From Histomonas meleagridis (taxonomy: Eukaryota; Parabasalia; Tritrichomonadida; Dientamoebidae), in assembly GCA_020186115.1 (NCBI GenBank), contig WSYJ01000186.1, positions 1-64,000 on the forward strand: DNA of 64,000 nucleotides. The letters run 5' to 3'. The translations under genes and the position numbers were made by a program. The first letter of the stretch is position 1; every line of letters starts with the position of its first letter. Below are positions 1 through 64,000 of this stretch, piece after piece. The notes under the pieces were generated by a model. That model made no database searches. It was not told the DNA's origin and saw nothing but the letters and a program-made list of their open reading frames with translations.

Positions 1-454
1 ATGTTAACTATTCAATAATTCATAGAACATCCGAATATAAAGAATTTTCGTCAAAAAAACACAATATTTCATCAAAGAATTGCCTCATTTATATTGATAA
101 TAATTTTTAACTTTCATTTATTATTAACTAAATTATGAAAATTATTCTTATTATTATATATTTTACATATTGTTAATGATTTTCTTTCACAAAAATCGAT
201 CGTCTATTTTAAACCATCGTATAGATATTTATCATCCTTTTTTGTTTTCTTTTCCATGATTTATTATCACATTTTTCTTTATTTTTATTCATATTAATAT
301 TTATGATATATTCATTAAAAGCATGTGACTTATTTAAAAATCAAATCAGAGTGAAAACAAATGAGAAATTTATATTCATCATATTTTTTTTAATTTATTT
401 ATTTTTCATACAATACAATTTTTTGATCGCAGTCCGCAAACAATAACGATTTAG
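1..454. other. AT-rich left edge, no gene seen
   Basis: About 450 bases of very AT-rich sequence. I see no open frame of useful length, no tRNA-like fold and no repeat in it. It may be flanking DNA of the decayed leucine-rich-repeat copy that follows. Confidence 0.5.
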
Positions 455-732
455 GATTCGGATCAATTTACAATTGATTATCAAAACGATGCTATACATG
501 TTATTATTTCAATTCCAAATTTTGAATTTTCTTAATAGAAATCATTGATAACAACTTCAATTAGTGACACCATAACTTCAATTGTTTTCTGTGCATTTTA
601 TTATTGTTATTACAGATATTGATCAATATGATTTAAATATTTTTCCTCATTAAAAAATATAACAATTGTAAATCCTCTTACAACAAATTTAGAAAACGAG
701 TGTTTTACTACCGCAATACCAAAAAAATTAAA
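455..732 (+). pseudogene. Relic of a BspA-like leucine-rich-repeat gene
   Basis: One plus-strand frame reads, across four in-frame stops, as recognisable BspA-type LRR protein. It starts with FTIDYQNDAIHV and continues with SDTITSIVFCAFYYCY, matching the usual 'DSVTSIG..AFYNCYNL' repeat. Near the end it gives SSLKNITIVNPLTTNLENEC. The stops fall near 533-538 and near 619-630. The relic points toward the intact minus-strand LRR gene that follows. It is seen directly by translation; that it descends from the same family is inferred. It is too short to say which part of a full gene survives. Confidence 0.5.
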
Positions 733-2076
733 TCAAATCCATTGGTCATCTTCGCCAAGAACCAACGTTTTGATTGAGTCATCTGCAGCTTCATTTTTCC
801 CACCGCCACATAATGATGTTCGATGTGAACTTTTGGTAAATGATTTTGATACTGATTTTTTGTTGTTATGTCGAACTACAAATAGTATTAAACCAACTGC
901 AATCAAAACAAATGCAATCGCTCCACATATAATGCCAACAAGTGCATTAGTGGTGAGTTCATTGACTTGTTGTTGTTCACTGTGTTTAAGCATTGTGAAG
1001 AAATCGGAATAAAAACTGATAACTGTGGAGTATTTGATGGCTTTGTAGTCATAATAAACAAATTCAGTGTTGACATATGTAAGTGTTGTCTCGTAATTAG
1101 ATAAATAAAATGTGTTCGATACGTATGAATTCTGTGTGATCGTCTCAGTGATCGATACTGTGCAAGTTAATATCATAGAATGAGATATAGTTACATCAGA
1201 ATCATATGTGAAAAACGTATTAGATCGTGTAAATACATTCGACTTAGTGAATGAATTACTTTGTGTAAATGAATTTGATTTAGTTAATGTATTACTTTGT
1301 GAATATGAATTTGATTTAGTGAATGTATTACTTAGTGTAAATGAATTCGATTTAGTGAATGTATTACTTTGTGTGAATGTGTTAGATTGTGAAAATGTAT
1401 TACTTTGACTAAATGTATTTGATTGTGAAAATGTATTACTTTGTGTTAATGTATTTGATTTTGTAAAAGTTTGTGTTAATAATACCTTAGAAACAGTGTA
1501 TCCACCAAAAGAAGTACCTTCAAATTCTGTTGTTGCATATACTGTAACATCATTGCTAGCTCCTTCGAATGCATCCTTATCAATCTGAATTTCTGATTTT
1601 CCATAAAAATAAATGCTCTCTAACCCTTTACAATCATGAAAAGCTTGTTCTCCAATATATTTTACATTACTCCCAATAGTAACTGTCTTCAATCCATAAC
1701 ACCTTTCAAAGGCATCTTTAATAATTGTTGTGACTGAATCTGGTATAATAATTTCTTCCAATTTTGCACAATCTTCAAACGCATCATCTCCAATTATTTC
1801 TAGGTCCTTTCCTAGAGTCACATTTTCTAAATTTTTACATCCACTAAATCCTCGTTCTCCAATTTTGGTTATACGAGGCCCAACCAATGCTGTTTGGAGG
1901 TTTTCGTTGTTTAGAAAGGCATCTTTTGGAATTACACTGAAACTTTCAGTTCCGTAAATTATTACGGATATAATATCCTCATCCGCGTTTTGGCATTCAC
2001 CATCTTGTGTTATTACTAATGTACTGTTTTCGACATAACCTTGATAAGAGATTGCGAAAAATAAGGAGACAAACAT
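733..2076 (-). CDS. BspA-like LRR surface protein with S/T-rich stalk and TM anchor
   Basis: 447 residues from an ATG at 2076. A short hydrophobic signal sequence (residues 1-10) is followed by BspA-type (LRR_5) repeats at about 45-170, with the typical 'IGDDAFEDCAKLEEIIIP' pattern. Residues 201-290 form a stalk of about 14 hexapeptides of the type SNTFTQ. A Ser/Thr/Tyr-rich stretch follows, then one membrane segment (379-401) and a 46-residue cytoplasmic tail rich in Lys/Ser. In trichomonads such proteins are cell-surface molecules implicated in binding to host cells or matrix; that role is family knowledge, not seen here. The second LRR gene at 7432-9402 has the same order of parts. The decayed LRR copy sits just beyond its 3' end. 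Confidence in the family is high; the ligand is unknown. Confidence 0.88.
   Translation of the reverse strand: MFVSLFFAISYQGYVENSTLVITQDGECQNADEDIISVIIYGTESFSVIPKDAFLNNENLQTALVGPRITKIGERGFSGCKNLENVTLGKDLEIIGDDAFEDCAKLEEIIIPDSVTTIIKDAFERCYGLKTVTIGSNVKYIGEQAFHDCKGLESIYFYGKSEIQIDKDAFEGASNDVTVYATTEFEGTSFGGYTVSKVLLTQTFTKSNTLTQSNTFSQSNTFSQSNTFSQSNTFTQSNTFTKSNSFTLSNTFTKSNSYSQSNTLTKSNSFTQSNSFTKSNVFTRSNTFFTYDSDVTISHSMILTCTVSITETITQNSYVSNTFYLSNYETTLTYVNTEFVYYDYKAIKYSTVISFYSDFFTMLKHSEQQQVNELTTNALVGIICGAIAFVLIAVGLILFVVRHNNKKSVSKSFTKSSHRTSLCGGGKNEAADDSIKTLVLGEDDQWI
1208..1480 (-). repeat. 18-bp tandem repeat encoding SNTF(T/S)Q stalk hexapeptides
   Basis: Within the LRR gene, an 18-bp unit (plus strand like gtgaatgtattactttgt) recurs about 14 times. 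It encodes the Ser/Thr-rich hexapeptide stalk. Units differ mainly by single substitutions, so copy number may vary between strains. The other LRR gene has about five similar hexapeptides at roughly 8806-8900. Confidence 0.85.
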
Positions 2077-2177
2077 GATTTTTGAAACTTTGAAACTTTC
2101 TTTTTAATTTCCCGCGTTCATTGAAAAAGTTTTTTTCAAACAACATATCACTTTTTGAACCACTTGCAAAATATGAT

Positions 2178-2308
2178 GATTGAATGGCTGTAAACAACAT
2201 TTTGAGTAGCGCAAACCGTCGTCACAAAATGATGGGTGTGAAATTATCGGATAATAAAATTAATTTTTGGACGGTGAGTACCTTATGTGCAACTTAGAGG
2301 GGTTCGGA
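2178..2308. repeat. Dispersed repeat, copy A (partner at 46766-46902)
   Basis: This stretch matches 46766-46902 in the same orientation. Shared blocks include GATTGAATGGCTGTAAA, CAACATTTTGA, CAAACC.TC.TCA.AAAATG and GGTGA.TACCTTATGTG. Both copies start about 90-100 bp upstream of the ATG of a minus-strand gene, and both follow a plus-strand CACTTTT box. In one frame both read DGEYLMCNLE, so the repeat may be the remnant of a coding sequence. The family is not recognised. Confidence 0.65.
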
Positions 2309-2421
2309 AAGAAGAGTTGAAGGCATTCTGCCTCAATTCTCCCATATTTCATATAAAATAAAAATTTGAAAATTGTAAGATTTTTTTTAAAATAAGAACC
2401 AAAGTATAATTTATTTTTATT

Positions 2422-3738
2422 TTAACATCCAAATACGAAGCTTAGCATTTCTTGTGCAGCTTCAATAGTTTCGGGTTTTTCATCTTTTTCGAGCAGCGAT
2501 TGCAGCGATTCTACGGCTGCCTCCTGATCGATTATGTTAACGATTGCGTTATCGTTATCGTAAAGCTCTCTAAAAGTTTTAATGAAAAAATATGTGAACG
2601 TTGAATCCTTTGCAGCCTGCAACAAATCGAACGCGTCGTCCAAATAGTCCTTAAACTTATCTTCGAACATTTCCTTTACTTCCTTTGGGAAATTTGCCAA
2701 CAAATTTAATATGATTATGAATGCGTTTTCCTTTTCCGAAAGTGAATATGATGACGATTCTATGTACAAACTCGGAATAGTATTGAGTTCGAAGAAAATC
2801 TCGGAAAAGTTCGGGAAAAACGAAAAATTGGAAAGAAGAAATAATATCTCCAATTTAACCGATTTAAGTTCATTTCGATGGTCACATAAATATTCGATTA
2901 TGGACTTGGGATCGAAAAAATTATCTTTCATCACAAGTAACATTCGATTTAGAACTCGTAATACTTCTTTGTAAACATTGCGATCGAATTGAAAGGGATG
3001 AAATACTAAGTACTCGACCTCGTTAAGGATATCATTCGTAAAAAATGAGTCGCATTCTTCTGGCCAATAAAATAAATACATATCATATAAACGTAAAAGT
3101 GGTATAATGATCTCTTTGGTAAAAAGCGAGTTTTGTTCTTCGCTAAAACTAAACTTTTTGAGTATTAATGGTCGAAGTTTATCTTGAATAACAACAATGA
3201 GCTCCGGTGGTATTTGTGATAAATCAATACGCCTTAAAAGTTCAATGATTAGCGTTAAAAGTATTTGAATGTATTTGGGTGCGCCAATTTCATTAGCAAG
3301 TTCACTGATTTTGACAATAAGATTTCGTTCAATAACTACATATTGAGTCATATCGGGTATAGCATCAATGGTTAACATAAGAATGGTTATAACAAACTTT
3401 TGAAGGTCTGGAGAGCGTATTAATGGAATAAAACGTTCAACATTTTCAGCAATGAATGGGAAAACAGAATTAGAATGGGTAGATATAAGTACAAGAAAAA
3501 CTCTGAGTGTAAAATAACATATCTCTGTAAATTCACAAAGACCTATTAATAATATGTTTAATCCATCATTTGCACCAAGCATGTCATCAATTGGTACCCC
3601 AGCACTCTCTATTAATCTACTAAGTTCCTGTATTGGATATAAAATATTATCAACTTCTGGAATAGCGCGAAATGTTTGGTCAATCTGGTTTAAAAGATCA
3701 ATATCAACGATTTTTTGGCTACTTTCAACTGACCTCAT
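2422..3738 (-). CDS. Alpha-helical, ARM/HEAT-like protein of unknown function
   Basis: The first in-frame ATG is at 3738, giving 438 residues. The same frame stays open upstream to 3978 but offers no ATG. The residues just before it (FKWNNNILEGYKEEN...) look protein-like, so the true start may lie upstream through an intron or a sequencing or natural frameshift. The protein is a series of amphipathic helices with a Leu/Ile-rich spacing like armadillo or HEAT repeats. The end (SLLEKDEKPETIEAAQEMLSF) resembles the last helix pair of importin-alpha-type solenoids. No catalytic motif or membrane segment is seen. Base composition rises in GC over the last ~220 bp. An ARM-type scaffold is inferred; the specific function is unknown. 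Confidence 0.6.
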   Translation of the reverse strand: MRSVESSQKIVDIDLLNQIDQTFRAIPEVDNILYPIQELSRLIESAGVPIDDMLGANDGLNILLIGLCEFTEICYFTLRVFLVLISTHSNSVFPFIAENVERFIPLIRSPDLQKFVITILMLTIDAIPDMTQYVVIERNLIVKISELANEIGAPKYIQILLTLIIELLRRIDLSQIPPELIVVIQDKLRPLILKKFSFSEEQNSLFTKEIIIPLLRLYDMYLFYWPEECDSFFTNDILNEVEYLVFHPFQFDRNVYKEVLRVLNRMLLVMKDNFFDPKSIIEYLCDHRNELKSVKLEILFLLSNFSFFPNFSEIFFELNTIPSLYIESSSYSLSEKENAFIIILNLLANFPKEVKEMFEDKFKDYLDDAFDLLQAAKDSTFTYFFIKTFRELYDNDNAIVNIIDQEAAVESLQSLLEKDEKPETIEAAQEMLSFVFGC

Positions 3739-4147
3739 ATCAACAGGTGGTTCGTCTAAAGATAATTGAAGTTGATCAATTCCTAAATTCTCTTCCTTGT
3801 ATCCTTCCAAAATATTATTGTTCCATTTGAATAAATTGAATGTATAAATGGCCCGATTCCAAATGTATAAGAAGAGGCAAAGTTCAACAAAAAGTTCATA
3901 TTCATACAACTTTGTTGTAAAAGATATAAACGCTAAAAAAACCACATTTTTAAATTTAGCGAATGAACAAATTGACAATTAATTGTCGATTTCTCATTAA
4001 CCCAAAAATTGTATAATTTGTATTATTTTTTCTTTCCCATTCCGTTAAAAGCTAAGCTTTTTGTTGTTATAAAAAGGATTAACTCCATCTTTTTCAGAAC
4101 AAAATATCATTTTTATTAAATTATTTCTAATTTGACACAGAAAAAGG

Positions 4148-4345
4148 TTAGTCGTTCTTTGTGTATGTATAACTCGAAGCCGTATAGGTTGTATAATAAG
4201 ATTCTTCGTATTCGTATTCACTATCTTGATTATCGTCTGGCTTGTTATTTGCTTCTTTGTTATCTTCTACAACTTTTGCATTCCCTGCAGTGTTTGGAAG
4301 TTTGCCCACATCATCATTCTTGACAGAGCTTTTTCCGCAACCCAT
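4148..4345 (-). CDS. Small acidic protein with N-terminal MGC acylation motif
   Basis: 65 residues from an ATG at 4345. It begins MGCGKSS: Gly2 fits N-myristoylation and Cys3 palmitoylation, the usual dual signal for plasma-membrane attachment. The rest is hydrophilic and disordered, with an Asn/Asp/Glu-rich middle and a Tyr/Thr-rich end (YEYEESYYTTYTASSYTY). An AACGATAG box lies about 40 bp upstream on the coding strand and an inverted ATCGTC just beyond it. The plus-strand frame over the same bases is a shadow. No homologue is recognised; a membrane-tethered adaptor or signalling peptide is a guess from the motif. Confidence 0.55.
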   Translation of the reverse strand: MGCGKSSVKNDDVGKLPNTAGNAKVVEDNKEANNKPDDNQDSEYEYEESYYTTYTASSYTYTKND

Positions 4346-5559
4346 CGAATATTTGTCCGCTTTTTGACAGCTACTTCTCTATCGTTCTGATTTGACGATA
4401 GTTATTTCAAAGGTGGAGTAGTCATTTTTTCAGTGGTAAAACCTCCTTATAAATTGAAAATTTCATCGGCATTATTCCCAAAAAAACTGGTTTTGAAGGT
4501 GAAATTATTCTATGAAATTCATAAACAACTATCTAATATTAATGAAGATTAATTTGGACAGTTTTTTGTTTCACATTCATTTATAAGTGTTACATTTCTT
4601 TTTTTTTAATTCCTTTTTGTTTAAGAAGTAATTTGGTGATTTGTTTGTCACAGGTTCTATGTGATATTAAAATTGCTGAAATTATTAAATTCATTTATAA
4701 TTCTATATATCACTCTGAAATTTTAAATTATTAAAATAAATATCAGATAAAACATAGAAATATTTTTTGTCTTAACATCAATTCCTTCTTGTTCAAACAA
4801 GTTCTATGGGGTGCTGGCCACATTAGTTTATTTATTGGGAAAGATGACATAGAATTGGGTTCCTACAAATTTTAAAAAGATAGCAGTACATTTTTTATCT
4901 TTGGTTTATTAATGAGAAATATAGGGGTAAATGGTGTTTTTACACTGTTTCATTATGGATAGTAAATCGAGAACTCATCCGTTACAGCTTAATACATAAC
5001 AAATTATGTTAATTATTGTGATAATTTTACCAATGACATGCGTACGACAATTGGAAAGATGAGAAATTAAAACCATAAACCACTTTTCAACTTTTATTTT
5101 AGGATTTTTATTTGAACTCTTCGAATTATTAATCCAAAGTTCAATAAGAGATAAAGAGTAGTTCCGACTCAACATTTTTCAAAAGATTTCTTTATGATAT
5201 TAATATAGCGATATGATGTATCGCTATATTTATTCTAGGTATTAGGAATTTTTTAAATTCTTCTGATAGATTTCAAGATATAATAATTTATTTTGAGGAA
5301 CCTTTTTCCCGTTAAAAAAGATTTATTGAAACACTAAGTCTCTTTTTTTCCTTCAATAATCCAATCACTTATGAAATATCATGCAAAACATTTCTTATGG
5401 CTGTTTGATTTCTCATAAAAATAAAAAAACACATTTAAATATTTAATGGAAATGTAAGAAGAAAACGAACAAGTGCTAACTCAGGCATCATGGCACTTTT
5501 TTGAAAAGAATGGAGCACCTTTAATCAGCGGCGGTTTTGGTCTTCCTTTTTATCGGGAG
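4346..5559. other. Intergenic, no convincing gene
   Basis: About 1.2 kb of AT-rich DNA. A 66-codon minus-strand frame at 4975-5175 has no recognisable composition and is probably chance. The stretch holds a strong hairpin at 5202-5230 and the 5' flank of the NAC beta gene. No RNA gene is recognised. Confidence 0.5.
5202..5230. repeat. Perfect inverted repeat, 12-bp arms, 5-nt loop
   Basis: The arms aatatagcgata and tatcgctatatt are exact reverse complements around tgatg. The element stands alone in intergenic DNA about 330 bp before the NAC beta coding region. It could be a transcript hairpin or a protein-binding dyad. No family is recognised. Confidence 0.7.
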
Positions 5560-5988
5560 ATGTCACCAGGTGTGGGTATGAAAACAGGAGGCCGTGGTTC
5601 ATGGCGTCGCAAAGCAAAGAAAACACAAAAGAATGGAAATCAAAATGGACTCAAAGTTTGGCTTGCAGCACAACGTCTTGGCTGCCGTGAATTTGGTGAA
5701 TTAGACTCTGCATCAATTATTCTTCAAGGAAGTGAAGAAGCTCTTTCATTCCAAAAACCAGAACTTGCTTTCAACATGCATGCTAACACATATGCAATCA
5801 TGGGCAAAGTTGAAAAGAAGCCAATTGTTGAAGTATTAACTGATCTTATCTCTGGAATGAATCTTTCTGGTCTCAAGAAGCCAACTGAAGAAGATAAAGA
5901 TGACCTTGGAGAAGTTCCAGCAGATATCGACTTCTCTAAGACCGAAGAAGAAAAGCCAGCCGAAGAAGAAAAGCCTGCAGCAGAATAA
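5560..5988 (+). CDS. Nascent polypeptide-associated complex beta subunit (BTF3 family)
   Basis: 142 residues from the ATG at 5560 (MSPGVGMKTGGRGSWRRKAKK). The GGRGSWRRK segment is the ribosome-binding motif of NAC beta (GGKGTxRRKKK in other eukaryotes). It is followed by the NAC domain with ELDSASIILQ, ALSFQKPELAFNMHANTYAIMG and KPIVEVLTDLI, matching the BTF3 pattern. An acidic Glu/Lys tail ends the protein. NAC beta pairs with NAC alpha at the ribosome exit to shield nascent chains. The frame stays open upstream to 5473 without an ATG. A TGCTAACTCAG there resembles a trichomonad 3' splice site, so a short upstream exon is possible. Its stop is only 29 bp from the stop of the convergent membrane-protein gene. 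Confidence 0.88.
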   Translation: MSPGVGMKTGGRGSWRRKAKKTQKNGNQNGLKVWLAAQRLGCREFGELDSASIILQGSEEALSFQKPELAFNMHANTYAIMGKVEKKPIVEVLTDLISGMNLSGLKKPTEEDKDDLGEVPADIDFSKTEEEKPAEEEKPAAE

Positions 5989-6017
5989 ATAAAAAATTAT
6001 TAAGACCAAATTTACTT

Positions 6018-6899
6018 TTATATCTCATCTTCATAAAGATCATCATAAAGGCCTTCATCAACAACAATCGGTTCCTTCTTCCTCAGGTTGAGGAATGTGA
6101 AAATCCATGCTGAGAGGAGGGCAATTGGTGCAATAGAACCTAATAATGGAATCCACCAATCATTCAAATATTTCATTTCTGAAGTTGCTGTCTTAAACCT
6201 TTTAGGTTCACCTTCGAAAGCGTTCTGAAGCTGCATGTCAGATGGATCATCTGATTTGAGGTTAATTGTTATGTTTCCATAATTTTGATCAGATGAGGTT
6301 GTTGTGGTTAATCTGAAAAGTAATGGAGTGGATATTTCTGAATCGATTCCACCTGTCTTGCCATCACTGATGAATGTGTCAAAAGCATTTTCATTGATTC
6401 TTTGTTTGAAAATTGTAAGGCGTGTATTACCTTGGAGGTTATTAGATATGACATTGTACTTACGCTTTGCCTCTGATGTAGCATAGAAAATGCATAAGTC
6501 TTGATTATTTGCGCTTCCCTGCATAGTCAAATTTTTTGAATAAATGTCAACTATTGATGAAACACCCGACGAGCAGAAGCCTGAAGGGATAGTAACGGTA
6601 GAGAATTTAATAACGGAGTTTTGACTAAATTTCACCAAAATTTTGGAATTATCTGATAGGAAGAAAAGAGGGGCATTTTTATCATAATTTTGTGGATTGC
6701 TATTGACTGGGACTTCAACCTGAACTTTTGCTTTTGTTTTATCAATCTGTGTAATGGCAACAAGTATTTTCTCATTTGTTGTATAAAAACTAACGTCAGA
6801 TGGCGCATTTGTTTCTGTATACGTAACTGTGTTAATTCCACTTTGGAATGCTATCAATTCCTCACAAACTATTGGAATTAAATAGACCAACGCAAACAT
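6018..6899 (-). CDS. Type I membrane protein, unknown family
   Basis: 293 residues from the ATG at 6899. An N-terminal signal peptide (about residues 1-17) leads to a roughly 225-residue beta-rich lumenal or extracellular region with a few Cys and N-glycosylation-type sites. One membrane helix follows near residues 250-270 (WWIPLLGSIAPIALLSAWIF). A short acidic tail (EGLYDDLYEDEI) faces the cytosol. No LRR or other known domain is seen. Topology is clear from the sequence; function is unknown. An initiator-like box lies at 6921-6932. Confidence 0.7.
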   Translation of the reverse strand: MFALVYLIPIVCEELIAFQSGINTVTYTETNAPSDVSFYTTNEKILVAITQIDKTKAKVQVEVPVNSNPQNYDKNAPLFFLSDNSKILVKFSQNSVIKFSTVTIPSGFCSSGVSSIVDIYSKNLTMQGSANNQDLCIFYATSEAKRKYNVISNNLQGNTRLTIFKQRINENAFDTFISDGKTGGIDSEISTPLLFRLTTTTSSDQNYGNITINLKSDDPSDMQLQNAFEGEPKRFKTATSEMKYLNDWWIPLLGSIAPIALLSAWIFTFLNLRKKEPIVVDEGLYDDLYEDEI

Positions 6900-6920
6900 G
6901 AGGAGTTGATCAAACGCTAC

Positions 6921-6932
6921 TGAAAAGTGACG
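6921..6932 (-). promoter_or_regulatory. Inr-like box for the 6899 gene
   Basis: On the coding strand this reads CGTCACTTTTCA, matching the trichomonad initiator consensus TCA(C/T)T(T/A). It lies 22 bp upstream of the ATG. Assignment rests on the consensus and position only. Confidence 0.5.
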
Positions 6933-7431
6933 TTTTTTGTGAAGTGAGAATACGTTTAGTAATCGATATCATTAGCAACTTACCAATTTTTGCATAAACC
7001 TTATAACTAAAGCTATTTAGCTCTAGTATACTCACAAGTTCATGATTGTTTACTCACAATTTCCTAGTTTTGCTTTTGCAAAATGACTTTTCTATTCTGA
7101 TTTCAAATAGTCAAAAATGCAAACCTTCTCTCCTTGTTGTGTGAGGGTTTTGTCTTTGAGTTATTTGTTTATACTTTGGAAATGCAGCACAATCACTGAG
7201 ATTTTTATCTACAATGGAAACACCAAAATGTCACTTTTACAATAAAAGTGATGTGGGCTGCATGTTTTGAATATGTTCTCAATTAATGCGATCGTTTTCT
7301 TTACAATTCACGACAATAAGTATTCAATTTGCTACCGTCTTCTTCAATCCTTCAAAACCGAATTGAAAAATGCCGTTGTTATTGAGCGGTTGAAATACTC
7401 AATTTCTGTTTAAATAAATTCATTGGTTTTT
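6933..7431. other. Divergent intergenic region
   Basis: About 500 bp between the minus-strand membrane-protein gene and the plus-strand LRR gene. Further CACTTTTA and CAATTC boxes occur, but I see no coding or RNA feature. Confidence 0.45.
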
Positions 7432-9402
7432 ATGGTCAAGATCTCTACATTATACAAACTAAATCTATTTCATAGTTTGCCTATTTCAAGTGCTTTAAAG
7501 TGCCTCGTTACTGTATCCTACGTTTCTAAAATAACAATTTTAAATAAAAATTGTCAGAATTTATCAAAATATTTCCTGAATGCCAACTCAACAAATGTGA
7601 TGTGCATACTCCCCTGTATTCTCATTATTCTTTTTGTCCTTAATATCATTAACTTATACAAAAGAATAATCAATTTTTTCTTTCCAAAAAAATTCATATT
7701 TAAATCAATTCTTCTTGCTTTTTCCCTCTTTTTTGCATTTTCATATCAAGAATTTAATAATGGAACTCTTATTATTTCTAATTCTGAAGATTTTACAGAA
7801 GAATACAAAACAGAAACTATAAATTTAATAGTTAATCAAGTAACTTCAATTCCATCTAATGCTTTCTGTGGTTGGAATATCTTAAAATATGTTGAAATAA
7901 ATGGATCAGTAACAACCATAGGAATTGCTGCATTTTCTGGTTGTATGAAATTAGAAACATTAATACTCAAAGAAGGAGTTCAGATAATAAATTCGGATGC
8001 TTTTCATTCATGCACAAGATTATATAATGTTTCCATACCAAATTCTTTAACATATATTGGTGGCTATTCATTTTATCAAGATTATAAATTGCAAACATTT
8101 AATTTCGGAGAAAATTTACAAACTATTGGAAGTTATGCATTTTGTCGATGTAATTTGACAAATGTGACAATACATAGTTCTGTTACTTCAATTGGGATTA
8201 ATCCTTTTGTTCATTGTGTAAATCTTTTATATGTTAATGTATCTAAAGATAACAAATATTACTCAAATTTAGCTAATGATGGTATTCTTTATAGTAAATC
8301 TATTACTTCTATCATTTGTTATCCATTAAAATCTGAAAACAGAACATTCGAAATTCCAAGTACAGTTACATTCATTACAAGTTATGCATTTAATACATGT
8401 AGTAATTTAGAATCAATTATTATTGGAGAACAAGTTACAAGTATTGGTGATAGAGTATTTCAAAGATGTTATTCATTAAAAAGTATAATAATACCTAACA
8501 CACCAACTTCGCTTCGAGAATTTTCATTTTCTGATTGTTATAATTTAACAAAAATTACAATCGGAAAAAATATCAAAAGTATTGGGTATGGCGCATTCCA
8601 AGATTGTAATAATCTTTATTGTATTTTCTTTCTTGGAGATACAGAGCCAACATTCTCAAGTTCTGTCTTTAGTGGTGTTCCAGCAACAGTTGTTATGACA
8701 CTTCCAACGTATCAAAGCTCAAAATTCTATAATCGTAATGTAACTAATGGAACTATAATTGATGAATGTTTCCCAGAAACATTAACATTTACACCATCTC
8801 GTATCTTCTCTAAATCTAATGTGTTTACTCAATCAAATACTTTCTCCAAATCAAATTCTTTTACAAAGTCAAATAATTTTACAAAATCGAATACTTTTAC
8901 TGAGACTTTTCGTAGTGATTTAACTTTTCTACATTCTTTTGTGTTGACTTATTACCAATCAATTACAAATTCATTAATAATAAAAAACTCGACTTTATTT
9001 GCTTCTTTTACTCTTTCTATCATTGATTCCACACTTACTTATATATATTCAGAATTCATTTATTATAATTATACTGTTGTTATATATTCAACATATTATA
9101 GTTTTTATTCTGATTTTTATAATATTATTACTACTCAAACTGAAACACCTCAAAAAGATCATAAGACAATTATAATTATAACTGTGATTTGCGTTGTGAT
9201 TGTTATCATAATTATAACTTTACTCGTTATTTTGTTAATCCGGATCAGGAATAAAAATATTTTGGAAGAAAATTCTAATGATGTCGAGCAAAATGAAACA
9301 AGTTATAATAACAGTTTCATTGGAGATAAATATATGAATGATATTGATGAAGATCCTTTTGCAAATGATTTTAAAGAAAATGATTTTGTTAGTAATATGT
9401 AG
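7432..9402 (+). CDS. BspA-like LRR surface protein, second copy
   Basis: 656 residues from the first in-frame ATG at 7432, but the N-terminus is doubtful. The signal-peptide-like segment (SLFFAFSYQ), which matches the start of the 733-2076 protein (SLFFAISYQ), lies about 90 residues in with no ATG beside it. The next ATG is at 7600. The ectodomain has about a dozen BspA-type LRRs ('VTSIGDRVFQRCYSLKSIIIP') and an IFFLGDTEPTF cap. A stalk of about five SNTF/SNSF hexapeptides follows, then a long isoleucine-rich membrane helix near residues 578-605 and an acidic tail. It belongs to the same surface family as the left-hand gene, facing the opposite way. Either the start codon decayed or a 5' intron hides the first exon. 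Confidence 0.82.
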   Translation: MVKISTLYKLNLFHSLPISSALKCLVTVSYVSKITILNKNCQNLSKYFLNANSTNVMCILPCILIILFVLNIINLYKRIINFFFPKKFIFKSILLAFSLFFAFSYQEFNNGTLIISNSEDFTEEYKTETINLIVNQVTSIPSNAFCGWNILKYVEINGSVTTIGIAAFSGCMKLETLILKEGVQIINSDAFHSCTRLYNVSIPNSLTYIGGYSFYQDYKLQTFNFGENLQTIGSYAFCRCNLTNVTIHSSVTSIGINPFVHCVNLLYVNVSKDNKYYSNLANDGILYSKSITSIICYPLKSENRTFEIPSTVTFITSYAFNTCSNLESIIIGEQVTSIGDRVFQRCYSLKSIIIPNTPTSLREFSFSDCYNLTKITIGKNIKSIGYGAFQDCNNLYCIFFLGDTEPTFSSSVFSGVPATVVMTLPTYQSSKFYNRNVTNGTIIDECFPETLTFTPSRIFSKSNVFTQSNTFSKSNSFTKSNNFTKSNTFTETFRSDLTFLHSFVLTYYQSITNSLIIKNSTLFASFTLSIIDSTLTYIYSEFIYYNYTVVIYSTYYSFYSDFYNIITTQTETPQKDHKTIIIITVICVVIVIIIITLLVILLIRIRNKNILEENSNDVEQNETSYNNSFIGDKYMNDIDEDPFANDFKENDFVSNM

Positions 9403-9697
9403 ATTTTAAATAATATATACTTTTCATAGTTATCCATCATTGAATTTCCGGTCTTTAAAAATTCAAATTTTGGATTTTTTACTTTAGAATTTATTATTAA
9501 TAAATAGTCATATCTTAATTTATCTTTTTTTACCTTTAAAAGCATTTTTGCTTATTTCACTGTAAATAATAGATTTTTTAATAAAAATTATCCATTCTAT
9601 ATTTTAAAATGAAAATTTGCAACTAAAATGTAACAAATTTATTTACATATGGAAATTCCGCTGTTATAAATTTTTATTCATAAAAACATTTATTTTC

Positions 9698-10696
9698 TTA
9701 AGCTATCCAATTTTTTGAAAAAGATTCACCACTCCTAACAACTCTAATATGTACATTTCTTGTAATATTCATTTTGCTCATGAACACAATTCCGATTACA
9801 ATACCAAATCCCATTGCCTTTTTAGGCTGATTTTTTCCGAACCATACATAAACAGAATCATTATCACATAAAATATAAGCATTTTCTTCAGAGCATGCAC
9901 TTAATCTTGATGCATTACCAGTTACAACTAAATGGAACTCGATTTTTGTTCCATCCATATCCACTTGATAAATTTCTTTTTTATTTCCTTCTTTTTCAAA
10001 AATAATTCCAGCTCTTTTTGGCGTAGAAATGATCGAAGAACTTAAGTAACGAATGAAATCCGAATCATCGACACCTTCATGAACAAGTTGTATTTGATCA
10101 TCTCGTCCAGTTGAAGCTCTAAATGCGCCGCATAATTCTGCTGCACGAATTTGAGAGTTATAAAGTGAGTTAGAACCAAGCCAAAGCATGAATGAATCAC
10201 GCGTACGAAGTAAAAGAACATCATCAGACATTAGATATGATGAACATGCTGGTACTTCGTCCCAATGTGGAACACGTGTTGTGTTCATTCGAAAAAGAGA
10301 TGAGTAACCGCGCTTAGTAACATACTCAAGACCTGGCGTGCGATGACAAACACCACCATAAGGAATGAATGTTTTAAGAAATTCTTCGCATTCGTATCCC
10401 TCATATTCATGATGAATAGATGCTGGCGGTGTTATGAGACTATGTAAAACTTGAATGAGTTCGTTTAATGGTGTTTCATCATCAGGATTGGAAAATGTAC
10501 CACACCAAAGATAGATTGTGTAAATTGATGATTGATTCATTTTATATTTAACATCGAGAATTAGATAAACAAATTGAGTTAAGAAAGTTCCTAAATTTGA
10601 AACATTAAGAACTTTGCCGTTTTCAATACGCCAAACATGTGTACCGCTCTTGTTTTGGGAAAGGGTATTTGAAAACAAAGAATAGCGTTCATCCAT
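9698..10696 (-). CDS. Gelsolin/severin-like actin-binding protein
   Basis: 332 residues, about the length of three-domain severin or fragmin. Domain 1 carries HVWRIENGKVL and YTIYLWCGTFSNPDDE, the gelsolin 'VWRIE...YLW.G' pattern. Domain 2 has FIPYGGVCHRTPG, LFRMNTTRV and DSFMLWLGSNS. Domain 3 has YQVDMDGTKIEFHLV and SVYVWFGKNQPKKA. Gelsolin-family proteins sever or cap actin filaments under calcium control. Whether the calcium sites are complete was not resolved. It ends 295 bp from the convergent LRR gene. Confidence 0.8.
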   Translation of the reverse strand: MDERYSLFSNTLSQNKSGTHVWRIENGKVLNVSNLGTFLTQFVYLILDVKYKMNQSSIYTIYLWCGTFSNPDDETPLNELIQVLHSLITPPASIHHEYEGYECEEFLKTFIPYGGVCHRTPGLEYVTKRGYSSLFRMNTTRVPHWDEVPACSSYLMSDDVLLLRTRDSFMLWLGSNSLYNSQIRAAELCGAFRASTGRDDQIQLVHEGVDDSDFIRYLSSSIISTPKRAGIIFEKEGNKKEIYQVDMDGTKIEFHLVVTGNASRLSACSEENAYILCDNDSVYVWFGKNQPKKAMGFGIVIGIVFMSKMNITRNVHIRVVRSGESFSKNWIA

Positions 10697-11133
10697 CTTT
10701 TAGAATTAGAACCTAGTTTCAATAGTTTATCTATCATACGTTAATTTGGGGTGTCCTTAAATTCTTCATGCTTGGATCAAATATATTTTTGTTTTTTTTA
10801 TCATCTTTAATCTATTCCAAAATTTCCTTCTTTTAGCGAAATGTGTTACATGACTTTTCGGATTTAAAGATAAAAAAGCATATATCTTGAACAAAATTAT
10901 CTGATAACTCACTACTAAAAAATTAACATAATCAAATATTTATTTCCACACTAAAAACTCGGTGTATAATTAAAATCATCAGAAGTGTAATTCATTTTAA
11001 AATTAATTTCAGCAATGCTTTTGTTAATTTGCAACTAAATCGCACCACCAACTCTAGCATTGATTTATTTTGACCAAGTGCATTCCATTAACTGTGACTT
11101 AGTCATTATTTTGCTGAAAAAAAATTCATATTT
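10697..11133. other. Intergenic, nothing recognised
   Basis: About 440 bp of AT-rich sequence between two minus-strand genes. No open frame, repeat or RNA was seen. Confidence 0.5.
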
Positions 11134-11619
11134 TTATAAATAAAAATTCTTCTGTGAATTACTGTCCTCATCTTCTTGCATCTCTGGAAGTGATTTTGAT
11201 CTCCTTATGAATACCTCTTGCTCTTCGCTACTCATTTCCATCCATTTTTCTCTAGCAACTTTTGATACATCATCAAACTGTGCGTGTGGATTCTCTGCTT
11301 GGACTGCTTCAAACATTTCATGAGCGAATAGAAGATATCCAAGATTTGAATCCGAATTTTTTTGTGCTTGTTGTTTTGATTGCTTAGGTGGCTTTGTATT
11401 TACTACCTGGAATTTCAATGCATAATTTAGTACATCAATTGGGTTATATTCAATATCAGCTGTTTCATTTTTGTGGTCGATTAAACATGGTTGAAAAGGA
11501 GAAAAAAACTCTGAATGATTAATTCTACTTACGGCATTTTTATCGTATGATAAACCATATTTAGGTGAATCCAAATCCATTGCAGAGAAATCAGCATCAG
11601 AAGGGTTCCACCTATACAT
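11134..11619 (-). CDS. HMG-box protein
   Basis: 161 residues. A single HMG box lies at about residues 92-148: GYLLFAHEMFEAVQAENP, then AQFDDVSKVAREKWMEMS and SEEQEVFIRRSK. This is the 'AYmLFa.e.R....ENP...f.disk..ge.Wk.ls.eEk' pattern. The N-terminal 75 residues are specific to this protein (WNPSD, SPKYGL, FQPCLID). HMG-box proteins bind and bend DNA in the nucleus; one box with a unique N-terminus suits a transcription or architectural factor. The box is well supported; the role is inferred. Confidence 0.75.
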   Translation of the reverse strand: MYRWNPSDADFSAMDLDSPKYGLSYDKNAVSRINHSEFFSPFQPCLIDHKNETADIEYNPIDVLNYALKFQVVNTKPPKQSKQQAQKNSDSNLGYLLFAHEMFEAVQAENPHAQFDDVSKVAREKWMEMSSEEQEVFIRRSKSLPEMQEDEDSNSQKNFYL

Positions 11620-11910
11620 AAAATTTCGAATTGTATACTAAACGATTATTTTGGATTCAAATAGAGAAAAAAATTTCTCACCAAATGTTTCTTCAAATCA
11701 TTTTACAAATGCAATTCTTTGGCATTATTACACGCACCGTACTGAAAATTAGTATAGTTCTTATAGAGATTATGAATTCAAATGCAGATCTTCTGATCTG
11801 ATGTATAACTAATTTTAGTATCATTTTCGTTGGAGTAATTCATATATTTTCTTCTCAGAAAGAACACATTAATAAAATTAATAATTTTTATTGAATGTTA
11901 ACAATTCATT

Positions 11911-13572
11911 TCAATAATCATCAAATTCACCAGACTGTATAGCGTATTGGTGCACAACTCTTGCGACGTCAGCAGCGTCAGGTTCACTTGCCAACACGGT
12001 CAAAATTTCGGGCAACTTATCCATAGTTTCCTTTCTTGTCAGCACGCTTCTAAACACACCTGCCGCGGAAGCTATCATTCCTTGTTTCAGTTCTGGGTCC
12101 GTGTCGAACTTGGACAATACGTCGTATGCCTTCATTGCGAAATAGAACTGTCCAGCGATGTAGCAATCGCTTGCTATGATATTCAGTAATGTTTTTGATT
12201 CTTCCGTTGATGTTGAATCCTTATATAAGTTCCATGCGAGTTCTGCTTTACCGTTCTTAATATAACATCTACACAACCAAGAAATGTAAAATATCTCTTT
12301 TGTATATTTCGGGCTCTTTACGAGTAAGAGATATCTTTCAGCTTCAGCCCATCTCGATAAAGCTGCAAGTGTCATGCCCTTATTATAATTAAACTCATCA
12401 CAATCGCCAACATATTCTTCAATTGTAGCTAACACTCGAAGTGTTTCATCATATTCATTATTAATGAACTTCGAACTTGCAAGCGCTTCTCGTCCTGGTA
12501 CAGTATCTTTGATCAAATCCATGTTACCCACTTCGGAAAATATTTCATTCGCTTCTTCAATTGGTCCAGTGTCTGAATTAAGTTGTCCAATTGCTAATAA
12601 TGTCGAAGCTTTAAGGACAGTCTCATTAAACTCAATGGGCGTATAATCTTTAAGCAAATTATACGCTTCAACTGCATTGTTCTCACGCATATATAAAATG
12701 GCTAAATTAAATCGGGCTTCAGTTAAAGATGGTACTAATTTGGGTAAAATTTCAAACCCATTTTCACCATCTTGAAAGATGCACATGTTATGTGTAACTA
12801 ATAAATCAACAAAATCATATGATGCAGAGGAAAATTTCTTGATTTGTAGTAATTGTGATTGGGCAATCTCAGAATCAAAGATCTTTAAATAGTCACAGGA
12901 TTTAAGGTTGAGGGCAACGGCTGAGTCGCTGTAGTCAGCGAGGTAAAGATCAACAGATTCATTGGATTCTTCATATTGATCAAGTTTGAATTGGCACATG
13001 GAAATGTATACGTTAAGGGCTAAGAAATCTGGATGCTGGAGTAAAAGACGTTGATATATTTCAATGGCATCTTGATAATTGGAACGCATGTAATGAATGG
13101 CTGCAAGTGAAAGTTGGTTTTCTAATGTGCCCATCAACTCAGAATGAGCTTGAAAAAGCTCTTCTTCGTTGTTGGTTTGATGAGCGATGTGAAAAATGAG
13201 ACGTGTTTTAAAATCACCATTTGTACCTTTTAAAGCCATTTCTCGAGCTTCATCAAAATCCCTATTGTAAAAATGACAGGATGCAATATTAAGGTTAAGT
13301 GAAGTGTCTTCTGGATTATCTTTTAATAATTTTTCATAAATTTCTATTGCCTCCGAATAATGTCCTTGATGGAACAAGCTATATCCATGCCACAATCCCA
13401 TTTCTTTTGTATATGGTTGCTTTAGATCATCTCTTAAAAATGTAATAAAGGTTGATGCTCCTTGATAATCACGATTTTCAATAAATTTTTGAATTGTATC
13501 ATTATCAGATTCAGGTTGAGCTTCTTTTTTCGTTTCTGAACTTCTGGTTTTCTTTTTTGCACCAACAATCAT
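11911..13572 (-). CDS. IFT56: Intraflagellar transport protein IFT56 (TTC26/DYF-13)
   Basis: 553 residues, the usual IFT56 length. Tetratricopeptide repeats run the length of the protein. Segments diagnostic for this family include LWHGYSLFHQGHYSEAIEIY, NQLSLAAIHYMRSNYQDAI, FLALNVYISMCQFKLDQY, DTVPGREALASSKF and FYISWLCRCYIKNGKAELAW. IFT56 is an IFT-B subunit needed to carry a subset of motility proteins into the flagellum, fitting a flagellated cell. It shares a 183-bp divergent promoter with prefoldin 6. GC content rises over the last ~200 bp. Confidence 0.92.
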   Translation of the reverse strand: MIVGAKKKTRSSETKKEAQPESDNDTIQKFIENRDYQGASTFITFLRDDLKQPYTKEMGLWHGYSLFHQGHYSEAIEIYEKLLKDNPEDTSLNLNIASCHFYNRDFDEAREMALKGTNGDFKTRLIFHIAHQTNNEEELFQAHSELMGTLENQLSLAAIHYMRSNYQDAIEIYQRLLLQHPDFLALNVYISMCQFKLDQYEESNESVDLYLADYSDSAVALNLKSCDYLKIFDSEIAQSQLLQIKKFSSASYDFVDLLVTHNMCIFQDGENGFEILPKLVPSLTEARFNLAILYMRENNAVEAYNLLKDYTPIEFNETVLKASTLLAIGQLNSDTGPIEEANEIFSEVGNMDLIKDTVPGREALASSKFINNEYDETLRVLATIEEYVGDCDEFNYNKGMTLAALSRWAEAERYLLLVKSPKYTKEIFYISWLCRCYIKNGKAELAWNLYKDSTSTEESKTLLNIIASDCYIAGQFYFAMKAYDVLSKFDTDPELKQGMIASAAGVFRSVLTRKETMDKLPEILTVLASEPDAADVARVVHQYAIQSGEFDDY

Positions 13573-13593
13573 TTCCGAAATAACGTTTTTATA

Positions 13594-13605
13594 TGAAAAG
13601 TGTCA
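13594..13605 (-). promoter_or_regulatory. Inr-like box for IFT56
   Basis: On the coding strand TGACACTTTTCA lies 22 bp upstream of the ATG, at the same distance as the box of the 6899 gene. It is an ACACTTTT variant of the trichomonad initiator. Confidence 0.45.
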
Positions 13606-13755
13606 ATTTCAACATCTTTTTTGACATGTTTACAAACCAAAGTTCGTAGGTTTGATATATTCTATCGGCGTTGATTTCAATTAAAATAATAATGCCAATT
13701 ATTTTTATGTTCTTTTATACTTGTCAAAAGCCAGACAAAAGTGGCCAGATTTGAG

Positions 13756-14103
13756 ATGCCTTTAGATCTCCGTGCACTCGAAGAAGCAGGAAAAAGTGTT
13801 GAAGAAGCTAAAGCAAATCTTCAGACACTCTTAGAACAATGCACTCAGCTCTTTGTTCAACAAAAAGAAAACGAAATCGTTCTTGAAGAATTCGAATTCT
13901 TAAATGAAACAGATGTCGTCATGAAACAAGTCGGCCCAACACTTATTACACAAGAATTGTCCGAAGCTAAGCAAAATGTTCAACAACGTCTTGAGTATAT
14001 CAAGGGCCAAATTAAAACAATCGAAACTAAGATCGAAGAAGGTCAAAAGCGTCTTCAAGAATGTCAGCAAAAGCTCAATCAAATGCAAAGCTCCATTCAG
14101 TAA
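13756..14103 (+). CDS. Prefoldin subunit 6 (beta-type)
   Basis: 115 residues from the ATG at 13756; the frame is open a little upstream but only through a GTG. Two long coiled-coil helices flank the short beta hairpin, with ENEIVLEEFEFL, VVMKQVGPTLITQEL and RLEYIKGQIK matching the prefoldin 6 signature (VxKxxGPVLxxQE). Prefoldin is a cytosolic hexamer that passes unfolded actin and tubulin to CCT. It is transcribed divergently from IFT56. Confidence 0.88.
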   Translation: MPLDLRALEEAGKSVEEAKANLQTLLEQCTQLFVQQKENEIVLEEFEFLNETDVVMKQVGPTLITQELSEAKQNVQQRLEYIKGQIKTIETKIEEGQKRLQECQQKLNQMQSSIQ

Positions 14104-14287
14104 AACTCATTAAATAATTTTTAATCAATATTGAAAACATATTTTTTTTCATTTTATATAATTTAAATAGATCTAAGGTCAATAAACAACATATATACAC
14201 TGTCCAGAACTAATTAATTGCTTAAAAAATATTTTAGGGCACCTCATAATTTGTTCGTTTTTTGATCCAAAATCTTTGATTTAAAAT

Positions 14288-16735
14288 ATGGATCCCAATG
14301 AAAAAAAAGATCCACAAATTTTGGAGCATCGTGGGATCCTAAGTTCATATAATCAATTTATCAGGAGGAAATCAGAAAATGCAGATATGAGGATTCCATC
14401 TGAATGGGATCCATCAACTGCTCAAGCATATCGTCTTTTAGTAGGACCAAACATAAAAAATTATATTCATGATAGTTCTACATCATATGAATCAAACGAA
14501 ACAGATAATTCTTCTATTCAACAGTCAACTCAAAAGAAACATTTAAAACCATTAGAAGTATCACGTCTTAAAAAAGACCTTGAACCTGTTAATGTTACTG
14601 AAAAGAATTTAGAAGCCTTACATTTTCCAAATGATTTACTTATTCAAGTTTTTCCACCTGATTCTACTAAAAAACTTAATACTATTGTTAAGCCAAAAAA
14701 GCGTTCATCACCACGAATTGTTAAACCCAATCCTCGTGGAAATTTTGGTTCATATTCTCGACTTACATCATTTCATTCATCGTCATTTGGTTCATTTGGA
14801 TCCTTTCAGATACCACCAGATGACATAACGCAACCAAGTGAAGCAACTTTATCGTCACCACAAAGCCCTAAATTATCATCTGATTCAGAAACAGATAAAC
14901 AAAAACAAGAATTAGAACAAAACAAAGTCGAAAACATTAAAACAATTGTTGAAGAACCACAAAATGATGACAAAAAAGAGACAATTCCAAAACGAACTGA
15001 TTTAAAGAAGTTACGTTCACTTGCGAATCTTCGGAAATATTTTTATGTTCTTCGATGTTGGGCTTCTTTTCAAATCAATGCACGTAATAAGTCAGCATTT
15101 GTTTTAGATGTACATCATTCGCGCATTGAGAAAATTGTCTTAACAAATTGGCGTTTATATTCAAAGCGCCAAATTAAAAAACGAAATTTTTTAACTAATT
15201 TTAATATTTTTTATTCGAATACAATTCAAAAAAAGTATTATGAAAAATGGAAAAAATTATCTGAAAAAGCAATAAATGATGCAGACATTATGACAAAAGC
15301 AATTAACTTTAATAATAGAAATGTCCAACTTTATTACATACGAATTTTTCATGAAATTTCACATTCAAAACGAATTTGTCGAATCGAAACTCAAAAAAAT
15401 TTTCGTTTTACACCAAATGGACCATTTCCTAAACTTAATGAATATTATACGATGAAACTAAACAATAACATTAAATCATTACATTTTTATTTTATTAAAA
15501 CAATTCCATTAATCTTAAACGAATGGAAATTAATAATCGAACGAACAAAACATGAAAATGAACAAATCGAAAAAGTATATTCAACAATTCAAAAACTTTA
15601 TTTTTATAAATGGATTAAATATTATCAAAAACATTTTCATCAACAACAAATGATTAACATACGAATGAAATCCAAAGAAATTCTTCACGCTAATTTCGAT
15701 AAAGAACGTGAAGAAAGTTCACAAATCGAAAAAATGCTTATGATACAATTATTACGAGATCGAAATATGTTCAACAGTAAAATACATCAATTCGATCGAT
15801 TATCACAAAATCATAGTGAAGCAGTATTACGTCGTGATGAAATGCGAAGTAACATAAACAAAGCAATGAATGAATTCTTTATTCAACAAGAGAAAACATT
15901 TTTACCTATTTATTATTCACAATCGATAAAAATATCGAATAAATCATCTGAATTACGATTGAAACTTGCTGATGGATTTTTATATCATCTACAAAGAGCA
16001 GTCCGAAGTTATAACAATGAAATTCTTACGCGTGAATATTGTTATTCATTTCGTGTACTTTCAGATCCGATTGTTACGAAAGCTGTTGGATATTTCCATG
16101 AGAAAAATAGTATCAAAAATTTAATATCTATTGCTAATACCCAACGAAAGAACTTAAGAACGATTGTCGAATGTGTTAAGTTATATCATCAATTTGTTGG
16201 TTGGAATTATTGGAAGAAATTTATGAAAATTAAAACAAAAGAAATAACGGTCGGGTTAATGGAGAAAATTAGAAGAAGAAATTTGATAATGAAAAGATTC
16301 CCTTATTTCGATTGCCCCGAAATATTAAACGTAAGGCCGCCAAGGCCTTTGAAAGAAATAAGAATTAAATTCGCGGAATTACCAAAAGTTTCCTTGCAAA
16401 GAAAATTGGAAAAAGAAAAAGAACATCATCTGAAGGTGAAACAAATGTTAATCGAAAGAAGAATTTTAAGAGAATTCTTTAGAGCCTTCGCTTCGTACGT
16501 ACAAATACAAAACGCAATAAGAGAAGTGATGATTTTGATGAGAAAAAGACAAAAATATCGAAAACTAAAAATTGCGTTTAATGCGTTGAAGGTGAACGCA
16601 TTCGATAGTTTCGTCGAAGTGGGAAAAACAAAAATTGAAATAGAATTGGACGAGGACATAAGAGCGTGGTTCAAGCACTTCTTTAAAGATAGAATGAAAC
16701 TTGCAAGAATTAGCGAAGAAATTCCTTTTTCGTAG
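14288..16735 (+). CDS. Large Trp-repeat (Sfi1-like) protein
   Basis: 815 residues. The first ~240 are low-complexity and charged, with Ser-rich stretches. From about residue 245 on, helices carry regularly spaced Trp/Phe/Tyr with Lys/Arg, such as YFYVLRCWASFQ, IVLTNWRLYSKRQIKKR, KYYEKWKKLS, LNEWKLIIERT, YFYKWIKYYQKH and NYWKKFMKI. This resembles centrin-binding Sfi1 repeats, which build basal-body and spindle-pole filaments. The spacing is less regular than in textbook Sfi1, so an unrelated coiled-coil protein remains possible. The last ~450 bp are less AT-rich. Confidence 0.5.
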   Translation: MDPNEKKDPQILEHRGILSSYNQFIRRKSENADMRIPSEWDPSTAQAYRLLVGPNIKNYIHDSSTSYESNETDNSSIQQSTQKKHLKPLEVSRLKKDLEPVNVTEKNLEALHFPNDLLIQVFPPDSTKKLNTIVKPKKRSSPRIVKPNPRGNFGSYSRLTSFHSSSFGSFGSFQIPPDDITQPSEATLSSPQSPKLSSDSETDKQKQELEQNKVENIKTIVEEPQNDDKKETIPKRTDLKKLRSLANLRKYFYVLRCWASFQINARNKSAFVLDVHHSRIEKIVLTNWRLYSKRQIKKRNFLTNFNIFYSNTIQKKYYEKWKKLSEKAINDADIMTKAINFNNRNVQLYYIRIFHEISHSKRICRIETQKNFRFTPNGPFPKLNEYYTMKLNNNIKSLHFYFIKTIPLILNEWKLIIERTKHENEQIEKVYSTIQKLYFYKWIKYYQKHFHQQQMINIRMKSKEILHANFDKEREESSQIEKMLMIQLLRDRNMFNSKIHQFDRLSQNHSEAVLRRDEMRSNINKAMNEFFIQQEKTFLPIYYSQSIKISNKSSELRLKLADGFLYHLQRAVRSYNNEILTREYCYSFRVLSDPIVTKAVGYFHEKNSIKNLISIANTQRKNLRTIVECVKLYHQFVGWNYWKKFMKIKTKEITVGLMEKIRRRNLIMKRFPYFDCPEILNVRPPRPLKEIRIKFAELPKVSLQRKLEKEKEHHLKVKQMLIERRILREFFRAFASYVQIQNAIREVMILMRKRQKYRKLKIAFNALKVNAFDSFVEVGKTKIEIELDEDIRAWFKHFFKDRMKLARISEEIPFS

Positions 16736-17339
16736 AGAGGTGCTTCAAACTGGTTTGTTTATTTAATTGTTTTTAGTAAAACTTAAAATCGTTGTTTTAT
16801 AAATAATGTAAATAAATTTTGTAAAAATCGAAATTCTAAAATTTGGTTATATATAGTCAAATTTAAATGGTATTTTAATCAAAAAATATATTATCCTAAA
16901 TTGAGTCTTTTGCCTAATGCTACCAATAAGTAAAAAAAAAAGAAAAGAAATAATTTTCTTTGAAATGTCACCTCACCTTATTTTAAAACTAAAATATCTT
17001 TTTTAACAACCTTGATATTTACTTTGAATTCCATGAAGAGGTTTGTTATTCTAAAGGATTTTCAAAAAAGTGAAACAGATCGAAATCTCAAAATTCATCA
17101 GTCAAATTTGCCAAAAAATGTATATCTGTACTCACCAGAAGTTGTTTATATAATATAAATTTCAACAAAAAACAATAGAGGAATTTAGATAAAGCATCTT
17201 TTCACAGTTGTAAAAAATTTATTGTTTTCTGAACTTTATTATGATTTTTGAATAGTGTACTCAAAAATTGAATATGCTTCAGAATTTATTTGGAAAAATA
17301 AAAAATTAAAATGAAAAGAACTTGCCTAACTCTTAGGAT
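16736..17339. other. Intergenic, nothing recognised
   Basis: About 600 bp of AT-rich DNA between convergent genes. No frame, repeat or RNA gene could be supported. Confidence 0.5.
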
Positions 17340-17876
17340 TTACTGAGAGAGATCAGACATGGTCAGAATGACACTAATAAATGAAAGAAGTGAGGCTCCT
17401 ACAAATGACATCCCTATCATGAAATAATATTTTTCATTTGTTAATTTCTTTAAACAAACAGCTTGATCAATGCATTCTCCTTTGGGACAACACTTTCCAA
17501 TGATTTCTAAAGCTCTTTTAAGAGCTTCATATTTCGGGTCAATAAAAATTCCATTTACTGTTCGAATAACAAAATCTTTATTTGTAAGAAAAACTACTGC
17601 ATTAAAAGTCATAAATGCAAATAATATTGCAAAAATTATTAAGAGATAAAATTTCCCTGTGGAATTATTAACAATCGAAGAAACTATTGATATAAGATAA
17701 ATTATGAATATGAGAATTGTCATGGGTATAAGTATATAAAATAATAATGAAAATTTTTGGTATAAATCATGTTCAACAATTGCAAAAAGTATAAGCATTT
17801 TAATTCCGATGATAAACCAAAATAATTGTACTACTAATAAATAATATGATGTTTTAATACACGAAATAGTGCCCAT
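17340..17876 (-). CDS. Tetraspanin-like four-TM protein
   Basis: 178 residues with four hydrophobic helices at about 10-32, 43-67, 75-97 and 150-172. The loop between helices 3 and 4 is about 50 residues and contains CCPKGEC...VC. That CC pair plus two more Cys recalls the CCG and disulfide pattern of the large extracellular loop of tetraspanins, though Gly is replaced by Pro. Tetraspanins organise membrane microdomains and vesicles. The loop is short for the family, so the call is moderate. Confidence 0.6.
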   Translation of the reverse strand: MGTISCIKTSYYLLVVQLFWFIIGIKMLILFAIVEHDLYQKFSLLFYILIPMTILIFIIYLISIVSSIVNNSTGKFYLLIIFAILFAFMTFNAVVFLTNKDFVIRTVNGIFIDPKYEALKRALEIIGKCCPKGECIDQAVCLKKLTNEKYYFMIGMSFVGASLLSFISVILTMSDLSQ

Positions 17877-18617
17877 TCTAAAAATTAGGTATTTTGTATG
17901 TATAAATATGATTACAGTTTTTTCATCAAATTGTTGAACTTGGAAATCCTTTCAAATCTTATTTTATAATATTTTTAACCAATAATTTATGCCTTCCCAA
18001 TACAAAATTCAAATAATAAAAGACCTGCCACAAAACTAAAATTTCCCTTAGAATTATATTAACTTTTCATCACATATAATTGAATAAAACCTCCTACTTA
18101 ATAAAAACATTTGGTTGTTTTGAAACCTTGTTTAAACAAAAAATCTTTCCAACGATTTATATAGTTCTAAACCTTGATCAACAAAAATGATAAATTTTGT
18201 AGATTTTTTTTATTATTAAAATATAATGATAACACTATAGGAAAACATTTTTTATAAGTCCAACCAAATAAAAAACTAATTATCAAAAAAGAAGAAGAAT
18301 TCACCCAAGTTAATTTTAATAAACTCTGTATGTACTTCAAACTCGAATATCTAATCATTCATATACGCTCTAGCATAACTCATGTACCTAAGCCAAATGT
18401 TTCTAAATATATTTTAAAATAAATCCATATAACTCATTCAGGAATTTTTATAATTACTTTTACTCATTCCGAAAATAACTGCATAACATTTAATTCAAAA
18501 TAAACACTTCCTTTTCCAAACGTCAGAGAAAGTCAATGAAAAACATTCACTTACAGCAACAAATCTCAATCCACACTCGAAAACAACAAAATAAATATTT
18601 TTAAATTTCCCTAATAC
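17877..18617. other. Intergenic, nothing recognised before the minisatellite
   Basis: AT-rich DNA with only short chance frames. Toward its right end, single copies of the CTCACT and GAAACAA words of the neighbouring repeat appear. Confidence 0.5.
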
Positions 18618-19510
18618 ACTCACTACGAAACAAATTGAAATCATTTCATTTCTCACTCCGAAACAATTTGAAATAACATCATTTCTCACTCCGAAACAAT
18701 TTGAAATAACATCATTTCTCACTCAGAAACAATTTGTAATGATATTATTTCTCACTCCTAAACAAACAAACAATTTGATATGAATTCATTTCTCACTCAG
18801 AAACAATTTGTAATGATATTATTTCTCACTCCTAAACAAACAAACAATTTGATATGAATTCATTTCTCACTCAGAAACAATTTGTAATGATATCATTTCT
18901 CACTCCTAAGCAAACAAACAATTTGATATGAATTCATTTCTCACTCAGAAACAATTTGTAATGATATTATTTCTCACTCCTAAGCAAACAAACAATTTGA
19001 TATGAATTCATTTCTCACTCAGAAACACTTTGTAATGATATCATTTCTCGCTCCTAAGCAAACAAACAATTTGATATGAATTCATTTCTCGCTCAGAAAC
19101 ACTTTGTAATGATATCATTTCTCGCTCCTAAGCAAACAAACAATTTGATATGAATTCATTTCTCGCTCAGAAACACTTTGTAATGATATCATTTCTCGCT
19201 CCTAAGCAAACAAACAATTTGATATAAATTCATTTCTCACTCAGAAACAATTTGTAATGATATTATTTCTCACTCCTAAGCAAACAAACAATTTGATATG
19301 AATTCATTTCTCACTCAGAAACACTTTGTAATGATATCATTTCTCGCTCCTAAGCAAACAAACAATTTGATATGAATTCATTTCTCACTCAGAAACACTT
19401 TGTAATGATATCATTTCTCGCTCCTAAGCAAACAAACAATTTGATATGAATTCATTTCTCGCTCAGAAACACTTTGTAATGATATCACTTCTCGCTCCTA
19501 AGCAAACAAA
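18618..19510. repeat. Minisatellite: 32-bp units grading into a 74-bp higher-order unit
   Basis: The left part has tandem ~32-bp units around CATTTCTCACTCCGAAACAA. From about 18708 the array becomes a 74-bp compound unit. Its EcoRI-like GAATTC word falls at 18782, 18856, 18930, 19004, 19078, 19152, (mutated at 19226), 19300, 19374 and 19448, exactly 74 apart. Each compound unit contains two diverged halves of the short unit, one ending in the extra CAAACAAACAATTTG. The block ends about 55 bp beyond the stop codon of the SPX transporter gene. Confidence 0.92.
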
Positions 19511-19567
19511 TAATTTCATTTTCGCTCTCACTCAATGTCATATTTCATAGTTATTATTTATTTAGCT

Positions 19568-21709
19568 TTATAAACCATAAGCGTAACCAATTCCATATTG
19601 TATTGAAATAATACAAACGAACGATATCACCGTTGCTATTGATCCTGACTTTAGTATGTCGGCTGTCTTCAGGTACTCCTTTCCGTTTCTATCCTGCAGC
19701 GAGACGCAGCACAAGTTCGGGAACGACGACACTGGCAGTATCTGCGATGCAGTTGTTGCCATGTTTGCCTGCATTGCGAATAGTCTAAAGTGTGGTTCGT
19801 TCATTGAGAAGTCGCATATCAACGGCAACAAAATCGTTGCTGAGACAGTGTGCGATATGAAGATGTTAATGATCAAAACGAAGACGTCGATGATCAACAA
19901 CGACACCCACAGCGATGTGTTACCCAACAGATCCCTCAGCAAGTTCGAGACGATTCGCAGCAGTTGCGATTGCTCCACAACAGTACCCAACGCATTACCG
20001 CCCATGACTAAGAACAATATGTTCCACGGTAACTCGCTCAGACGCGACGGAGGTAATACGCCTGTGCCGTAGAACAAGAGAAATGGTAAGAAGCCAACAA
20101 TGCCATTGTCACCGAATACGTCCTCGCCGCCGAATGGTAATACGATCCAAAGAACTATCGACGCTAATGATACTATCGACACAAAGATTTGTCGCCACCC
20201 GAAGTCCGTCTTGACATCGGAAAACTTCGGCACTTCTTTGACATCAGACTTGTACACGAAGATGATAATCGCCCAATAGATAATGCAGCCAACAACTGCG
20301 GGTGGAAATGCGGTGGCAAGATATTCCACAAAGCCAAAGCTCTTCGGTTGGTAACTTGGGTCTTGTGATTGTAGTTGACTGTTAACGTTTTCGACTGCTT
20401 GAATTGCAATAGCGTTTTGTGGTGATGATAATGGTGTTGTTAAGCCTCCAAAGTTTCCACCAGCTGCAATGCCTAACAGAACTAACTTCGCAAAGGTCGA
20501 TCCTTGTGGTAATTGTTGTAATGTTGGTGTTACTAATGTAACAACAATCATTGTACTTGCAACATTATTAATCCACATCGCAAAAAAGGCATTCAAGACA
20601 ATAACAGAAAATACAAATAATGGAACTGATGACGTAGAGCGCTTGAGAATCATGGCAGCTATACGTTTATCCATTTCGGTTTCTTTGAATGCAGCAGCTA
20701 TCGTAAAACCGCCAATAATCAAATAAACGGTCGACGACATTGTGGAATTTTGAATGAGTTTGGCAACGTTAGGTATCGTTTGGCCAGGGACTAAACGGGC
20801 GACTGTCGTAATGAACGGAATTGAGAGCGACGTAAGCCAAAGTGGCACCGCGGTTGTGACCCAGAGAACTGCGCAAAATATTAACATGGCTAAACAACGA
20901 CGTGCTTCTGGCGTGGAATTCATGATCGGCAAAAACATAAATACCATCATTAAAACAAAACCAACAATGATCGGACTCCATTTAATCGGTGCAGCTGACA
21001 TTTGAAATTCATTTTGTCGAAACGTATACGCACTCCATTTGTTAACAACTGTGGACTGTTTCCATAATAATGAGTTCTCAATGCTTTTATGAAGTTCAAG
21101 AATAATTTCTTGTCGTGGACGTTTGTCGCCTTTGGGATTGATTTCACGCTTAACTTTGATATATAACTCTTCAAGTTGACTCATTTGTGCATCAATTGTG
21201 GGTTGATGATCAAAGGCATCTTCACGAATGGTGTCGAATTCTTCAACGGCTCGTTCATCTTGCATCTTCTTCCTGAATTTTTTGGCAATACAAAATGTTC
21301 CTGTCTTGTTAATTGAAAGAAAAGAACGAATTTCATAAAGATTTAATACTGCAACAAAAACTTGCTTATGAAATGAAGTAGCTGTCTCTTCGTCTTTGCT
21401 TTCTTCTTCTTGGTCTTCTATTGTATGTTCAATTTCGGTTGAAAGTTTTTCAATTCTTTCAGTTGCTTCTGCCACAAGTGAACTAAAGAACTGAAGGCAA
21501 TCATTTATATTATTAATGAGAGCTTCTTTGAAGTTTGCATAGCATTCATCTTTAAGTTTTTGAATGTCTGATTCTGATTGATTTTGCTCATGAGCTTCAT
21601 TAAGACGTGTAGCAAATGATTTGATCATTTTTTTGAACTGTTTGTATTGAATATAATGAGGAAACCAGGCTTTCACAGCTACAAAGCGGAGCTGTTTCCC
21701 GAACTTCAT
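19568..21709 (-). CDS. SPX-domain SLC13-type phosphate transporter
   Basis: 713 residues. The N-terminal SPX domain (about 1-190) begins MKFGKQLRFVAVKAWFPHYI and has the basic inositol-pyrophosphate surface (YKQFKKMIK; INKTGTFCIAKKFRKKM). About 11 membrane helices follow from residue 240, with the divalent-anion symporter signature: AMWINNVASTMIVVTLVTP in the first half, and GGNFGGLTTPLSSPQNAIA, near the substrate site. This architecture matches yeast Pho87/90/91, which move phosphate and are gated by SPX. The C-terminal half is clearly less AT-rich than the SPX half. A minisatellite lies directly 3' of it. Confidence 0.92.
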   Translation of the reverse strand: MKFGKQLRFVAVKAWFPHYIQYKQFKKMIKSFATRLNEAHEQNQSESDIQKLKDECYANFKEALINNINDCLQFFSSLVAEATERIEKLSTEIEHTIEDQEEESKDEETATSFHKQVFVAVLNLYEIRSFLSINKTGTFCIAKKFRKKMQDERAVEEFDTIREDAFDHQPTIDAQMSQLEELYIKVKREINPKGDKRPRQEIILELHKSIENSLLWKQSTVVNKWSAYTFRQNEFQMSAAPIKWSPIIVGFVLMMVFMFLPIMNSTPEARRCLAMLIFCAVLWVTTAVPLWLTSLSIPFITTVARLVPGQTIPNVAKLIQNSTMSSTVYLIIGGFTIAAAFKETEMDKRIAAMILKRSTSSVPLFVFSVIVLNAFFAMWINNVASTMIVVTLVTPTLQQLPQGSTFAKLVLLGIAAGGNFGGLTTPLSSPQNAIAIQAVENVNSQLQSQDPSYQPKSFGFVEYLATAFPPAVVGCIIYWAIIIFVYKSDVKEVPKFSDVKTDFGWRQIFVSIVSLASIVLWIVLPFGGEDVFGDNGIVGFLPFLLFYGTGVLPPSRLSELPWNILFLVMGGNALGTVVEQSQLLRIVSNLLRDLLGNTSLWVSLLIIDVFVLIINIFISHTVSATILLPLICDFSMNEPHFRLFAMQANMATTASQILPVSSFPNLCCVSLQDRNGKEYLKTADILKSGSIATVISFVCIISIQYGIGYAYGL

Positions 21710-22653
21710 CGCGATTGACTGATTGTTTTTTTCGAACTCAAATTTTTGAGAAGTGCTCGTTATAAAATCAACCGGCTACAGCGGTTTTGAATAGAAAAAG
21801 TTCGATGATTTTTTTGGCGATAAAAAAAAGAACTGTATCAAAGTCTTTCCTAAGTTTTACTATTGATGTATAAAAACAAAATCAAATTGTATTTCTAAAA
21901 TATCCCTTATTTATTCATGAAATATATTAAAGATGTCATAATATTCATATTTTATGTTTTGCTTTTTTTCTATGCATTATTGGAAATAAACAATTCAATT
22001 TATGCGATAACGGTCCAGTAGAACTGTTATGGTTGTCATTTGTGATAATTTTAATCGTTTTGTCATAAACGTAAATTTACACTTAACCGTATTTAAACGG
22101 TGGTGAAACTGCAACAACAGTTTATAATATTTTTTCACATGTATAGTAGTAAAATTAGAAACCTAATGAAATGATCTTTAAATATTATGCAGGAAATCAC
22201 TAGGCTTGAAATCATTTGCGAAATGATCAAATGATGGTGGGAAAAAAATGAAAATAAATATAATTAAAAAACTTTTACTTTAATAAGAGAAGGTAAATTG
22301 CAACTTCAAGATGTACATTAATAAACAAAAAGAATAATGATTTTTTATTATAACTAGTGTTTTTATTTTGGGTAGAAATTGGACAAAAAAGACAGAGTGT
22401 AAACAGTAGAAATCGAATAAGTGTCACTTTTATAATTGGCTCTCTATCGTTCAAATGCCAATATGCGAATGAAGTCTTCATAAAAACAATCACATTAAAA
22501 AAAGTTGACAACACCCATATTTGACATTACACGAGGGTCATATGGAAATAACAATTTTAATTCTTGAACAAAAAAAATGGTTTTAATATCCTTAATTAAG
22601 GTTTGTATTATATTTTATTAAATTTAATAAAAATTTTTAAATATTTAATATAT
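21710..22653. other. Intergenic region with AACGGT boxes
   Basis: About 940 bp between the transporter start and the H2B stop. No gene is supported; a 79-codon minus-strand frame at 22275-22514 lacks any protein-like feature. It contains the AACGGT cluster listed separately. Confidence 0.5.
22004..22104. promoter_or_regulatory. Cluster of AACGGT (Myb-type) boxes
   Basis: AACGGTC occurs near 22008, and an inverted pair ACCGT-ATTTAA-ACGGT lies at about 22086-22102. AACGGT/YAACNG is the core recognised by Myb domains, which trichomonads use widely. The cluster is about 300-390 bp upstream of the SPX transporter ATG. Confidence 0.4.
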
Positions 22654-23040
22654 TTACTCAGCGTTGAACTTAGCTACTGCTTTACCACCTTCGGAAACAG
22701 CATGTTTAGCAAGGTCACCTGGAAGAACAAGACGAACAGCTGTTTGAATTTCACGAGAGCCAAGAGTGTTACGATCATTCATATCAACAAGTCGAGCACC
22801 TTCTCTTGCAATACGTTCAAAAATATCTGTGACAAAGTTGTTCATAACTAACATTGCCTTGTTTGAAATACCAATGTCTGGATGAACTTGTTTGAGAACT
22901 TTGAAAATGTAAGATGAGAAAGATTCATTCCTCTTCTTATGGCGTTGCTTCTTTTCCTTTTCAGTTTCAGCTGGTGCTTCTCCTTCAACAGCTGGCTTCT
23001 TTTCTGTTGGTGTCTTTGAGGCTGGTTTTTTAGTTGACAT
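22654..23040 (-). CDS. Histone H2B
   Basis: 128 residues. A Lys/Pro/Ala-rich tail is followed by the H2B fold: [61 protein letters not shown] and [11 protein letters not shown]. All core helices are present and the length is normal. It packages DNA with H2A and is transcribed divergently from the H2A gene across 301 bp. An initiator box lies at 23046-23053. Confidence 0.98.
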
Positions 23041-23045
23041 TCTTT

Positions 23046-23053
23046 GAAAATGA
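23046..23053 (-). promoter_or_regulatory. Inr-like box for H2B
   Basis: TCATTTTC on the coding strand, 5 bp upstream of the ATG. It fits the TCA(C/T)T consensus and the very short 5' leaders typical of trichomonads. Confidence 0.55.
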
Positions 23054-23329
23054 ACATCCTAAAAATCCCTCCAAAAATATCTAAAAATCAAAATGTCGTT
23101 TTACGGCTCATATATTTAAATATAAAAATTTAAAGGATAAATTTTGTCGATTCGCATCCAATAATTTTGAATGAATTTTTTGAATAGATCCCACACAATA
23201 TTTTTGCCGTTTTGCACCCATTAATTTCTAATGAATGTCTTTGAAATAATCCCGCCTTAATAAAATGTCGTTTTGTTCCATGAATTTTTGTGATAAATAA
23301 AAGCGCCTATTTTCAGATGAATCCAAAAA

Positions 23330-23338
23330 TCATTTTTT
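23330..23338 (+). promoter_or_regulatory. Inr-like box for H2A
   Basis: TCATTTTTT ends 3 bp before the H2A ATG. It fits the trichomonad initiator consensus. Confidence 0.55.
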
Positions 23339-23341
23339 TAA

Positions 23342-23743
23342 ATGCCAGCCAAGAAAGGTGTTAAGAAAACAGCTACAAAGACAGCAGTTGATGGAGAACG
23401 TGCTCATCCAAAGACAAGATCAAGTCGTGCAGGACTTCAATTCCCAGTTGGACGTCTTCATCGTTTCCTTCGTGAAGGTCGTTATGGCGATCGTGTTGGA
23501 GCAGGCGCTCCAGTTTTCATGGCAGCAGTTCTTGAATATCTTACAGTAGAAGTTTTGGAACTTGCCGGAAATGCAGCACGTGATAACAAGAAGACAAGAA
23601 TTTCACCACGTCATATCATGCTTGCAATTCGTAATGATGAAGAATTGAACCAACTTCTTTCTAATATTACAATTGCATCTGCAGGTGTTGTTCCACACAT
23701 TCATAAAGTTCTTCTCGGTCAAACAAAGAAGAAGGAAGAGTAA
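23342..23743 (+). CDS. Histone H2A
   Basis: 133 residues. It carries the H2A core: [60 protein letters not shown] and [12 protein letters not shown]. The acidic patch residues are present. The tail ends KKKEE, with no SQ(E/D) phosphorylation motif, so this is not an H2AX-type copy. It is paired with H2B in a divergent arrangement. Confidence 0.98.
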
Positions 23744-23958
23744 GCAATATAAATATGTAACTATCCTGAAAACCTTTATTAAAAATTAATTTGTTTTATT
23801 AATTTTTTTATAAGATATTTTCTTTAATCAACTTTTTTTGCAAATATTGGTAAAAGTAATATGTTTAAAGATAGAATATGATAAGTAACAAAATTAGATA
23901 AAAACACATGAGGCATGTCACAAAGTTTAGGTAACATACGTTACGTACATGTTTATAA
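23744..23958. other. H2A 3' flank
   Basis: AT-rich sequence after the H2A stop, with no separate feature seen before the BEACH-like relic. Confidence 0.4.
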
Positions 23959-24207
23959 TTTCAAGGTACATTTTATCTTAATAAGAATCAAGTTTTTTTC
24001 ACGCCAGATAATATAAATAATATTAAACATCGATTAATTGAAATTAAACTCAAAGATTTATATATGGTATTACAAAGAAATAAATATCATATTCCATGTG
24101 GTTTGGAATTTTTTTTAACTACGCAAAAAAGTTATTTAATAATATTTCCAAATCAAAATATTATGGAAATAATTATTAAAATACTTAAAAAAATTAAAAT
24201 TACCTAA
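23959..24207 (+). pseudogene. Relic of a BEACH-protein PH-like domain
   Basis: One frame from about 23959 to the stop at 24205 reads GTFYLNKNQVFFTPDN, then LIEIKLKDLYMVLQRNKYHI and CGLEFFLTTQKSYLIIFPNQ. This matches the PH-BEACH domain pattern of neurobeachin/LYST-type proteins: strands ending in 'I.L.DI..vl.RrY..r..alEiF...gkSyflnF'. There is no start codon, a stop lies just upstream (956-958 of that kilobase), and beyond 24207 the frame breaks up, with a possible continuation out of frame. Only about 80 codons survive of a family usually more than 2,000 residues long. Confidence 0.5.
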
Positions 24208-24641
24208 TTTGAAATATTTACAAACATGTAATAGTTCTTTATATGAGGATATGGGGAATTTTTTTCAAATTTTTTGACACATTATGGATAATGAGATAGA
24301 CTCGAAATAAAAAATTCCTGCGCAATAAACTTCAGAAAATTGAGCAGCTCTTAACGTACAGGAATTTTACAACCTGACGCTACCCTTAACATTATATCAT
24401 ATGTAGAAACGGAGATAAATCTAAAGAAATTGAACAACCATTGAATAGTGAAACATTAATTTTATCATTAAAGAAAATTGACTTGAAATAACTTTCGAAT
24501 TTATTACTGAATTTAATTTCAAAATTTTCAAAACCCTCAAATTATCAAATATGGGGAACCCGTTTAAAAGCTATGTAAATAATTCAAAAAATTGTTTTAC
24601 ACAACAAATGGCGCCATTTTTGGTGTTTGACACTTTTTAAA
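24208..24641. other. Degenerate or intergenic DNA
   Basis: Follows the BEACH-like relic. Short protein-like fragments in different frames (LQTCNSSLYEDMGNF) could be further remains, but the match is too weak to annotate. Confidence 0.35.
24628..24638 (+). promoter_or_regulatory. Inr-like box for the initiator-binding protein gene
   Basis: TGACACTTTTT lies 3 bp upstream of the ATG at 24642. It is the same ACACTTTT variant as upstream of IFT56. Confidence 0.45.
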
Positions 24642-25280
24642 ATGGAGGACACAAACAAGCAAAACAATCTCCAGAATCAAAATGACATTCAAACAAGTGA
24701 CCTTATTACTCTACAACATATGCTTACAGATAATGACTCACTAATAAACTTATATCATGAACAATGCATTGATCCGGTTGCATTACATTTCATACCTGAA
24801 AGTGCCTGGACCTCACAAAACTTATCTCTGCATAGTCTCCATGAAGATTACTTTGGAAGAAAGAACAATTTAAATCGCAGATTTGAACATAAGTTATGGA
24901 ATGCTTTAAGAATAACATTAACATTTCCAGCAATGACAAAATTTGTCGGTGTTGTCTGGGTTACAGACTCAATTATTAAAGTTTATAAATATGCATTTGC
25001 TAAATTACTCAACATATCTGCAATTGACGGCGGTCTCTTTCATAAACAAGGGAACTTTACAAGACATGGTTTTGTTATGCTTTCCGACACAGAAGCTAAG
25101 TTGAAGGTTCCGGCTGAACAACTTGCTGATGTTGATTACCATGATGTTTTATTAATCACACATTCACAACATAACTTTACAATTTCATCAACAGAAGCGA
25201 CAATATCCCAATGTAAATGGGATAATCCAACTGCTGCTACACGTGTTGCTTCTCTTAGAATCGATAACATTCAAAACTGA
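24642..25280 (+). CDS. Initiator-binding domain (IBD) transcription factor, IBP39 family
   Basis: 212 residues from the ATG at 24642; the frame is open upstream only through TTG. After a Gln/Asn-rich N-terminus, residues about 45-195 match the trichomonad IBD: NRRFEHKLWNALRITLTFP, FVGVVWVTDSIIKVYKYAFA, LLNISAIDGGLFHKQGNFTR and HGFVMLSDTEAKL, ending with ISQCKW. The family's founding member binds the initiator element at transcription starts in Trichomonas. The domain is, to my knowledge, confined to parabasalids, which is the best lineage marker in the window. It lacks a long C-terminal polymerase-binding domain, so its role may differ from IBP39 itself. Confidence 0.8.
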   Translation: MEDTNKQNNLQNQNDIQTSDLITLQHMLTDNDSLINLYHEQCIDPVALHFIPESAWTSQNLSLHSLHEDYFGRKNNLNRRFEHKLWNALRITLTFPAMTKFVGVVWVTDSIIKVYKYAFAKLLNISAIDGGLFHKQGNFTRHGFVMLSDTEAKLKVPAEQLADVDYHDVLLITHSQHNFTISSTEATISQCKWDNPTAATRVASLRIDNIQN

Positions 25281-25512
25281 ATAAACAATTTGAAATTCAT
25301 TAGAAATGTTCCAGAAAATAAAGACACTATGGAATCATCAAATATTAGCAAAATCAAAAATTTTCATTTAAATAAATTTTTAAAAAAATTTCAAATTTTA
25401 TTAATTGTTCTTAATATTTTCGCACTAGTTAGGCTAATGTGTCTAAAATAGAATCAACTCCATCACTTAAGCAAAGGGAAGTCAAACATTACCCATGACC
25501 GTTTAAAATATT

Positions 25513-27435
25513 ATGTCTGATGAAGAATTTGAAACTCCCCAATTTCGTGTAAAAGGAATTCAACCTAACCAAAGAACAAAACAACTTACTTTAAAGAAAA
25601 TTTCATATGGCTTCCCTCCAAGAACAGATTCTTTTTCATCATTAAATATTTCTGTACCAATCCAATCAGTCCCACGTTGTACATCTACACAACCCTTTCG
25701 AACTTCATTTCTTTCAGATTCATCTGATGAAGAATTAGATAATGATGAATTTGATATTAACCTTGTTCAAAATGAACTACAAAAGTTACACAAAGATCCA
25801 CCAGGATTTGTACGTGAAATGACATTAAAAGCAGCTAACCACAGAAATCAAATAATCGTAGATGTTTTAGAAAAAATTCACTTTCTTCCAATATCCTCAA
25901 TTTTACAAGCATACAAAAATAAGAAAGCATTGATTGTTGTTCCATCTGTTAAAATTGCCAATTGGATACGTGGTTTTCTTATAGATTCATCATCAATGTG
26001 TCCACAAGGACCAAAAGAGCAACAAAAAACACTAACTAATATGTCTCATTCTCGGACACAAGTTCTTTTTTGTATATCTGATAGAGTTTCCACGCTTCCT
26101 GTTAATAATTTTCATTTTGTCTATTTTGTAAAGTCAGAACTATATCCGAATGTATTTCCTTGCTTTTCTAACTACCATGGCACCATTATTGTTCATCATT
26201 CACCCGGATTCCAGCTTCGACTTCCATTTAAATGCGAAACGACCGTTAATCCCAATTTACGAATTCAATGTTCTCCTATCGGCTTTTTTGAAGTTGAATT
26301 TATTTCGCATCTTTCATCTAATATTAATCCTGATGAAAAGACATGTATTATTGCACCATTTAAAACCACTGTTGATCAGATATATAAAGCACTTAAAACA
26401 AAAACTGTTCGATATGATAATAATACCACATCTGAAGAAACTTTAGCTGTTATATCTACCACATCAATATTTTATTCGCCACTTCTTTATGATCATTATA
26501 TTTTTGTAGAATTTCCACCTTCGTTATCCTATTTAAAGTATACATGTTATTTAAGTAAGAAAGTCAGTGTTTATGTGAACGTTGCTACTGCAAATAAAAT
26601 TCAATCATTATCACATACTAAATCAATGGATTCGATTGTTATACAAAAACTTCTTTTATCATTATTTTGGAATGAAAATTCATTTCGAAAAAATAACGAG
26701 GTTACAATACTTAATATCTCTGGATTGGACCTTACAACTGATTCACTTTCCGAATTTATTAATGAAATTTCGATCTATGGTTATGTTGAATTAATACCAT
26801 TTAAAAAAACTAATGTACAATTAAAAATCCTTTCGTTAACTAATGATACATCTCCTGTATTACAATATATAATTCAAGGCAAAAGTAATTCTCGTGGATA
26901 TTATAATGCTTCGATTTTAAAAATATCTAATTCATTAAAACTTTCACCAAATGAAATTGATTCACAACTTCAAAGTTTAGAAGCTAATAAATCAATCGAA
27001 TATAGTTATTCGGGCGAATCATTATATTTCCAAGTTAAACATGAGTTTAATGAAGATGATGAATTTATGGGATTCGAAAGAGAAATCATTGATAAACTTA
27101 ATAAAATCGAAGATGAACGTGATAATGAATATAATATTATGTTTTCTTTATTAAAGAATAATAAATCATTTGATGAAGAAGAAAAAGATGAAAATATATT
27201 ACAAATTCCACATGCAAATATAAATTATGAAGACATTAAAAGAATGATCTCAAGCTATCGAAAGGTGGAATGGACGCCAAGAGCTGTCGCACGAATATTA
27301 CATGGAATTAATTCGCCCGTGTTCACTGCTCAGGAATGGTCGAGAACAAGTTTTTGGGGTTCCCAGAGCATGACATCGTTTAAGGAAATAATGAAATATT
27401 GCCAAGCTACAACGTGTAATCCAAATAGAATGTAA
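25513..27435 (+). CDS. RecQ4-like protein with degenerate helicase core
   Basis: 640 residues. The last ~59 residues (VEWTPRAVARILHGINSPVF, then TAQEWSRTSFW) match the RecQ4-specific C-terminal motif 'RAVARIFHGI.SP...AQ......FW'. The middle retains a RecQ-like layout: KALIVVPSVKIANWI for motif Ia, RTQVLFCISDRVSTLP for the 'lllsPErl' strand, EKTCIIAPFKTTVDQIYKAL for motif IV and FVEFPPSLSYLKY for the motif VI region. No Walker A (GxGKS/T) is seen, the DEAH box is replaced by FVKSE, and the arginine-finger GRAGR is absent. A winged-helix-like stretch lies near 475-525. ATP hydrolysis is therefore unlikely. RecQ4 also has a helicase-independent role in starting DNA replication, which this protein could keep. 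Confidence 0.65.
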   Translation: MSDEEFETPQFRVKGIQPNQRTKQLTLKKISYGFPPRTDSFSSLNISVPIQSVPRCTSTQPFRTSFLSDSSDEELDNDEFDINLVQNELQKLHKDPPGFVREMTLKAANHRNQIIVDVLEKIHFLPISSILQAYKNKKALIVVPSVKIANWIRGFLIDSSSMCPQGPKEQQKTLTNMSHSRTQVLFCISDRVSTLPVNNFHFVYFVKSELYPNVFPCFSNYHGTIIVHHSPGFQLRLPFKCETTVNPNLRIQCSPIGFFEVEFISHLSSNINPDEKTCIIAPFKTTVDQIYKALKTKTVRYDNNTTSEETLAVISTTSIFYSPLLYDHYIFVEFPPSLSYLKYTCYLSKKVSVYVNVATANKIQSLSHTKSMDSIVIQKLLLSLFWNENSFRKNNEVTILNISGLDLTTDSLSEFINEISIYGYVELIPFKKTNVQLKILSLTNDTSPVLQYIIQGKSNSRGYYNASILKISNSLKLSPNEIDSQLQSLEANKSIEYSYSGESLYFQVKHEFNEDDEFMGFEREIIDKLNKIEDERDNEYNIMFSLLKNNKSFDEEEKDENILQIPHANINYEDIKRMISSYRKVEWTPRAVARILHGINSPVFTAQEWSRTSFWGSQSMTSFKEIMKYCQATTCNPNRM

Positions 27436-27739
27436 AAATAATTTTTTTGATAATAAATATATTATAGTGTTTGTTATTTTGGTAGCTGTGAAATTACAAA
27501 TGAATCAAATTGTTTAAGAATTAAATAGAATTTTTATTGATACTTAATCTGAAAATTCAAACAGTTTGATGAGGAAGCCATCATTTTAATGAAAAGTTAT
27601 ATAAAATCACTAATTCCAACTTCAAACCAAACTTAAAAGTTTTGCTTGTCAGCATCTTATTTTTACAAAGCCAATTTTTTGGATTCGCAAACATGAAGAT
27701 TAATGGAACAAAATGCAAAATTTGTTATTGAGGATGACT
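27436..27739. other. Intergenic, nothing recognised
   Basis: About 300 bp between convergent RecQ4-like and ankyrin loci. No feature seen. Confidence 0.4.
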
Positions 27740-29684
27740 TTATTTAAATGTTTGTTGCTCGTATGAATTTAATGCTTTAAAGCATTCATCCACATCATTT
27801 TCTTTAGCGTATTTCTTTAATTTCTCCACTTTATTCTTATTACTTGAATCCTCTACCAAAAAAATGAACAAAGTTTTTCCTTGGTCCTCATTAATTGCTG
27901 CCTGGAACGCGTCGATTTTCTTGAATTGGTTCACTTTATATGATGCGTTAGGATCACCGCCATTCTTCAACAACTCTATTAAAGTTTCATCATCACCCTT
28001 AGAGGCAGCCATACATACTGTATGGGTGCACCACTCCTTCTTTACCTTTAGAGTTAAAGGTCTTTAAATTTGCACCGTATTTAAATAACATTTTTATTGA
28101 CTTCGGATTACCTCCTTCAGCAGCAGCCACTGAATATTTATCCAAATCGTCTGGCGTAAAGTCGAAGCAATCATTCAAATATTTTAATCCATATTCTAAT
28201 ACATCAGGAGCATATACATAAGCGGCAATATCAAGATAACATAATGAAGGGAAGTCAGTGTATTTTCCATATATTATATAATACAATGTCAACAAAGTTA
28301 TTCATTGTCGCAGCATTTAAAGGAGTTACTCTAAACTTGGTTTGGATTCTTGTTAATGATAAATTTAAAAATTCATAGACTGGGAGAATTAAGATCCAAC
28401 CAAATGTACAAGCATTATAGACTGCATCTTTTTCTTCAGCATTAAAAATAGGATTAGCTTGCTTGGATGCTATTAAATACATTAATAAATCGCGATAGCC
28501 TTTACCTGCTAACATTGTAACTAAACATTCTCCAGTATATGGAAATGCTTTTTATGTTTTGCCATCTAATTCTTTAAAGCCAGTCAAGCGCATTGTTTTT
28601 CCTTCTTGATTTTGATACAATTTTGTTTAGCCATAGAATTTTTTTACAGTTCCAGGATCCGAATTTGGTGCACATTCTTCAAGTATTGGTTTGAAGCAAG
28701 AATAATTAGCATAGTTTGGATTCAATTGATCCAATGGATAACAATCAAAGATTACATGATAATTACGTACTTCAAACATGTACCATGTTATGTTCAAGTT
28801 ATATACATGATCATTAAGATCCATTTGATGCTTTTCTTGTAAGTAATCAAACATTTCATATTCATTACTTAAAGTTGCTGCACATAAACATCCAGTAATG
28901 TCTTGTGGACACTTCGCTAAAAGACGTTCAAATAACTCTTTGTCTCCAATATAACATGCACAATGAATAGGACGCCAACCACGATCATCAGAGGCATCGA
29001 TTGGAAGTTTCTTTTCTTCCAAAAAGAACTCAATACATTGTCGAGATTTGAATAAAATGGCCGCTGATAGAAGTGGTTGCCTTAATGCTCCCAAATCAGA
29101 AAATGCAACTGAAAAATTGGTGGTTTTGATATCATCTGTATATAACTTGCGAATAGTATCAATGTCATCTTTAATGATGGCAGCGTCAAAATCATTGCAA
29201 CCGAAATAACGGCGCTTAAGTCGGAAAGCAGACCAATTATCTTACGAATATTTTCATAAGATTCTTCTGTTATCTCAAATTTATAAAGAGATTCTTTTTT
29301 CCCATATATTGTGTCAAATTCAGGTAGAATAAGTATTGGATATTTTTTGCCATAAACAATATTAAACATATTGATTGCTGTCTCAGGTGGAAAAACACCT
29401 GCATCACTGCAAACAAAGAAAAAGAACAGATTCCTTTGAATGCAAGAATAAGCAATTCTATCGCGGAACTCTTGACTAAAAATTTCAAATGTTAATGACG
29501 CAAGAGCTTCTGCGTTCTTTATTTTAAAGTTATTTACAGCTGGATCAAAGGTTTTGATAAATTTGACGATTTCTTCTTTCTCTTTTGGGTCACCTTCAAA
29601 CTTCCTAAACCTTGCGCCAACAAAGATGCATTGCCTTAAAAACTTGATTATTGATTCATCTTCAAATGGTTGAGGAGAATCCAT
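27740..29684 (-). pseudogene. DUF3447-type ankyrin gene broken by frameshifts and stops
   Basis: From the ATG at 29684 the reading runs through five fragments that clearly belong to one ankyrin protein. The first keeps the N-terminal helical domain typical of trichomonad ankyrin proteins. A frameshift lies near 29220. The next frame contains GWRPIHCACYIGDKELFERL and is cut by two in-frame TAA stops (28627-28629 and near 28553), then reads on. Further shifts fall near 28270 and 28012, where the last repeat AASKGDDETLIELLKNGGDP resumes. The lesions are scattered and hit ankyrin units themselves. This contrasts with the regular array at 47-51 kb and marks ordinary decay. Confidence 0.8.
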
Positions 29685-29926
29685 TTATATTTTTGGTTCA
29701 CTTCACTTGGTGAACTCAAATTCAATATGAATGCATTCATTTTTGAATCTATCGGTGCGTCATTTCTGTGTGTGGCGGTTTTGTGGGCCTCCCGATGAAA
29801 AAAGTGTCGATTGACCAAATTAGGCTGACATTTGTCGCTCTTTTATCAATCGCAAATAATAATTATTATTTCATATTACAAACATTTGCCTTTTATTAAC
29901 AAAAAACAATTTTTTTAAATTGGTTT

Positions 29927-31144
29927 TTACAGTTCATCTGAGAATTCATTTACTTTATCAAGTGAAGCGTCAAGTATCCACCGCTTTACCAACTTCGCAA
30001 TTTCAGGAGACTTAATTAGATATCTATGGTAATACAATCTGTCATCAATTAGCACATCGTGACATCTGACGTTCTTCTCACTTTCTTTAGCCCATTTTCC
30101 ACAAGCCCATTCAACAACTTTTGAGCCCATTAATGAGTCGCCATGGCCATAGATGGGTGTGCCCACGTCATCCCAAGTTCGTAATTTTAATCCCATTGGA
30201 GTCTTAATTCCGGAATTATATAATATGTTTAATGTAAAGTCCGGTGTCAATGGTAATGTACGCGAATGTTTAAAGTTTTGTTCTGCTAATTCGATTTCTT
30301 CAGGTGTCAATCGACCATGTTCTTTGAGGAAATCTATGAGCTCTGACCCATTATATGCACGCCCGTCTGGATCAATGAGTAATGTCGAGTTAGAAAATGC
30401 AACTGAATTTGGCATATGCGCATGAAATGCACCAAGTGATGCAACAAAACGTCGTAAAGTGTCGAAACGAATATGAATATATGGGAAACGTAAACGCCAA
30501 AGTGCATAAAATGCTTGGCCAGAGCCGGTAAATGATGGAGATATGTATGTAGCGGAATCAATATATTTGGATCGCCATTCTGAGGTTGTTTTCTCTGTAA
30601 GGTAAAGATGTAGAAGTGCTGCTCCAAGTCCGTGTGCAATAAAAGCGACTGGTGAATTATTCATATCATGTGCTTTTTCAATTAAGGCTGTAAGTTGTTG
30701 GAAAAAGGACTCTGGTTGCTCAAGGCCATAACGCCAGTCATAAGGCGCGGCAAAAAGATCTCTTGATTCTTGATAACCTGATTGTTCAAATTGTAAGATA
30801 AATTGTTCATAGTTTACGGGTAAGTATCTGCCTAAATATTCAGGGCCAACACCTCGGATGCCTGAAAGATTACCAAAGTTTTCTGTAGTGATGGTAGTAT
30901 TTGGTCTTGATTTAAGTTTATGTGTTTCATTATCATATTCCAATGTTAAGTAATCTAAAAGGCAATTTATGTATGGTGGAAATAAATCACGAACTCGAAT
31001 CCATGAATAAGCATTATCAAGTTTTGAAGGACAATACCAAAATGGTTTTCTAGTAGTTGTTACTCTAAGTTTACTACCAAAATGCCCTGGTATAATAATG
31101 ACAGGTTTTAATGATTGAGAAAGTCCAAATAGAAATGAAAGCAT
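29927..31144 (-). CDS. LCAT/lysosomal phospholipase A2-like protein lacking the catalytic Ser
   Basis: 405 residues from the ATG at 31144, chosen because it begins with a good signal peptide (MLSFLFGLSQS). The frame is open upstream to 31207 only through TTG. Family motifs: PVIIIPGHFGSKL (oxyanion region), FAAPYDWRYG (family GAPYDWR) and FIAHGLGAALLHLYL where the nucleophile elbow GHSxG should be. The elbow reads A-H-G-L-G, so the serine is Gly at residue 172. Further along, IYGHGDSLMGSKVVEW sits where the catalytic Asp loop should be. Active relatives move acyl groups between phospholipids and sterols in the lumen or outside the cell. With the nucleophile gone, a binding or regulatory role is more likely. 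Confidence 0.8.
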   Translation of the reverse strand: MLSFLFGLSQSLKPVIIIPGHFGSKLRVTTTRKPFWYCPSKLDNAYSWIRVRDLFPPYINCLLDYLTLEYDNETHKLKSRPNTTITTENFGNLSGIRGVGPEYLGRYLPVNYEQFILQFEQSGYQESRDLFAAPYDWRYGLEQPESFFQQLTALIEKAHDMNNSPVAFIAHGLGAALLHLYLTEKTTSEWRSKYIDSATYISPSFTGSGQAFYALWRLRFPYIHIRFDTLRRFVASLGAFHAHMPNSVAFSNSTLLIDPDGRAYNGSELIDFLKEHGRLTPEEIELAEQNFKHSRTLPLTPDFTLNILYNSGIKTPMGLKLRTWDDVGTPIYGHGDSLMGSKVVEWACGKWAKESEKNVRCHDVLIDDRLYYHRYLIKSPEIAKLVKRWILDASLDKVNEFSDEL

Positions 31145-31170
31145 TTGTAAAAAGTTTTTGGTTGAAGATT

Positions 31171-31184
31171 TGGGCCACCCCAAA
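31171..31184 (-). promoter_or_regulatory. 14-bp GC-rich promoter motif, copy 1
   Basis: TTTGGGGTGGCCCA on the minus strand, 27 bp upstream of the LCAT-like ATG and 57 bp from the divergent gene's ATG. The identical 14 bases occur at 52076-52089, again between two divergent genes. A near match (GTTGGGTGGCCGT) starts at 61645. Confidence 0.55.
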
Positions 31185-31209
31185 TGATATGACCATTTAT
31201 TGAGCAAAG

Positions 31210-31227
31210 TATGACTATATAGTCATA
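31210..31227. promoter_or_regulatory. 18-bp perfect palindrome in a divergent promoter
   Basis: TATGACTATATAGTCATA is its own reverse complement. It lies 14 bp before the ATG of the 31241 gene and 66 bp from the LCAT-like ATG. It is a candidate binding site for a dimeric factor. Confidence 0.5.
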
Positions 31228-31240
31228 TTCAACCTCATTG

Positions 31241-31984
31241 ATGAGGAAAAAGCACAATTGGAGGAAAAGAGCTTTAGACAGACTTGATGACATACGGCAA
31301 ATTATTCAAGCACATATTCCTGCAGAGAAGTTAGAAGATATGTATAAATTTGCAGAAAAATTTGAACCATCTCAAGAAGAAATAGAGGAAACACCAACTT
31401 TAGAACCAGCTCCAGAAATTGAACACCGACATGCAGCAGCTACGCAGATCTTAACTTCAACGAATTCATTTCTACAAGTTGTCCATACAAAAGATGTTCC
31501 TTTTTATCTTCAAATCGTTGTTCCAAACACTCCAGGAACTGCAGCAACTAATCCTCAACAAACTTATGAAATTGCAGTTTGGGAACGTTCTCTTCTTCAA
31601 ATTTTTTGCTCTAATGATACAGGTGCTATTTTCTTTGAATATTGTGATGGCTCAACTCCTTTAATTATTGACGTTTTTGCAGCTCCTACAGATGACACTA
31701 CACCTCTTTACTGGAAAGCAGCATTTGAAGACACAGTTACAGAAGTTGGAAAAATAATTAATTTACACAGCAGATCAATGAAACATATTTTCCCACCAAA
31801 CAGCGCTTACATCGCCGTAACATTCGATGAAGGCGGTGGTATCGGGAAAATATGGGAAGGAGGTCCTCAAGAACCTCGTGAAATGGCTATAGATGTTGTA
31901 GCGAATATGTGGAAATCATCAAATGAAACGCCACCGGAAAACTTAGAAGAAGCGATTAAATCATATGAAGGATGGCCAAAATAA
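31241..31984 (+). CDS. Conserved-looking cytosolic protein, unknown
   Basis: 247 residues from the ATG at 31241 (MRKKHNWRKRALDRL); a CTCATTG initiator-like word touches the start. Residues 1-65 are charged helices with a Glu/Pro linker (EEIEETPTLEPAPEIE). Residues about 70-235 form a beta-rich globular domain (FYLQIVVPNTPGTAA, YEIAVWERSLLQIFCSNDTG, AYIAVTFDEGGGIGKIWEGG) with no membrane segment. I do not recognise the family. It is divergent to the LCAT-like gene and 96 bp before the chromodomain gene on the same strand. Confidence 0.65.
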   Translation: MRKKHNWRKRALDRLDDIRQIIQAHIPAEKLEDMYKFAEKFEPSQEEIEETPTLEPAPEIEHRHAAATQILTSTNSFLQVVHTKDVPFYLQIVVPNTPGTAATNPQQTYEIAVWERSLLQIFCSNDTGAIFFEYCDGSTPLIIDVFAAPTDDTTPLYWKAAFEDTVTEVGKIINLHSRSMKHIFPPNSAYIAVTFDEGGGIGKIWEGGPQEPREMAIDVVANMWKSSNETPPENLEEAIKSYEGWPK

Positions 31985-32021
31985 TGTAAATAAACGATAT
32001 TACTTTAGATGTTATTTTGTT

Positions 32022-32069
32022 AACGGTCGTCGTGAAAGCAAACGTTATTAACGGTCACCTTAAACGGTC
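32022..32069 (+). promoter_or_regulatory. Three AACGGTC boxes upstream of the chromodomain gene
   Basis: AACGGTC occurs at 32022-32028, 32050-32056 and 32063-32069, all in the same orientation, with the last 11 bp before the ATG. The core fits a Myb recognition element. Confidence 0.55.
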
Positions 32070-32080
32070 TTAGGTAATTA

Positions 32081-32494
32081 ATGTCTTCATCATATGAAGA
32101 AGATGATAATGAAGATAATGTGTACGAAGTAGAATCAATTATTGACCATGCAGTTCAAGATGGAATAACATACTATAGGATTCGTTGGGTAGGATATCCA
32201 CCATCAGAAGATTCATGGGAAACAATAGAAAACCTCAACTGTCCTGAAAAACTTCGAGAATACCAAGAAAAATTAGAAGAGAAAGAAAAAGAGAGAGAAG
32301 TTGGGTCTCTATCAATTGTAGAAACAGAGCAACAAATTATGGAAAACATACCCAAACCAAAAAAAATCATCAAATCTTTTGTTTTTGCAGAGCACCTTCA
32401 CTATAGAGTTCAATTTGAAGATGGATCATATGGATCCTTCTCAGAAAAAAATATAAAATCAGATTATCCTTATTTGCTAAAAGATGAACAATGA
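32081..32494 (+). CDS. Chromodomain (HP1-like) protein
   Basis: 137 residues. After an acidic leader (YEEDDNEDN), residues 14-65 form a chromodomain: VYEVESIIDHAVQDGITYYR, then IRWVGYPPSEDSWETIENL. The aromatic cage positions (Tyr in VYEVE, the Trp of RWVGY, and the aromatic near SWE) are present. A charged helix follows, then a C-terminal half (KIIKSFVFAEHLHYRVQFED) that may be a short chromoshadow-like fold. Such proteins read methylated histone H3 tails. The gene is close behind the 31241 gene. Confidence 0.88.
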   Translation: MSSSYEEDDNEDNVYEVESIIDHAVQDGITYYRIRWVGYPPSEDSWETIENLNCPEKLREYQEKLEEKEKEREVGSLSIVETEQQIMENIPKPKKIIKSFVFAEHLHYRVQFEDGSYGSFSEKNIKSDYPYLLKDEQ

Positions 32495-33028
32495 CTTGGG
32501 TATTTGTTATGTAAACATGTATTCATTTAATTCTTTGTTATGTTTTAAATAACTAATTTTATTTAAAATTTTCCTTAATTTCATAAAGAAGATGTGAATT
32601 TCTCTGTTTGTCTCTTCTTTAACTTAAAATATTTATTTTCGTTGACTTTGGAAAATGAAATTACTGTTCAATGTATGGCAATAACTGAATATGTTCTATA
32701 TTTTATTTTGTGTGGTGATCAAAATACGTAATACTTTTAATTTTAGAGAAATTATTTATAAAACTGATTATTTACATAATTCCTTTCTTTATTTTTGCCT
32801 ATGTTTTAAATATAATTGTGATGAAAATGAATTATTATAATTATTTCCTTATTGAAAAATTATTATTATCAAATTATAATTAGATATATTTCCTTCCGGT
32901 ATAAAAATGAAACCTTTCAAATTTATTTAAAATTTATTAAATTTGTACATTTCGTGTAAAGAAACAACAATGTAATAAACATTTTTTACATTTAACCAAT
33001 TTCTACAACAAAATTTTAAAACATGAAT
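32495..33028. other. Intergenic, nothing recognised
   Basis: About 530 bp of extremely AT-rich DNA between convergent genes. No feature found. Confidence 0.5.
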
Positions 33029-34291
33029 TTAATTTACATTTACTAAGTATTTCTTTGCATGGTTATACAATTCCTTTATAGTCTTATACTCATCGATCAT
33101 ATCGCTAATTGCACCAGTTTCTCTAATCGAATGCATTGCCAAAAGCGGAATTCCCAAATCTATTGTTCTAATTCCAGTGCCGCTTTCAGTCATTGGACCA
33201 ATTGTTGAACCTGATGACAATCCATTTAATCCCGTTGTTATTTGTATCTTCGCTCCGACTTTCTTTGCAGCTCTCTTTAATATTTCAAGTGATATCATAT
33301 CGCATGCAACAGAGTTATTATGATCAATTTCGACTGCAAAGCCTTTCCCGATGTTACAAACATGATTTTGCTCAGTTTTATCAGGAAAATTGGGATGCGT
33401 CGCATGGTTTGTGTCACAACTCAAAAAAATTGAATTGGCTTTCATTTGTCGAACTGTTTCATCGTCACCGATGACGCGTTTGAGGGCGGAGTTGATGAGT
33501 GAACTTCCCGCACCAGAACGGGTACTACTTCCGACTTCTTCGTTATCGAAGACAGCAAGGCCCGAAAAGACGCCAGATTTGGGGTTGGAGTCTAAAAAGG
33601 CTTTGAGAACGACGTACGTGTTGGATAAGTCATCAAGATTTTGACTAGTGATTACTTCATCTTGAAGTAATGTGGGAAGTTCTGTGTCGGAAAGACGTAA
33701 ATCCCAATGACAAATGGAATCTGATGGAATGTTAAGTTTTGTGGCGACATAATCAACAAGATTTGTTGAATCTTTGAATCCAAATATCGCATTGAAGCCA
33801 TCATAATCCGTGGAACAAATATAACCACAAAGACGTGGATCAAAATGATCCTCGAATGGAGGAATAAAGGCTATTGGAGCTTCAGAATTAAATAATTTGC
33901 ATTTGACACCTTCAGATGTTTTGTAGAAAACACGACCTGCAAGTTTAAGATCATGGCCTACCCAAGTATAAAAAAGGCCTCCACCATATAAAGTACATTT
34001 GAGAATTTTTTGATTATTAATGGTTATTTCTTCAGAATTGGGTTTTATAAACAATGATGGGCTATCACAATGACTTCCTGCAATAACTGAGAAATCATGG
34101 CCATTGTCATTCCAAGCAAATAGAGCGCGTTCATCTCTAATGAAAAATCCTTTTTTTACTTTTGGAAAAGGTTCACTTTCAGAAACCTCCTGAAAGTTGG
34201 CTTTTTTAAGCAGCTCACGTGCATATGCACAAAAGTGGAATGGTGTAGGACACTTCTGAATAAAATTCGAAAAATCTTCAAACATCTGCAT
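33029..34291 (-). CDS. Aspartyl aminopeptidase, M18 family
   Basis: 420 residues, the normal length. Metal and catalytic motifs: FSVIAGSHCDSPSLFIKP (His and Asp metal ligand region), AVFDNEEVGSSTRSGAGSS (catalytic Glu pair), SCDTNHATHPNF and the C-terminal MHSIRETGAISD with a ligand His. M18 enzymes are cytosolic dodecamers that remove N-terminal Asp/Glu from peptides. There is no signal sequence. A GC-richer stretch lies inside the gene at about 33450-33600. Confidence 0.95.
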   Translation of the reverse strand: MQMFEDFSNFIQKCPTPFHFCAYARELLKKANFQEVSESEPFPKVKKGFFIRDERALFAWNDNGHDFSVIAGSHCDSPSLFIKPNSEEITINNQKILKCTLYGGGLFYTWVGHDLKLAGRVFYKTSEGVKCKLFNSEAPIAFIPPFEDHFDPRLCGYICSTDYDGFNAIFGFKDSTNLVDYVATKLNIPSDSICHWDLRLSDTELPTLLQDEVITSQNLDDLSNTYVVLKAFLDSNPKSGVFSGLAVFDNEEVGSSTRSGAGSSLINSALKRVIGDDETVRQMKANSIFLSCDTNHATHPNFPDKTEQNHVCNIGKGFAVEIDHNNSVACDMISLEILKRAAKKVGAKIQITTGLNGLSSGSTIGPMTESGTGIRTIDLGIPLLAMHSIRETGAISDMIDEYKTIKELYNHAKKYLVNVN

Positions 34292-34558
34292 CAGAAGTCA
34301 CTTTTCTTTATCTAATAAACTATTCAAAACAATTTCACACTTTTCACAAAGTAAGTATGATCAAATCTCATAAACGTTAAAGTTTTTATATGATACATAA
34401 TTCATCATAGAATATGAGGAAAATATTCAAGATTTTTTTGATTTTCTCAAAGAATGTACAATTTTACATCAAAAAAATATACAGTACGTGAGTGATAAAA
34501 TGATTATATTTTTCGATTTAAAAATAAAAAATTCTAAACATTTAATATTTACTTTGTT

Positions 34559-35713
34559 TTATTTTCTTCTAAAGAATCTTTTTGCCAAGAATATTCCTCC
34601 TGCAACGCAAGCAATGATACCCGCTGTGATCAAGTAGTCCACGAATGATGGTTCTTCTTTGTTATTTTCAGATTTAACATTTGCATTTGACATTTCAACA
34701 CTTTTTTGTTTTTCTTCTTCCATGAATAATCTTTTCACATCTTCTTTTTCTATTCCAGACATCAACAAATATTTATATGCTTTCTTCGGATCTTCATCAA
34801 CAATAATTCCTTTCAGATATAACTTTCCTAACATCGCAGCACAGTTCGGATCACTAAACTTATCTACACCTGCTTGGAAATATTCGATTGCCAAATTTTT
34901 ATTCGGCATAAAATCGGGTATTTCCTTAAGATATAATAAGCCAAGATTATAATACGCCTCAGGAATATTACGTTTGGCAAGTGATATCATCATATTCTCA
35001 GCAAGAATAAAGTTCTCACGTGTGTCAGTCTCATACAAAAGATTAAACAAAAAAAGATATAAGTTATCGTCTTCGGTTAAAATCATAAGTCGAACAAACC
35101 AATAAAATGAGCTCAAAACATCTTCGTTCCGAGTAAAGTACATAGAGATGGTCGATGTGGCAAGAAGATGTGAGTTAATGGCGGATTTGATAACAAGTTT
35201 CTCGAATTGTGGAATCATATCTGACTTTCGGCATAGTATGGAAAGAAGGAAAATAGAATCAGGGTCCATATTGCTACCACCTTTGATAAGGATTGGCCAG
35301 TTCTCATTTCGAACTTTTAATTCAATTTGAACATCTAAATTATTTATTGTAATATTATGTGATTGAGGTTTTTCGAAAAACTCACCTGAAAGAAAAGGAG
35401 ACGTTACGGTAGAGCCATCAATTTTAATGTCTTTATCTGTAATGTCGACTTTAGATTGATAAGAAATTTTGATTAAATCACCTTTCTGTTCCCATTTATA
35501 ACCTGAATAAACAACATCAGCATTGTTAAACATACTTGGCGAAATTACGATTTCAGTTTTTTTGAGAGCAGCTTCAATTTTAATTAGATCTGTTTGATCA
35601 ATTGGCTGAGAAGCTATTTCTTTAAATTTTGCATCTTGAGATAAATATAAAGAATTGGTTAGAACAGCTTTATTAATATCTTGAATTGGTTGTTGGGGAA
35701 CAAGAAAAGTCAT
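34559..35713 (-). CDS. Tail-anchored protein with CS (NudC/p23-like) domain and Sel1-like repeats
   Basis: 384 residues. A CS-type beta sandwich lies at about 70-145 (GYKWEQKGDLIKISYQSK, then NLDVQIELKVRNENWPILI). Helical Sel1/TPR-like repeats follow (PEAYYNLGLLYLKEIPDF; AAMLGKLYLKGIIVDEDP, KKAYKYLLMSGI). The protein ends in one membrane helix (YLITAGIIACVAGGIFLA) and a basic end KRFFRRK. That layout is a tail anchor. Basic flanks often direct such proteins to mitochondria-like organelles, so the hydrogenosome outer membrane is a plausible site. Function is probably as a co-chaperone adaptor. Confidence 0.7.
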   Translation of the reverse strand: MTFLVPQQPIQDINKAVLTNSLYLSQDAKFKEIASQPIDQTDLIKIEAALKKTEIVISPSMFNNADVVYSGYKWEQKGDLIKISYQSKVDITDKDIKIDGSTVTSPFLSGEFFEKPQSHNITINNLDVQIELKVRNENWPILIKGGSNMDPDSIFLLSILCRKSDMIPQFEKLVIKSAINSHLLATSTISMYFTRNEDVLSSFYWFVRLMILTEDDNLYLFLFNLLYETDTRENFILAENMMISLAKRNIPEAYYNLGLLYLKEIPDFMPNKNLAIEYFQAGVDKFSDPNCAAMLGKLYLKGIIVDEDPKKAYKYLLMSGIEKEDVKRLFMEEEKQKSVEMSNANVKSENNKEEPSFVDYLITAGIIACVAGGIFLAKRFFRRK

Positions 35714-36069
35714 TTGTAATATTAACGTCCTCTTTCATTGAAATTTTTTTCGAAAAATAAAAGCGTTTTATTTTCTAATTCCTAATTTAGTTATCCTAAA
35801 AATCAATATGTAAAACTCTTGCCAAAGAACTCATAATCAAAATATTTTAAAGAAAGTGTGTTTTAAATGAGTTTTAATTTAATTTATAATGATCATCATT
35901 ATTTTTCATCTACATAAAAATACCCCCAAAACTTTAGAGTATTTTCAAAAAAAAGTCTAAGATGAGTTAAAATATTGATCAAAAGTAGAAGATGGGAAGA
36001 AAGAATTTAATTCTTTCTTTCGATTGAATACTTTATTTATGTTGCCAGGAAGCCAAATAATAAACCGAC
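35714..36069. other. Divergent intergenic region
   Basis: About 355 bp between the tail-anchored protein gene and POLD2. No motif stands out. Confidence 0.45.
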
Positions 36070-37263
36070 ATGTCTCTTGAGATTGATCACGATCTCTTTA
36101 ATTATAATAGCAAATCCGCTAAAGAAATTGGTGTTGGTAAATTTGAAACACAATTTGACATGATCTATAAAAAAAGACTTGAACAAATTTCCCCATCAAT
36201 TGAACCAATAATACCACAACCTTATTGCAAAATCAACTCAATTGTTCAAAGCGAAAAAGGTTGTTCACTTATTGGAATTGTTTACAAAGAACTTAAAAAG
36301 CGTCCAAATATTCTCAAAGAATACAAAGAACTCACAGGCGATACTAGTTCAGAAGAACTTTCACCATCCGAAAACGATATTATCTTTCTTGAAGATTTAA
36401 CAGATCGCATTCAACTTATCGGTGTTGATCCTTCAAGATTAGTAACCGGCATAATAATAGGTGTTTATGGTCATATTGAAAGCTTCAAATTCAATGTCAC
36501 TACTATTTTTGAACCTACTCCAGAAATACCACCACAAATTCATACAGCGTCCGGCAAGATTGTTTTTATTTCCGATCTTGCCTGCGATTCAGAGAATTTC
36601 CGTGTCAACAAAAACGCCGCCAAGCGACTTGGCGAGATTATGAAGCAATCTTCGCTTACAGTGTTACTTGGGAACAATTTTGATGCCCCGTCAAAACCGA
36701 ATTCTGACGAACTTCTATCGTTCCAGTCAAAAATGCAATCTATCAAATCGATGCCTGTCCAAAAGCTAGAATCCTTTATAAGTGTTGCTCGTGTTAAGAC
36801 CATATTAATTCCTGGGCAAAACGATCCTGTTTCTATTCGATTACCTCAATTACCATATCACAAAGTATTAATTAAATCGCCAAACATCGAATTATGCACT
36901 AATCCTGCATGGTTCACATATGAAGGAGTTACATTTCTTTGTGGCGCTGGTGAATCTGTTAAATCTATACAACAAACTTCTTCTTTGTCGTTCCATGAAG
37001 CACAGCAGTCAATATTAAAATGGCACCATTACGCTCCAACAGCGCCTGACTATTTACCTTGTATGCCCGTCACTAAAAAGGATTTGATGGTCATCGAAAA
37101 GTTACCAAATTTCTTCGTTTGTGGTTTGGCTGATAATTTTGAGGTTTCCGAAGTAAATGGAACAACAGTAATATCAGTGCCATCATTTAATAACACTTTG
37201 TCTGCTGTAACTTTGGATTTAGAAACAGGTGAAGCAATATTAGAAGAATGCAAAATTGATTAA
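36070..37263 (+). CDS. POLD2: DNA polymerase delta small (B) subunit
   Basis: 397 residues. It shows the small-subunit pattern: MIYKKRLEQISPSIEP, then GCSLIGIVYKELKKRPNILK, IIFLEDLTDRIQLIG and LVTGIIIGVYGH (OB fold). The inactive phosphoesterase domain follows: GKIVFISDLACDSENF, LLGNNF, ILIPGQNDPVSIRLPQLP and TFLCGAGE. The IGIVYKELKKRPNIL segment is specific to the delta subunit rather than alpha or epsilon. It holds the catalytic subunit to PCNA during lagging-strand synthesis. A GC-richer patch lies at about 36540-36760. Confidence 0.88.
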   Translation: MSLEIDHDLFNYNSKSAKEIGVGKFETQFDMIYKKRLEQISPSIEPIIPQPYCKINSIVQSEKGCSLIGIVYKELKKRPNILKEYKELTGDTSSEELSPSENDIIFLEDLTDRIQLIGVDPSRLVTGIIIGVYGHIESFKFNVTTIFEPTPEIPPQIHTASGKIVFISDLACDSENFRVNKNAAKRLGEIMKQSSLTVLLGNNFDAPSKPNSDELLSFQSKMQSIKSMPVQKLESFISVARVKTILIPGQNDPVSIRLPQLPYHKVLIKSPNIELCTNPAWFTYEGVTFLCGAGESVKSIQQTSSLSFHEAQQSILKWHHYAPTAPDYLPCMPVTKKDLMVIEKLPNFFVCGLADNFEVSEVNGTTVISVPSFNNTLSAVTLDLETGEAILEECKID

Positions 37264-38953
37264 TTAATAAAAAATGTTCAAATATTTTATATGTGAATTA
37301 CTCATATTATAAAAAATTATATCAAAATAATATCATTTTGCTTATTTTGAAAAAATAACATAATAAAACTTAAAAATATTTTCTGTTCATCAATGTTTCA
37401 AATATTAAAGACTCATCATTTTTTAGGCATAAAGAGATGAGTTATTATTGCATTAAGCTTAATGTAATTTTGTCATTTTCTAAAACCTTGCTAAAATTGG
37501 ATAAATTTCAAAGCTGGTAATGTTAGATAGCTCTTTCAAACTATTAATATTGTAAAATATAAATTGTTATAAAAATCAAAATGTTTCGAGTAAGATTTAT
37601 AGAAAAATCAGTTTGGGAGAGATATAAAATTATAATTTTATTCAAGAGGACAGGCCTTTCTTATGTTTAGATATATTACAATATAATATAGAATGTATAA
37701 AGTAGATGTTTTTTATGATATAGACATAGGCTTAAATTATTTTTTTTTACAAAGATATTCCGAGTGCATTTCGATTTTTTTGAATTGACGATATAATATA
37801 TTGCTTATGGTGAAATATCAATTTGCAAAAGATGTTATAAATATTTATAAATTTTTTATCATAAAATGTGAACAATTAAATAACACGTTATATGGAATAA
37901 TGTTTAAATAATTATTATTTATTCCTATCAGCCAAACTGTCACTTGTTGAAATCCTTTTGGATTAATTTGCACCCCCCCAAAAAAAAAAACTGATTTGCA
38001 CTTTTTATATAATTGAATAGTTTATCATATCATCAAAACGATCGTATAAAAAATTTTTTGTTTTATGTCTTTTCCTCTTTCCCGAAAATGTCTTCAAATC
38101 AATTTACGAATTAAAGAGTTTATTTCTCCTACTTTGGTTTCACAGTTGCCGATTTTACACTTTCAAAATTTCAGAATCTTTTTGTTTATATGGTTAACGG
38201 TTAGAATGTTGGAAGGTTCACCACGAAAAAAATGAGCATCTGGAAGAGTAATCGCAATCTTGACCTTGCAGTTATGAAAATGCTACGAATGCATTGTTAG
38301 ATATTTTACCATTAAAACTCAATGTAATGGATAAACTCATCATAATGTGTTCTTTCACCAAAATTTCGTAAGCAACCAAAATTGCAATTTTCCAATTTTT
38401 GTATGAAAAAAATTAAGAGGATTCAATTCGAATGAATCACAATTGTCATGCAGAAAAAAACCTCAACTCCAATACAAATTTGAATGAAAATTTAAAAATT
38501 TTTGTTAGAAATTTCAGATTCAATCGGGTTGTGAATAATTAGACGAATTCAAAGTTTTCAAATGCAATTTTGACATCTAATTGTTGGGATTTTCGGTATT
38601 TTTTTGAATAAAAATATATCAGCGTATAGATAGTATCTGACGTCTAGCACTTGTTCATCACGAAAGCTTTCTGTATTGTATTCATATATTTAATTGTGCT
38701 TTAAATCCCCTTTTTGCAGACGAAATCATCACTGTATTCATGAACGTTTTTTCCGATACAAACCATCTACCAAATTTAATTTGAATAGTTTACGACCAAT
38801 GGTGTGTTTATTTGACGGTTTAAAATAGATTTTTCTTAAGGGTTTTGTTTCAAATATTTTGATAACATATACTCCACTATTCAAATTTTATTGAAATGCA
38901 ATTTGACGGGGAAGTAAAAATTCAAAGCCCAACAATTCGGTTTAAAAAAATCA
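37264..38953. other. Long intergenic region, nothing supported
   Basis: About 1.7 kb of AT-rich sequence. It holds a C-run/A-run tract at about 37972-37991 flanked by short TTTGCAC repeats, and an AACGGTTAG box near 38214. Short frames (for example near 38231) have no protein-like signature. No RNA gene is recognised. Confidence 0.5.
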
Positions 38954-39436
38954 ATGAATATCGACGATTTTGAAGAAATGATTGGTGGTGGGAGCGAGAC
39001 ATTTTTAGAAAATGATACATTTATTTTCGACTTTAATGACGTTGATATTATTCCCCCCTTCCATACCGTTGAAGAACAAGAATCAAAAGCTTCGAATAAA
39101 AAGAACATTAGGAAAAGGTTTCCACCTGAAACTGTTCAGGAGATCAAGCGGTGGATGTTTAGTCATGCTAGAGATCCTTATATGCCTTCAAACGTAAAGC
39201 AATATTTCGCTGATAAGTTTAAATTGACAATTAATCAAGTTTCGACCCTCTGCATGAATATACGTAGTAGGAACTTCCCAAAACCTATGTTTCGAGAGGG
39301 AAGAAAAATACATTATATACCAGATATTGTTTTCCGACCACATGGATGTAAATTTGATATTGTTGGAGACATGAGGCGTGCTGTGTTAATTGAACACAAG
39401 AAGCAAATGAAGAAAGCAAGTAATAATGGATCGTGA
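38954..39436 (+). CDS. TALE/KN-type homeodomain-like protein
   Basis: 160 residues. An acidic N-terminus (DDFEEMIGGGSETFLENDTF) precedes a homeodomain-like segment at about 52-106: RKRFPPETVQEIKRWMFSHA, RDPYMPSNVKQYFADKFKLT, INQVSTLCMNIRSRNFP. This matches the TALE 'fP.e.v..lk.W...h..nPYPs...k..la....Ls..QV.nWf.NaR.R..P' pattern. The three-residue loop extension (PYM) and the recognition-helix N and R are present. The usual WF is replaced by LC. A basic C-terminus follows. It is presumably a nuclear DNA-binding factor; the odd helix 3 leaves some doubt. Confidence 0.6.
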   Translation: MNIDDFEEMIGGGSETFLENDTFIFDFNDVDIIPPFHTVEEQESKASNKKNIRKRFPPETVQEIKRWMFSHARDPYMPSNVKQYFADKFKLTINQVSTLCMNIRSRNFPKPMFREGRKIHYIPDIVFRPHGCKFDIVGDMRRAVLIEHKKQMKKASNNGS

Positions 39437-40412
39437 AACGGAAAAGAAGTGTCTTTCTTAACCTACGGTTATTTTTCGGTTTCGAAACTGGAAATAAAGT
39501 ACCAAAAAATTCAATGCAATTGTTTTAAATTCCAAATTCCAAATTGAAATTTCAAAAGGGAGGATCATGATGGTTCAAATCCCTTTTTCTCGTTTTATTA
39601 GTGTTTTTTAGATTTTATGTCTGTAAATATGAATTTAACTATTGTGCTTAAATTGGAATTTAATTTTGATAAAATAATCTTTTCGTAAATCTTTATTGAA
39701 ATAGATATAAATAATGATATATTTGTAAATTATATTATGGGAAATGTTAGTGTTAGTTTTAGACTTTCTTCTAATAATTTCAACTATAAAATCAAATATT
39801 TATGTTTTAAGTTAAAGATTTCGTTCTTTCAAACATGCATTGAAATCAGATTTTATTGAACGGCCTCATCAAAAAGTGACACTCTCTTATCAATAAATTC
39901 AAATTTTGAGAACCTTGACTAGCTGATTTTGATAAAAACGTTTTTATATATTCAAAAACTTGGAATTCTGAGGAGAAAGAGTCAGAAATTTAACACAAAT
40001 TCGGTTTTCTATCAAACAAAACAGGTTTTACTGCGGCCAAAAAGCATATTCATTCCTTTTTGTATTGGAATTTCGAGAGCATATAATAAGTCGTGAAGGA
40101 CCTTTCAGAATATTATCGAAACAATAAAAGAAAGTGCAAACAAAATCAATTTTCAGAATAGGAAAACATATAAATAGTATTAAAAACCATATCTTCAATT
40201 AGAATCAAATGTTAAAACAATATATGTTGACAAAAAAACTGATTTTTCATAGAATCATACCTTATTTGAAATTATTCATTATTTGACATTACTGTTGATG
40301 TATTCATTGTCTTCATGTTGAAATAAATGTCTTTTTAGTGTTTTTTTAAGAATGTTTTTCATCATTAGTTTGAGTAGCCAAATAGCACTTTTGCACTTTT
40401 CCCTCTTTTCAT
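39437..40412. other. Intergenic, nothing recognised
   Basis: About 975 bp. A GGTTCAAATCCC word near 39576 looks like a tRNA T-loop but has no pairing stem or cloverleaf around it. The right end carries GCACTTTTGCACTTTT just before the phosphatase start, likely initiator-type boxes. Confidence 0.45.
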
Positions 40413-41600
40413 ATGATAAATCATGCTAAGGAGCCAACGAAAGATGTAACCGACCAAATCATAAACAACTTAATGGGAGGCGACCCATCAAAAATCAATC
40501 TTACTGTTAAAGACATCATTTTTATCATCTCAAAGTCCAAACCACTTTTATTATTGGAGTCATCATTATTAAATCTTAAAGCTCCTCTTAACATTTGTGG
40601 GGATATCCATGGGCAATTCACAGATCTTATTCATCTATTCAAACTTGGCGGGATGCCACCGAATTCACGCTACTTATTTTTAGGTGATTATGTTGATCGA
40701 GGCAAAAACAGCATTGAATGCATTTGTCTTCTTCTTGCGCTCAAAATTAAGTATCCCGACTCCATATACTTACTCCGAGGTAACCATGAATGCGAAGAAA
40801 TGACAGCTCTTTATGGCTTCTCATCGGAGTGCACGGACAGAGCCAACGAGACCGTTTACAAGGAATTTTGTCAATTATTTGACACTTTTCCTATCGCGGC
40901 CGTTATCTCAAACAAAATTTTCTGTGTGCATGGCGGTTTATCTCCTGAGCTTGAGTCGATCAACCAAATCAAAACCATTCAACGCCCGACACCAATTCCG
41001 GAAAATGGCTTATTAACTGATCTCTTATGGTCTGATCCTGATAGCAACACTGAAAATTGGGCTCCAAGTGAAAGAGGATTTACATCAGTTTGGGGACTAA
41101 GTCAAGCAAAGCGATTTATGAAGAACAATAAGTTCAATGTCCTAATCCGAGCTCATCAGATGAACATGCAAGGTATCGATTTCCCATTTTCACCTGACAA
41201 ATCAGTAATTACTGTTTTCTCCGCGCCAATGTACGCTGGGGAATACACAAACAAAGGAGCGTTTCTAAAGATAAACGAAAAGCTCATCATAACAGCAGTT
41301 GCATTGCCAAGCGGTAAGGGAAGTCCAAAGAATGTAAAGAAGAAAGAGCCTTCAACAGCTTTGGCAACACATCCAAAGAAGTCAGAAACGCAAAACACGC
41401 AATCACAGCAAGACGAGACAATGAGAAATGTTGTTCCAATGAAACCTTTCTCCGAAGGGCTGCAAAAAAGACTAGCTGGGCCAACTCTACCGCCAAACTT
41501 TGAAGAGCTCAGTAGCAAAGTGCCCAAAAAAAGCACAAAACATTCGCCAAAAGTTAAGCCAAAGATCTCAAGAAATGTTCGTAACCAACATACGATGTGA
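40413..41600 (+). CDS. PP1-like serine/threonine phosphatase with basic C-terminal tail
   Basis: 395 residues. All metal and catalytic motifs of the PPP family are present: ICGDIHGQF, LFLGDYVDRGKNS, LLRGNHECEEM, FCVHGGLSPEL and IRAHQMNMQG. The PP1-like core (about 1-300) includes the LLWSDPD motif. The loop SAPNYCGEF of PP1 reads SAPMYAGEY here, which may alter toxin or inhibitor sensitivity. After residue 300 a Lys/Ser/Pro/Thr-rich tail of ~95 residues replaces the short PP1 tail and probably sets location. Family and activity are secure; substrates are unknown. Confidence 0.94.
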   Translation: MINHAKEPTKDVTDQIINNLMGGDPSKINLTVKDIIFIISKSKPLLLLESSLLNLKAPLNICGDIHGQFTDLIHLFKLGGMPPNSRYLFLGDYVDRGKNSIECICLLLALKIKYPDSIYLLRGNHECEEMTALYGFSSECTDRANETVYKEFCQLFDTFPIAAVISNKIFCVHGGLSPELESINQIKTIQRPTPIPENGLLTDLLWSDPDSNTENWAPSERGFTSVWGLSQAKRFMKNNKFNVLIRAHQMNMQGIDFPFSPDKSVITVFSAPMYAGEYTNKGAFLKINEKLIITAVALPSGKGSPKNVKKKEPSTALATHPKKSETQNTQSQQDETMRNVVPMKPFSEGLQKRLAGPTLPPNFEELSSKVPKKSTKHSPKVKPKISRNVRNQHTM

Positions 41601-42019
41601 TATGAAGCATAAACGGGCCTTTTTCATAATGTAAATATCATTTATCTTTTTATATTTATTGTTTTTAGGAAGAAAATATCGATGTCATTGTGTATTGTTG
41701 CTTTATAAAGGAGAAGTAATTGAACATTTCCCAACGATAGAATCAAATGAATGAAAAATCATCGGATTTTTATTCAAAAACTGAAGTTGATGGTATATTA
41801 TTTTACTTGTATTTTAGGGAAAGGGTTTTCCTTCACAATGTTTTCATCTTTCTAAAATAAGATTTTATGTGATTGTTTTTAGACAAATTCATTGATACTC
41901 TCCAAAATACGTATATGTTCCTGTGTAGAACAACAAAAACCCACAAGTAAACAAAGAGCAGTTCAACAAGTAAACAATACAAAAATATTTGAATTCAATA
42001 ACCGCCAATCCTCGTCGCA
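41601..42019. other. Intergenic, nothing recognised
   Basis: About 420 bp between two plus-strand genes. No feature beyond AT-rich sequence. Confidence 0.45.
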
Positions 42020-45000
42020 ATGATCTGGTTCCTCTTTTCTCTGCTCATATTGATAGGATTTTTATGGATTGCACGTTATGTCCTAGTGAAGTTTATTCAG
42101 AAAAAATATCCAGAATATCAACTTGAGGTAGGTAAGAATTTCTTCTCAATTTCTCACCTTTTTATTGATAATATTCACTTTAAAGTAGAGATATCAAATT
42201 TGAATGTACTCATAAATCCATTCTCTTTGTTGTACTTTACTTCAGATCCATTATTTTCTGTTTCATTTGATAAATTTCATTTAGAAATTAAAGAAATTCC
42301 GGAATTTACAAAATTGGAATCCAAACAATCGCGCCTTTCACTTGAGGTGTGGATTGTTCAACATATTATTGCATTTTTATGTGTTATTATTATTCGAAAG
42401 TTTTCTATTAACTTATCAGACATTAAAATCAAAATCAAATCTTTTGAACTTTGTATCCAGAATATCACTCAAGTATTCAAAAGAGGCAAACGAGAAACTC
42501 GTGATGAGTTTTTATTACTAAATACACTTCTTAAACATAACGATCAATCCCTTATTCGAATGCCACAACTCCGTCTATCCATCAATTCTACTTCTGATAT
42601 ATTCAAGAACATACTTGGTCTTTCGTTCAATTCCTTATCACTTCAAAGTGATTCTGTTAATATTATTTTTTCACCAGGTCAAACTCTTATATCAATTTCA
42701 CCACTCATCATTACCGACACATTAAATCCAGATAGTAAATGCACGATCACAATCCAACCCATTCATATCAAGCAGCCTCAAATGTCACTTTCCACTAATG
42801 ACCTAAACGTTCTCATAAAAGACGTTAACATGACCATCTTTGAAATTTCCTTAGGTTCAATAGAAATGCAATGTTCCAATAAGAAAATCATTGAAATTCC
42901 ATCGTTATTATTTTCTAATAACAAACTTATTGTTCCATCGATTAAAGGTCGTATATCATTCTCATTAGTTGTCGATATAGCAACAATTTTACAATATGTA
43001 CCATTACCACCAATGGATATTACTAATCCAATGCAAATAATAATTCCATTTACAATTAAAACGAAGATGATTGACTTATATTTCTTATTATCTGATGTAG
43101 ATCGTTTCCATATCTATTTAAAGAATGGATTAAAAGCAAAAGAAAATACAATTTCTATTAAATCGGCTCAAGTTTTATTATTTGTAGAAAACAAGAAACA
43201 TGATTTCGTATCAGTTTCTGATGCAAGTATCTCATTTATTAATCAAATTCATTTATCATTAAAGGCAAATGAAGCAAGAATTAATTTTTCATTTATGTAT
43301 TCATTTGTTTCATTTGTAACAAACTTTGCAAAATGTATTATATACGTTGTATCATTAGTTCGTGGACCAAATTATCAACAAAATCGAAACATATCACCAA
43401 CGCCAATAACATTAGATGCAAATGTTAAAACAATCAAAGTATCATTTCTTAAAAAGGATTTAGCTGATAATGTAATACGATCAAACGAAGCGAAACTAAT
43501 AGCGAGCGAAGGAATGATTCAACGACAAATTAGAGCATTAGATATAATTAAATCTAATTCACAATATAAGTTTAATGAAGAAGAATTCGAAAAGCAATCA
43601 AAAATATTACGTTTTAAGTTATTTAAAGAAGCTATAAGTAAAATTCCGACAGATAAAAACTTTGCAACAATTATATTAACAAATACTGTAGCTACAATTG
43701 ATGGAATTAAGTTTAAAGACTTCGAATCTTGTTTTGATTTAATTAGAGAAAGATATTATCCTATTGATTCATCTTTAATTAATAAACTTGACGCATTATA
43801 TCTTACAGGATCAGTAAGTAAAATCGAAGTAATTGCCGAACGTTATGGTAAATTAGCTACTTTATTTGATATTAAATTTAATTCTAATTTAATAATTCCG
43901 ATTCCAAAAGTATCAAAACGATTTGAAGTATTTCATACTAAATTAATAATTGAAGGAAATGAATTTTTAATACCTTATGAATCATTAAATAGTTTAATAT
44001 TTATGACAATGGAAGGGAATATTAACAAAATTAATATCAAATTTACGCCGGCATTAATTGAGTTTTATCAAGATTTTATGTTATTAATTGATGATTTCAT
44101 TGTTGATTCAACATTATTTAAAAGGCCAATTTCTATTGATAATTTACGACTAATGATTAAACTTATTTGTAATTTCGATATTAATAAAATATCAATATTA
44201 GTTAATAATTCAAGAAATGCATATTCACGTGAGAAAACTCAACCATTAAAACTTACTATATCCACAAGTAAAGTATCACTCAAAGGATTAGAAATCAAAT
44301 TCTCATGTAAAAATATTTTAGGCACAATATTTAACAAACAATTTTTCAAAATTCCACCAATAGATTGTAAGTTAACATTTCATTCATTTAATAATTTATG
44401 TGAAGAGAATGAAGTTAAGTTTTATATACCTATAGATTCATCACAAATATTAAATAAATATTATGACCCTTATAGTAAATATCGATCAAGTCAAATCTCA
44501 TTTGATGCTGATATTAACTTATCTGTAGATGGAAGTGACATTAAAGTTAATATTGATGTCGTCCAAAGTTTTATTGATTTATTTGTAGCTAAAGAGAATT
44601 GGACAAATGGTTTTAATTTCCCACCGAACTTTGCGAAACAATCAAAACATATGCCAGTGTTTACACATGGTACTATTAATATTATATTACCTACAATCAC
44701 ATTTTTGTTTTTCGATTCAAGGTTTGTTATTAAAATCACAAATGAAAGTTTTAGTATGAAATTTATTAATTCTGAATCGAGTAATATATCATTAACATCA
44801 AAGATGCTTCAAGTAATATTTACAAATTATCATCAAAACCTTGGAATGATTACTATTGTTGATTTTGTTTTAGAAACTATTGATCAATTTGTTAAAGTTA
44901 AATTTAATGAAATTTCTGCTGATGTTTCGATTAGTTTAATACCAATTTTATTAGAAATTGATATTAAGATTCCATCACAAGAAGTATTATCTAAACTTCA

Positions 45001-46132
45001 ACCTGATTTAGAATTAGATTCTATCCTTAACATATTAAATATTAATATATTAAATATCGAAATAGAAACAGCAAGATTTAATGTGTTATTTAATACTTAT
45101 CAATTCCCACCACAATTTGAATTAACGAAAGTCATATTTTCATTATCTAAATCTAACACAACTAAAGCACAATTAATTGGAATCCAATTTGCATCATTTA
45201 AGATCATTGTTAATTATTTATATGATTATCCATTATTTTATATGGAAAATCTTGATTTTTATTTAGCATTTTCAGATGATCGATTATTATTATTTATTAA
45301 ATCTATAAATGGATTTTCATTAAATGTACGACCTGATATAATAAATACTATAATACCGGAAATAATACAAATTATTCCTGATAAATATAAAATCTCTACA
45401 AATAATAATGAAAAGATTAATATGTCATTAAGAATTAAAGTTAATATCGATGGAGAAATGATATTTAAATTTGTTTCGAATAATGATGATGTACTTACAA
45501 GTTTAACATCGAAACATATATTACTCGATTATTTAATCTTAGAAACAGGTGCAGCACATAACTATTTAGAAGTGAAAGATATCGAAGTTATCGATGAAAA
45601 TACTCAAGATGAAAAGTTTAGGAATGTTTTAACGACTATGGCTAATAATGACTCAAACAAAATGTTCGTAATATTCGAAATGAACAAAAGAGAAACTATG
45701 ATGAAATGTCCCGTCTTCGATTTAATCACGTTAAATGTTGCGCCAATTATTATTAACATCTCAAGAAGATTTATCGAAGATTTAATCGAAAATTTCCCTT
45801 CTGCAAAAGATTTGAATATTTTCGACTTGGAAACAGCGCCTGAAAAACAAACTGAGGAAATAGTGTTTAACTCAAGCTCATTAGAAAACATTGATAATGA
45901 TAATAATCCAATTGGGTTTTATGGTCATGTTATTGTTTCGCCTATAAAAATGAAATTAAGTTATAAGCCTGCTTCTGGTTTCGTAAAGGAATTAAAGAAT
46001 AGAGGCTTCGAATATCAAGGAACAGATTTATATGATTTGTTCGGCTCAATGGAAAAAATTAAATCGTTCGTGGTAAACCAATTGAAATGGTCAATATTAA
46101 AATCATTGCCGAAAATTGCTTTCGGAGCTTAA
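42020..46132 (+). CDS. Large N-anchored beta-rich protein, probable bridge-like lipid-transfer protein
   Basis: 1370 residues. A membrane helix sits at the very N-terminus (MIWFLFSLLILIGFLWIARY). It is followed by long runs of alternating hydrophobic/polar strands (FHLEIKEIPEF, IKIKIKSFELCIQNIT, INLSVDGSDIKVNIDVV) with almost no catalytic-looking motif. A TM anchor followed by repeating beta sheets is the plan of the RBG/VPS13-like lipid-bridge proteins, especially the Hobbit/FMP27/BLTP2 branch, but those are usually over 2,000 residues. The call is from architecture, not a motif. The gene is extremely AT-rich, more so in its second half. Another large membrane-anchored family cannot be excluded. 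Confidence 0.45.
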   Translation: MIWFLFSLLILIGFLWIARYVLVKFIQKKYPEYQLEVGKNFFSISHLFIDNIHFKVEISNLNVLINPFSLLYFTSDPLFSVSFDKFHLEIKEIPEFTKLESKQSRLSLEVWIVQHIIAFLCVIIIRKFSINLSDIKIKIKSFELCIQNITQVFKRGKRETRDEFLLLNTLLKHNDQSLIRMPQLRLSINSTSDIFKNILGLSFNSLSLQSDSVNIIFSPGQTLISISPLIITDTLNPDSKCTITIQPIHIKQPQMSLSTNDLNVLIKDVNMTIFEISLGSIEMQCSNKKIIEIPSLLFSNNKLIVPSIKGRISFSLVVDIATILQYVPLPPMDITNPMQIIIPFTIKTKMIDLYFLLSDVDRFHIYLKNGLKAKENTISIKSAQVLLFVENKKHDFVSVSDASISFINQIHLSLKANEARINFSFMYSFVSFVTNFAKCIIYVVSLVRGPNYQQNRNISPTPITLDANVKTIKVSFLKKDLADNVIRSNEAKLIASEGMIQRQIRALDIIKSNSQYKFNEEEFEKQSKILRFKLFKEAISKIPTDKNFATIILTNTVATIDGIKFKDFESCFDLIRERYYPIDSSLINKLDALYLTGSVSKIEVIAERYGKLATLFDIKFNSNLIIPIPKVSKRFEVFHTKLIIEGNEFLIPYESLNSLIFMTMEGNINKINIKFTPALIEFYQDFMLLIDDFIVDSTLFKRPISIDNLRLMIKLICNFDINKISILVNNSRNAYSREKTQPLKLTISTSKVSLKGLEIKFSCKNILGTIFNKQFFKIPPIDCKLTFHSFNNLCEENEVKFYIPIDSSQILNKYYDPYSKYRSSQISFDADINLSVDGSDIKVNIDVVQSFIDLFVAKENWTNGFNFPPNFAKQSKHMPVFTHGTINIILPTITFLFFDSRFVIKITNESFSMKFINSESSNISLTSKMLQVIFTNYHQNLGMITIVDFVLETIDQFVKVKFNEISADVSISLIPILLEIDIKIPSQEVLSKLQPDLELDSILNILNINILNIEIETARFNVLFNTYQFPPQFELTKVIFSLSKSNTTKAQLIGIQFASFKIIVNYLYDYPLFYMENLDFYLAFSDDRLLLFIKSINGFSLNVRPDIINTIIPEIIQIIPDKYKISTNNNEKINMSLRIKVNIDGEMIFKFVSNNDDVLTSLTSKHILLDYLILETGAAHNYLEVKDIEVIDENTQDEKFRNVLTTMANNDSNKMFVIFEMNKRETMMKCPVFDLITLNVAPIIINISRRFIEDLIENFPSAKDLNIFDLETAPEKQTEEIVFNSSSLENIDNDNNPIGFYGHVIVSPIKMKLSYKPASGFVKELKNRGFEYQGTDLYDLFGSMEKIKSFVVNQLKWSILKSLPKIAFGA

Positions 46133-46195
46133 GCAATAATTATTATGTAAATTTTAAGTATATTTTTTTTTTAAGTAAAATGATCAATCGTTTAT

Positions 46196-46678
46196 TCAGA
46201 TCATGCGAGTGAATGAATCTCTAGTGGCAAACCGAAATGTTCCAGCGGAATCAAATCCACAGCGATCATAAAAACGTTTCCTTTCTTCATAATATGGTAA
46301 CCTTTGAGGTGGCTCATTCAGTTCAACAGTCATCACGTCATTCTCTTTAGAATATTCAAATACTTTTTTCACTAATGCTCTTCCCAGTCCTTGACTACGT
46401 ACATTATCATCAGTTCGTAAACTATCTAATTGAAGAACCTTACCTCCTGCTTGTAAACCACGATGGATGTTACATGCTGCAACTCCGACAAGTTTACCAT
46501 TTAATTCAGCAACAAATACAGGCCCTTGATCTGGATGATCAACACAATTATTGAATTCTTTTTCAAAGTTCGGAATCACAAAAGAATTATCACCTCTTGC
46601 AGATGCAAAAAGCCTTGTAATTTGATCACGAACAAATGACATATCTGTTTTCTTGGCCAAACGTACAACAACAGACAT
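46196..46678 (-). CDS. GNAT-family N-acetyltransferase
   Basis: 160 residues. The GNAT fold is clear: MSVVVRLAKKTDMSFVRD, VFVAELNGKLVGVAACNIHR, VLQLDSLRTDDNVRSQGLGR (the acetyl-CoA pyrophosphate loop RSQGLGRAL) and ERKRFYDRCGFDSAGTFRF. It moves acetyl from acetyl-CoA to an amine; the substrate cannot be told. A TTCATTTTC initiator-like word lies 10-18 bp upstream of the ATG. Copy B of the dispersed repeat begins 88 bp upstream. Confidence 0.9.
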   Translation of the reverse strand: MSVVVRLAKKTDMSFVRDQITRLFASARGDNSFVIPNFEKEFNNCVDHPDQGPVFVAELNGKLVGVAACNIHRGLQAGGKVLQLDSLRTDDNVRSQGLGRALVKKVFEYSKENDVMTVELNEPPQRLPYYEERKRFYDRCGFDSAGTFRFATRDSFTRMI

Positions 46679-46765
46679 TTATATTAGAAAATGAACAAAA
46701 TTACCGTAACACTTCACTTTTATCCAATTTTGAATGAAAAGAACAAAACTGAACGAAAAGGAGAA

Positions 46766-46902
46766 GATTGAATGGCTGTAAAACAACATTTTGAAAGGCT
46801 CAAACCATCTTCATAAAATGGGTATTTTTGGTAGGTACTTGTGCCAAATCCGCGGTATTTATTCGGATGGTGAATACCTTATGTGTAATTTAGAGAGGTT
46901 CA
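46766..46902. repeat. Dispersed repeat, copy B (partner at 2178-2308)
   Basis: See copy A. Both begin GATTGAATGGCTGTAAA and end near TTAGAG.GGTTC. In one frame copy B reads SDGEYLMCNLERFSRKSLYY, longer than copy A's open stretch, so copy B may be the better-preserved remnant. Confidence 0.65.
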
Positions 46903-47135
46903 GCAGAAAAAGCCTTTATTATTTTCGCACATGGAAAGGTCCTACTTGATGATAAAGACTGAGTAGGCATTACACTCCATATCGTAGCGGTTTTTCAAAA
47001 TCCACAAATCCAAAACGATCAATTTGAACATAAAAACTTAAACCGTCGTTATAAAATCCAATATTCAATCTGTCGGTTAGAACCAAGTTTTGTGTAAAAA
47101 CCGTTAAAGATTTTATCGTTCGACCATTGTTCAGA

Positions 47136-48353
47136 ATGGATAAAACATCAAAAATAAATAAAATTAAATACCTTAAATATCTCCAAATAATTAATAATGC
47201 AATTTGGAACTTAAATGAAGAAAATATTGATAAATCAGTCGAAATGACTAAAAAATTATTTGATACTAATTTTCCTTATTCTGTTATGTTGATTTCAAGT
47301 CAATTGATATATTCATCTTTTATTTCTCAGAGGAAAGATTTAAATATATATTTCCAATTTTTAAAAACATTTTCTACTAATGACTCAGATAACATAATTG
47401 ATGTATTTGTAAAATATCTTATTCATTTAAAGTCTCAAGAATCTTATTACATTTTAGAAAAGATGCATCAAAGAAACCTTATAGATTCCGATATTTTAAG
47501 AAAGGTAAAATCATTTTATTTCGCTCATTATAAAACATATGATGAAATTATTTCATTAGAAAATTTTGTAAGTTCTGCACAATATTTCAAGTCATTCATG
47601 GAGAATATAGAGGAACTTAAAAAAGATGATTGGAAATTACATAAACAATTAATTGAAGAAGGTTGTAATCAAGATGAAATCATGAAAATAATTCGAAATG
47701 ATGAAATAGAAAAACTTCAAGAACTCACAGCACAAACAAATTTTGATTTTAATCAAAAAATTAAGCCTTCACTTTATGAACGATATTCATTTATTAATAA
47801 AGAAGATGTTACATTAATTGATTATGCTGCATTTTTTGGGTCAATTAATTGTTTTAAATTTTTATTGTTAAATGGTTCTGATATATATAACTCTGGTAAA
47901 TACGCAGTTGCAAATGGAAACTTAGAAATGATTCATTTATGTCATCAAAATAATTCATCTTTTAATGGATCATATGAAGCAGCAATTGAATTCCATCAAA
48001 ATGAAATATTTAAATATCTTTATGAAAATAAAATAAGTAAATTTGAAAACTTTAATGAGTTAAGAAAGAAATGTATACAATATAATAATTATAAAATTCT
48101 TTCTTTTTTCATAAAAGGAATAAGAAACCTAAATTTAATCTATAAAGCAGCTGCAGAAAATGGTAATGTTTTTATTTATAATTATTTTTATGAAGAAAAT
48201 TTCCTATTTCCAGAAGATATTTTACTATTTTGTGTAAAATCAGGTAACATTGAATTTTTTAAATTCCTTCTCCTAAATAAAGATGCTAATATTAATGCTA
48301 AAGATGATTATTTGTCTTTTAGTCATATGTTTCATTTTTCATTATGGAATTAA
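47136..48353 (+). CDS. DUF3447-type ankyrin protein, N-terminal contiguous part
   Basis: 405 codons from the ATG at 47136 to a TAA at 48351. The first ~150 residues are the helical domain seen at the start of many trichomonad ankyrin proteins. Degenerate ankyrin units follow from about residue 225 without spacers (VTLIDYAAFFGSINCFKFLL; YKAAAENGNVFIYNYF). The last is a full unit (ILLFCVKSGNIEFFKFLL...NINAKD). After it a 51-nt spacer carries the single in-frame TAA, and the next ankyrin unit at 48369 is in the same frame. So this stop is probably not the end of the gene but part of the first spacer of the array. Ankyrin repeats bind proteins; no partner is suggested. Confidence 0.7.
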   Translation: MDKTSKINKIKYLKYLQIINNAIWNLNEENIDKSVEMTKKLFDTNFPYSVMLISSQLIYSSFISQRKDLNIYFQFLKTFSTNDSDNIIDVFVKYLIHLKSQESYYILEKMHQRNLIDSDILRKVKSFYFAHYKTYDEIISLENFVSSAQYFKSFMENIEELKKDDWKLHKQLIEEGCNQDEIMKIIRNDEIEKLQELTAQTNFDFNQKIKPSLYERYSFINKEDVTLIDYAAFFGSINCFKFLLLNGSDIYNSGKYAVANGNLEMIHLCHQNNSSFNGSYEAAIEFHQNEIFKYLYENKISKFENFNELRKKCIQYNNYKILSFFIKGIRNLNLIYKAAAENGNVFIYNYFYEENFLFPEDILLFCVKSGNIEFFKFLLLNKDANINAKDDYLSFSHMFHFSLWN

Positions 48354-48368
48354 ATTTATTTATTTAAT

Positions 48369-51302
48369 ACTCCTCTTATGATTGCATGCATTGAAGGTTA
48401 TTTTGATATTGTTGAGTTACTTCTTGCACAAAAAGGAATTTTACGAAATGATAAAAACAGATTTTCTTCTTATAATATGATATTTGATACATATATTTGG
48501 ATTTTATTCATTATATTTATGACTCCTCTTTTATTAGCAATACAAAATGATAATAAAAAAATTGTTAAATTGCTTCTTGCAGAAAAAAGGATTAACATTA
48601 GTATGAAAAATATTTCTTTATTTAATAAAATTTTTACAAAAATATTTTGATATTTGATTTTAATCATTAATATTTATTTGATTTTTCCTGTACACCATTG
48701 ATATGTGCAGCTCAAACTAACAATATCAAATTAACTAAGTTACTTCTAAAGCAAAAAAATATTGATATAAATTCCCAAGATTTTTGTTTCATTTATGTAT
48801 TGTTTATTTTAAAGACTTAATAATTAAAAATCATATTTGGAATTTATTTAAAAAAATTCTTACTGCACTTATGCAAGCATCATGGAGAGGTTACATTGAA
48901 ATAGTAAAAATTCTTCTTAAGCAAAAGCTTGATATAAACAAAATTGATATTTATATACTTTATATCGAAATAATTTTAATAATTTTATGTTTTAAAATTA
49001 TATTTTATTTTTATTAAAATTATTTGAAACAGCTCTTATAATATCATTGAAAAATGGACAAACAGAAATTGCTAAATTACTTATTAAGCATGGAATTGAT
49101 TTTAATAAAGCAGGTATTTATATTATATATTTTTTATTTATACTAATAATTTGATGTATTATACCGAAATATGAAATCTCATAAAATTTTTTGATACTCC
49201 ACTTATGTTAGCAATAAAAAATGGTTATACAGAAATATATAAATTACTTCTTGAACAAAAAGGAATTGATATTGATGCTAAAGATTATTATATGTTTTAT
49301 TTCAGATTTATTTCAATAATTTGATATTTCTAAATAATATTTGGAAATTATTTAAATTATTTAATACAGCACTTATTTTGGCAATAAAAAAAGGTGATGA
49401 TGAAGTGTCTAAATTACTTCTTGAAAAAATCGACACCGGCATCAATGCTAAAGACATTTTTTTATTTTGTTCAAAGCTTATTATAATCATTTTATATTTC
49501 AAAATAATAATTGGAAATTATTAAAATCATTTGACACAGCACTCATATTAGCAACAGGAAAAGGTAATATTGAAATAGTTAAATTGATTCTTAAAAACTT
49601 TATAACTAATGTCAATATCAAAAATATATTTTTGCTTGATTTAATATTAACTTTAATGATTTTTTGTTTCTAAATAATATTTGGAAATCTTTCAAATTAT
49701 TTAATACAGCACTCATAATTTCCGTTGGAAAATGTTATATCGAAATATTTAAATTACTTCTTGAACAAGAAGGAATTGCTATTAATGAGAAAAACATAAT
49801 TTTGTTTAATTTGGGGTTGAATTTATTCAATTGATATTTAAATATAACTTTTGGTAATTATTACAATTATTTAAAACAGCGCTTATACTGTCAGTTGAAA
49901 AAGGTTATATTGATATGTGCATTTTGCTTATTCAAAAAGAAAATATTGATCTTAATATTAAAGATATTTGTTTGCTTAATTTAATTTTTCTTTTATTAAT
50001 TTCATATATCAAAATATTATTTGGTGTTTATTCATAAAATTTCAAACGGCACTTATGTATGCAACTGAAAGAGGTTATATTGAAATAGTCAAAGAAATTA
50101 TCTGGAAAAAAGGAATTGAAATCAATGAGCAAAATATTTCTTTGTTTTATACAATTTTTATTTCATTAATATTATATTTCATTATAATATTTAGAATTTT
50201 TTTTAATTTTTTTAAAACAGCACTTATTTTAGCATGTGAAAGAGGACATTATAAAATTGTTAAATTACTTCTTAATTATGAAGGAATTGATGTTAATATC
50301 AAAAATATATTATCATTTTATTTAATTTTTGTTTTAATAGAATATTATTTCATATTGATATTTGGAAATTGTTCAAAATAATTCAAACAGCAATTATGTT
50401 AGCAACTGAAAATGGATTTACTGAAATAGTCAAATTACTTATTAAAAAAGAAGAAATTGATATTAATGTTAAAGATGTTTATTTGTTTTGTTTATTGTTT
50501 AATATAGTGATCTAATGTATTAAAATAATGTTTGGAATTTAATTAAAATATTTCAAACAGTACTTCTATTGGCAACGCAAAAAGGTTTTACTGAAATTAC
50601 TAATGTTCTTATTGAGAAAGGAACTGATATCAATGTAAAGAATATTTGTATATTTTATTCAAAGTTTATTTTACTTATAAAAAGTTTTTAAGTAAAATTT
50701 GGAATTTATTTAATATAATTTTAACACCACTCGTTTTTGCAATTAGAAAAGGTTATACTGAAATTGCACTATTACTTCTTAAACAAGAAGGAATTGATAT
50801 TAGTGTTAAAGAAGTTTATTTGTTTTACCTACATTTTGTTTCAATAATATCGAATTTCAAAAAATTGTTTGGAAATTATTTAAAATACTTAATACAATGT
50901 TAATGATTGCATCTAATAGAGATCAAATTGAAATTGTTAAATTACTACTTGAAAAAAATGTAATTGATATAAATGCCAAAAATAATAAATTGTTTTATTT
51001 AAAATTTCCTGAAATAATTTGATGTTTTGTAATGTTATTAGGAAATTATTTAAAATATTTGAAACAGCTCTTATGCTAGCAGCCAAAAATTATAATACAG
51101 ATATACTTAAATTACTTCTTGAACAAAAAGGAATTGATATAAATGCTAAAAATGATTATTTAATGTATTTAAAATTTATTTCAATGATTCGATGTTACTT
51201 ATTAAAATTTGGAAATTAAACAAATTATTTCAAACAGCACTTATGTTAGCATCTCAAAAAGGTTACACGGAAATCATTAATATACTCAGCGGAAACAAAT
51301 AA
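48369..51302 (+). repeat. Array of 18 intact ankyrin units separated by constant ~68-nt spacers
   Basis: Units begin with a T-(A/P)-L codon run at 48369, 48522, 48692, 48862, 49029, 49196, 49366, 49536, 49706, 49876, 50046, 50217, 50387, 50557, 50724, 50894, 51064 and 51234. Steps are 153, 170, 170, 167, 167, 170 (five times), 171, 170, 170, 167, 170, 170, 170. Each unit reads as a full ankyrin repeat, e.g. TALMLAAKNYNTDILKLLLE then QKGIDINAKN, with no stop or frameshift. The 167 steps are exactly those whose ankyrin has one residue fewer. Spacers are AT-rich and alike (TTTGTTTTATTT...TTTGATATTT...TATTTGGAAATTATTT). Most carry a stop and all 68-nt ones change frame. The last unit ends with its own TAA at 51300-51302. 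GT-AG borders are not conserved. Confidence 0.88.
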
Positions 51303-51575
51303 TTGATATGCAACAACATGGTTTTGTCATGATTAAATATAAATTCATCAAAAATTGTAATTAATGAAAAAGTATTTAAATCTATTTAATTAACTTATGT
51401 GTGTTTCATGAAGTTAATAAAAATACCTTTTCTAAATATGATTTTACTATTATTCTTCAATTTTTTTTCTAAATATTCATATAAGTATCTATTTCCATTA
51501 TATTAACAAATAAATGTAAGACAAAAAAATTATTTTGCTTACTTGTTATTGAGGAAGATATACAATGGATTTCTT

Positions 51576-51941
51576 TCACTTTAATTCTTTGATCTTATCG
51601 AGTCGTTGTTCCCAATTAATGTTAATTTCTAAGCCATTCTCAGCGAATGATACATCAATTATCTTCGTAATTGTTCGATGTGGTATATTTTCAAACCTTA
51701 ATGAATCCCAATCAATATGAGTAAGAGATGTGTAATTACTATATGAACGAAGTTGTGGAGGGCCATACATATTGACATTTAATGCTTTGTCTTGTTTTTT
51801 GGTTCCATTATATTGGTCAGCCAAATCTAAATCGATGTCATCATCGTCACCTAAATTATTATGAATAACTTCAAGGCCATTCTCATCTAGTAATGCATCG
51901 TTACCTGAATCTGCTTCGCTCTCGTCAGATGATATATACAT
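51576..51941 (-). CDS. Short acidic protein, unknown; N-terminus may extend
   Basis: 121 residues from the ATG at 51941. The first half is acidic (SSDESEADSGNDALLDENG; DDDDIDLDLADQY). The second half looks globular (MYGPPQLRSYSNYTSLTHID, DVSFAENGLEININWEQRL). The frame stays open and protein-like upstream for about 55 more codons (LVHYKAIDLYARGPRNLYQA) to near 52100, but has no ATG. A first exon, or a start inside another frame (MGHPK at about 52088), may be joined by an intron. No family is recognised. Confidence 0.55.
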   Translation of the reverse strand: MYISSDESEADSGNDALLDENGLEVIHNNLGDDDDIDLDLADQYNGTKKQDKALNVNMYGPPQLRSYSNYTSLTHIDWDSLRFENIPHRTITKIIDVSFAENGLEININWEQRLDKIKELK

Positions 51942-52075
51942 TAAATTGGTATCAAATGTAGATTGATAATATGCCTTGTATTTTTCTAGGGAGGCTTGAT
52001 ATAAATTACGTGGGCCACGAGCATAGAGATCTATGGCTTTATAATGAACTAGTGTTGTTTTCTTAGAGTTGGAAC

Positions 52076-52089
52076 TTTGGGGTGGCCCA
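52076..52089 (+). promoter_or_regulatory. 14-bp GC-rich promoter motif, copy 2
   Basis: TTTGGGGTGGCCCA, identical to the minus-strand motif at 31171-31184. It ends 27 bp upstream of the ATG at 52117 (copy 1 also lies 27 bp from its ATG) and within the divergent interval to the 51941 gene. Equal spacing argues for function as a core-promoter element. Confidence 0.6.
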
Positions 52090-52116
52090 TTAATATTCGT
52101 TTGTTTTTTTACAAAA

Positions 52117-53301
52117 ATGGAAAATAAAAATCAAAACAATGTTTTAAAAGTCGAAAAAATAAATCCAAGCACAAAATCAGGTAAAACAATTCAAAGAATT
52201 ATAAATAATCAAATGAATGAGATAGAGCAATTTAAAAATGAAATTAAAATTAAAGAAGAAAAAATGAAACAGATGCAAAAAGAAATAAATACTCTTAAAG
52301 AAAGGAACACTCATATTCATCAAGAGTATGTAAAAATGTTACATTTATATAAAACAATTGAAGAACAATTTCGGAATCAAATATCTGTTTTACAAAATAA
52401 ATTAATAGCAACACAACAAAAATTTCATCAAAAGCTTGAAAATAGGTCAACAACTATTATTCATTTGCAAAATGAAAATGAAGAATTAAAATCAAAACTT
52501 AATCCATCTATTTCATACAATTATAATTTAAATGTTCAAGAGCTTGGTAAAGCAGTTAGTCACTTACAAGAAAAAGCTAAAGGATTAATGGATAAACTTG
52601 AAGATAAAACACTTCAAATTTCATTTATCAAAAACGATATTCAAAATCCAATTTTATCTCCAAAAACACAAAGTTCATTATTAAATGAATTTCATCAATT
52701 AAAGATAGAAAATGATAATCTTATAAAAGAACTTTCATTAATAAAAGAAAATAATAATAACAAAATTCTACTTAAAGAAAATGATGAACTAAAGATAAAA
52801 AATCAAAAACAAAACGAAGTAATTAAATATCTTCAACTTGAAAATATCAATTTAAAGCAAAAAATTAAAGAAGCTATTGAAGGAAATCATGAAATGATTC
52901 AAAGAAATAAAGAAATGAAAAAAGTTGTTAAAGAGCATATAAAAGATAAACAAAATTATAACAATGAAAATGTTGATCAAATTATTCATAATCTTCAAAG
53001 TGAAAATAAGAAACTGAGAGAAAATAATGTAAAATTATACAAAAAGACAATCCAATTACAAAACTCTCTTGCTTCAAATATAACAACAAATAGCTCAAGC
53101 TTTGAAAAAGAAATAATTTTATATAAAAAAGAAAATGAACAACTTAAACAAAAAATAAATTTAATGAAACAAAAATTAGAGAACAACACAAAAATGAAAG
53201 AAAATCAATTTGGATTATCAAATCAACAAAATGAGTTTAATAATATAAGCAAAAAATTGATTCATCAAATCCAATTATTAGTTTCAGAAGTTGATCATTA
53301 A
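52117..53301 (+). CDS. Long coiled-coil protein
   Basis: 394 residues from the ATG at 52117; upstream codons of the same frame lie in the promoter motif. Nearly the whole length is a Lys/Glu/Gln/Asn-rich heptad coiled coil (EIKIKEEKMKQMQKEINTLK; LLKENDELKIKNQKQNEVIK). No head domain or membrane segment is seen. Such proteins commonly scaffold cytoskeleton or centrosome-like structures. The exact role is unknown. Confidence 0.7.
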   Translation: MENKNQNNVLKVEKINPSTKSGKTIQRIINNQMNEIEQFKNEIKIKEEKMKQMQKEINTLKERNTHIHQEYVKMLHLYKTIEEQFRNQISVLQNKLIATQQKFHQKLENRSTTIIHLQNENEELKSKLNPSISYNYNLNVQELGKAVSHLQEKAKGLMDKLEDKTLQISFIKNDIQNPILSPKTQSSLLNEFHQLKIENDNLIKELSLIKENNNNKILLKENDELKIKNQKQNEVIKYLQLENINLKQKIKEAIEGNHEMIQRNKEMKKVVKEHIKDKQNYNNENVDQIIHNLQSENKKLRENNVKLYKKTIQLQNSLASNITTNSSSFEKEIILYKKENEQLKQKINLMKQKLENNTKMKENQFGLSNQQNEFNNISKKLIHQIQLLVSEVDH

Positions 53302-53400
53302 AACAAATTTTGTTTCATAAACAACCGTTAAAAATATTTTTAATTTTGAATTAAACCGTTTCATTCAAATCTTGCATCAAAGTTTTGATTTATTAATTGA

Positions 53401-56187
53401 TTATTTGCTAATTGATCCAAATCTAGAAGCAGCACTTTGTTGTTGTCTGTTTTGGCCAAAGTTATATCCACGTCCTCCTCTATTTCCTTGGTTACTTCCT
53501 CTACCACCTTGTTGTCTATCGCCTTGACCTCTGTTGAGTCCTCCAAACCTTTCATTTGGAGAGCGTCCTTCATTTTGTTGACGATTATCTCCTCCTCTTC
53601 CACCTCTGTTGTTTCTATATGGTCTATTATTATCATTGTCATCATTTCTTCTTGGTGGACCATATGGTCTTCTATCACCTGATGGTTTCCTATCAGTAGA
53701 TGGTTGGTATGGAGCTGGTTTAGAAGTAGGTGGTTGGTAAGGAGCTGGTTTAGAAGTTGGTGGTTGATATGGAGCTGGTTTAGAAGTTGGTGGTTGATAA
53801 GGAGCTGGTTTAGAAGTCGGTGGTTGGTATGGAGCTGGTTTCTTCTCTTCTTCCTTCTTTTCTTCTTCTTTAACATCTTCTTTCTTCTCTTCTTCCTTCT
53901 TTTCTTCTTCTTTAACTTCATCTTCCTTCTTTTCTTCAACAGGTTGTTTCTCAACAGGAGGCTGTTGTAAGACACCCATAAGAGGCATAGCAGGTTGTAA
54001 CTTTGATCCAAGTCCAGAAGCTTCTTGCATTTCTTTTCTTGTTTGGATCACGAATGCTTCATATATTGGTTGTAATTCCTTACAAACGTTACACATCTTT
54101 TCATATTCAGCCAATTCATCTGCGTTATTCTTTGCGCGTTGTTTATTTTGGAAGACAAGTAACTTTTGGATAAGTGGTGCTTCACCTTCATATCTTTGTT
54201 CAAGCATATGTTTTTGCGCAAGTCTTTCAAGGATTCTTTCTTTACCAATTTTCTCTTTAACGAGACTCATCTTCTTAGCGATTATATCACTTTCTGAACG
54301 CATTTCTTCGATAGCTTTCACTTTAATTTGATGATTCTTATATTTAATCCATTCAAGATCATCACTTTTAGATTTACCGGTATGATTTGGAGTATTTTCA
54401 TCAGTTTCTTGTAAGAAGGAATCGAAATTAATTTCATTATCACGCGCTATAAGTTTTGCTTCAGTATATGCAAAGTTAAATTCAGCTTCACGTTTATCAC
54501 GGATTTCTTTCTTCTTCTTTTCTTCTTCACGTTTACGTCTTTCTTCATCTTCAAGCATTTTTTGATGCTTTTCACGACGTTTATTCTCTTCAAGTTCAAT
54601 TCTTTTTTGTTCCATTTTCTGTTTCAAAGTTCTTTCCTCGAGAGTCTTCTTACGTTTAATGAATTCTTCTTCAGTCATATAAATTTCGCCATTATAAAGA
54701 CGACTTGATTTCTTAGTGAAATCTTCGGGAAGATTACGCTTAATCTTTTGGAATTCATCAAATATATTACAAAGTTGATCATTAAGTGGCGATAAAGAAT
54801 TTTGTAAACATTGATTACCACGAGGACGGAAATCGACAGATTTATCCTTAAGATTAATATGTGCAGGTATTAATGAATGACGTGCAGCACTAATAATGAT
54901 CGATTGAATCTTTTCGATTGGTAACCAAGAAATTATTGATGAAAGTTCTTCGAATTCAATTGTTAAATAATGATTACGAATACTTTGGATTGCTCTTAAT
55001 GCTGCATAAGATGAAAGACTTTCTTCATATTCTTTGAAGTATTGTTCATTCGAAAATTCCTTCTTAAACTCAATGAATTTCTCACAGATTTCAAATGGAT
55101 CTGAACCTGTTTCAGCAACTGATATTAATTCAATTAACAATGTGGTACATTTATCATGTGGAGAACTTAAAAGTTTTTCGATAAGACGATTAATTAAATC
55201 TGAACGTCTTGGAATATCTGATTGATTTAAGAAGTTGGTGAAACTAATCTCTGTTGGTAAGTCATAATCAGAAGCATTTAATGGTGACGTCGCTGTCTCA
55301 ATGAGTATAATATTCGCCATTTGTTGGAGTGGTATTGGTGGCTCAAGTTTCGATTCCTTATAAAATGTATAAAGGTTTTCATGCTGAATGGCAGTGAAAA
55401 GTTTATACTCTCCTTTCTGTAACAGCGTATGTTTTGCAACTTCGATTTTCTCGCGAAGATCTAACGGAACATTATCTTTCTTAATGAACTCATTCGCTTC
55501 TGACAATGCTTGGAGCGCCTGGTTGAAAAGCTTAAGTTCGAACGCCGCTTTGTAACGCGCGTATTGGGAATCAATGAATTTTAATGCAGACGGACCCATC
55601 AAATCATTATAACTTCGATAATAACTTAAGTCGTTTGAAAACTTCTCTACATCTTCTGGGCGATTGTATTGGACACAGAATTGGAACGCTTGCTTAACAA
55701 TCGAATGATACAAATCATCATACTTCGATACTTGCTTGACAAGCTCATTAAGGATTTGACGTATCGCATCGAAAAGGAAATCAATCACTGGTTTGACAAT
55801 GGATTCACTTAAAAGGCGGGGCAAATCAACATGTGCAAGTAATGGAGACGCACATTTCTTTTCTTCGCCTTCCGCACGCGTTTGTTCCTCTTTGATTTTG
55901 GCGTTGCAGTTGTTGATGTACGATTGGAGCGATGTCGGAAGTGTATCTAAGGCATAGTCAACTGAAAGACGAATGTACGAATGAAGCGCTTTCGTCGGCT
56001 GGTGGAGTTCCGCTGAGAGCTTGAGCGCAAGTTGGGCTAATCGATCATGAACGGGATCCCAGGAACGGATACGAAGCTTTGAGAAATAATCGTTTAAAAC
56101 TTCGAGCGCTTGGTCCTTGTAACCGGTGGCGTCAAGGTGCTGCGATTGGGAGAGAGCAAGTTCGCTTGGGGAATTTCTTGAGGCCAT
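53401..56187 (-). CDS. Translation initiation factor eIF3 subunit A
   Basis: 928 residues. The N-terminus (SELALSQSQHLDATGYKDQA, then LEVLNDYFSKLRIRSWDPVH) matches the start of eIF3a. The PCI region lies at about 320-510 (FEELSSIISWLPIEKIQSII). A long charged helix (about 530-760) follows, as in other eIF3a proteins. The C-terminus has an acidic/basic E/K stretch, five copies of a KPAPYQPPTS decapeptide, and an RGG-rich tail. eIF3a is the scaffold of eIF3 on the 40S subunit. The first ~750 bp of coding sequence are less AT-rich than the rest. The overlapping 216-codon minus-strand frame at 53361-54011 is a shadow. Confidence 0.92.
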   Translation of the reverse strand: MASRNSPSELALSQSQHLDATGYKDQALEVLNDYFSKLRIRSWDPVHDRLAQLALKLSAELHQPTKALHSYIRLSVDYALDTLPTSLQSYINNCNAKIKEEQTRAEGEEKKCASPLLAHVDLPRLLSESIVKPVIDFLFDAIRQILNELVKQVSKYDDLYHSIVKQAFQFCVQYNRPEDVEKFSNDLSYYRSYNDLMGPSALKFIDSQYARYKAAFELKLFNQALQALSEANEFIKKDNVPLDLREKIEVAKHTLLQKGEYKLFTAIQHENLYTFYKESKLEPPIPLQQMANIILIETATSPLNASDYDLPTEISFTNFLNQSDIPRRSDLINRLIEKLLSSPHDKCTTLLIELISVAETGSDPFEICEKFIEFKKEFSNEQYFKEYEESLSSYAALRAIQSIRNHYLTIEFEELSSIISWLPIEKIQSIIISAARHSLIPAHINLKDKSVDFRPRGNQCLQNSLSPLNDQLCNIFDEFQKIKRNLPEDFTKKSSRLYNGEIYMTEEEFIKRKKTLEERTLKQKMEQKRIELEENKRREKHQKMLEDEERRKREEEKKKKEIRDKREAEFNFAYTEAKLIARDNEINFDSFLQETDENTPNHTGKSKSDDLEWIKYKNHQIKVKAIEEMRSESDIIAKKMSLVKEKIGKERILERLAQKHMLEQRYEGEAPLIQKLLVFQNKQRAKNNADELAEYEKMCNVCKELQPIYEAFVIQTRKEMQEASGLGSKLQPAMPLMGVLQQPPVEKQPVEEKKEDEVKEEEKKEEEKKEDVKEEEKKEEEKKPAPYQPPTSKPAPYQPPTSKPAPYQPPTSKPAPYQPPTSKPAPYQPSTDRKPSGDRRPYGPPRRNDDNDNNRPYRNNRGGRGGDNRQQNEGRSPNERFGGLNRGQGDRQQGGRGSNQGNRGGRGYNFGQNRQQQSAASRFGSISK
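53697..53846 (-). repeat. 30-bp tandem repeat in eIF3a (KPAPYQPPTS x5)
   Basis: Five near-identical 30-bp units encode a proline-rich decapeptide before the RGG tail. The units differ at only a few third positions, so they look recent and probably vary in number. Confidence 0.85.
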
Positions 56188-56515
56188 TTCAGAGATTGTG
56201 TCAGTTTTGTTATGGCCAATTAGTGACAGACATAAAACCTTTCAAATGTATTGGCATATGTCATGTCACATATTTTCTCAGAAATACCTAAACGTGTTCC
56301 CCAAATGAATAACTTTGGACCGGAAGAAATTTTTTCCCATTTCGCTATGATTTATTTATATGCGTTTTCTTCTATTTATATAGGCGATGCATTTTGAGGC
56401 TAAAGACTATGTTTGAGTTGTTGGTACATAGGAAACATATTAAAGAATCGATAAACATATTTTATATGAAAAAATATCACAAATTACGTCTAAAGGAAAT
56501 ATTAACGGTGCACCA

Positions 56516-56707
56516 ATGGGTACTTTATTTGCAATGATATGCTGTTCACTATTCATATTTCTTTTAAATACCGGAAGTATTGTTTTCGTTATTCGAAAAA
56601 AAAAAAATTCTATTTCATCAAGTCAACTTGCAAACGCTCAAACTCAAAGTAAAAAAGAATTCAATGAACGCAGATGTAAATGGCCAATGGATTTAAGATT
56701 GCGCTAA
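56516..56707 (+). CDS. Possible small single-pass membrane protein
   Basis: 63 residues from an ATG. A hydrophobic helix (MGTLFAMICCSLFIFLLNTG, continuing SIVFVIR) precedes KKKNSISSSQLANAQTQSKK and ends WPMDLRLR. The hydrophobic-then-basic plan suits a type III membrane protein, and an AACGGTG box sits 12 bp upstream. It has no recognised relative and may be chance or a remnant. Confidence 0.35.
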   Translation: MGTLFAMICCSLFIFLLNTGSIVFVIRKKKNSISSSQLANAQTQSKKEFNERRCKWPMDLRLR

Positions 56708-57793
56708 ACTTAACATTTCGGTTTATTATTTATTTCATATGAAATCATATTAATATTAATATATTAACTTTAAATAAAATCAATTTCATGTTAATTTTAA
56801 TATTTTTATTGTATTATGTTAATTTTCAACTATTGAAATGTTTTTTATAATTTACTTGAGTGGAAGAATATATTTAATCATGCCGATGTATATCTTGTTG
56901 ATTAGCTCAGCTTCAAAGAATTAGATCGTATCATCATAGATCGTAAATATTGAAAACAGTTTAGTCTCTTACATAAGGAATGCACCACATCCTTCGTATA
57001 TGGGCACTAATTTTTTATAATTAATATATATTCATATTTACATCCGAACTCAATATTATTAACATTCAAATTTATCACAAGCACAAAATATAATTCATAC
57101 AAAACTTACATGATCACTTAATATCTTCTATCTATTGCTAACGAATATTTTTTTGCATTAGAGCATTCTATGACAAACAACAAGAATTAAGTATTCAGAA
57201 GTCAAGCTTCCAAACATAATAAGTTCAATGTCATAATCAAATATATCGAACCATTTAATAATGCAATATTAGCTAATTCATTTCAATTTATTCACCGCCT
57301 GTTCGTTAAACAAATATCAAATTATTTATTAATTACATAGTTAAAGTTCTAATAAAATATTTAACCATATTTGCACAAATATATTAATTAATTTAACACA
57401 TTAATAATTTCGGAAAGTAAAGAAATATGAAACAGATTTTTCAATAATCTGTAAATTTAATTTATCCCATTATTTTATGAATGCTGATTTGGACAGTATC
57501 ACAATTGTTGTTATAGCGCATTAATTTTCAATTTTCTAAATTTGCGATTTCAATTTTTTATTTAATAAAATACGAAATTATATTTTTACTAAAGTACCTA
57601 AATAACAAATTCAATATCAGACTTGAACATATTTTTTTTCACTCTTACACAACTGTTACAATGCACAAAACGATATGTCACTTTTACTGCCTCGCGCGGT
57701 AAAACGAAAAATTTCAATTGAAAAAAACCCAAATTTTTTGACTTTTTGAAAGTCATGTTGGGGGATATTCAAAAGGATACATTTTTGCATTTG

Positions 57794-57801
57794 TCACTTT
57801 T
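57794..57801 (+). promoter_or_regulatory. Inr-like box for the 57816 gene
   Basis: TCACTTTT lies 14 bp before the ATG, an exact match to the consensus and similar in position to the other boxes in this window. Confidence 0.5.
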
Positions 57802-57815
57802 GAAAAAAAAAACTG

Positions 57816-60305
57816 ATGCAGAAAGAAGAAGAACCAGATCCCAACAGCGAAGATAAAGATATACCGCACAACAGCACGGACCCAATATTCGTTGGGGCTG
57901 ATGGGCAAGTTTATTCTAAATATTTTGAGCCACTTGATATTCCCATTGAAGCGAATCCAGAAGAACTTCCCGAGGAATCAGGCTTAGAAAACACTTATGC
58001 TGTTTATAATTTTTACAAACGTTATAACAATTTAAGATCATATTTCGTATTACCAAATCCTCAATGCTTCCTTTATCCATTTCCCAAAAGAGGGCCTATG
58101 CCACCCATAGAACAGAGAAGTTTTTTTCCTATGCGTAACAGAACGAAAACAATGGCAGGAAGATATCGAAAATCTCAGCCATACAAATCGGGCTCTTCTG
58201 CGATTTTTTCGAGTTCTGTTAGTAATTCTCCATTAATTTCTGTTCTTAATTATGCTAATTCGGTTCCCTTAAATGATACAATAGATTCACTAAATGATAT
58301 TCAAAATGAACATCTTTGGAGTGAAGACCTTATCCCACAATTTCCAATCCCTGAGATGTATGACTCATTTGAAGAATTTACAATTGCGGCTGAAAAATGG
58401 TATCAAATTGCTAACACAGTCGAAAAAATTCCTTATCACCCCACAGAGTTTCGGTCTATCCTTGGCTTAACAGAAGAAAACCCAAAGAAGCCGTACAAAC
58501 AAAACACATCAAAAACAAAAGAAGAAGAACACCAAAAACCGTTTGGGGTCCAAACCGTCGGACCATTGAGTGCCCCAATCCTCACCAAAAGTTTATGCAG
58601 TCTTTCTGCTGGATATTCATCGACAATTCTCCGTCAGAAGTATTATCTTTTGCCAGTGTCAGCGCTTCGTAACAAAGGACAATGCGAAGTAATTATTAAC
58701 GATTACATCAAATACGGATTAACGGAACCATCGTCTTACAGAATGATATTCAGAGGTATTATGAACACAAAAGCAAACGAAGTTTTGAATATAACTTCGG
58801 CGCAAATTGATGAGATCAAAATTCTGAAAGGTTTTATCCATTTGTATCAAATGACAAAAAGCTTTGATTGTCGATATCAAATATTTAATGCTTTTTATCA
58901 ATTGTTTGGAAGCAAAAAAATGTTTTGTCAAGCGATTTTGGGTAACGTATCACTTTTCTATCAGGTGTATTTAGTATTTACGGATTTTTGTGATAACCAA
59001 AAGAACTTTGTTCCTTATTTCCAAATTGAATCCAAAATCTTTGGAGAAAGTTCTGGTGTTATATCTACCATTCAAAATATATTTTTGGTATTACATATTT
59101 GTATCCACTTAAGTAATTTTTATAAGGAACCATTGTTTTATTACGAAGGCGGATATGAGTTTTTTCAAAAGAGTATAGAGATGCTAGCTCAACCAGCGGA
59201 AATGTTTTTAAAGTTAAATATGACTGAAATCATCAAATCAATCAGTAGCATTGACAATGATTATGTTGTATACAATTTCGTGTATTTAATTATTTCATCA
59301 GGTGTAAACGATGTACCTGTAATGTTACGTGAAATGGAACCGTCGATTTTTGACAGACTCTCTGAATTGGCCAAACGGTCTCCGAAAGTTTTTCTTCAGT
59401 TTTCTAACAGAGTATTAGTCAGTGATCCAATCCGTATATTACTTATAGAGAATTTCGCATTATCCGTCGAAAATCTGAACTGGCATAAAGTCGATGACAA
59501 TCCTGAAATGATACGATTCTTAGAGAACTTAATGTTAACTAAGATTAGAAGTAGTTCTCCAGCTAATGAACTTAATTGGTTGTTATTGTTTGTCTCGGGA
59601 ATTACAAACAATGTTCAACCAAATGATGGAACTTATCGATTACTTTATTCCATTTTTAAGTTTTGTAAGAGAATCCTTAATCATAACAAGAAAAAGAATT
59701 ATGAAAATCAATTGTCTCAACTGGAATCGGTGGTGTTTTCGGCTCTTTGTATATCTCAAACATCTTTAGCAAAGGTTACAATGCTTAAATGTATGAAGCA
59801 GCTTATCTTCCATCGCTCATCAGGTCTCTTTTTTAAGCAATATCAACTTATAATGGATACACTAATTCAACTTATGGGTCAATTTGGTGAATTAGATGTT
59901 CAAATTGCTGCGTTTAAAGTATTTCGAGATATCATAACACACCATCCAAAAGTGTTTTCTGCTTTAGTTCATGATCAATTTCTTTTTAGAAGAATTGCTC
60001 TATTAATTCCATCTACAAATTGGAGGAAAATTATCGAAGTTTTTAAGTTAATTTTATATTACTTTAGATATAACAAAGATCAAAGTAACCTTGAAATGCT
60101 TTTTTCAATCGCAAATTTCAAAATGAAGAAATCATTAGAAATAGCTAAAAGTGGTGCAAATAATAGACATATTCATGTTGTAACTGAAATAGAACAATTC
60201 TTAAAGAAGAAGACATCAGTGAATACAATGTTCTCTAAGATTGAGGGTGAAAAGAAGAGGTTTATGTCACTATCATTAAGAAGAAAATCACAGCTGTTGT
60301 ATTGA
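57816..60305 (+). CDS. Large soluble protein of unknown family
   Basis: 829 residues. The N-terminal ~240 are Pro/Ser-rich with FFPMRNRTKTMAGRYRKSQP and a conserved-looking motif EMYDSFEEFTIAAEKWYQI. From about residue 260 on the protein is all helical, with repeating hydrophobic helices like an armadillo or HEAT solenoid (FDRLSELAKRSPKVFLQFSN; VQIAAFKVFRDIITHHPKVF). No membrane segment or catalytic motif is seen. It ends with a basic segment. I do not recognise it; a trichomonad-specific solenoid scaffold is the best description. Confidence 0.7.
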   Translation: MQKEEEPDPNSEDKDIPHNSTDPIFVGADGQVYSKYFEPLDIPIEANPEELPEESGLENTYAVYNFYKRYNNLRSYFVLPNPQCFLYPFPKRGPMPPIEQRSFFPMRNRTKTMAGRYRKSQPYKSGSSAIFSSSVSNSPLISVLNYANSVPLNDTIDSLNDIQNEHLWSEDLIPQFPIPEMYDSFEEFTIAAEKWYQIANTVEKIPYHPTEFRSILGLTEENPKKPYKQNTSKTKEEEHQKPFGVQTVGPLSAPILTKSLCSLSAGYSSTILRQKYYLLPVSALRNKGQCEVIINDYIKYGLTEPSSYRMIFRGIMNTKANEVLNITSAQIDEIKILKGFIHLYQMTKSFDCRYQIFNAFYQLFGSKKMFCQAILGNVSLFYQVYLVFTDFCDNQKNFVPYFQIESKIFGESSGVISTIQNIFLVLHICIHLSNFYKEPLFYYEGGYEFFQKSIEMLAQPAEMFLKLNMTEIIKSISSIDNDYVVYNFVYLIISSGVNDVPVMLREMEPSIFDRLSELAKRSPKVFLQFSNRVLVSDPIRILLIENFALSVENLNWHKVDDNPEMIRFLENLMLTKIRSSSPANELNWLLLFVSGITNNVQPNDGTYRLLYSIFKFCKRILNHNKKKNYENQLSQLESVVFSALCISQTSLAKVTMLKCMKQLIFHRSSGLFFKQYQLIMDTLIQLMGQFGELDVQIAAFKVFRDIITHHPKVFSALVHDQFLFRRIALLIPSTNWRKIIEVFKLILYYFRYNKDQSNLEMLFSIANFKMKKSLEIAKSGANNRHIHVVTEIEQFLKKKTSVNTMFSKIEGEKKRFMSLSLRRKSQLLY

Positions 60306-60458
60306 TTTTATTGTTAAATGCTTTTATCTTTCGATATTTGGAAATGATTTTATTTGATGTGTTTTTGATTGAGTGAATTCACTTTTAGGCGGAGAACGTT
60401 TACTTTCGATTTGAATTAAATTGGAATTGTCAAAATTATTCTTTGAATATAGTTTTAA

Positions 60459-61406
60459 TTGAATGATTTGAGTTTTGTCAATTTTATCACGGATTTTGTA
60501 GTGTTTGAAAGAGATGACATTAAAACACTTGAAGAATTTATCATAGAAAATGATAATGTAAATGCAAAACTAGATTGCAATTCATGTGATTGGCCAATTT
60601 TAAAAAATAACCCACCATTGATTTCAATTGCTGCTTATTTTGCTGCAAAAAAATGTTTCAAATATCTGCTTAATAATGACGCTGATTTATTACTTGGTGA
60701 TGATAAAGGAGTTTTGCCTTTTCACTTTGCGGCAGCAGGTGGTTCAATTGAAATTTGTGATTATTTTGATAGTGCTGGAATAGATTTTAATATAACAGAC
60801 TCAAATGGAAAAAATTCATTACATTATGCTTGTCAATATGGAAATATTAAAATTGTTGAAAGATTTTGGAATCGTAATTTTGATTTAAACAAGTCTGATA
60901 ATAAAGGATTCAAACCAATTCATTATGCATCATATCCTCAATGTACCTCAGTTATTAAATTTTTAATTCGAAACAATTGTAATATGAATGAATCTTCAGA
61001 ATCAAATATAACACCCCTTTTAATAGCATTGAAAAACTCTATTCCAGTTTTAAAATATCTTGTTTCTATTGGTGCTGATACTCATATTCTTGTTGATGGT
61101 GATCGAACACCTCTTTTATACGCATCATTTTATGGTAACTCCGAAGTTATTAAAATTCTTCTCAACTCACCTCACTGCATTGCATCAATAGATCAAAGAG
61201 ACCGTAGAGGCTGGACACCGCTTCATTACTCCTGTTCGAGAGGAGATTTCGAAATTTGCCAAATTTTGACAGAAAAAGGCGCCAATTTAAACGTTCTCTC
61301 ATCTCATGGAATTTCTCCAGCTCAGTGCGCATTTAACAGAGGACACACAATGATTTACGATTACCTGGTAAGCCAAGGTGGAGATGTACAAATTAAATTA
61401 ATTTGA
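60459..61406 (+). CDS. Ankyrin-repeat protein, start codon missing or displaced
   Basis: The frame opens right after a TAA and encodes about 315 residues, but the first codon is TTG (NDLSFVNFITDF...), with no ATG for over 170 codons. An out-of-frame ATG at 60463 suggests a small indel or lost start. The body holds eight ankyrin units without spacers, such as GVLPFHFAAAGGSIEICDYF, NSLHYACQYGNIKIVERFW and GWTPLHYSCSRGDFEICQIL. It ends cleanly at QGGDVQIKLI. It may be a young pseudogene, or a first exon may lie upstream. Confidence 0.65.
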   Translation: MNDLSFVNFITDFVVFERDDIKTLEEFIIENDNVNAKLDCNSCDWPILKNNPPLISIAAYFAAKKCFKYLLNNDADLLLGDDKGVLPFHFAAAGGSIEICDYFDSAGIDFNITDSNGKNSLHYACQYGNIKIVERFWNRNFDLNKSDNKGFKPIHYASYPQCTSVIKFLIRNNCNMNESSESNITPLLIALKNSIPVLKYLVSIGADTHILVDGDRTPLLYASFYGNSEVIKILLNSPHCIASIDQRDRRGWTPLHYSCSRGDFEICQILTEKGANLNVLSSHGISPAQCAFNRGHTMIYDYLVSQGGDVQIKLI

Positions 61407-61644
61407 TGTTTATAAAATATTTTATAAATTGTTATTTCAGCAAACAGGCACAACTTTTAATTAAATTGTCTTGCGTTATTCAGACTTGTTAAAAATTTTG
61501 GATGTTGATTAAATCTTAATATTTATTAAATTTTATTTTAAATCATTTTTGTGCTCTTTTTAGAAAATACTTTCATGAACCACCAAATGTAATAATAGAC
61601 ATGAAATGTTGTAGAGAAGTCTTGTTTTGAACAAAAAAAAAAAC

Positions 61645-61673
61645 GTTGGGTGGCCGTTTAATAGTAAACGGTC
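61645..61673 (+). promoter_or_regulatory. Promoter element: GGGTGGCC motif plus inverted CCGTTTA/TAAACGG
   Basis: GTTGGGTGGCCG starts at 61645 and is a near copy of the 14-bp motif at 31171 and 52076. It overlaps an inverted repeat CCGTTTA-ATAG-TAAACGG (61654-61671) that contains AACGGTC. Both lie within 40 bp of the ATG at 61685. Confidence 0.5.
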
Positions 61674-61684
61674 TTTGCTTATTC

Positions 61685-62377
61685 ATGAAAAAATCACTTA
61701 AAGACAGATTCGAAGAATTTCAAGAAGAAACAAATCAAAAACTAGATCAAATTGAAGCTGAAATCAATTCATATTCTAAAGCTTTGGGTATTAGTTCAGA
61801 ATCTAGTGTAAAATCAACATCATCAATATGTAGTGATATTGGCCCACCAAGTGAAATAGATTGGGACGTATTTAGTATTAAAGTTCAAGCAGATCCAGAT
61901 GCAGCTATTACAGAAATTATTACATATCTTAGGTCCGCTTTAGCACAAAAGGCCTCTTCAAGATCAATTATTGAGAAAGCGAATTGCAAATATGTTGACA
62001 GCACATTTCAGAGAGTTTCTACACAACTTACAGCATATGTAAACCAAAAAGTTTTAAATAATCATAACCAATTGATGAGTGAAATAAACAATACTATTCA
62101 CGAGATTGACTTACTAAAAGAACATATGACACATGAGTTTGCTGAAATACATGCCTTAATTAATGAATGCTTCCAAGAAAAAGAAAGAATACAACGTGAA
62201 TCAGATTTAAATCCAAATTATCTTTATTACCATGAGCGCCAAAGGCACATAATTAACAGGAATCTTGTACAAAATACAATGAGAAGATATTCTGGTCCAT
62301 TACTTCGAGATCGAAAAGATATCAAAAAAGAGGCAAAATCACTTTCATTTACACTCACGCCATCAAAACTCCAATAA
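61685..62377 (+). CDS. Helical/coiled-coil protein, unknown
   Basis: 230 residues from the ATG at 61685. Two coiled-coil segments (KKSLKDRFEEFQEETNQKLD and NNTIHEIDLLKEHMTHEFAE) flank a central conserved-looking part (PSEIDWDVFSIKVQADPDAA; ITEIITYLRSALAQKA). A basic tail follows (RDRKDIKKEAKSLSFTL). It has no membrane segment. The family is not recognised; a cytoskeletal or basal-body component is possible. Confidence 0.65.
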   Translation: MKKSLKDRFEEFQEETNQKLDQIEAEINSYSKALGISSESSVKSTSSICSDIGPPSEIDWDVFSIKVQADPDAAITEIITYLRSALAQKASSRSIIEKANCKYVDSTFQRVSTQLTAYVNQKVLNNHNQLMSEINNTIHEIDLLKEHMTHEFAEIHALINECFQEKERIQRESDLNPNYLYYHERQRHIINRNLVQNTMRRYSGPLLRDRKDIKKEAKSLSFTLTPSKLQ

Positions 62378-63001
62378 TTGTTGGAGTATAATTGTAAATA
62401 AAAAAGATATATATCATATGGTTTTTGTTTATGAATGATAATTTGATCAAAAAATTCTCATTATGCAAGGAAATAACATTACAAGAAATCGAGCTTTTGT
62501 ACGCTTTGATCGAAATCGTAACTATGATTATATTGTCTTGATAAAAAATAAATCATAGTGTAAATGTATAACAAAAGAAGATGAATTTTTTGGTAATGGC
62601 TGAAAGAGATGAATCAAAAATATAGTCAACCGCGTAACTATTTTTACTCTATCTTCATAACAAAGAGGTTTGTAAAATACCTTTTGATTGATTATGTCAA
62701 ATAAATTTGTGTGAAAGTAAAATCGTCAGCTCAACTTTTTGAATGAGGCCCTTTCCCCCATTAATAATTCAATACGATACGGTTATTAACCGCTCGTTTT
62801 CAATTAAAAGGCATCGTCTCCTGCTAACCTCGAAATCGCCAAAGTTGGATCTCCTGACTTGTGGAACCTGCAGTGCCAGCTCTGTTTCTGGGTCAAACAT
62901 TACAACAATTATTTTCAAACATAACAAAATTATATGATTAAATTTAATTTGATTACACCAATGCAGTTAAATCAACAAAACCATTTTCAAGAAGTAGTTG
63001 C
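62378..63001. other. Intergenic with an unexplained GC-richer island
   Basis: Most is AT-rich and empty. The part at about 62741-62895 is clearly less AT-rich (GAGGCCCTTTCCCCC, CTCCTGACTTGTGGAACCTG) without an open frame of note. It could be a small RNA gene, but I could match no snRNA, SRP, RNase P or snoRNA motif. Confidence 0.4.
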
Positions 63002-63784
63002 TCAAAATCCAATTTCATACGATTTCGATAATGGATCGAAATTATATGTTCTGCTTCCCTTCTTGATTCTGTCAACTCTGGCCTGCAGGTGATTAAAGAG
63101 CTGCTCTCTTCTGTCGATTCTTAGTCTGGTAATATACAAGTCATCAAACCTGTTCAATTGATGTTCAATGCAATCAGGTGGAAATTCGCTATTTTTGGAC
63201 ATTGTTTCAAATGTATTTTTCATCACTTGGCTTAGGTCGGCGTTGATTTGGCACTGACCAACTTTGGTTGAATGTTTCAATATGCCTATTCGTTCTAGTA
63301 AAAATGATACAAGGTATAGCCTACGAAGGATAGGCTTTATTTTATCGTCATTGTCAGAGAATAATATAGCTATGTCTTTGATATGAAAAGATGGAATTCC
63401 AAAATATAGAAATACGCCTAAGAAGCTATTGATTAAGTTACCGACTGTTGGGGACTTTGGAAGTGCAAATATGAATGTGGCATCTTCTCGGATTGCTCTG
63501 ACCTCAATTTCGTGTGAGATACGAGGAAGCAATTCTTCGATTGATGATAAGCCTATCCATTGGTATGAATGGGTATTGTATTTGGAGCAGATTCCACATG
63601 CCACGAGTACGTTCATGAAGTCGTAAAGACGACGTTTTTCAATACCTGATTCCAAAGATAATTGATTGATCTGGATAATACTGTTGCTGGCTTCAGTTTC
63701 ATGGGTTTGAAGAAAGCTCTTGACGAAATCGGAGAAATTACTCTTTTTTTGTGGCTTTGCTTTGCGATTCTCTTCGCCTTTCAT
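63002..63784 (-). CDS. E2F-like factor with two winged-helix domains
   Basis: 260 residues. The first winged helix (about 17-78) has the E2F/DP signature GIEKRRLYDFMNVLVACGIC. A second at about 110-175 has KIKPILRRLYLVSFLLERIG, the same motif in diverged form. Two tandem DNA-binding domains without a dimerisation or pocket-protein domain is the plan of atypical E2Fs (E2F7/8, DEL), which repress cell-cycle genes as monomers. The second domain lacks the usual DIxNVL wording, so its DNA binding is uncertain. Confidence 0.65.
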   Translation of the reverse strand: MKGEENRKAKPQKKSNFSDFVKSFLQTHETEASNSIIQINQLSLESGIEKRRLYDFMNVLVACGICSKYNTHSYQWIGLSSIEELLPRISHEIEVRAIREDATFIFALPKSPTVGNLINSFLGVFLYFGIPSFHIKDIAILFSDNDDKIKPILRRLYLVSFLLERIGILKHSTKVGQCQINADLSQVMKNTFETMSKNSEFPPDCIEHQLNRFDDLYITRLRIDRREQLFNHLQARVDRIKKGSRTYNFDPLSKSYEIGF

Positions 63785-64000
63785 TTTGATTCAATCAAAA
63801 ATTCAAATGAAAATATTTCCTGACATTTTCAATATTAAAACTTTTAAACGAAAAGGAATAACAAATGTCGTATTTTAATCATAAAATGAATGTTAAAGCT
63901 TCAAATATCTCCATGAGAATAAGATATTTGTCGTTGAATTTAGCATTTTGATTTCTATGTTTTAACCGGCATAAACCGTGATTTATTCATTGAAAAAAAT

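Follow-up and report, generated by a model that had tools for sequence, protein, structure and literature searches.

The region from position 47136 to 51302 of the window, the 64,000-nt stretch of Histomonas meleagridis DNA analysed here, probably represents one gene of a very large ankyrin family, in which one repeat would be encoded per exon and the spacers would be removed from the message before translation. The array in the window is one of many in a genome-wide family, and its spacers are distinct from the ordinary intron of this genome. The sequence features of the spacers suggest an undescribed kind of intron. According to a broader and more tentative reading, to which we would give slightly less than even credence, they may form a second nuclear intron class with several thousand copies in Histomonas and probably in related parabasalids, which would do without GT-AG borders, a branch-point motif and an end-joining fold, would be locked to the ankyrin-repeat boundary and would depend on undescribed machinery.

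The region consists of an N-terminal exon and 18 ankyrin units with spacers between them (Table 1). The N-terminal frame starts with the ATG at 47136 and is open through 48353. A Pfam search of this exon matched Ank_2 and Ank_4, and DUF3447 (PF11929), which is carried by relatives, scored below threshold with 25.5 bits at a cut-off of 26.9. The Pfam ankyrin cut-off was passed by the N-terminal exon and by three of four downstream frames scanned, including a PF00023 match of 1.3e-12 in 50055-50381, and the frame 49321-49524 scored just below it (20.7 versus 21.1 bits). Between the D codon and the T codon, the 18 linkers of the window span 63 nt (two), 80 nt (15) or 81 nt (one). Subtraction of 12 nt, as for a 34-residue unit, gives spacers of 51, 68 and 69 nt, respectively, the lengths stated in the preliminary description. 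The 167-bp steps reported there number three and coincide with the three 29-codon units.

Table 1. Putative features of the ankyrin array in the window. Units are numbered as exons according to the preferred interpretation.
Feature	Positions	Start of T codon	Strand	Basis
N-terminal exon, ankyrin/DUF3447-type domain, last ankyrin repeat ends K-D	47136..48305		+	open frame, Pfam, genome relatives
Spacer 1 (63-type linker), 60 nt separating the D and x codons	48306..48365		+	linker measurement
Ankyrin exon 2 (x codon and T..N/D)	48366..48458	48369	+	linker measurement, open unit
Spacer 2, 63-type linker, open in frame	48459..48518		+	linker measurement, frame check
Ankyrin exon 3	48519..48611	48522	+	linker measurement, open unit
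Spacer 3, D-to-x interval of 77 nt (68 nt for a 34-residue unit)	48612..48688		+	linker measurement
Spacers without a row of their own	gaps between listed exons		+	same length as spacer 3
Ankyrin exon 4	48689..48781	48692	+	linker measurement, open unit
Ankyrin exon 5 (29 codons from T)	48859..48948	48862	+	linker measurement
Ankyrin exon 6 (29 codons from T)	49026..49115	49029	+	linker measurement, open unit
Ankyrin exon 7	49193..49285	49196	+	linker measurement, open unit
Ankyrin exon 8	49363..49455	49366	+	linker measurement, open unit
Ankyrin exon 9	49533..49625	49536	+	linker measurement
Ankyrin exon 10	49703..49795	49706	+	linker measurement, open unit
Ankyrin exon 11	49873..49965	49876	+	linker measurement, open unit
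Ankyrin exon 12	50043..50135	50046	+	linker measurement, open unit
Spacer 12 (81-type linker, longer by 1 nt), open in frame	50136..50213		+	linker measurement, frame check
Ankyrin exon 13	50214..50306	50217	+	linker measurement, open unit
Ankyrin exon 14	50384..50476	50387	+	linker measurement, open unit
Ankyrin exon 15 (29 codons from T)	50554..50643	50557	+	linker measurement, open unit
Ankyrin exon 16	50721..50813	50724	+	linker measurement, open unit
Ankyrin exon 17	50891..50983	50894	+	linker measurement, open unit
Ankyrin exon 18	51061..51153	51064	+	linker measurement, open unit
Last spacer, D-to-x interval of 77 nt	51154..51230		+	linker measurement
Terminal ankyrin unit (C-cap), in-frame TAA, no spacer behind; unit proper 51234-51302	51231..51302		+	array-end reading

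Comparison of the units indicates that they are coding and under selection at the protein level. All 18 window units before the terminal one are free of stops when the N-terminal repeat is included, as had been claimed. In a set of 193 units from the window and 20 loci, which was limited to units with a nearly full-length profile match, 183 were open and had a length divisible by three. Stop-free units numbered 150 of 152, versus a simulated mean of 96.3 and a maximum of 113 (300 runs), and the 12 window units that combine a 90-nt unit with an 80-nt linker were all intact, versus a mean of 5.0 and a maximum of 10 in a neutral simulation (2,000 runs). The dN/dS comparison of ankyrin parts and spacers proposed in the preliminary description yielded a pooled all-codon value of 0.77 for the ankyrin parts, with values below 1 in 14 of 17 loci and above 1 in L021, L027 and L036. 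The spacers changed at a pooled 0.74 of the ankyrin synonymous-site rate; this ratio was also below 1 in 14 of 17 loci, with 0.20 in L021, 0.27 in L024 and values above 1 in L020, L022 and L036. The assumption that the coding parts were kept by selection is thus upheld by stop avoidance and dN/dS, but not the assumption that the spacers were free to vary. A split-sample test, in which codons were selected on half of the loci and evaluated on the remainder, assigned dN/dS values above 1 to codons 5, 8, 9 and 28 in 17 of 17 loci and values below 1 to the other codons in 16 of 17. In units from the fifth on, the differences at codon positions 1, 2 and 3 amounted to 0.27, 0.16 and 0.27. The codon preceding T contained no stop in 126 linkers (TGG twelve times, TGA never), versus 12.2 expected from column composition, an expectation that is loose since one codon in a non-coding frame likewise showed no stops versus 7.8 expected.

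With respect to length, 212 of 267 distinct linkers measured 80 nt and the others 44 to 100 nt; the 68-nt spacer of the preliminary description is accordingly the usual form, but not a constant one. The 55 linkers of other length fall into the modulo-3 classes 0 (33 linkers, 18 of which share one 63-nt length), 2 (14 linkers) and 1 (eight linkers). Seventeen of the 33 linkers divisible by three are open in frame, versus 10 and two in the other two frames, and some linkers may be read rather than removed. Most spacers hold stops or shift the frame, in keeping with the preliminary description. As a point against removal, the units if joined would be without the usual hairpin glycine in all but five of 267 cases (1.1 expected). 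A search with a spacer model covering 284 kb rich in ankyrin loci produced 335 matches, 318 of which adjoin ankyrin units, the remaining 17 having E values of at least 0.0014. In the fetched loci, the spacers occupy one codon boundary of one repeat family, and their sequence and usual length are largely conserved. Because the lengths span all three frames and 22 of 27 arrays contain one or more linkers impassable both to straight reading and to a single frame slip, the spacer would most simply be removed as an intron. A non-canonical insert removed from every repeat, one of the options considered initially, appears to be the best reading.

A search of the whole genome for similar loci, as had also been recommended, detected 3,478 matches to the 5' junction pattern (at most three mismatches; control 0) and 4,383 matches to the 3' spacer pattern (at most two mismatches; control 4). 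Since both patterns are abundant in the genome and nearly absent from the controls, the array pattern is not a product of chance. Rough extrapolation yields about 7,000 spacer-separated ankyrin units in the H. meleagridis genome. The N-terminal exon has at least 102 relatives within the genome, and 29 of 103 N-terminal copies contain stops; the family is therefore partly decayed. Fifteen of 26 arrays have an upstream frame of at least 326 aa that continues into their first detected unit. Of 36 arrays, 14 possess, at the last profile match, a terminal unit with an in-frame stop and no spacer, and C-caps beyond this match were recognised by eye in at least nine more; 11 of the 36 have no cap and two more a broken final unit. 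The insert also appears in relatives: in P0001, the spacer translation has equal length and shares 16 of 30 residues in an ungapped alignment, and six of the 17 best relatives terminate just behind D-[I/V] and one behind G-I. Uninterrupted unit junctions were seen in P0004 and at one place in L014; a protein search with residues 372-441 of P0004 returned 10 proteins, and the three inspected look like ordinary, probably bacterial ankyrin proteins.

In the proposed mechanism, each ankyrin repeat would constitute a short exon of its own, and the spacer behind every repeat (as a rule 77 nt, counted from the D codon as far as the codon preceding the next T) would be an intervening sequence. With its loss from the message before translation, a single frame would run through the joined repeats, beginning in the N-terminal domain and ending at the C-cap. 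Removal would be precise near D/...ATTT/xT, most simply leaving D-I-F-x-T and thereby a 33-residue unit, and some factor would presumably read the AT-rich TTTGG...ATTATTT end of the spacer. The exon-per-repeat layout would allow unequal exchange to shuffle and amplify the units as a small number of variable residues diversified.

The spacers are without conserved border dinucleotides, as in Euglenozoan-type nonconventional introns. Seven complete-looking arrays contribute 71 linkers; 54 of these begin with AT and 61 have TT immediately before the x codon, which makes these borders frequent but not fixed. Among the 267 linkers, GT at a fixed place reached at most 57% and AG at a fixed place before the T codon at most 6%, and 177 linkers contained no GT with a downstream AG. 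These counts, together with the motif counts given below, agree with the initial observation that a consistent GT-AG border and a trichomonad splice motif are missing. They also bear on one form of the intron interpretation, in which very weak AT-rich sites would suffice for the ordinary spliceosome to cut out the spacers; this form is conceivable but doubtful. A spliceosome is likely present in H. meleagridis, as judged from a Prp8 match within a 2,333-aa open frame and a U6 candidate that scores just under the gathering score (a U1 search was silent in the genome and equally in controls and hence uninformative), and an ordinary-looking intron in L049 has a similar size of 68 nt and lies between 272 and 106 open codons. 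However, the seven ordinary-looking introns of the genome have the form GTATGT...ACTAACNCATAG, whereas the branch-point motif CTAAC is absent from all 267 linkers and GTATGT occurs in them only twice.

Among the explanations that dispense with removal, it is unlikely that translation covers no more than the N-terminal domain and one repeat and that the rest is a tandem untranslated array, either a satellite or a 3' UTR. The public Histomonas family protein P0020 and several metagenome relatives appear, from their protein ends alone, to finish in the first spacer, some arrays (L026, L027) are almost identical, recently amplified and capless, the all-codon dN/dS is only 0.77, and in AT-rich DNA an early stop behind helix 2 is not unusual. 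Such an array is nevertheless difficult to reconcile with stop avoidance, site-specific selection, the C-caps and the codon-position pattern of units from the fifth on, and the spacers of L021 and L024 differ by 5-6% versus about 17-22% for the ankyrin parts, the opposite of a free spacer. We consider it quite unlikely that the spacers are kept in the message and that ribosomes read the in-frame ones as long loops and slip or skip at the others, an extension of the bypassing option of the preliminary description. This option gains from the open in-frame linkers and from the finding that in 168 of 234 linkers of a length not divisible by three the frames overlap, so that one slip could fuse them (controls 90 and 54, shuffles 50). 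The overlap fades in diverged arrays (3 of 9 in L015, 3 of 10 in L018) and may therefore only be inherited from a common ancestor. In known phage bypass, a stop lies right behind the take-off codon; similarly, D-[I/V] is directly followed by a stop in several of the relatives. Up to 18 events per protein would, however, be needed, the length classes 0, 1 and 2 would require different slips, and the uncrossable linkers described above would remain a barrier.

A silent store, whose ankyrin cassettes would serve as donors for copying into an expressed gene, was another initial option and is now very unlikely. It would account for the many diverse units and the homogenised arrays, but many arrays have an N-terminal frame and an end of their own, and the genome search for spacer-free junctions of the window family with exact anchors gave 0 matches and hence no joined acceptor, although an acceptor of different sequence would escape it. 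A looser GGAAATACAGCACTTATG search pointed to 12 places, and none of the 10 inspected is a spacer-free array, the direct junction in L014 being a single one.

Under the interpretation as removed introns, the array resembles the animal leucine-rich or ankyrin genes with one repeat per exon, which are amplified by unequal exchange but use ordinary GT-AG introns of variable length. It shares with parabasalid ankyrin/DUF3447 proteins the N-terminal domain (Ank families, DUF3447 just under the cut-off) and repeats of 33-34 residues, but here a spacer parts every repeat after the first from its neighbour. Trichomonas spliceosomal introns are short, with GT-AG borders and a fused branch-site/3' motif, and some lie in ankyrin-type genes; 63 active introns and no multiple introns per transcript are given for T. 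vaginalis in PMC12316389. Common to both systems are short inserts, a parabasalid host and ankyrin-type genes, but the spacers lack the GT-AG borders and the fused motif of the Trichomonas and the ordinary-looking Histomonas introns. The nonconventional introns of euglenids and diplonemids are described in PMC6221363 and PMC12621601 as short nuclear inserts in protein genes with variable non-canonical borders, without a U1-type 5' site and with unknown removal machinery. The Histomonas spacers are likewise short, nuclear, located in protein genes and without canonical borders or a U1-type 5' site. They differ from the euglenid and diplonemid introns, whose ends are brought together by a stable structure and which insert at new positions (PMC6221363), in that none of six spacers folded has an end-joining structure and in that, within the fetched loci, they lie at a single codon boundary of one repeat family.

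The organism is a poultry parasite that appears to contain thousands of short repeat segments, each parted by a spacer without the usual removal signals whose excision would nevertheless probably be required for synthesis of the protein. Its genome paper, which counts 573 introns in the virulent strain, calls them scarce, and no mention of ankyrin turned up when the main text was searched by term (PMC8529796). If the proposed reading and the rough extrapolation are true, the number of introns in the genome would exceed the annotated one more than tenfold, and the introns would be of a kind that a 2018 paper had not observed in eukaryotes other than Euglenozoa (PMC6221363). The recognition and removal of a nuclear intron without standard borders would then become testable, with thousands of natural variants to compare, and with a second intron class a large binding-protein family could swap and diversify single repeats as exons.

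Several more specific removal models were rejected. Hairpin-defined removal was considered since the consensus arms look complementary by eye, but compensatory changes gave no clear support and fold energies were ordinary: six spacers fold no better than shuffles (z-scores -1.7 to +1.8). An Rfam scan of window positions 47000-51500 for self-splicing or other known structured RNAs gave no match up to E = 1. In plain counts, double changes in candidate helices were near expectation or about half compensatory, and a few helices exceeded expectation, e.g. 24.0 versus 16.5 with about 60% compensatory. The trichomonad 3' motif ACTAACACACAG, a form of which appears in a passage of PMC12316389, had three matches versus two in the control, and the ordinary-looking introns here use ACTAACNCATAG. 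Checked by hand, a GTTTT...ACAG intron gives the wrong frame, with ACAG missing from T-P-L units, and among AT...AC and AT...AG pairs only G/AT...ACAG/ is in frame, which would cut coding-looking codons. Two small introns (51 and 17 nt) around a micro-exon I-F-G were discarded since the GG is lost in several intact window units; this micro-exon had been attractive because the spacer TTTGG sits in the upstream frame. Any single cut that yields a 34-residue unit leaves stops in at least seven of 126 linkers, whereas some 33-, 32- and 31-residue joins leave none.

Re-measurement of the array in the window with an ankyrin-unit profile resolved an N-terminal frame, followed downstream by 17 ankyrin units and a terminal unit. 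The 18 linkers, counted from the D codon of one unit to the T codon of the next and including the spacer, have a length of 80 nt in 15 cases, 63 nt in two and 81 nt in one. With a 34-residue unit assumed, these values minus 12 nt reproduce the spacer lengths of 68, 51 and 69 nt given in the preliminary description, and the three 167-bp steps likewise coincide with the three shorter ankyrin units. Three weak matches to the ankyrin unit elsewhere in the window (E 0.0002 to 0.008) may be relics of arrays of this family that have decayed.

Features of the window and of other fetched ankyrin loci (L numbers) of the same genome
Feature	Location	Strand	Remarks
Window	G000:C120:1-64000		Part of the 43,276,120-base genome (121 contigs)
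Start of N-terminal frame, window array	Window 47136		ATG
End of terminal unit, window array	Window 51300-51302		TAA
Weak ankyrin-unit match	Window 4608-4799	minus	
Weak ankyrin-unit match	Window 22525-22586	plus	
Weak ankyrin-unit match	Window 61109-61162	plus	
74-bp tandem repeat	Window 18694-19516		11.1 copies, 96% matches; 3' of the following gene
Citrate/sulfate-transporter-like gene	Window 19571-21709	minus	SPX match
Second paralogue type	L020 1180-640	minus	Spacers of tandem 20-nt units, ATGTTTTAATAATTTGGAAT-like
Second paralogue type	L023 5850-5600	minus	Spacers of tandem 20-nt units, ATGTTTTAATAATTTGGAAT-like
Likely ordinary Histomonas intron, 68 nt	L049 1501-1568 = G000:C40:3008411-3008478	minus	GTATGT, possible hairpin, ACTAACCCATAG

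A search for further such loci revealed spaced ankyrin arrays genome-wide. With 2 or 3 mismatches tolerated, the 3' junction pattern yielded 3,042 genome matches compared with one in the control, the 5' junction pattern 3,478 compared with none, and the spacer end TTTGGAAATTATTTAAATTATTT 4,383 compared with four. The unit profile matched 279 units in 25 fetched sequences (the window and 24 loci, 248 kb), of which two patterns detected 109 and 137, respectively; the extrapolated total of about 7,100 to 7,800 ankyrin units in the genome is rough, since pattern hits had guided the choice of loci. For the N-terminal exon there are at least 103 genome matches, itself included (scoring covered 103 of 2,368 candidates), and 74 of these 103 copies are free of internal stops by our count. 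In the second paralogue type, the linkers measure about 60, 80, 100 and 120 nt because the copy number of the 20-nt unit varies; its L023 array is partly broken.

Among the units of the window and 20 loci that match the profile nearly end to end, a restriction that favours intact units, 183 of 193 are open, with a length divisible by three. The occurrence of stops, not of frameshifts, was addressed with 152 units that are exactly 90 nt long and have 80-nt linkers, by mutating a consensus unit at the rate seen in the spacer belonging to it: 150 of the 152 units are stop-free, compared with a simulated mean of 96.3 and a maximum of 113 in 300 runs, and in the window subset all 12 units are intact, compared with a mean of 5.0 and a maximum of 10 in 2,000 runs. 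Substitution rates were determined for 548 pairs from 17 loci, each with at least four 90-nt units with 80-nt linkers, stop-containing units being excluded. Pooled dS was 0.315 and dN over all codons 0.243, giving a ratio of 0.77 that fell below 1 in 14 of the 17 loci, although the absolute values of such simple Nei-Gojobori-type counts are rough in an AT-rich genome. In a split-sample test, the top four non-synonymous codons were chosen in half of the loci and tested in the other half. Codons 5, 8, 9 and 28 showed the most non-synonymous change in both halves, with a ratio above 1 in all 17 loci when both tests are combined (window 1.09), and the remaining codons had a ratio below 1 in 16 of 17 loci. 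Selection on the ankyrin units is site-specific. The amino-acid entropy peaks at codons 5 and 8 (3.4 bits), which probably form part of the fold's binding surface, and is lowest at N27 (0.5). These data bear out the earlier proposal that the coding parts were kept by selection, and translation of the ankyrin units is strongly suggested.

The spacer is likewise not free to vary. Its pooled divergence amounts to 0.74 of dS, the ratio staying under 1 in 14 of the 17 loci and exceeding it in L020, L022 and L036; in L021 and L024 the spacers differ by 5-6% and the ankyrin parts by about 17-22%. The preliminary description had regarded the spacers as free to hold stops; this divergence does not support such freedom. 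In 22 of the 27 arrays that have five or more linkers, at least one linker can be crossed neither by reading nor by one slip. The 267 distinct linkers comprise 212 of 80 nt and 55 others, which fall into length classes 0 (33), 2 (14) and 1 (8), so that all frames are represented; the excess of class 0 is in part due to a single common length, 63 nt, which accounts for 18. The in-frame linkers are open in 17 of 33 cases, compared with 10 and 2 in the other two frames. In 168 of the 234 other linkers the open frame from upstream overlaps the one from downstream, and a single slip could therefore fuse the two (control frames 90 and 54, shuffles 50). This overlap either speaks for some translation of spacers or is a property of the ancestral spacer, as it fades where arrays have diverged (3 of 9 in L015, 3 of 10 in L018). 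Removal of the spacers from the RNA, in the manner of introns, would be the simplest way for the units to be translated together.

The edges of the coding parts were approached by tallying stops per codon in 126 distinct 80-nt linkers against a column-wise expectation that ignores shared ancestry. The codon directly before T, here termed x, contained no stops, where 12.2 were expected, and most often specifies N, K, W, D, E, Y, F, R, Q, C or H; two codons further upstream, the third before T (71-73) contained 7 (7.2 expected), the second codon after D (3-5) 10 (9.5 expected), and the non-coding-frame codon 37-39 also none (7.8 expected). With caution, coding seems to end about five bases after D at most and to restart no more than about five bases ahead of the x codon. 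When all edge joins were tried, single-cut joins of 34 residues retained stops in at least 7 of the 126 linkers whatever the choice, and several joins of 33, 32 and 31 residues retained none, D-I-F-x-T (33 residues) being the stop-free join nearest to an ordinary repeat. A GGN codon just before the x codon, as in the ordinary G-x-T ankyrin turn, occurs in 5 of 267 linkers, with 1.1 expected.

The usual intron signals of this genome are missing from the ankyrin spacers, in agreement with the reported lack of a trichomonad splice motif: CTAAC was found in none and GTATGT in two of the 267 linkers. An intron pattern search yielded 17 matches, 7 of them with GTATGT, an inverted repeat (identified by eye) and ACTAAC[A/C/T]CATAG; the evidence lies in this shared extended motif and not in the count, because the reversed control pattern matched more often (165). 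The sequence ACTAACNCATAG has 56 matches compared with 21 in the control, some of them in spaced clusters. As ACTAACACATAG repeats about every 0.8 kb in clusters on contigs C9, C53, C55 and C84 of G000, some motif matches may come from a tandem repeat and not from introns. The likely intron in L049 is preceded by 272 and followed by 106 open codons, in matching phase. A spliceosome is likely, given a Prp8 match within a 2,333-residue frame and a U6 candidate scoring just below the gathering score; a U1 search gave no hits in the genome or in the controls and was thus uninformative. Compensatory changes lent no clear support to a helix in the spacer, the folds of six spacers were not more stable than those of shuffled sequences (z -1.7 to +1.8), and no Rfam match was found. 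In the 284 kb searched with a spacer model, 318 of 335 matches adjoin ankyrin units, and no match away from them had an E value below 0.001.

Array ends were tallied by eye in 36 arrays of three or more units. In 14, the last profile hit is open through the second helix and reaches a stop in frame 20-32 codons past T without a spacer; at least nine others have a more diverged terminal unit readable past the last profile hit, two (L023, L040) finish in an apparently broken unit, and 11 lack a cap, including the near-identical L026 and L027, which continue into unrelated sequence. The caps support a gene-like ending without proving it, because in AT-rich DNA a stop shortly after helix 2 is not unusual. 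Among the 26 arrays of four or more units, 15 have a frame at least 326 residues long that continues into the first detected unit. L026 and L027 are recently amplified, lack a terminal unit and share the unrelated sequence AATGGGTAAATTGCACAACCGCAGACC... after the last unit; this sequence is perhaps a mobile element that removed the 3' end.

The spacers are undescribed in the portions consulted of the literature on Histomonas introns, ankyrin and transcriptome, the Trichomonas spliceosome, parabasalid splice signals, noncanonical introns and Tritrichomonas ankyrin and introns, and of PMC8529796, PMC12316389, PMC6679479, PMC11978803, PMC10063853, PMC6221363 and PMC12621601. Two public relatives are annotated 'cask-interacting protein (caskin) 1,2 [Histomonas meleagridis]'. 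The 17 best relatives (37-56% identity, mostly metagenome proteins) include six (P0003, P0006, P0007, P0009, P0011, P0015) that terminate directly after D-[I/V], P0010, which terminates after G-I, and several that continue into a spacer-like tail; these ends were read from the protein sequences and may reflect gene prediction or contig ends. An ungapped alignment of the P0001 tail with the translated Histomonas consensus spans 30 residues, 16 of them identical, and P0004 carries one uninterrupted junction. The distant relatives P0025, P0027, P0032, P0037 and P0042 also stop, in a hydrophobic tail, shortly past the D-x-N of an ankyrin repeat, which hints that the interruption is older than Histomonas.
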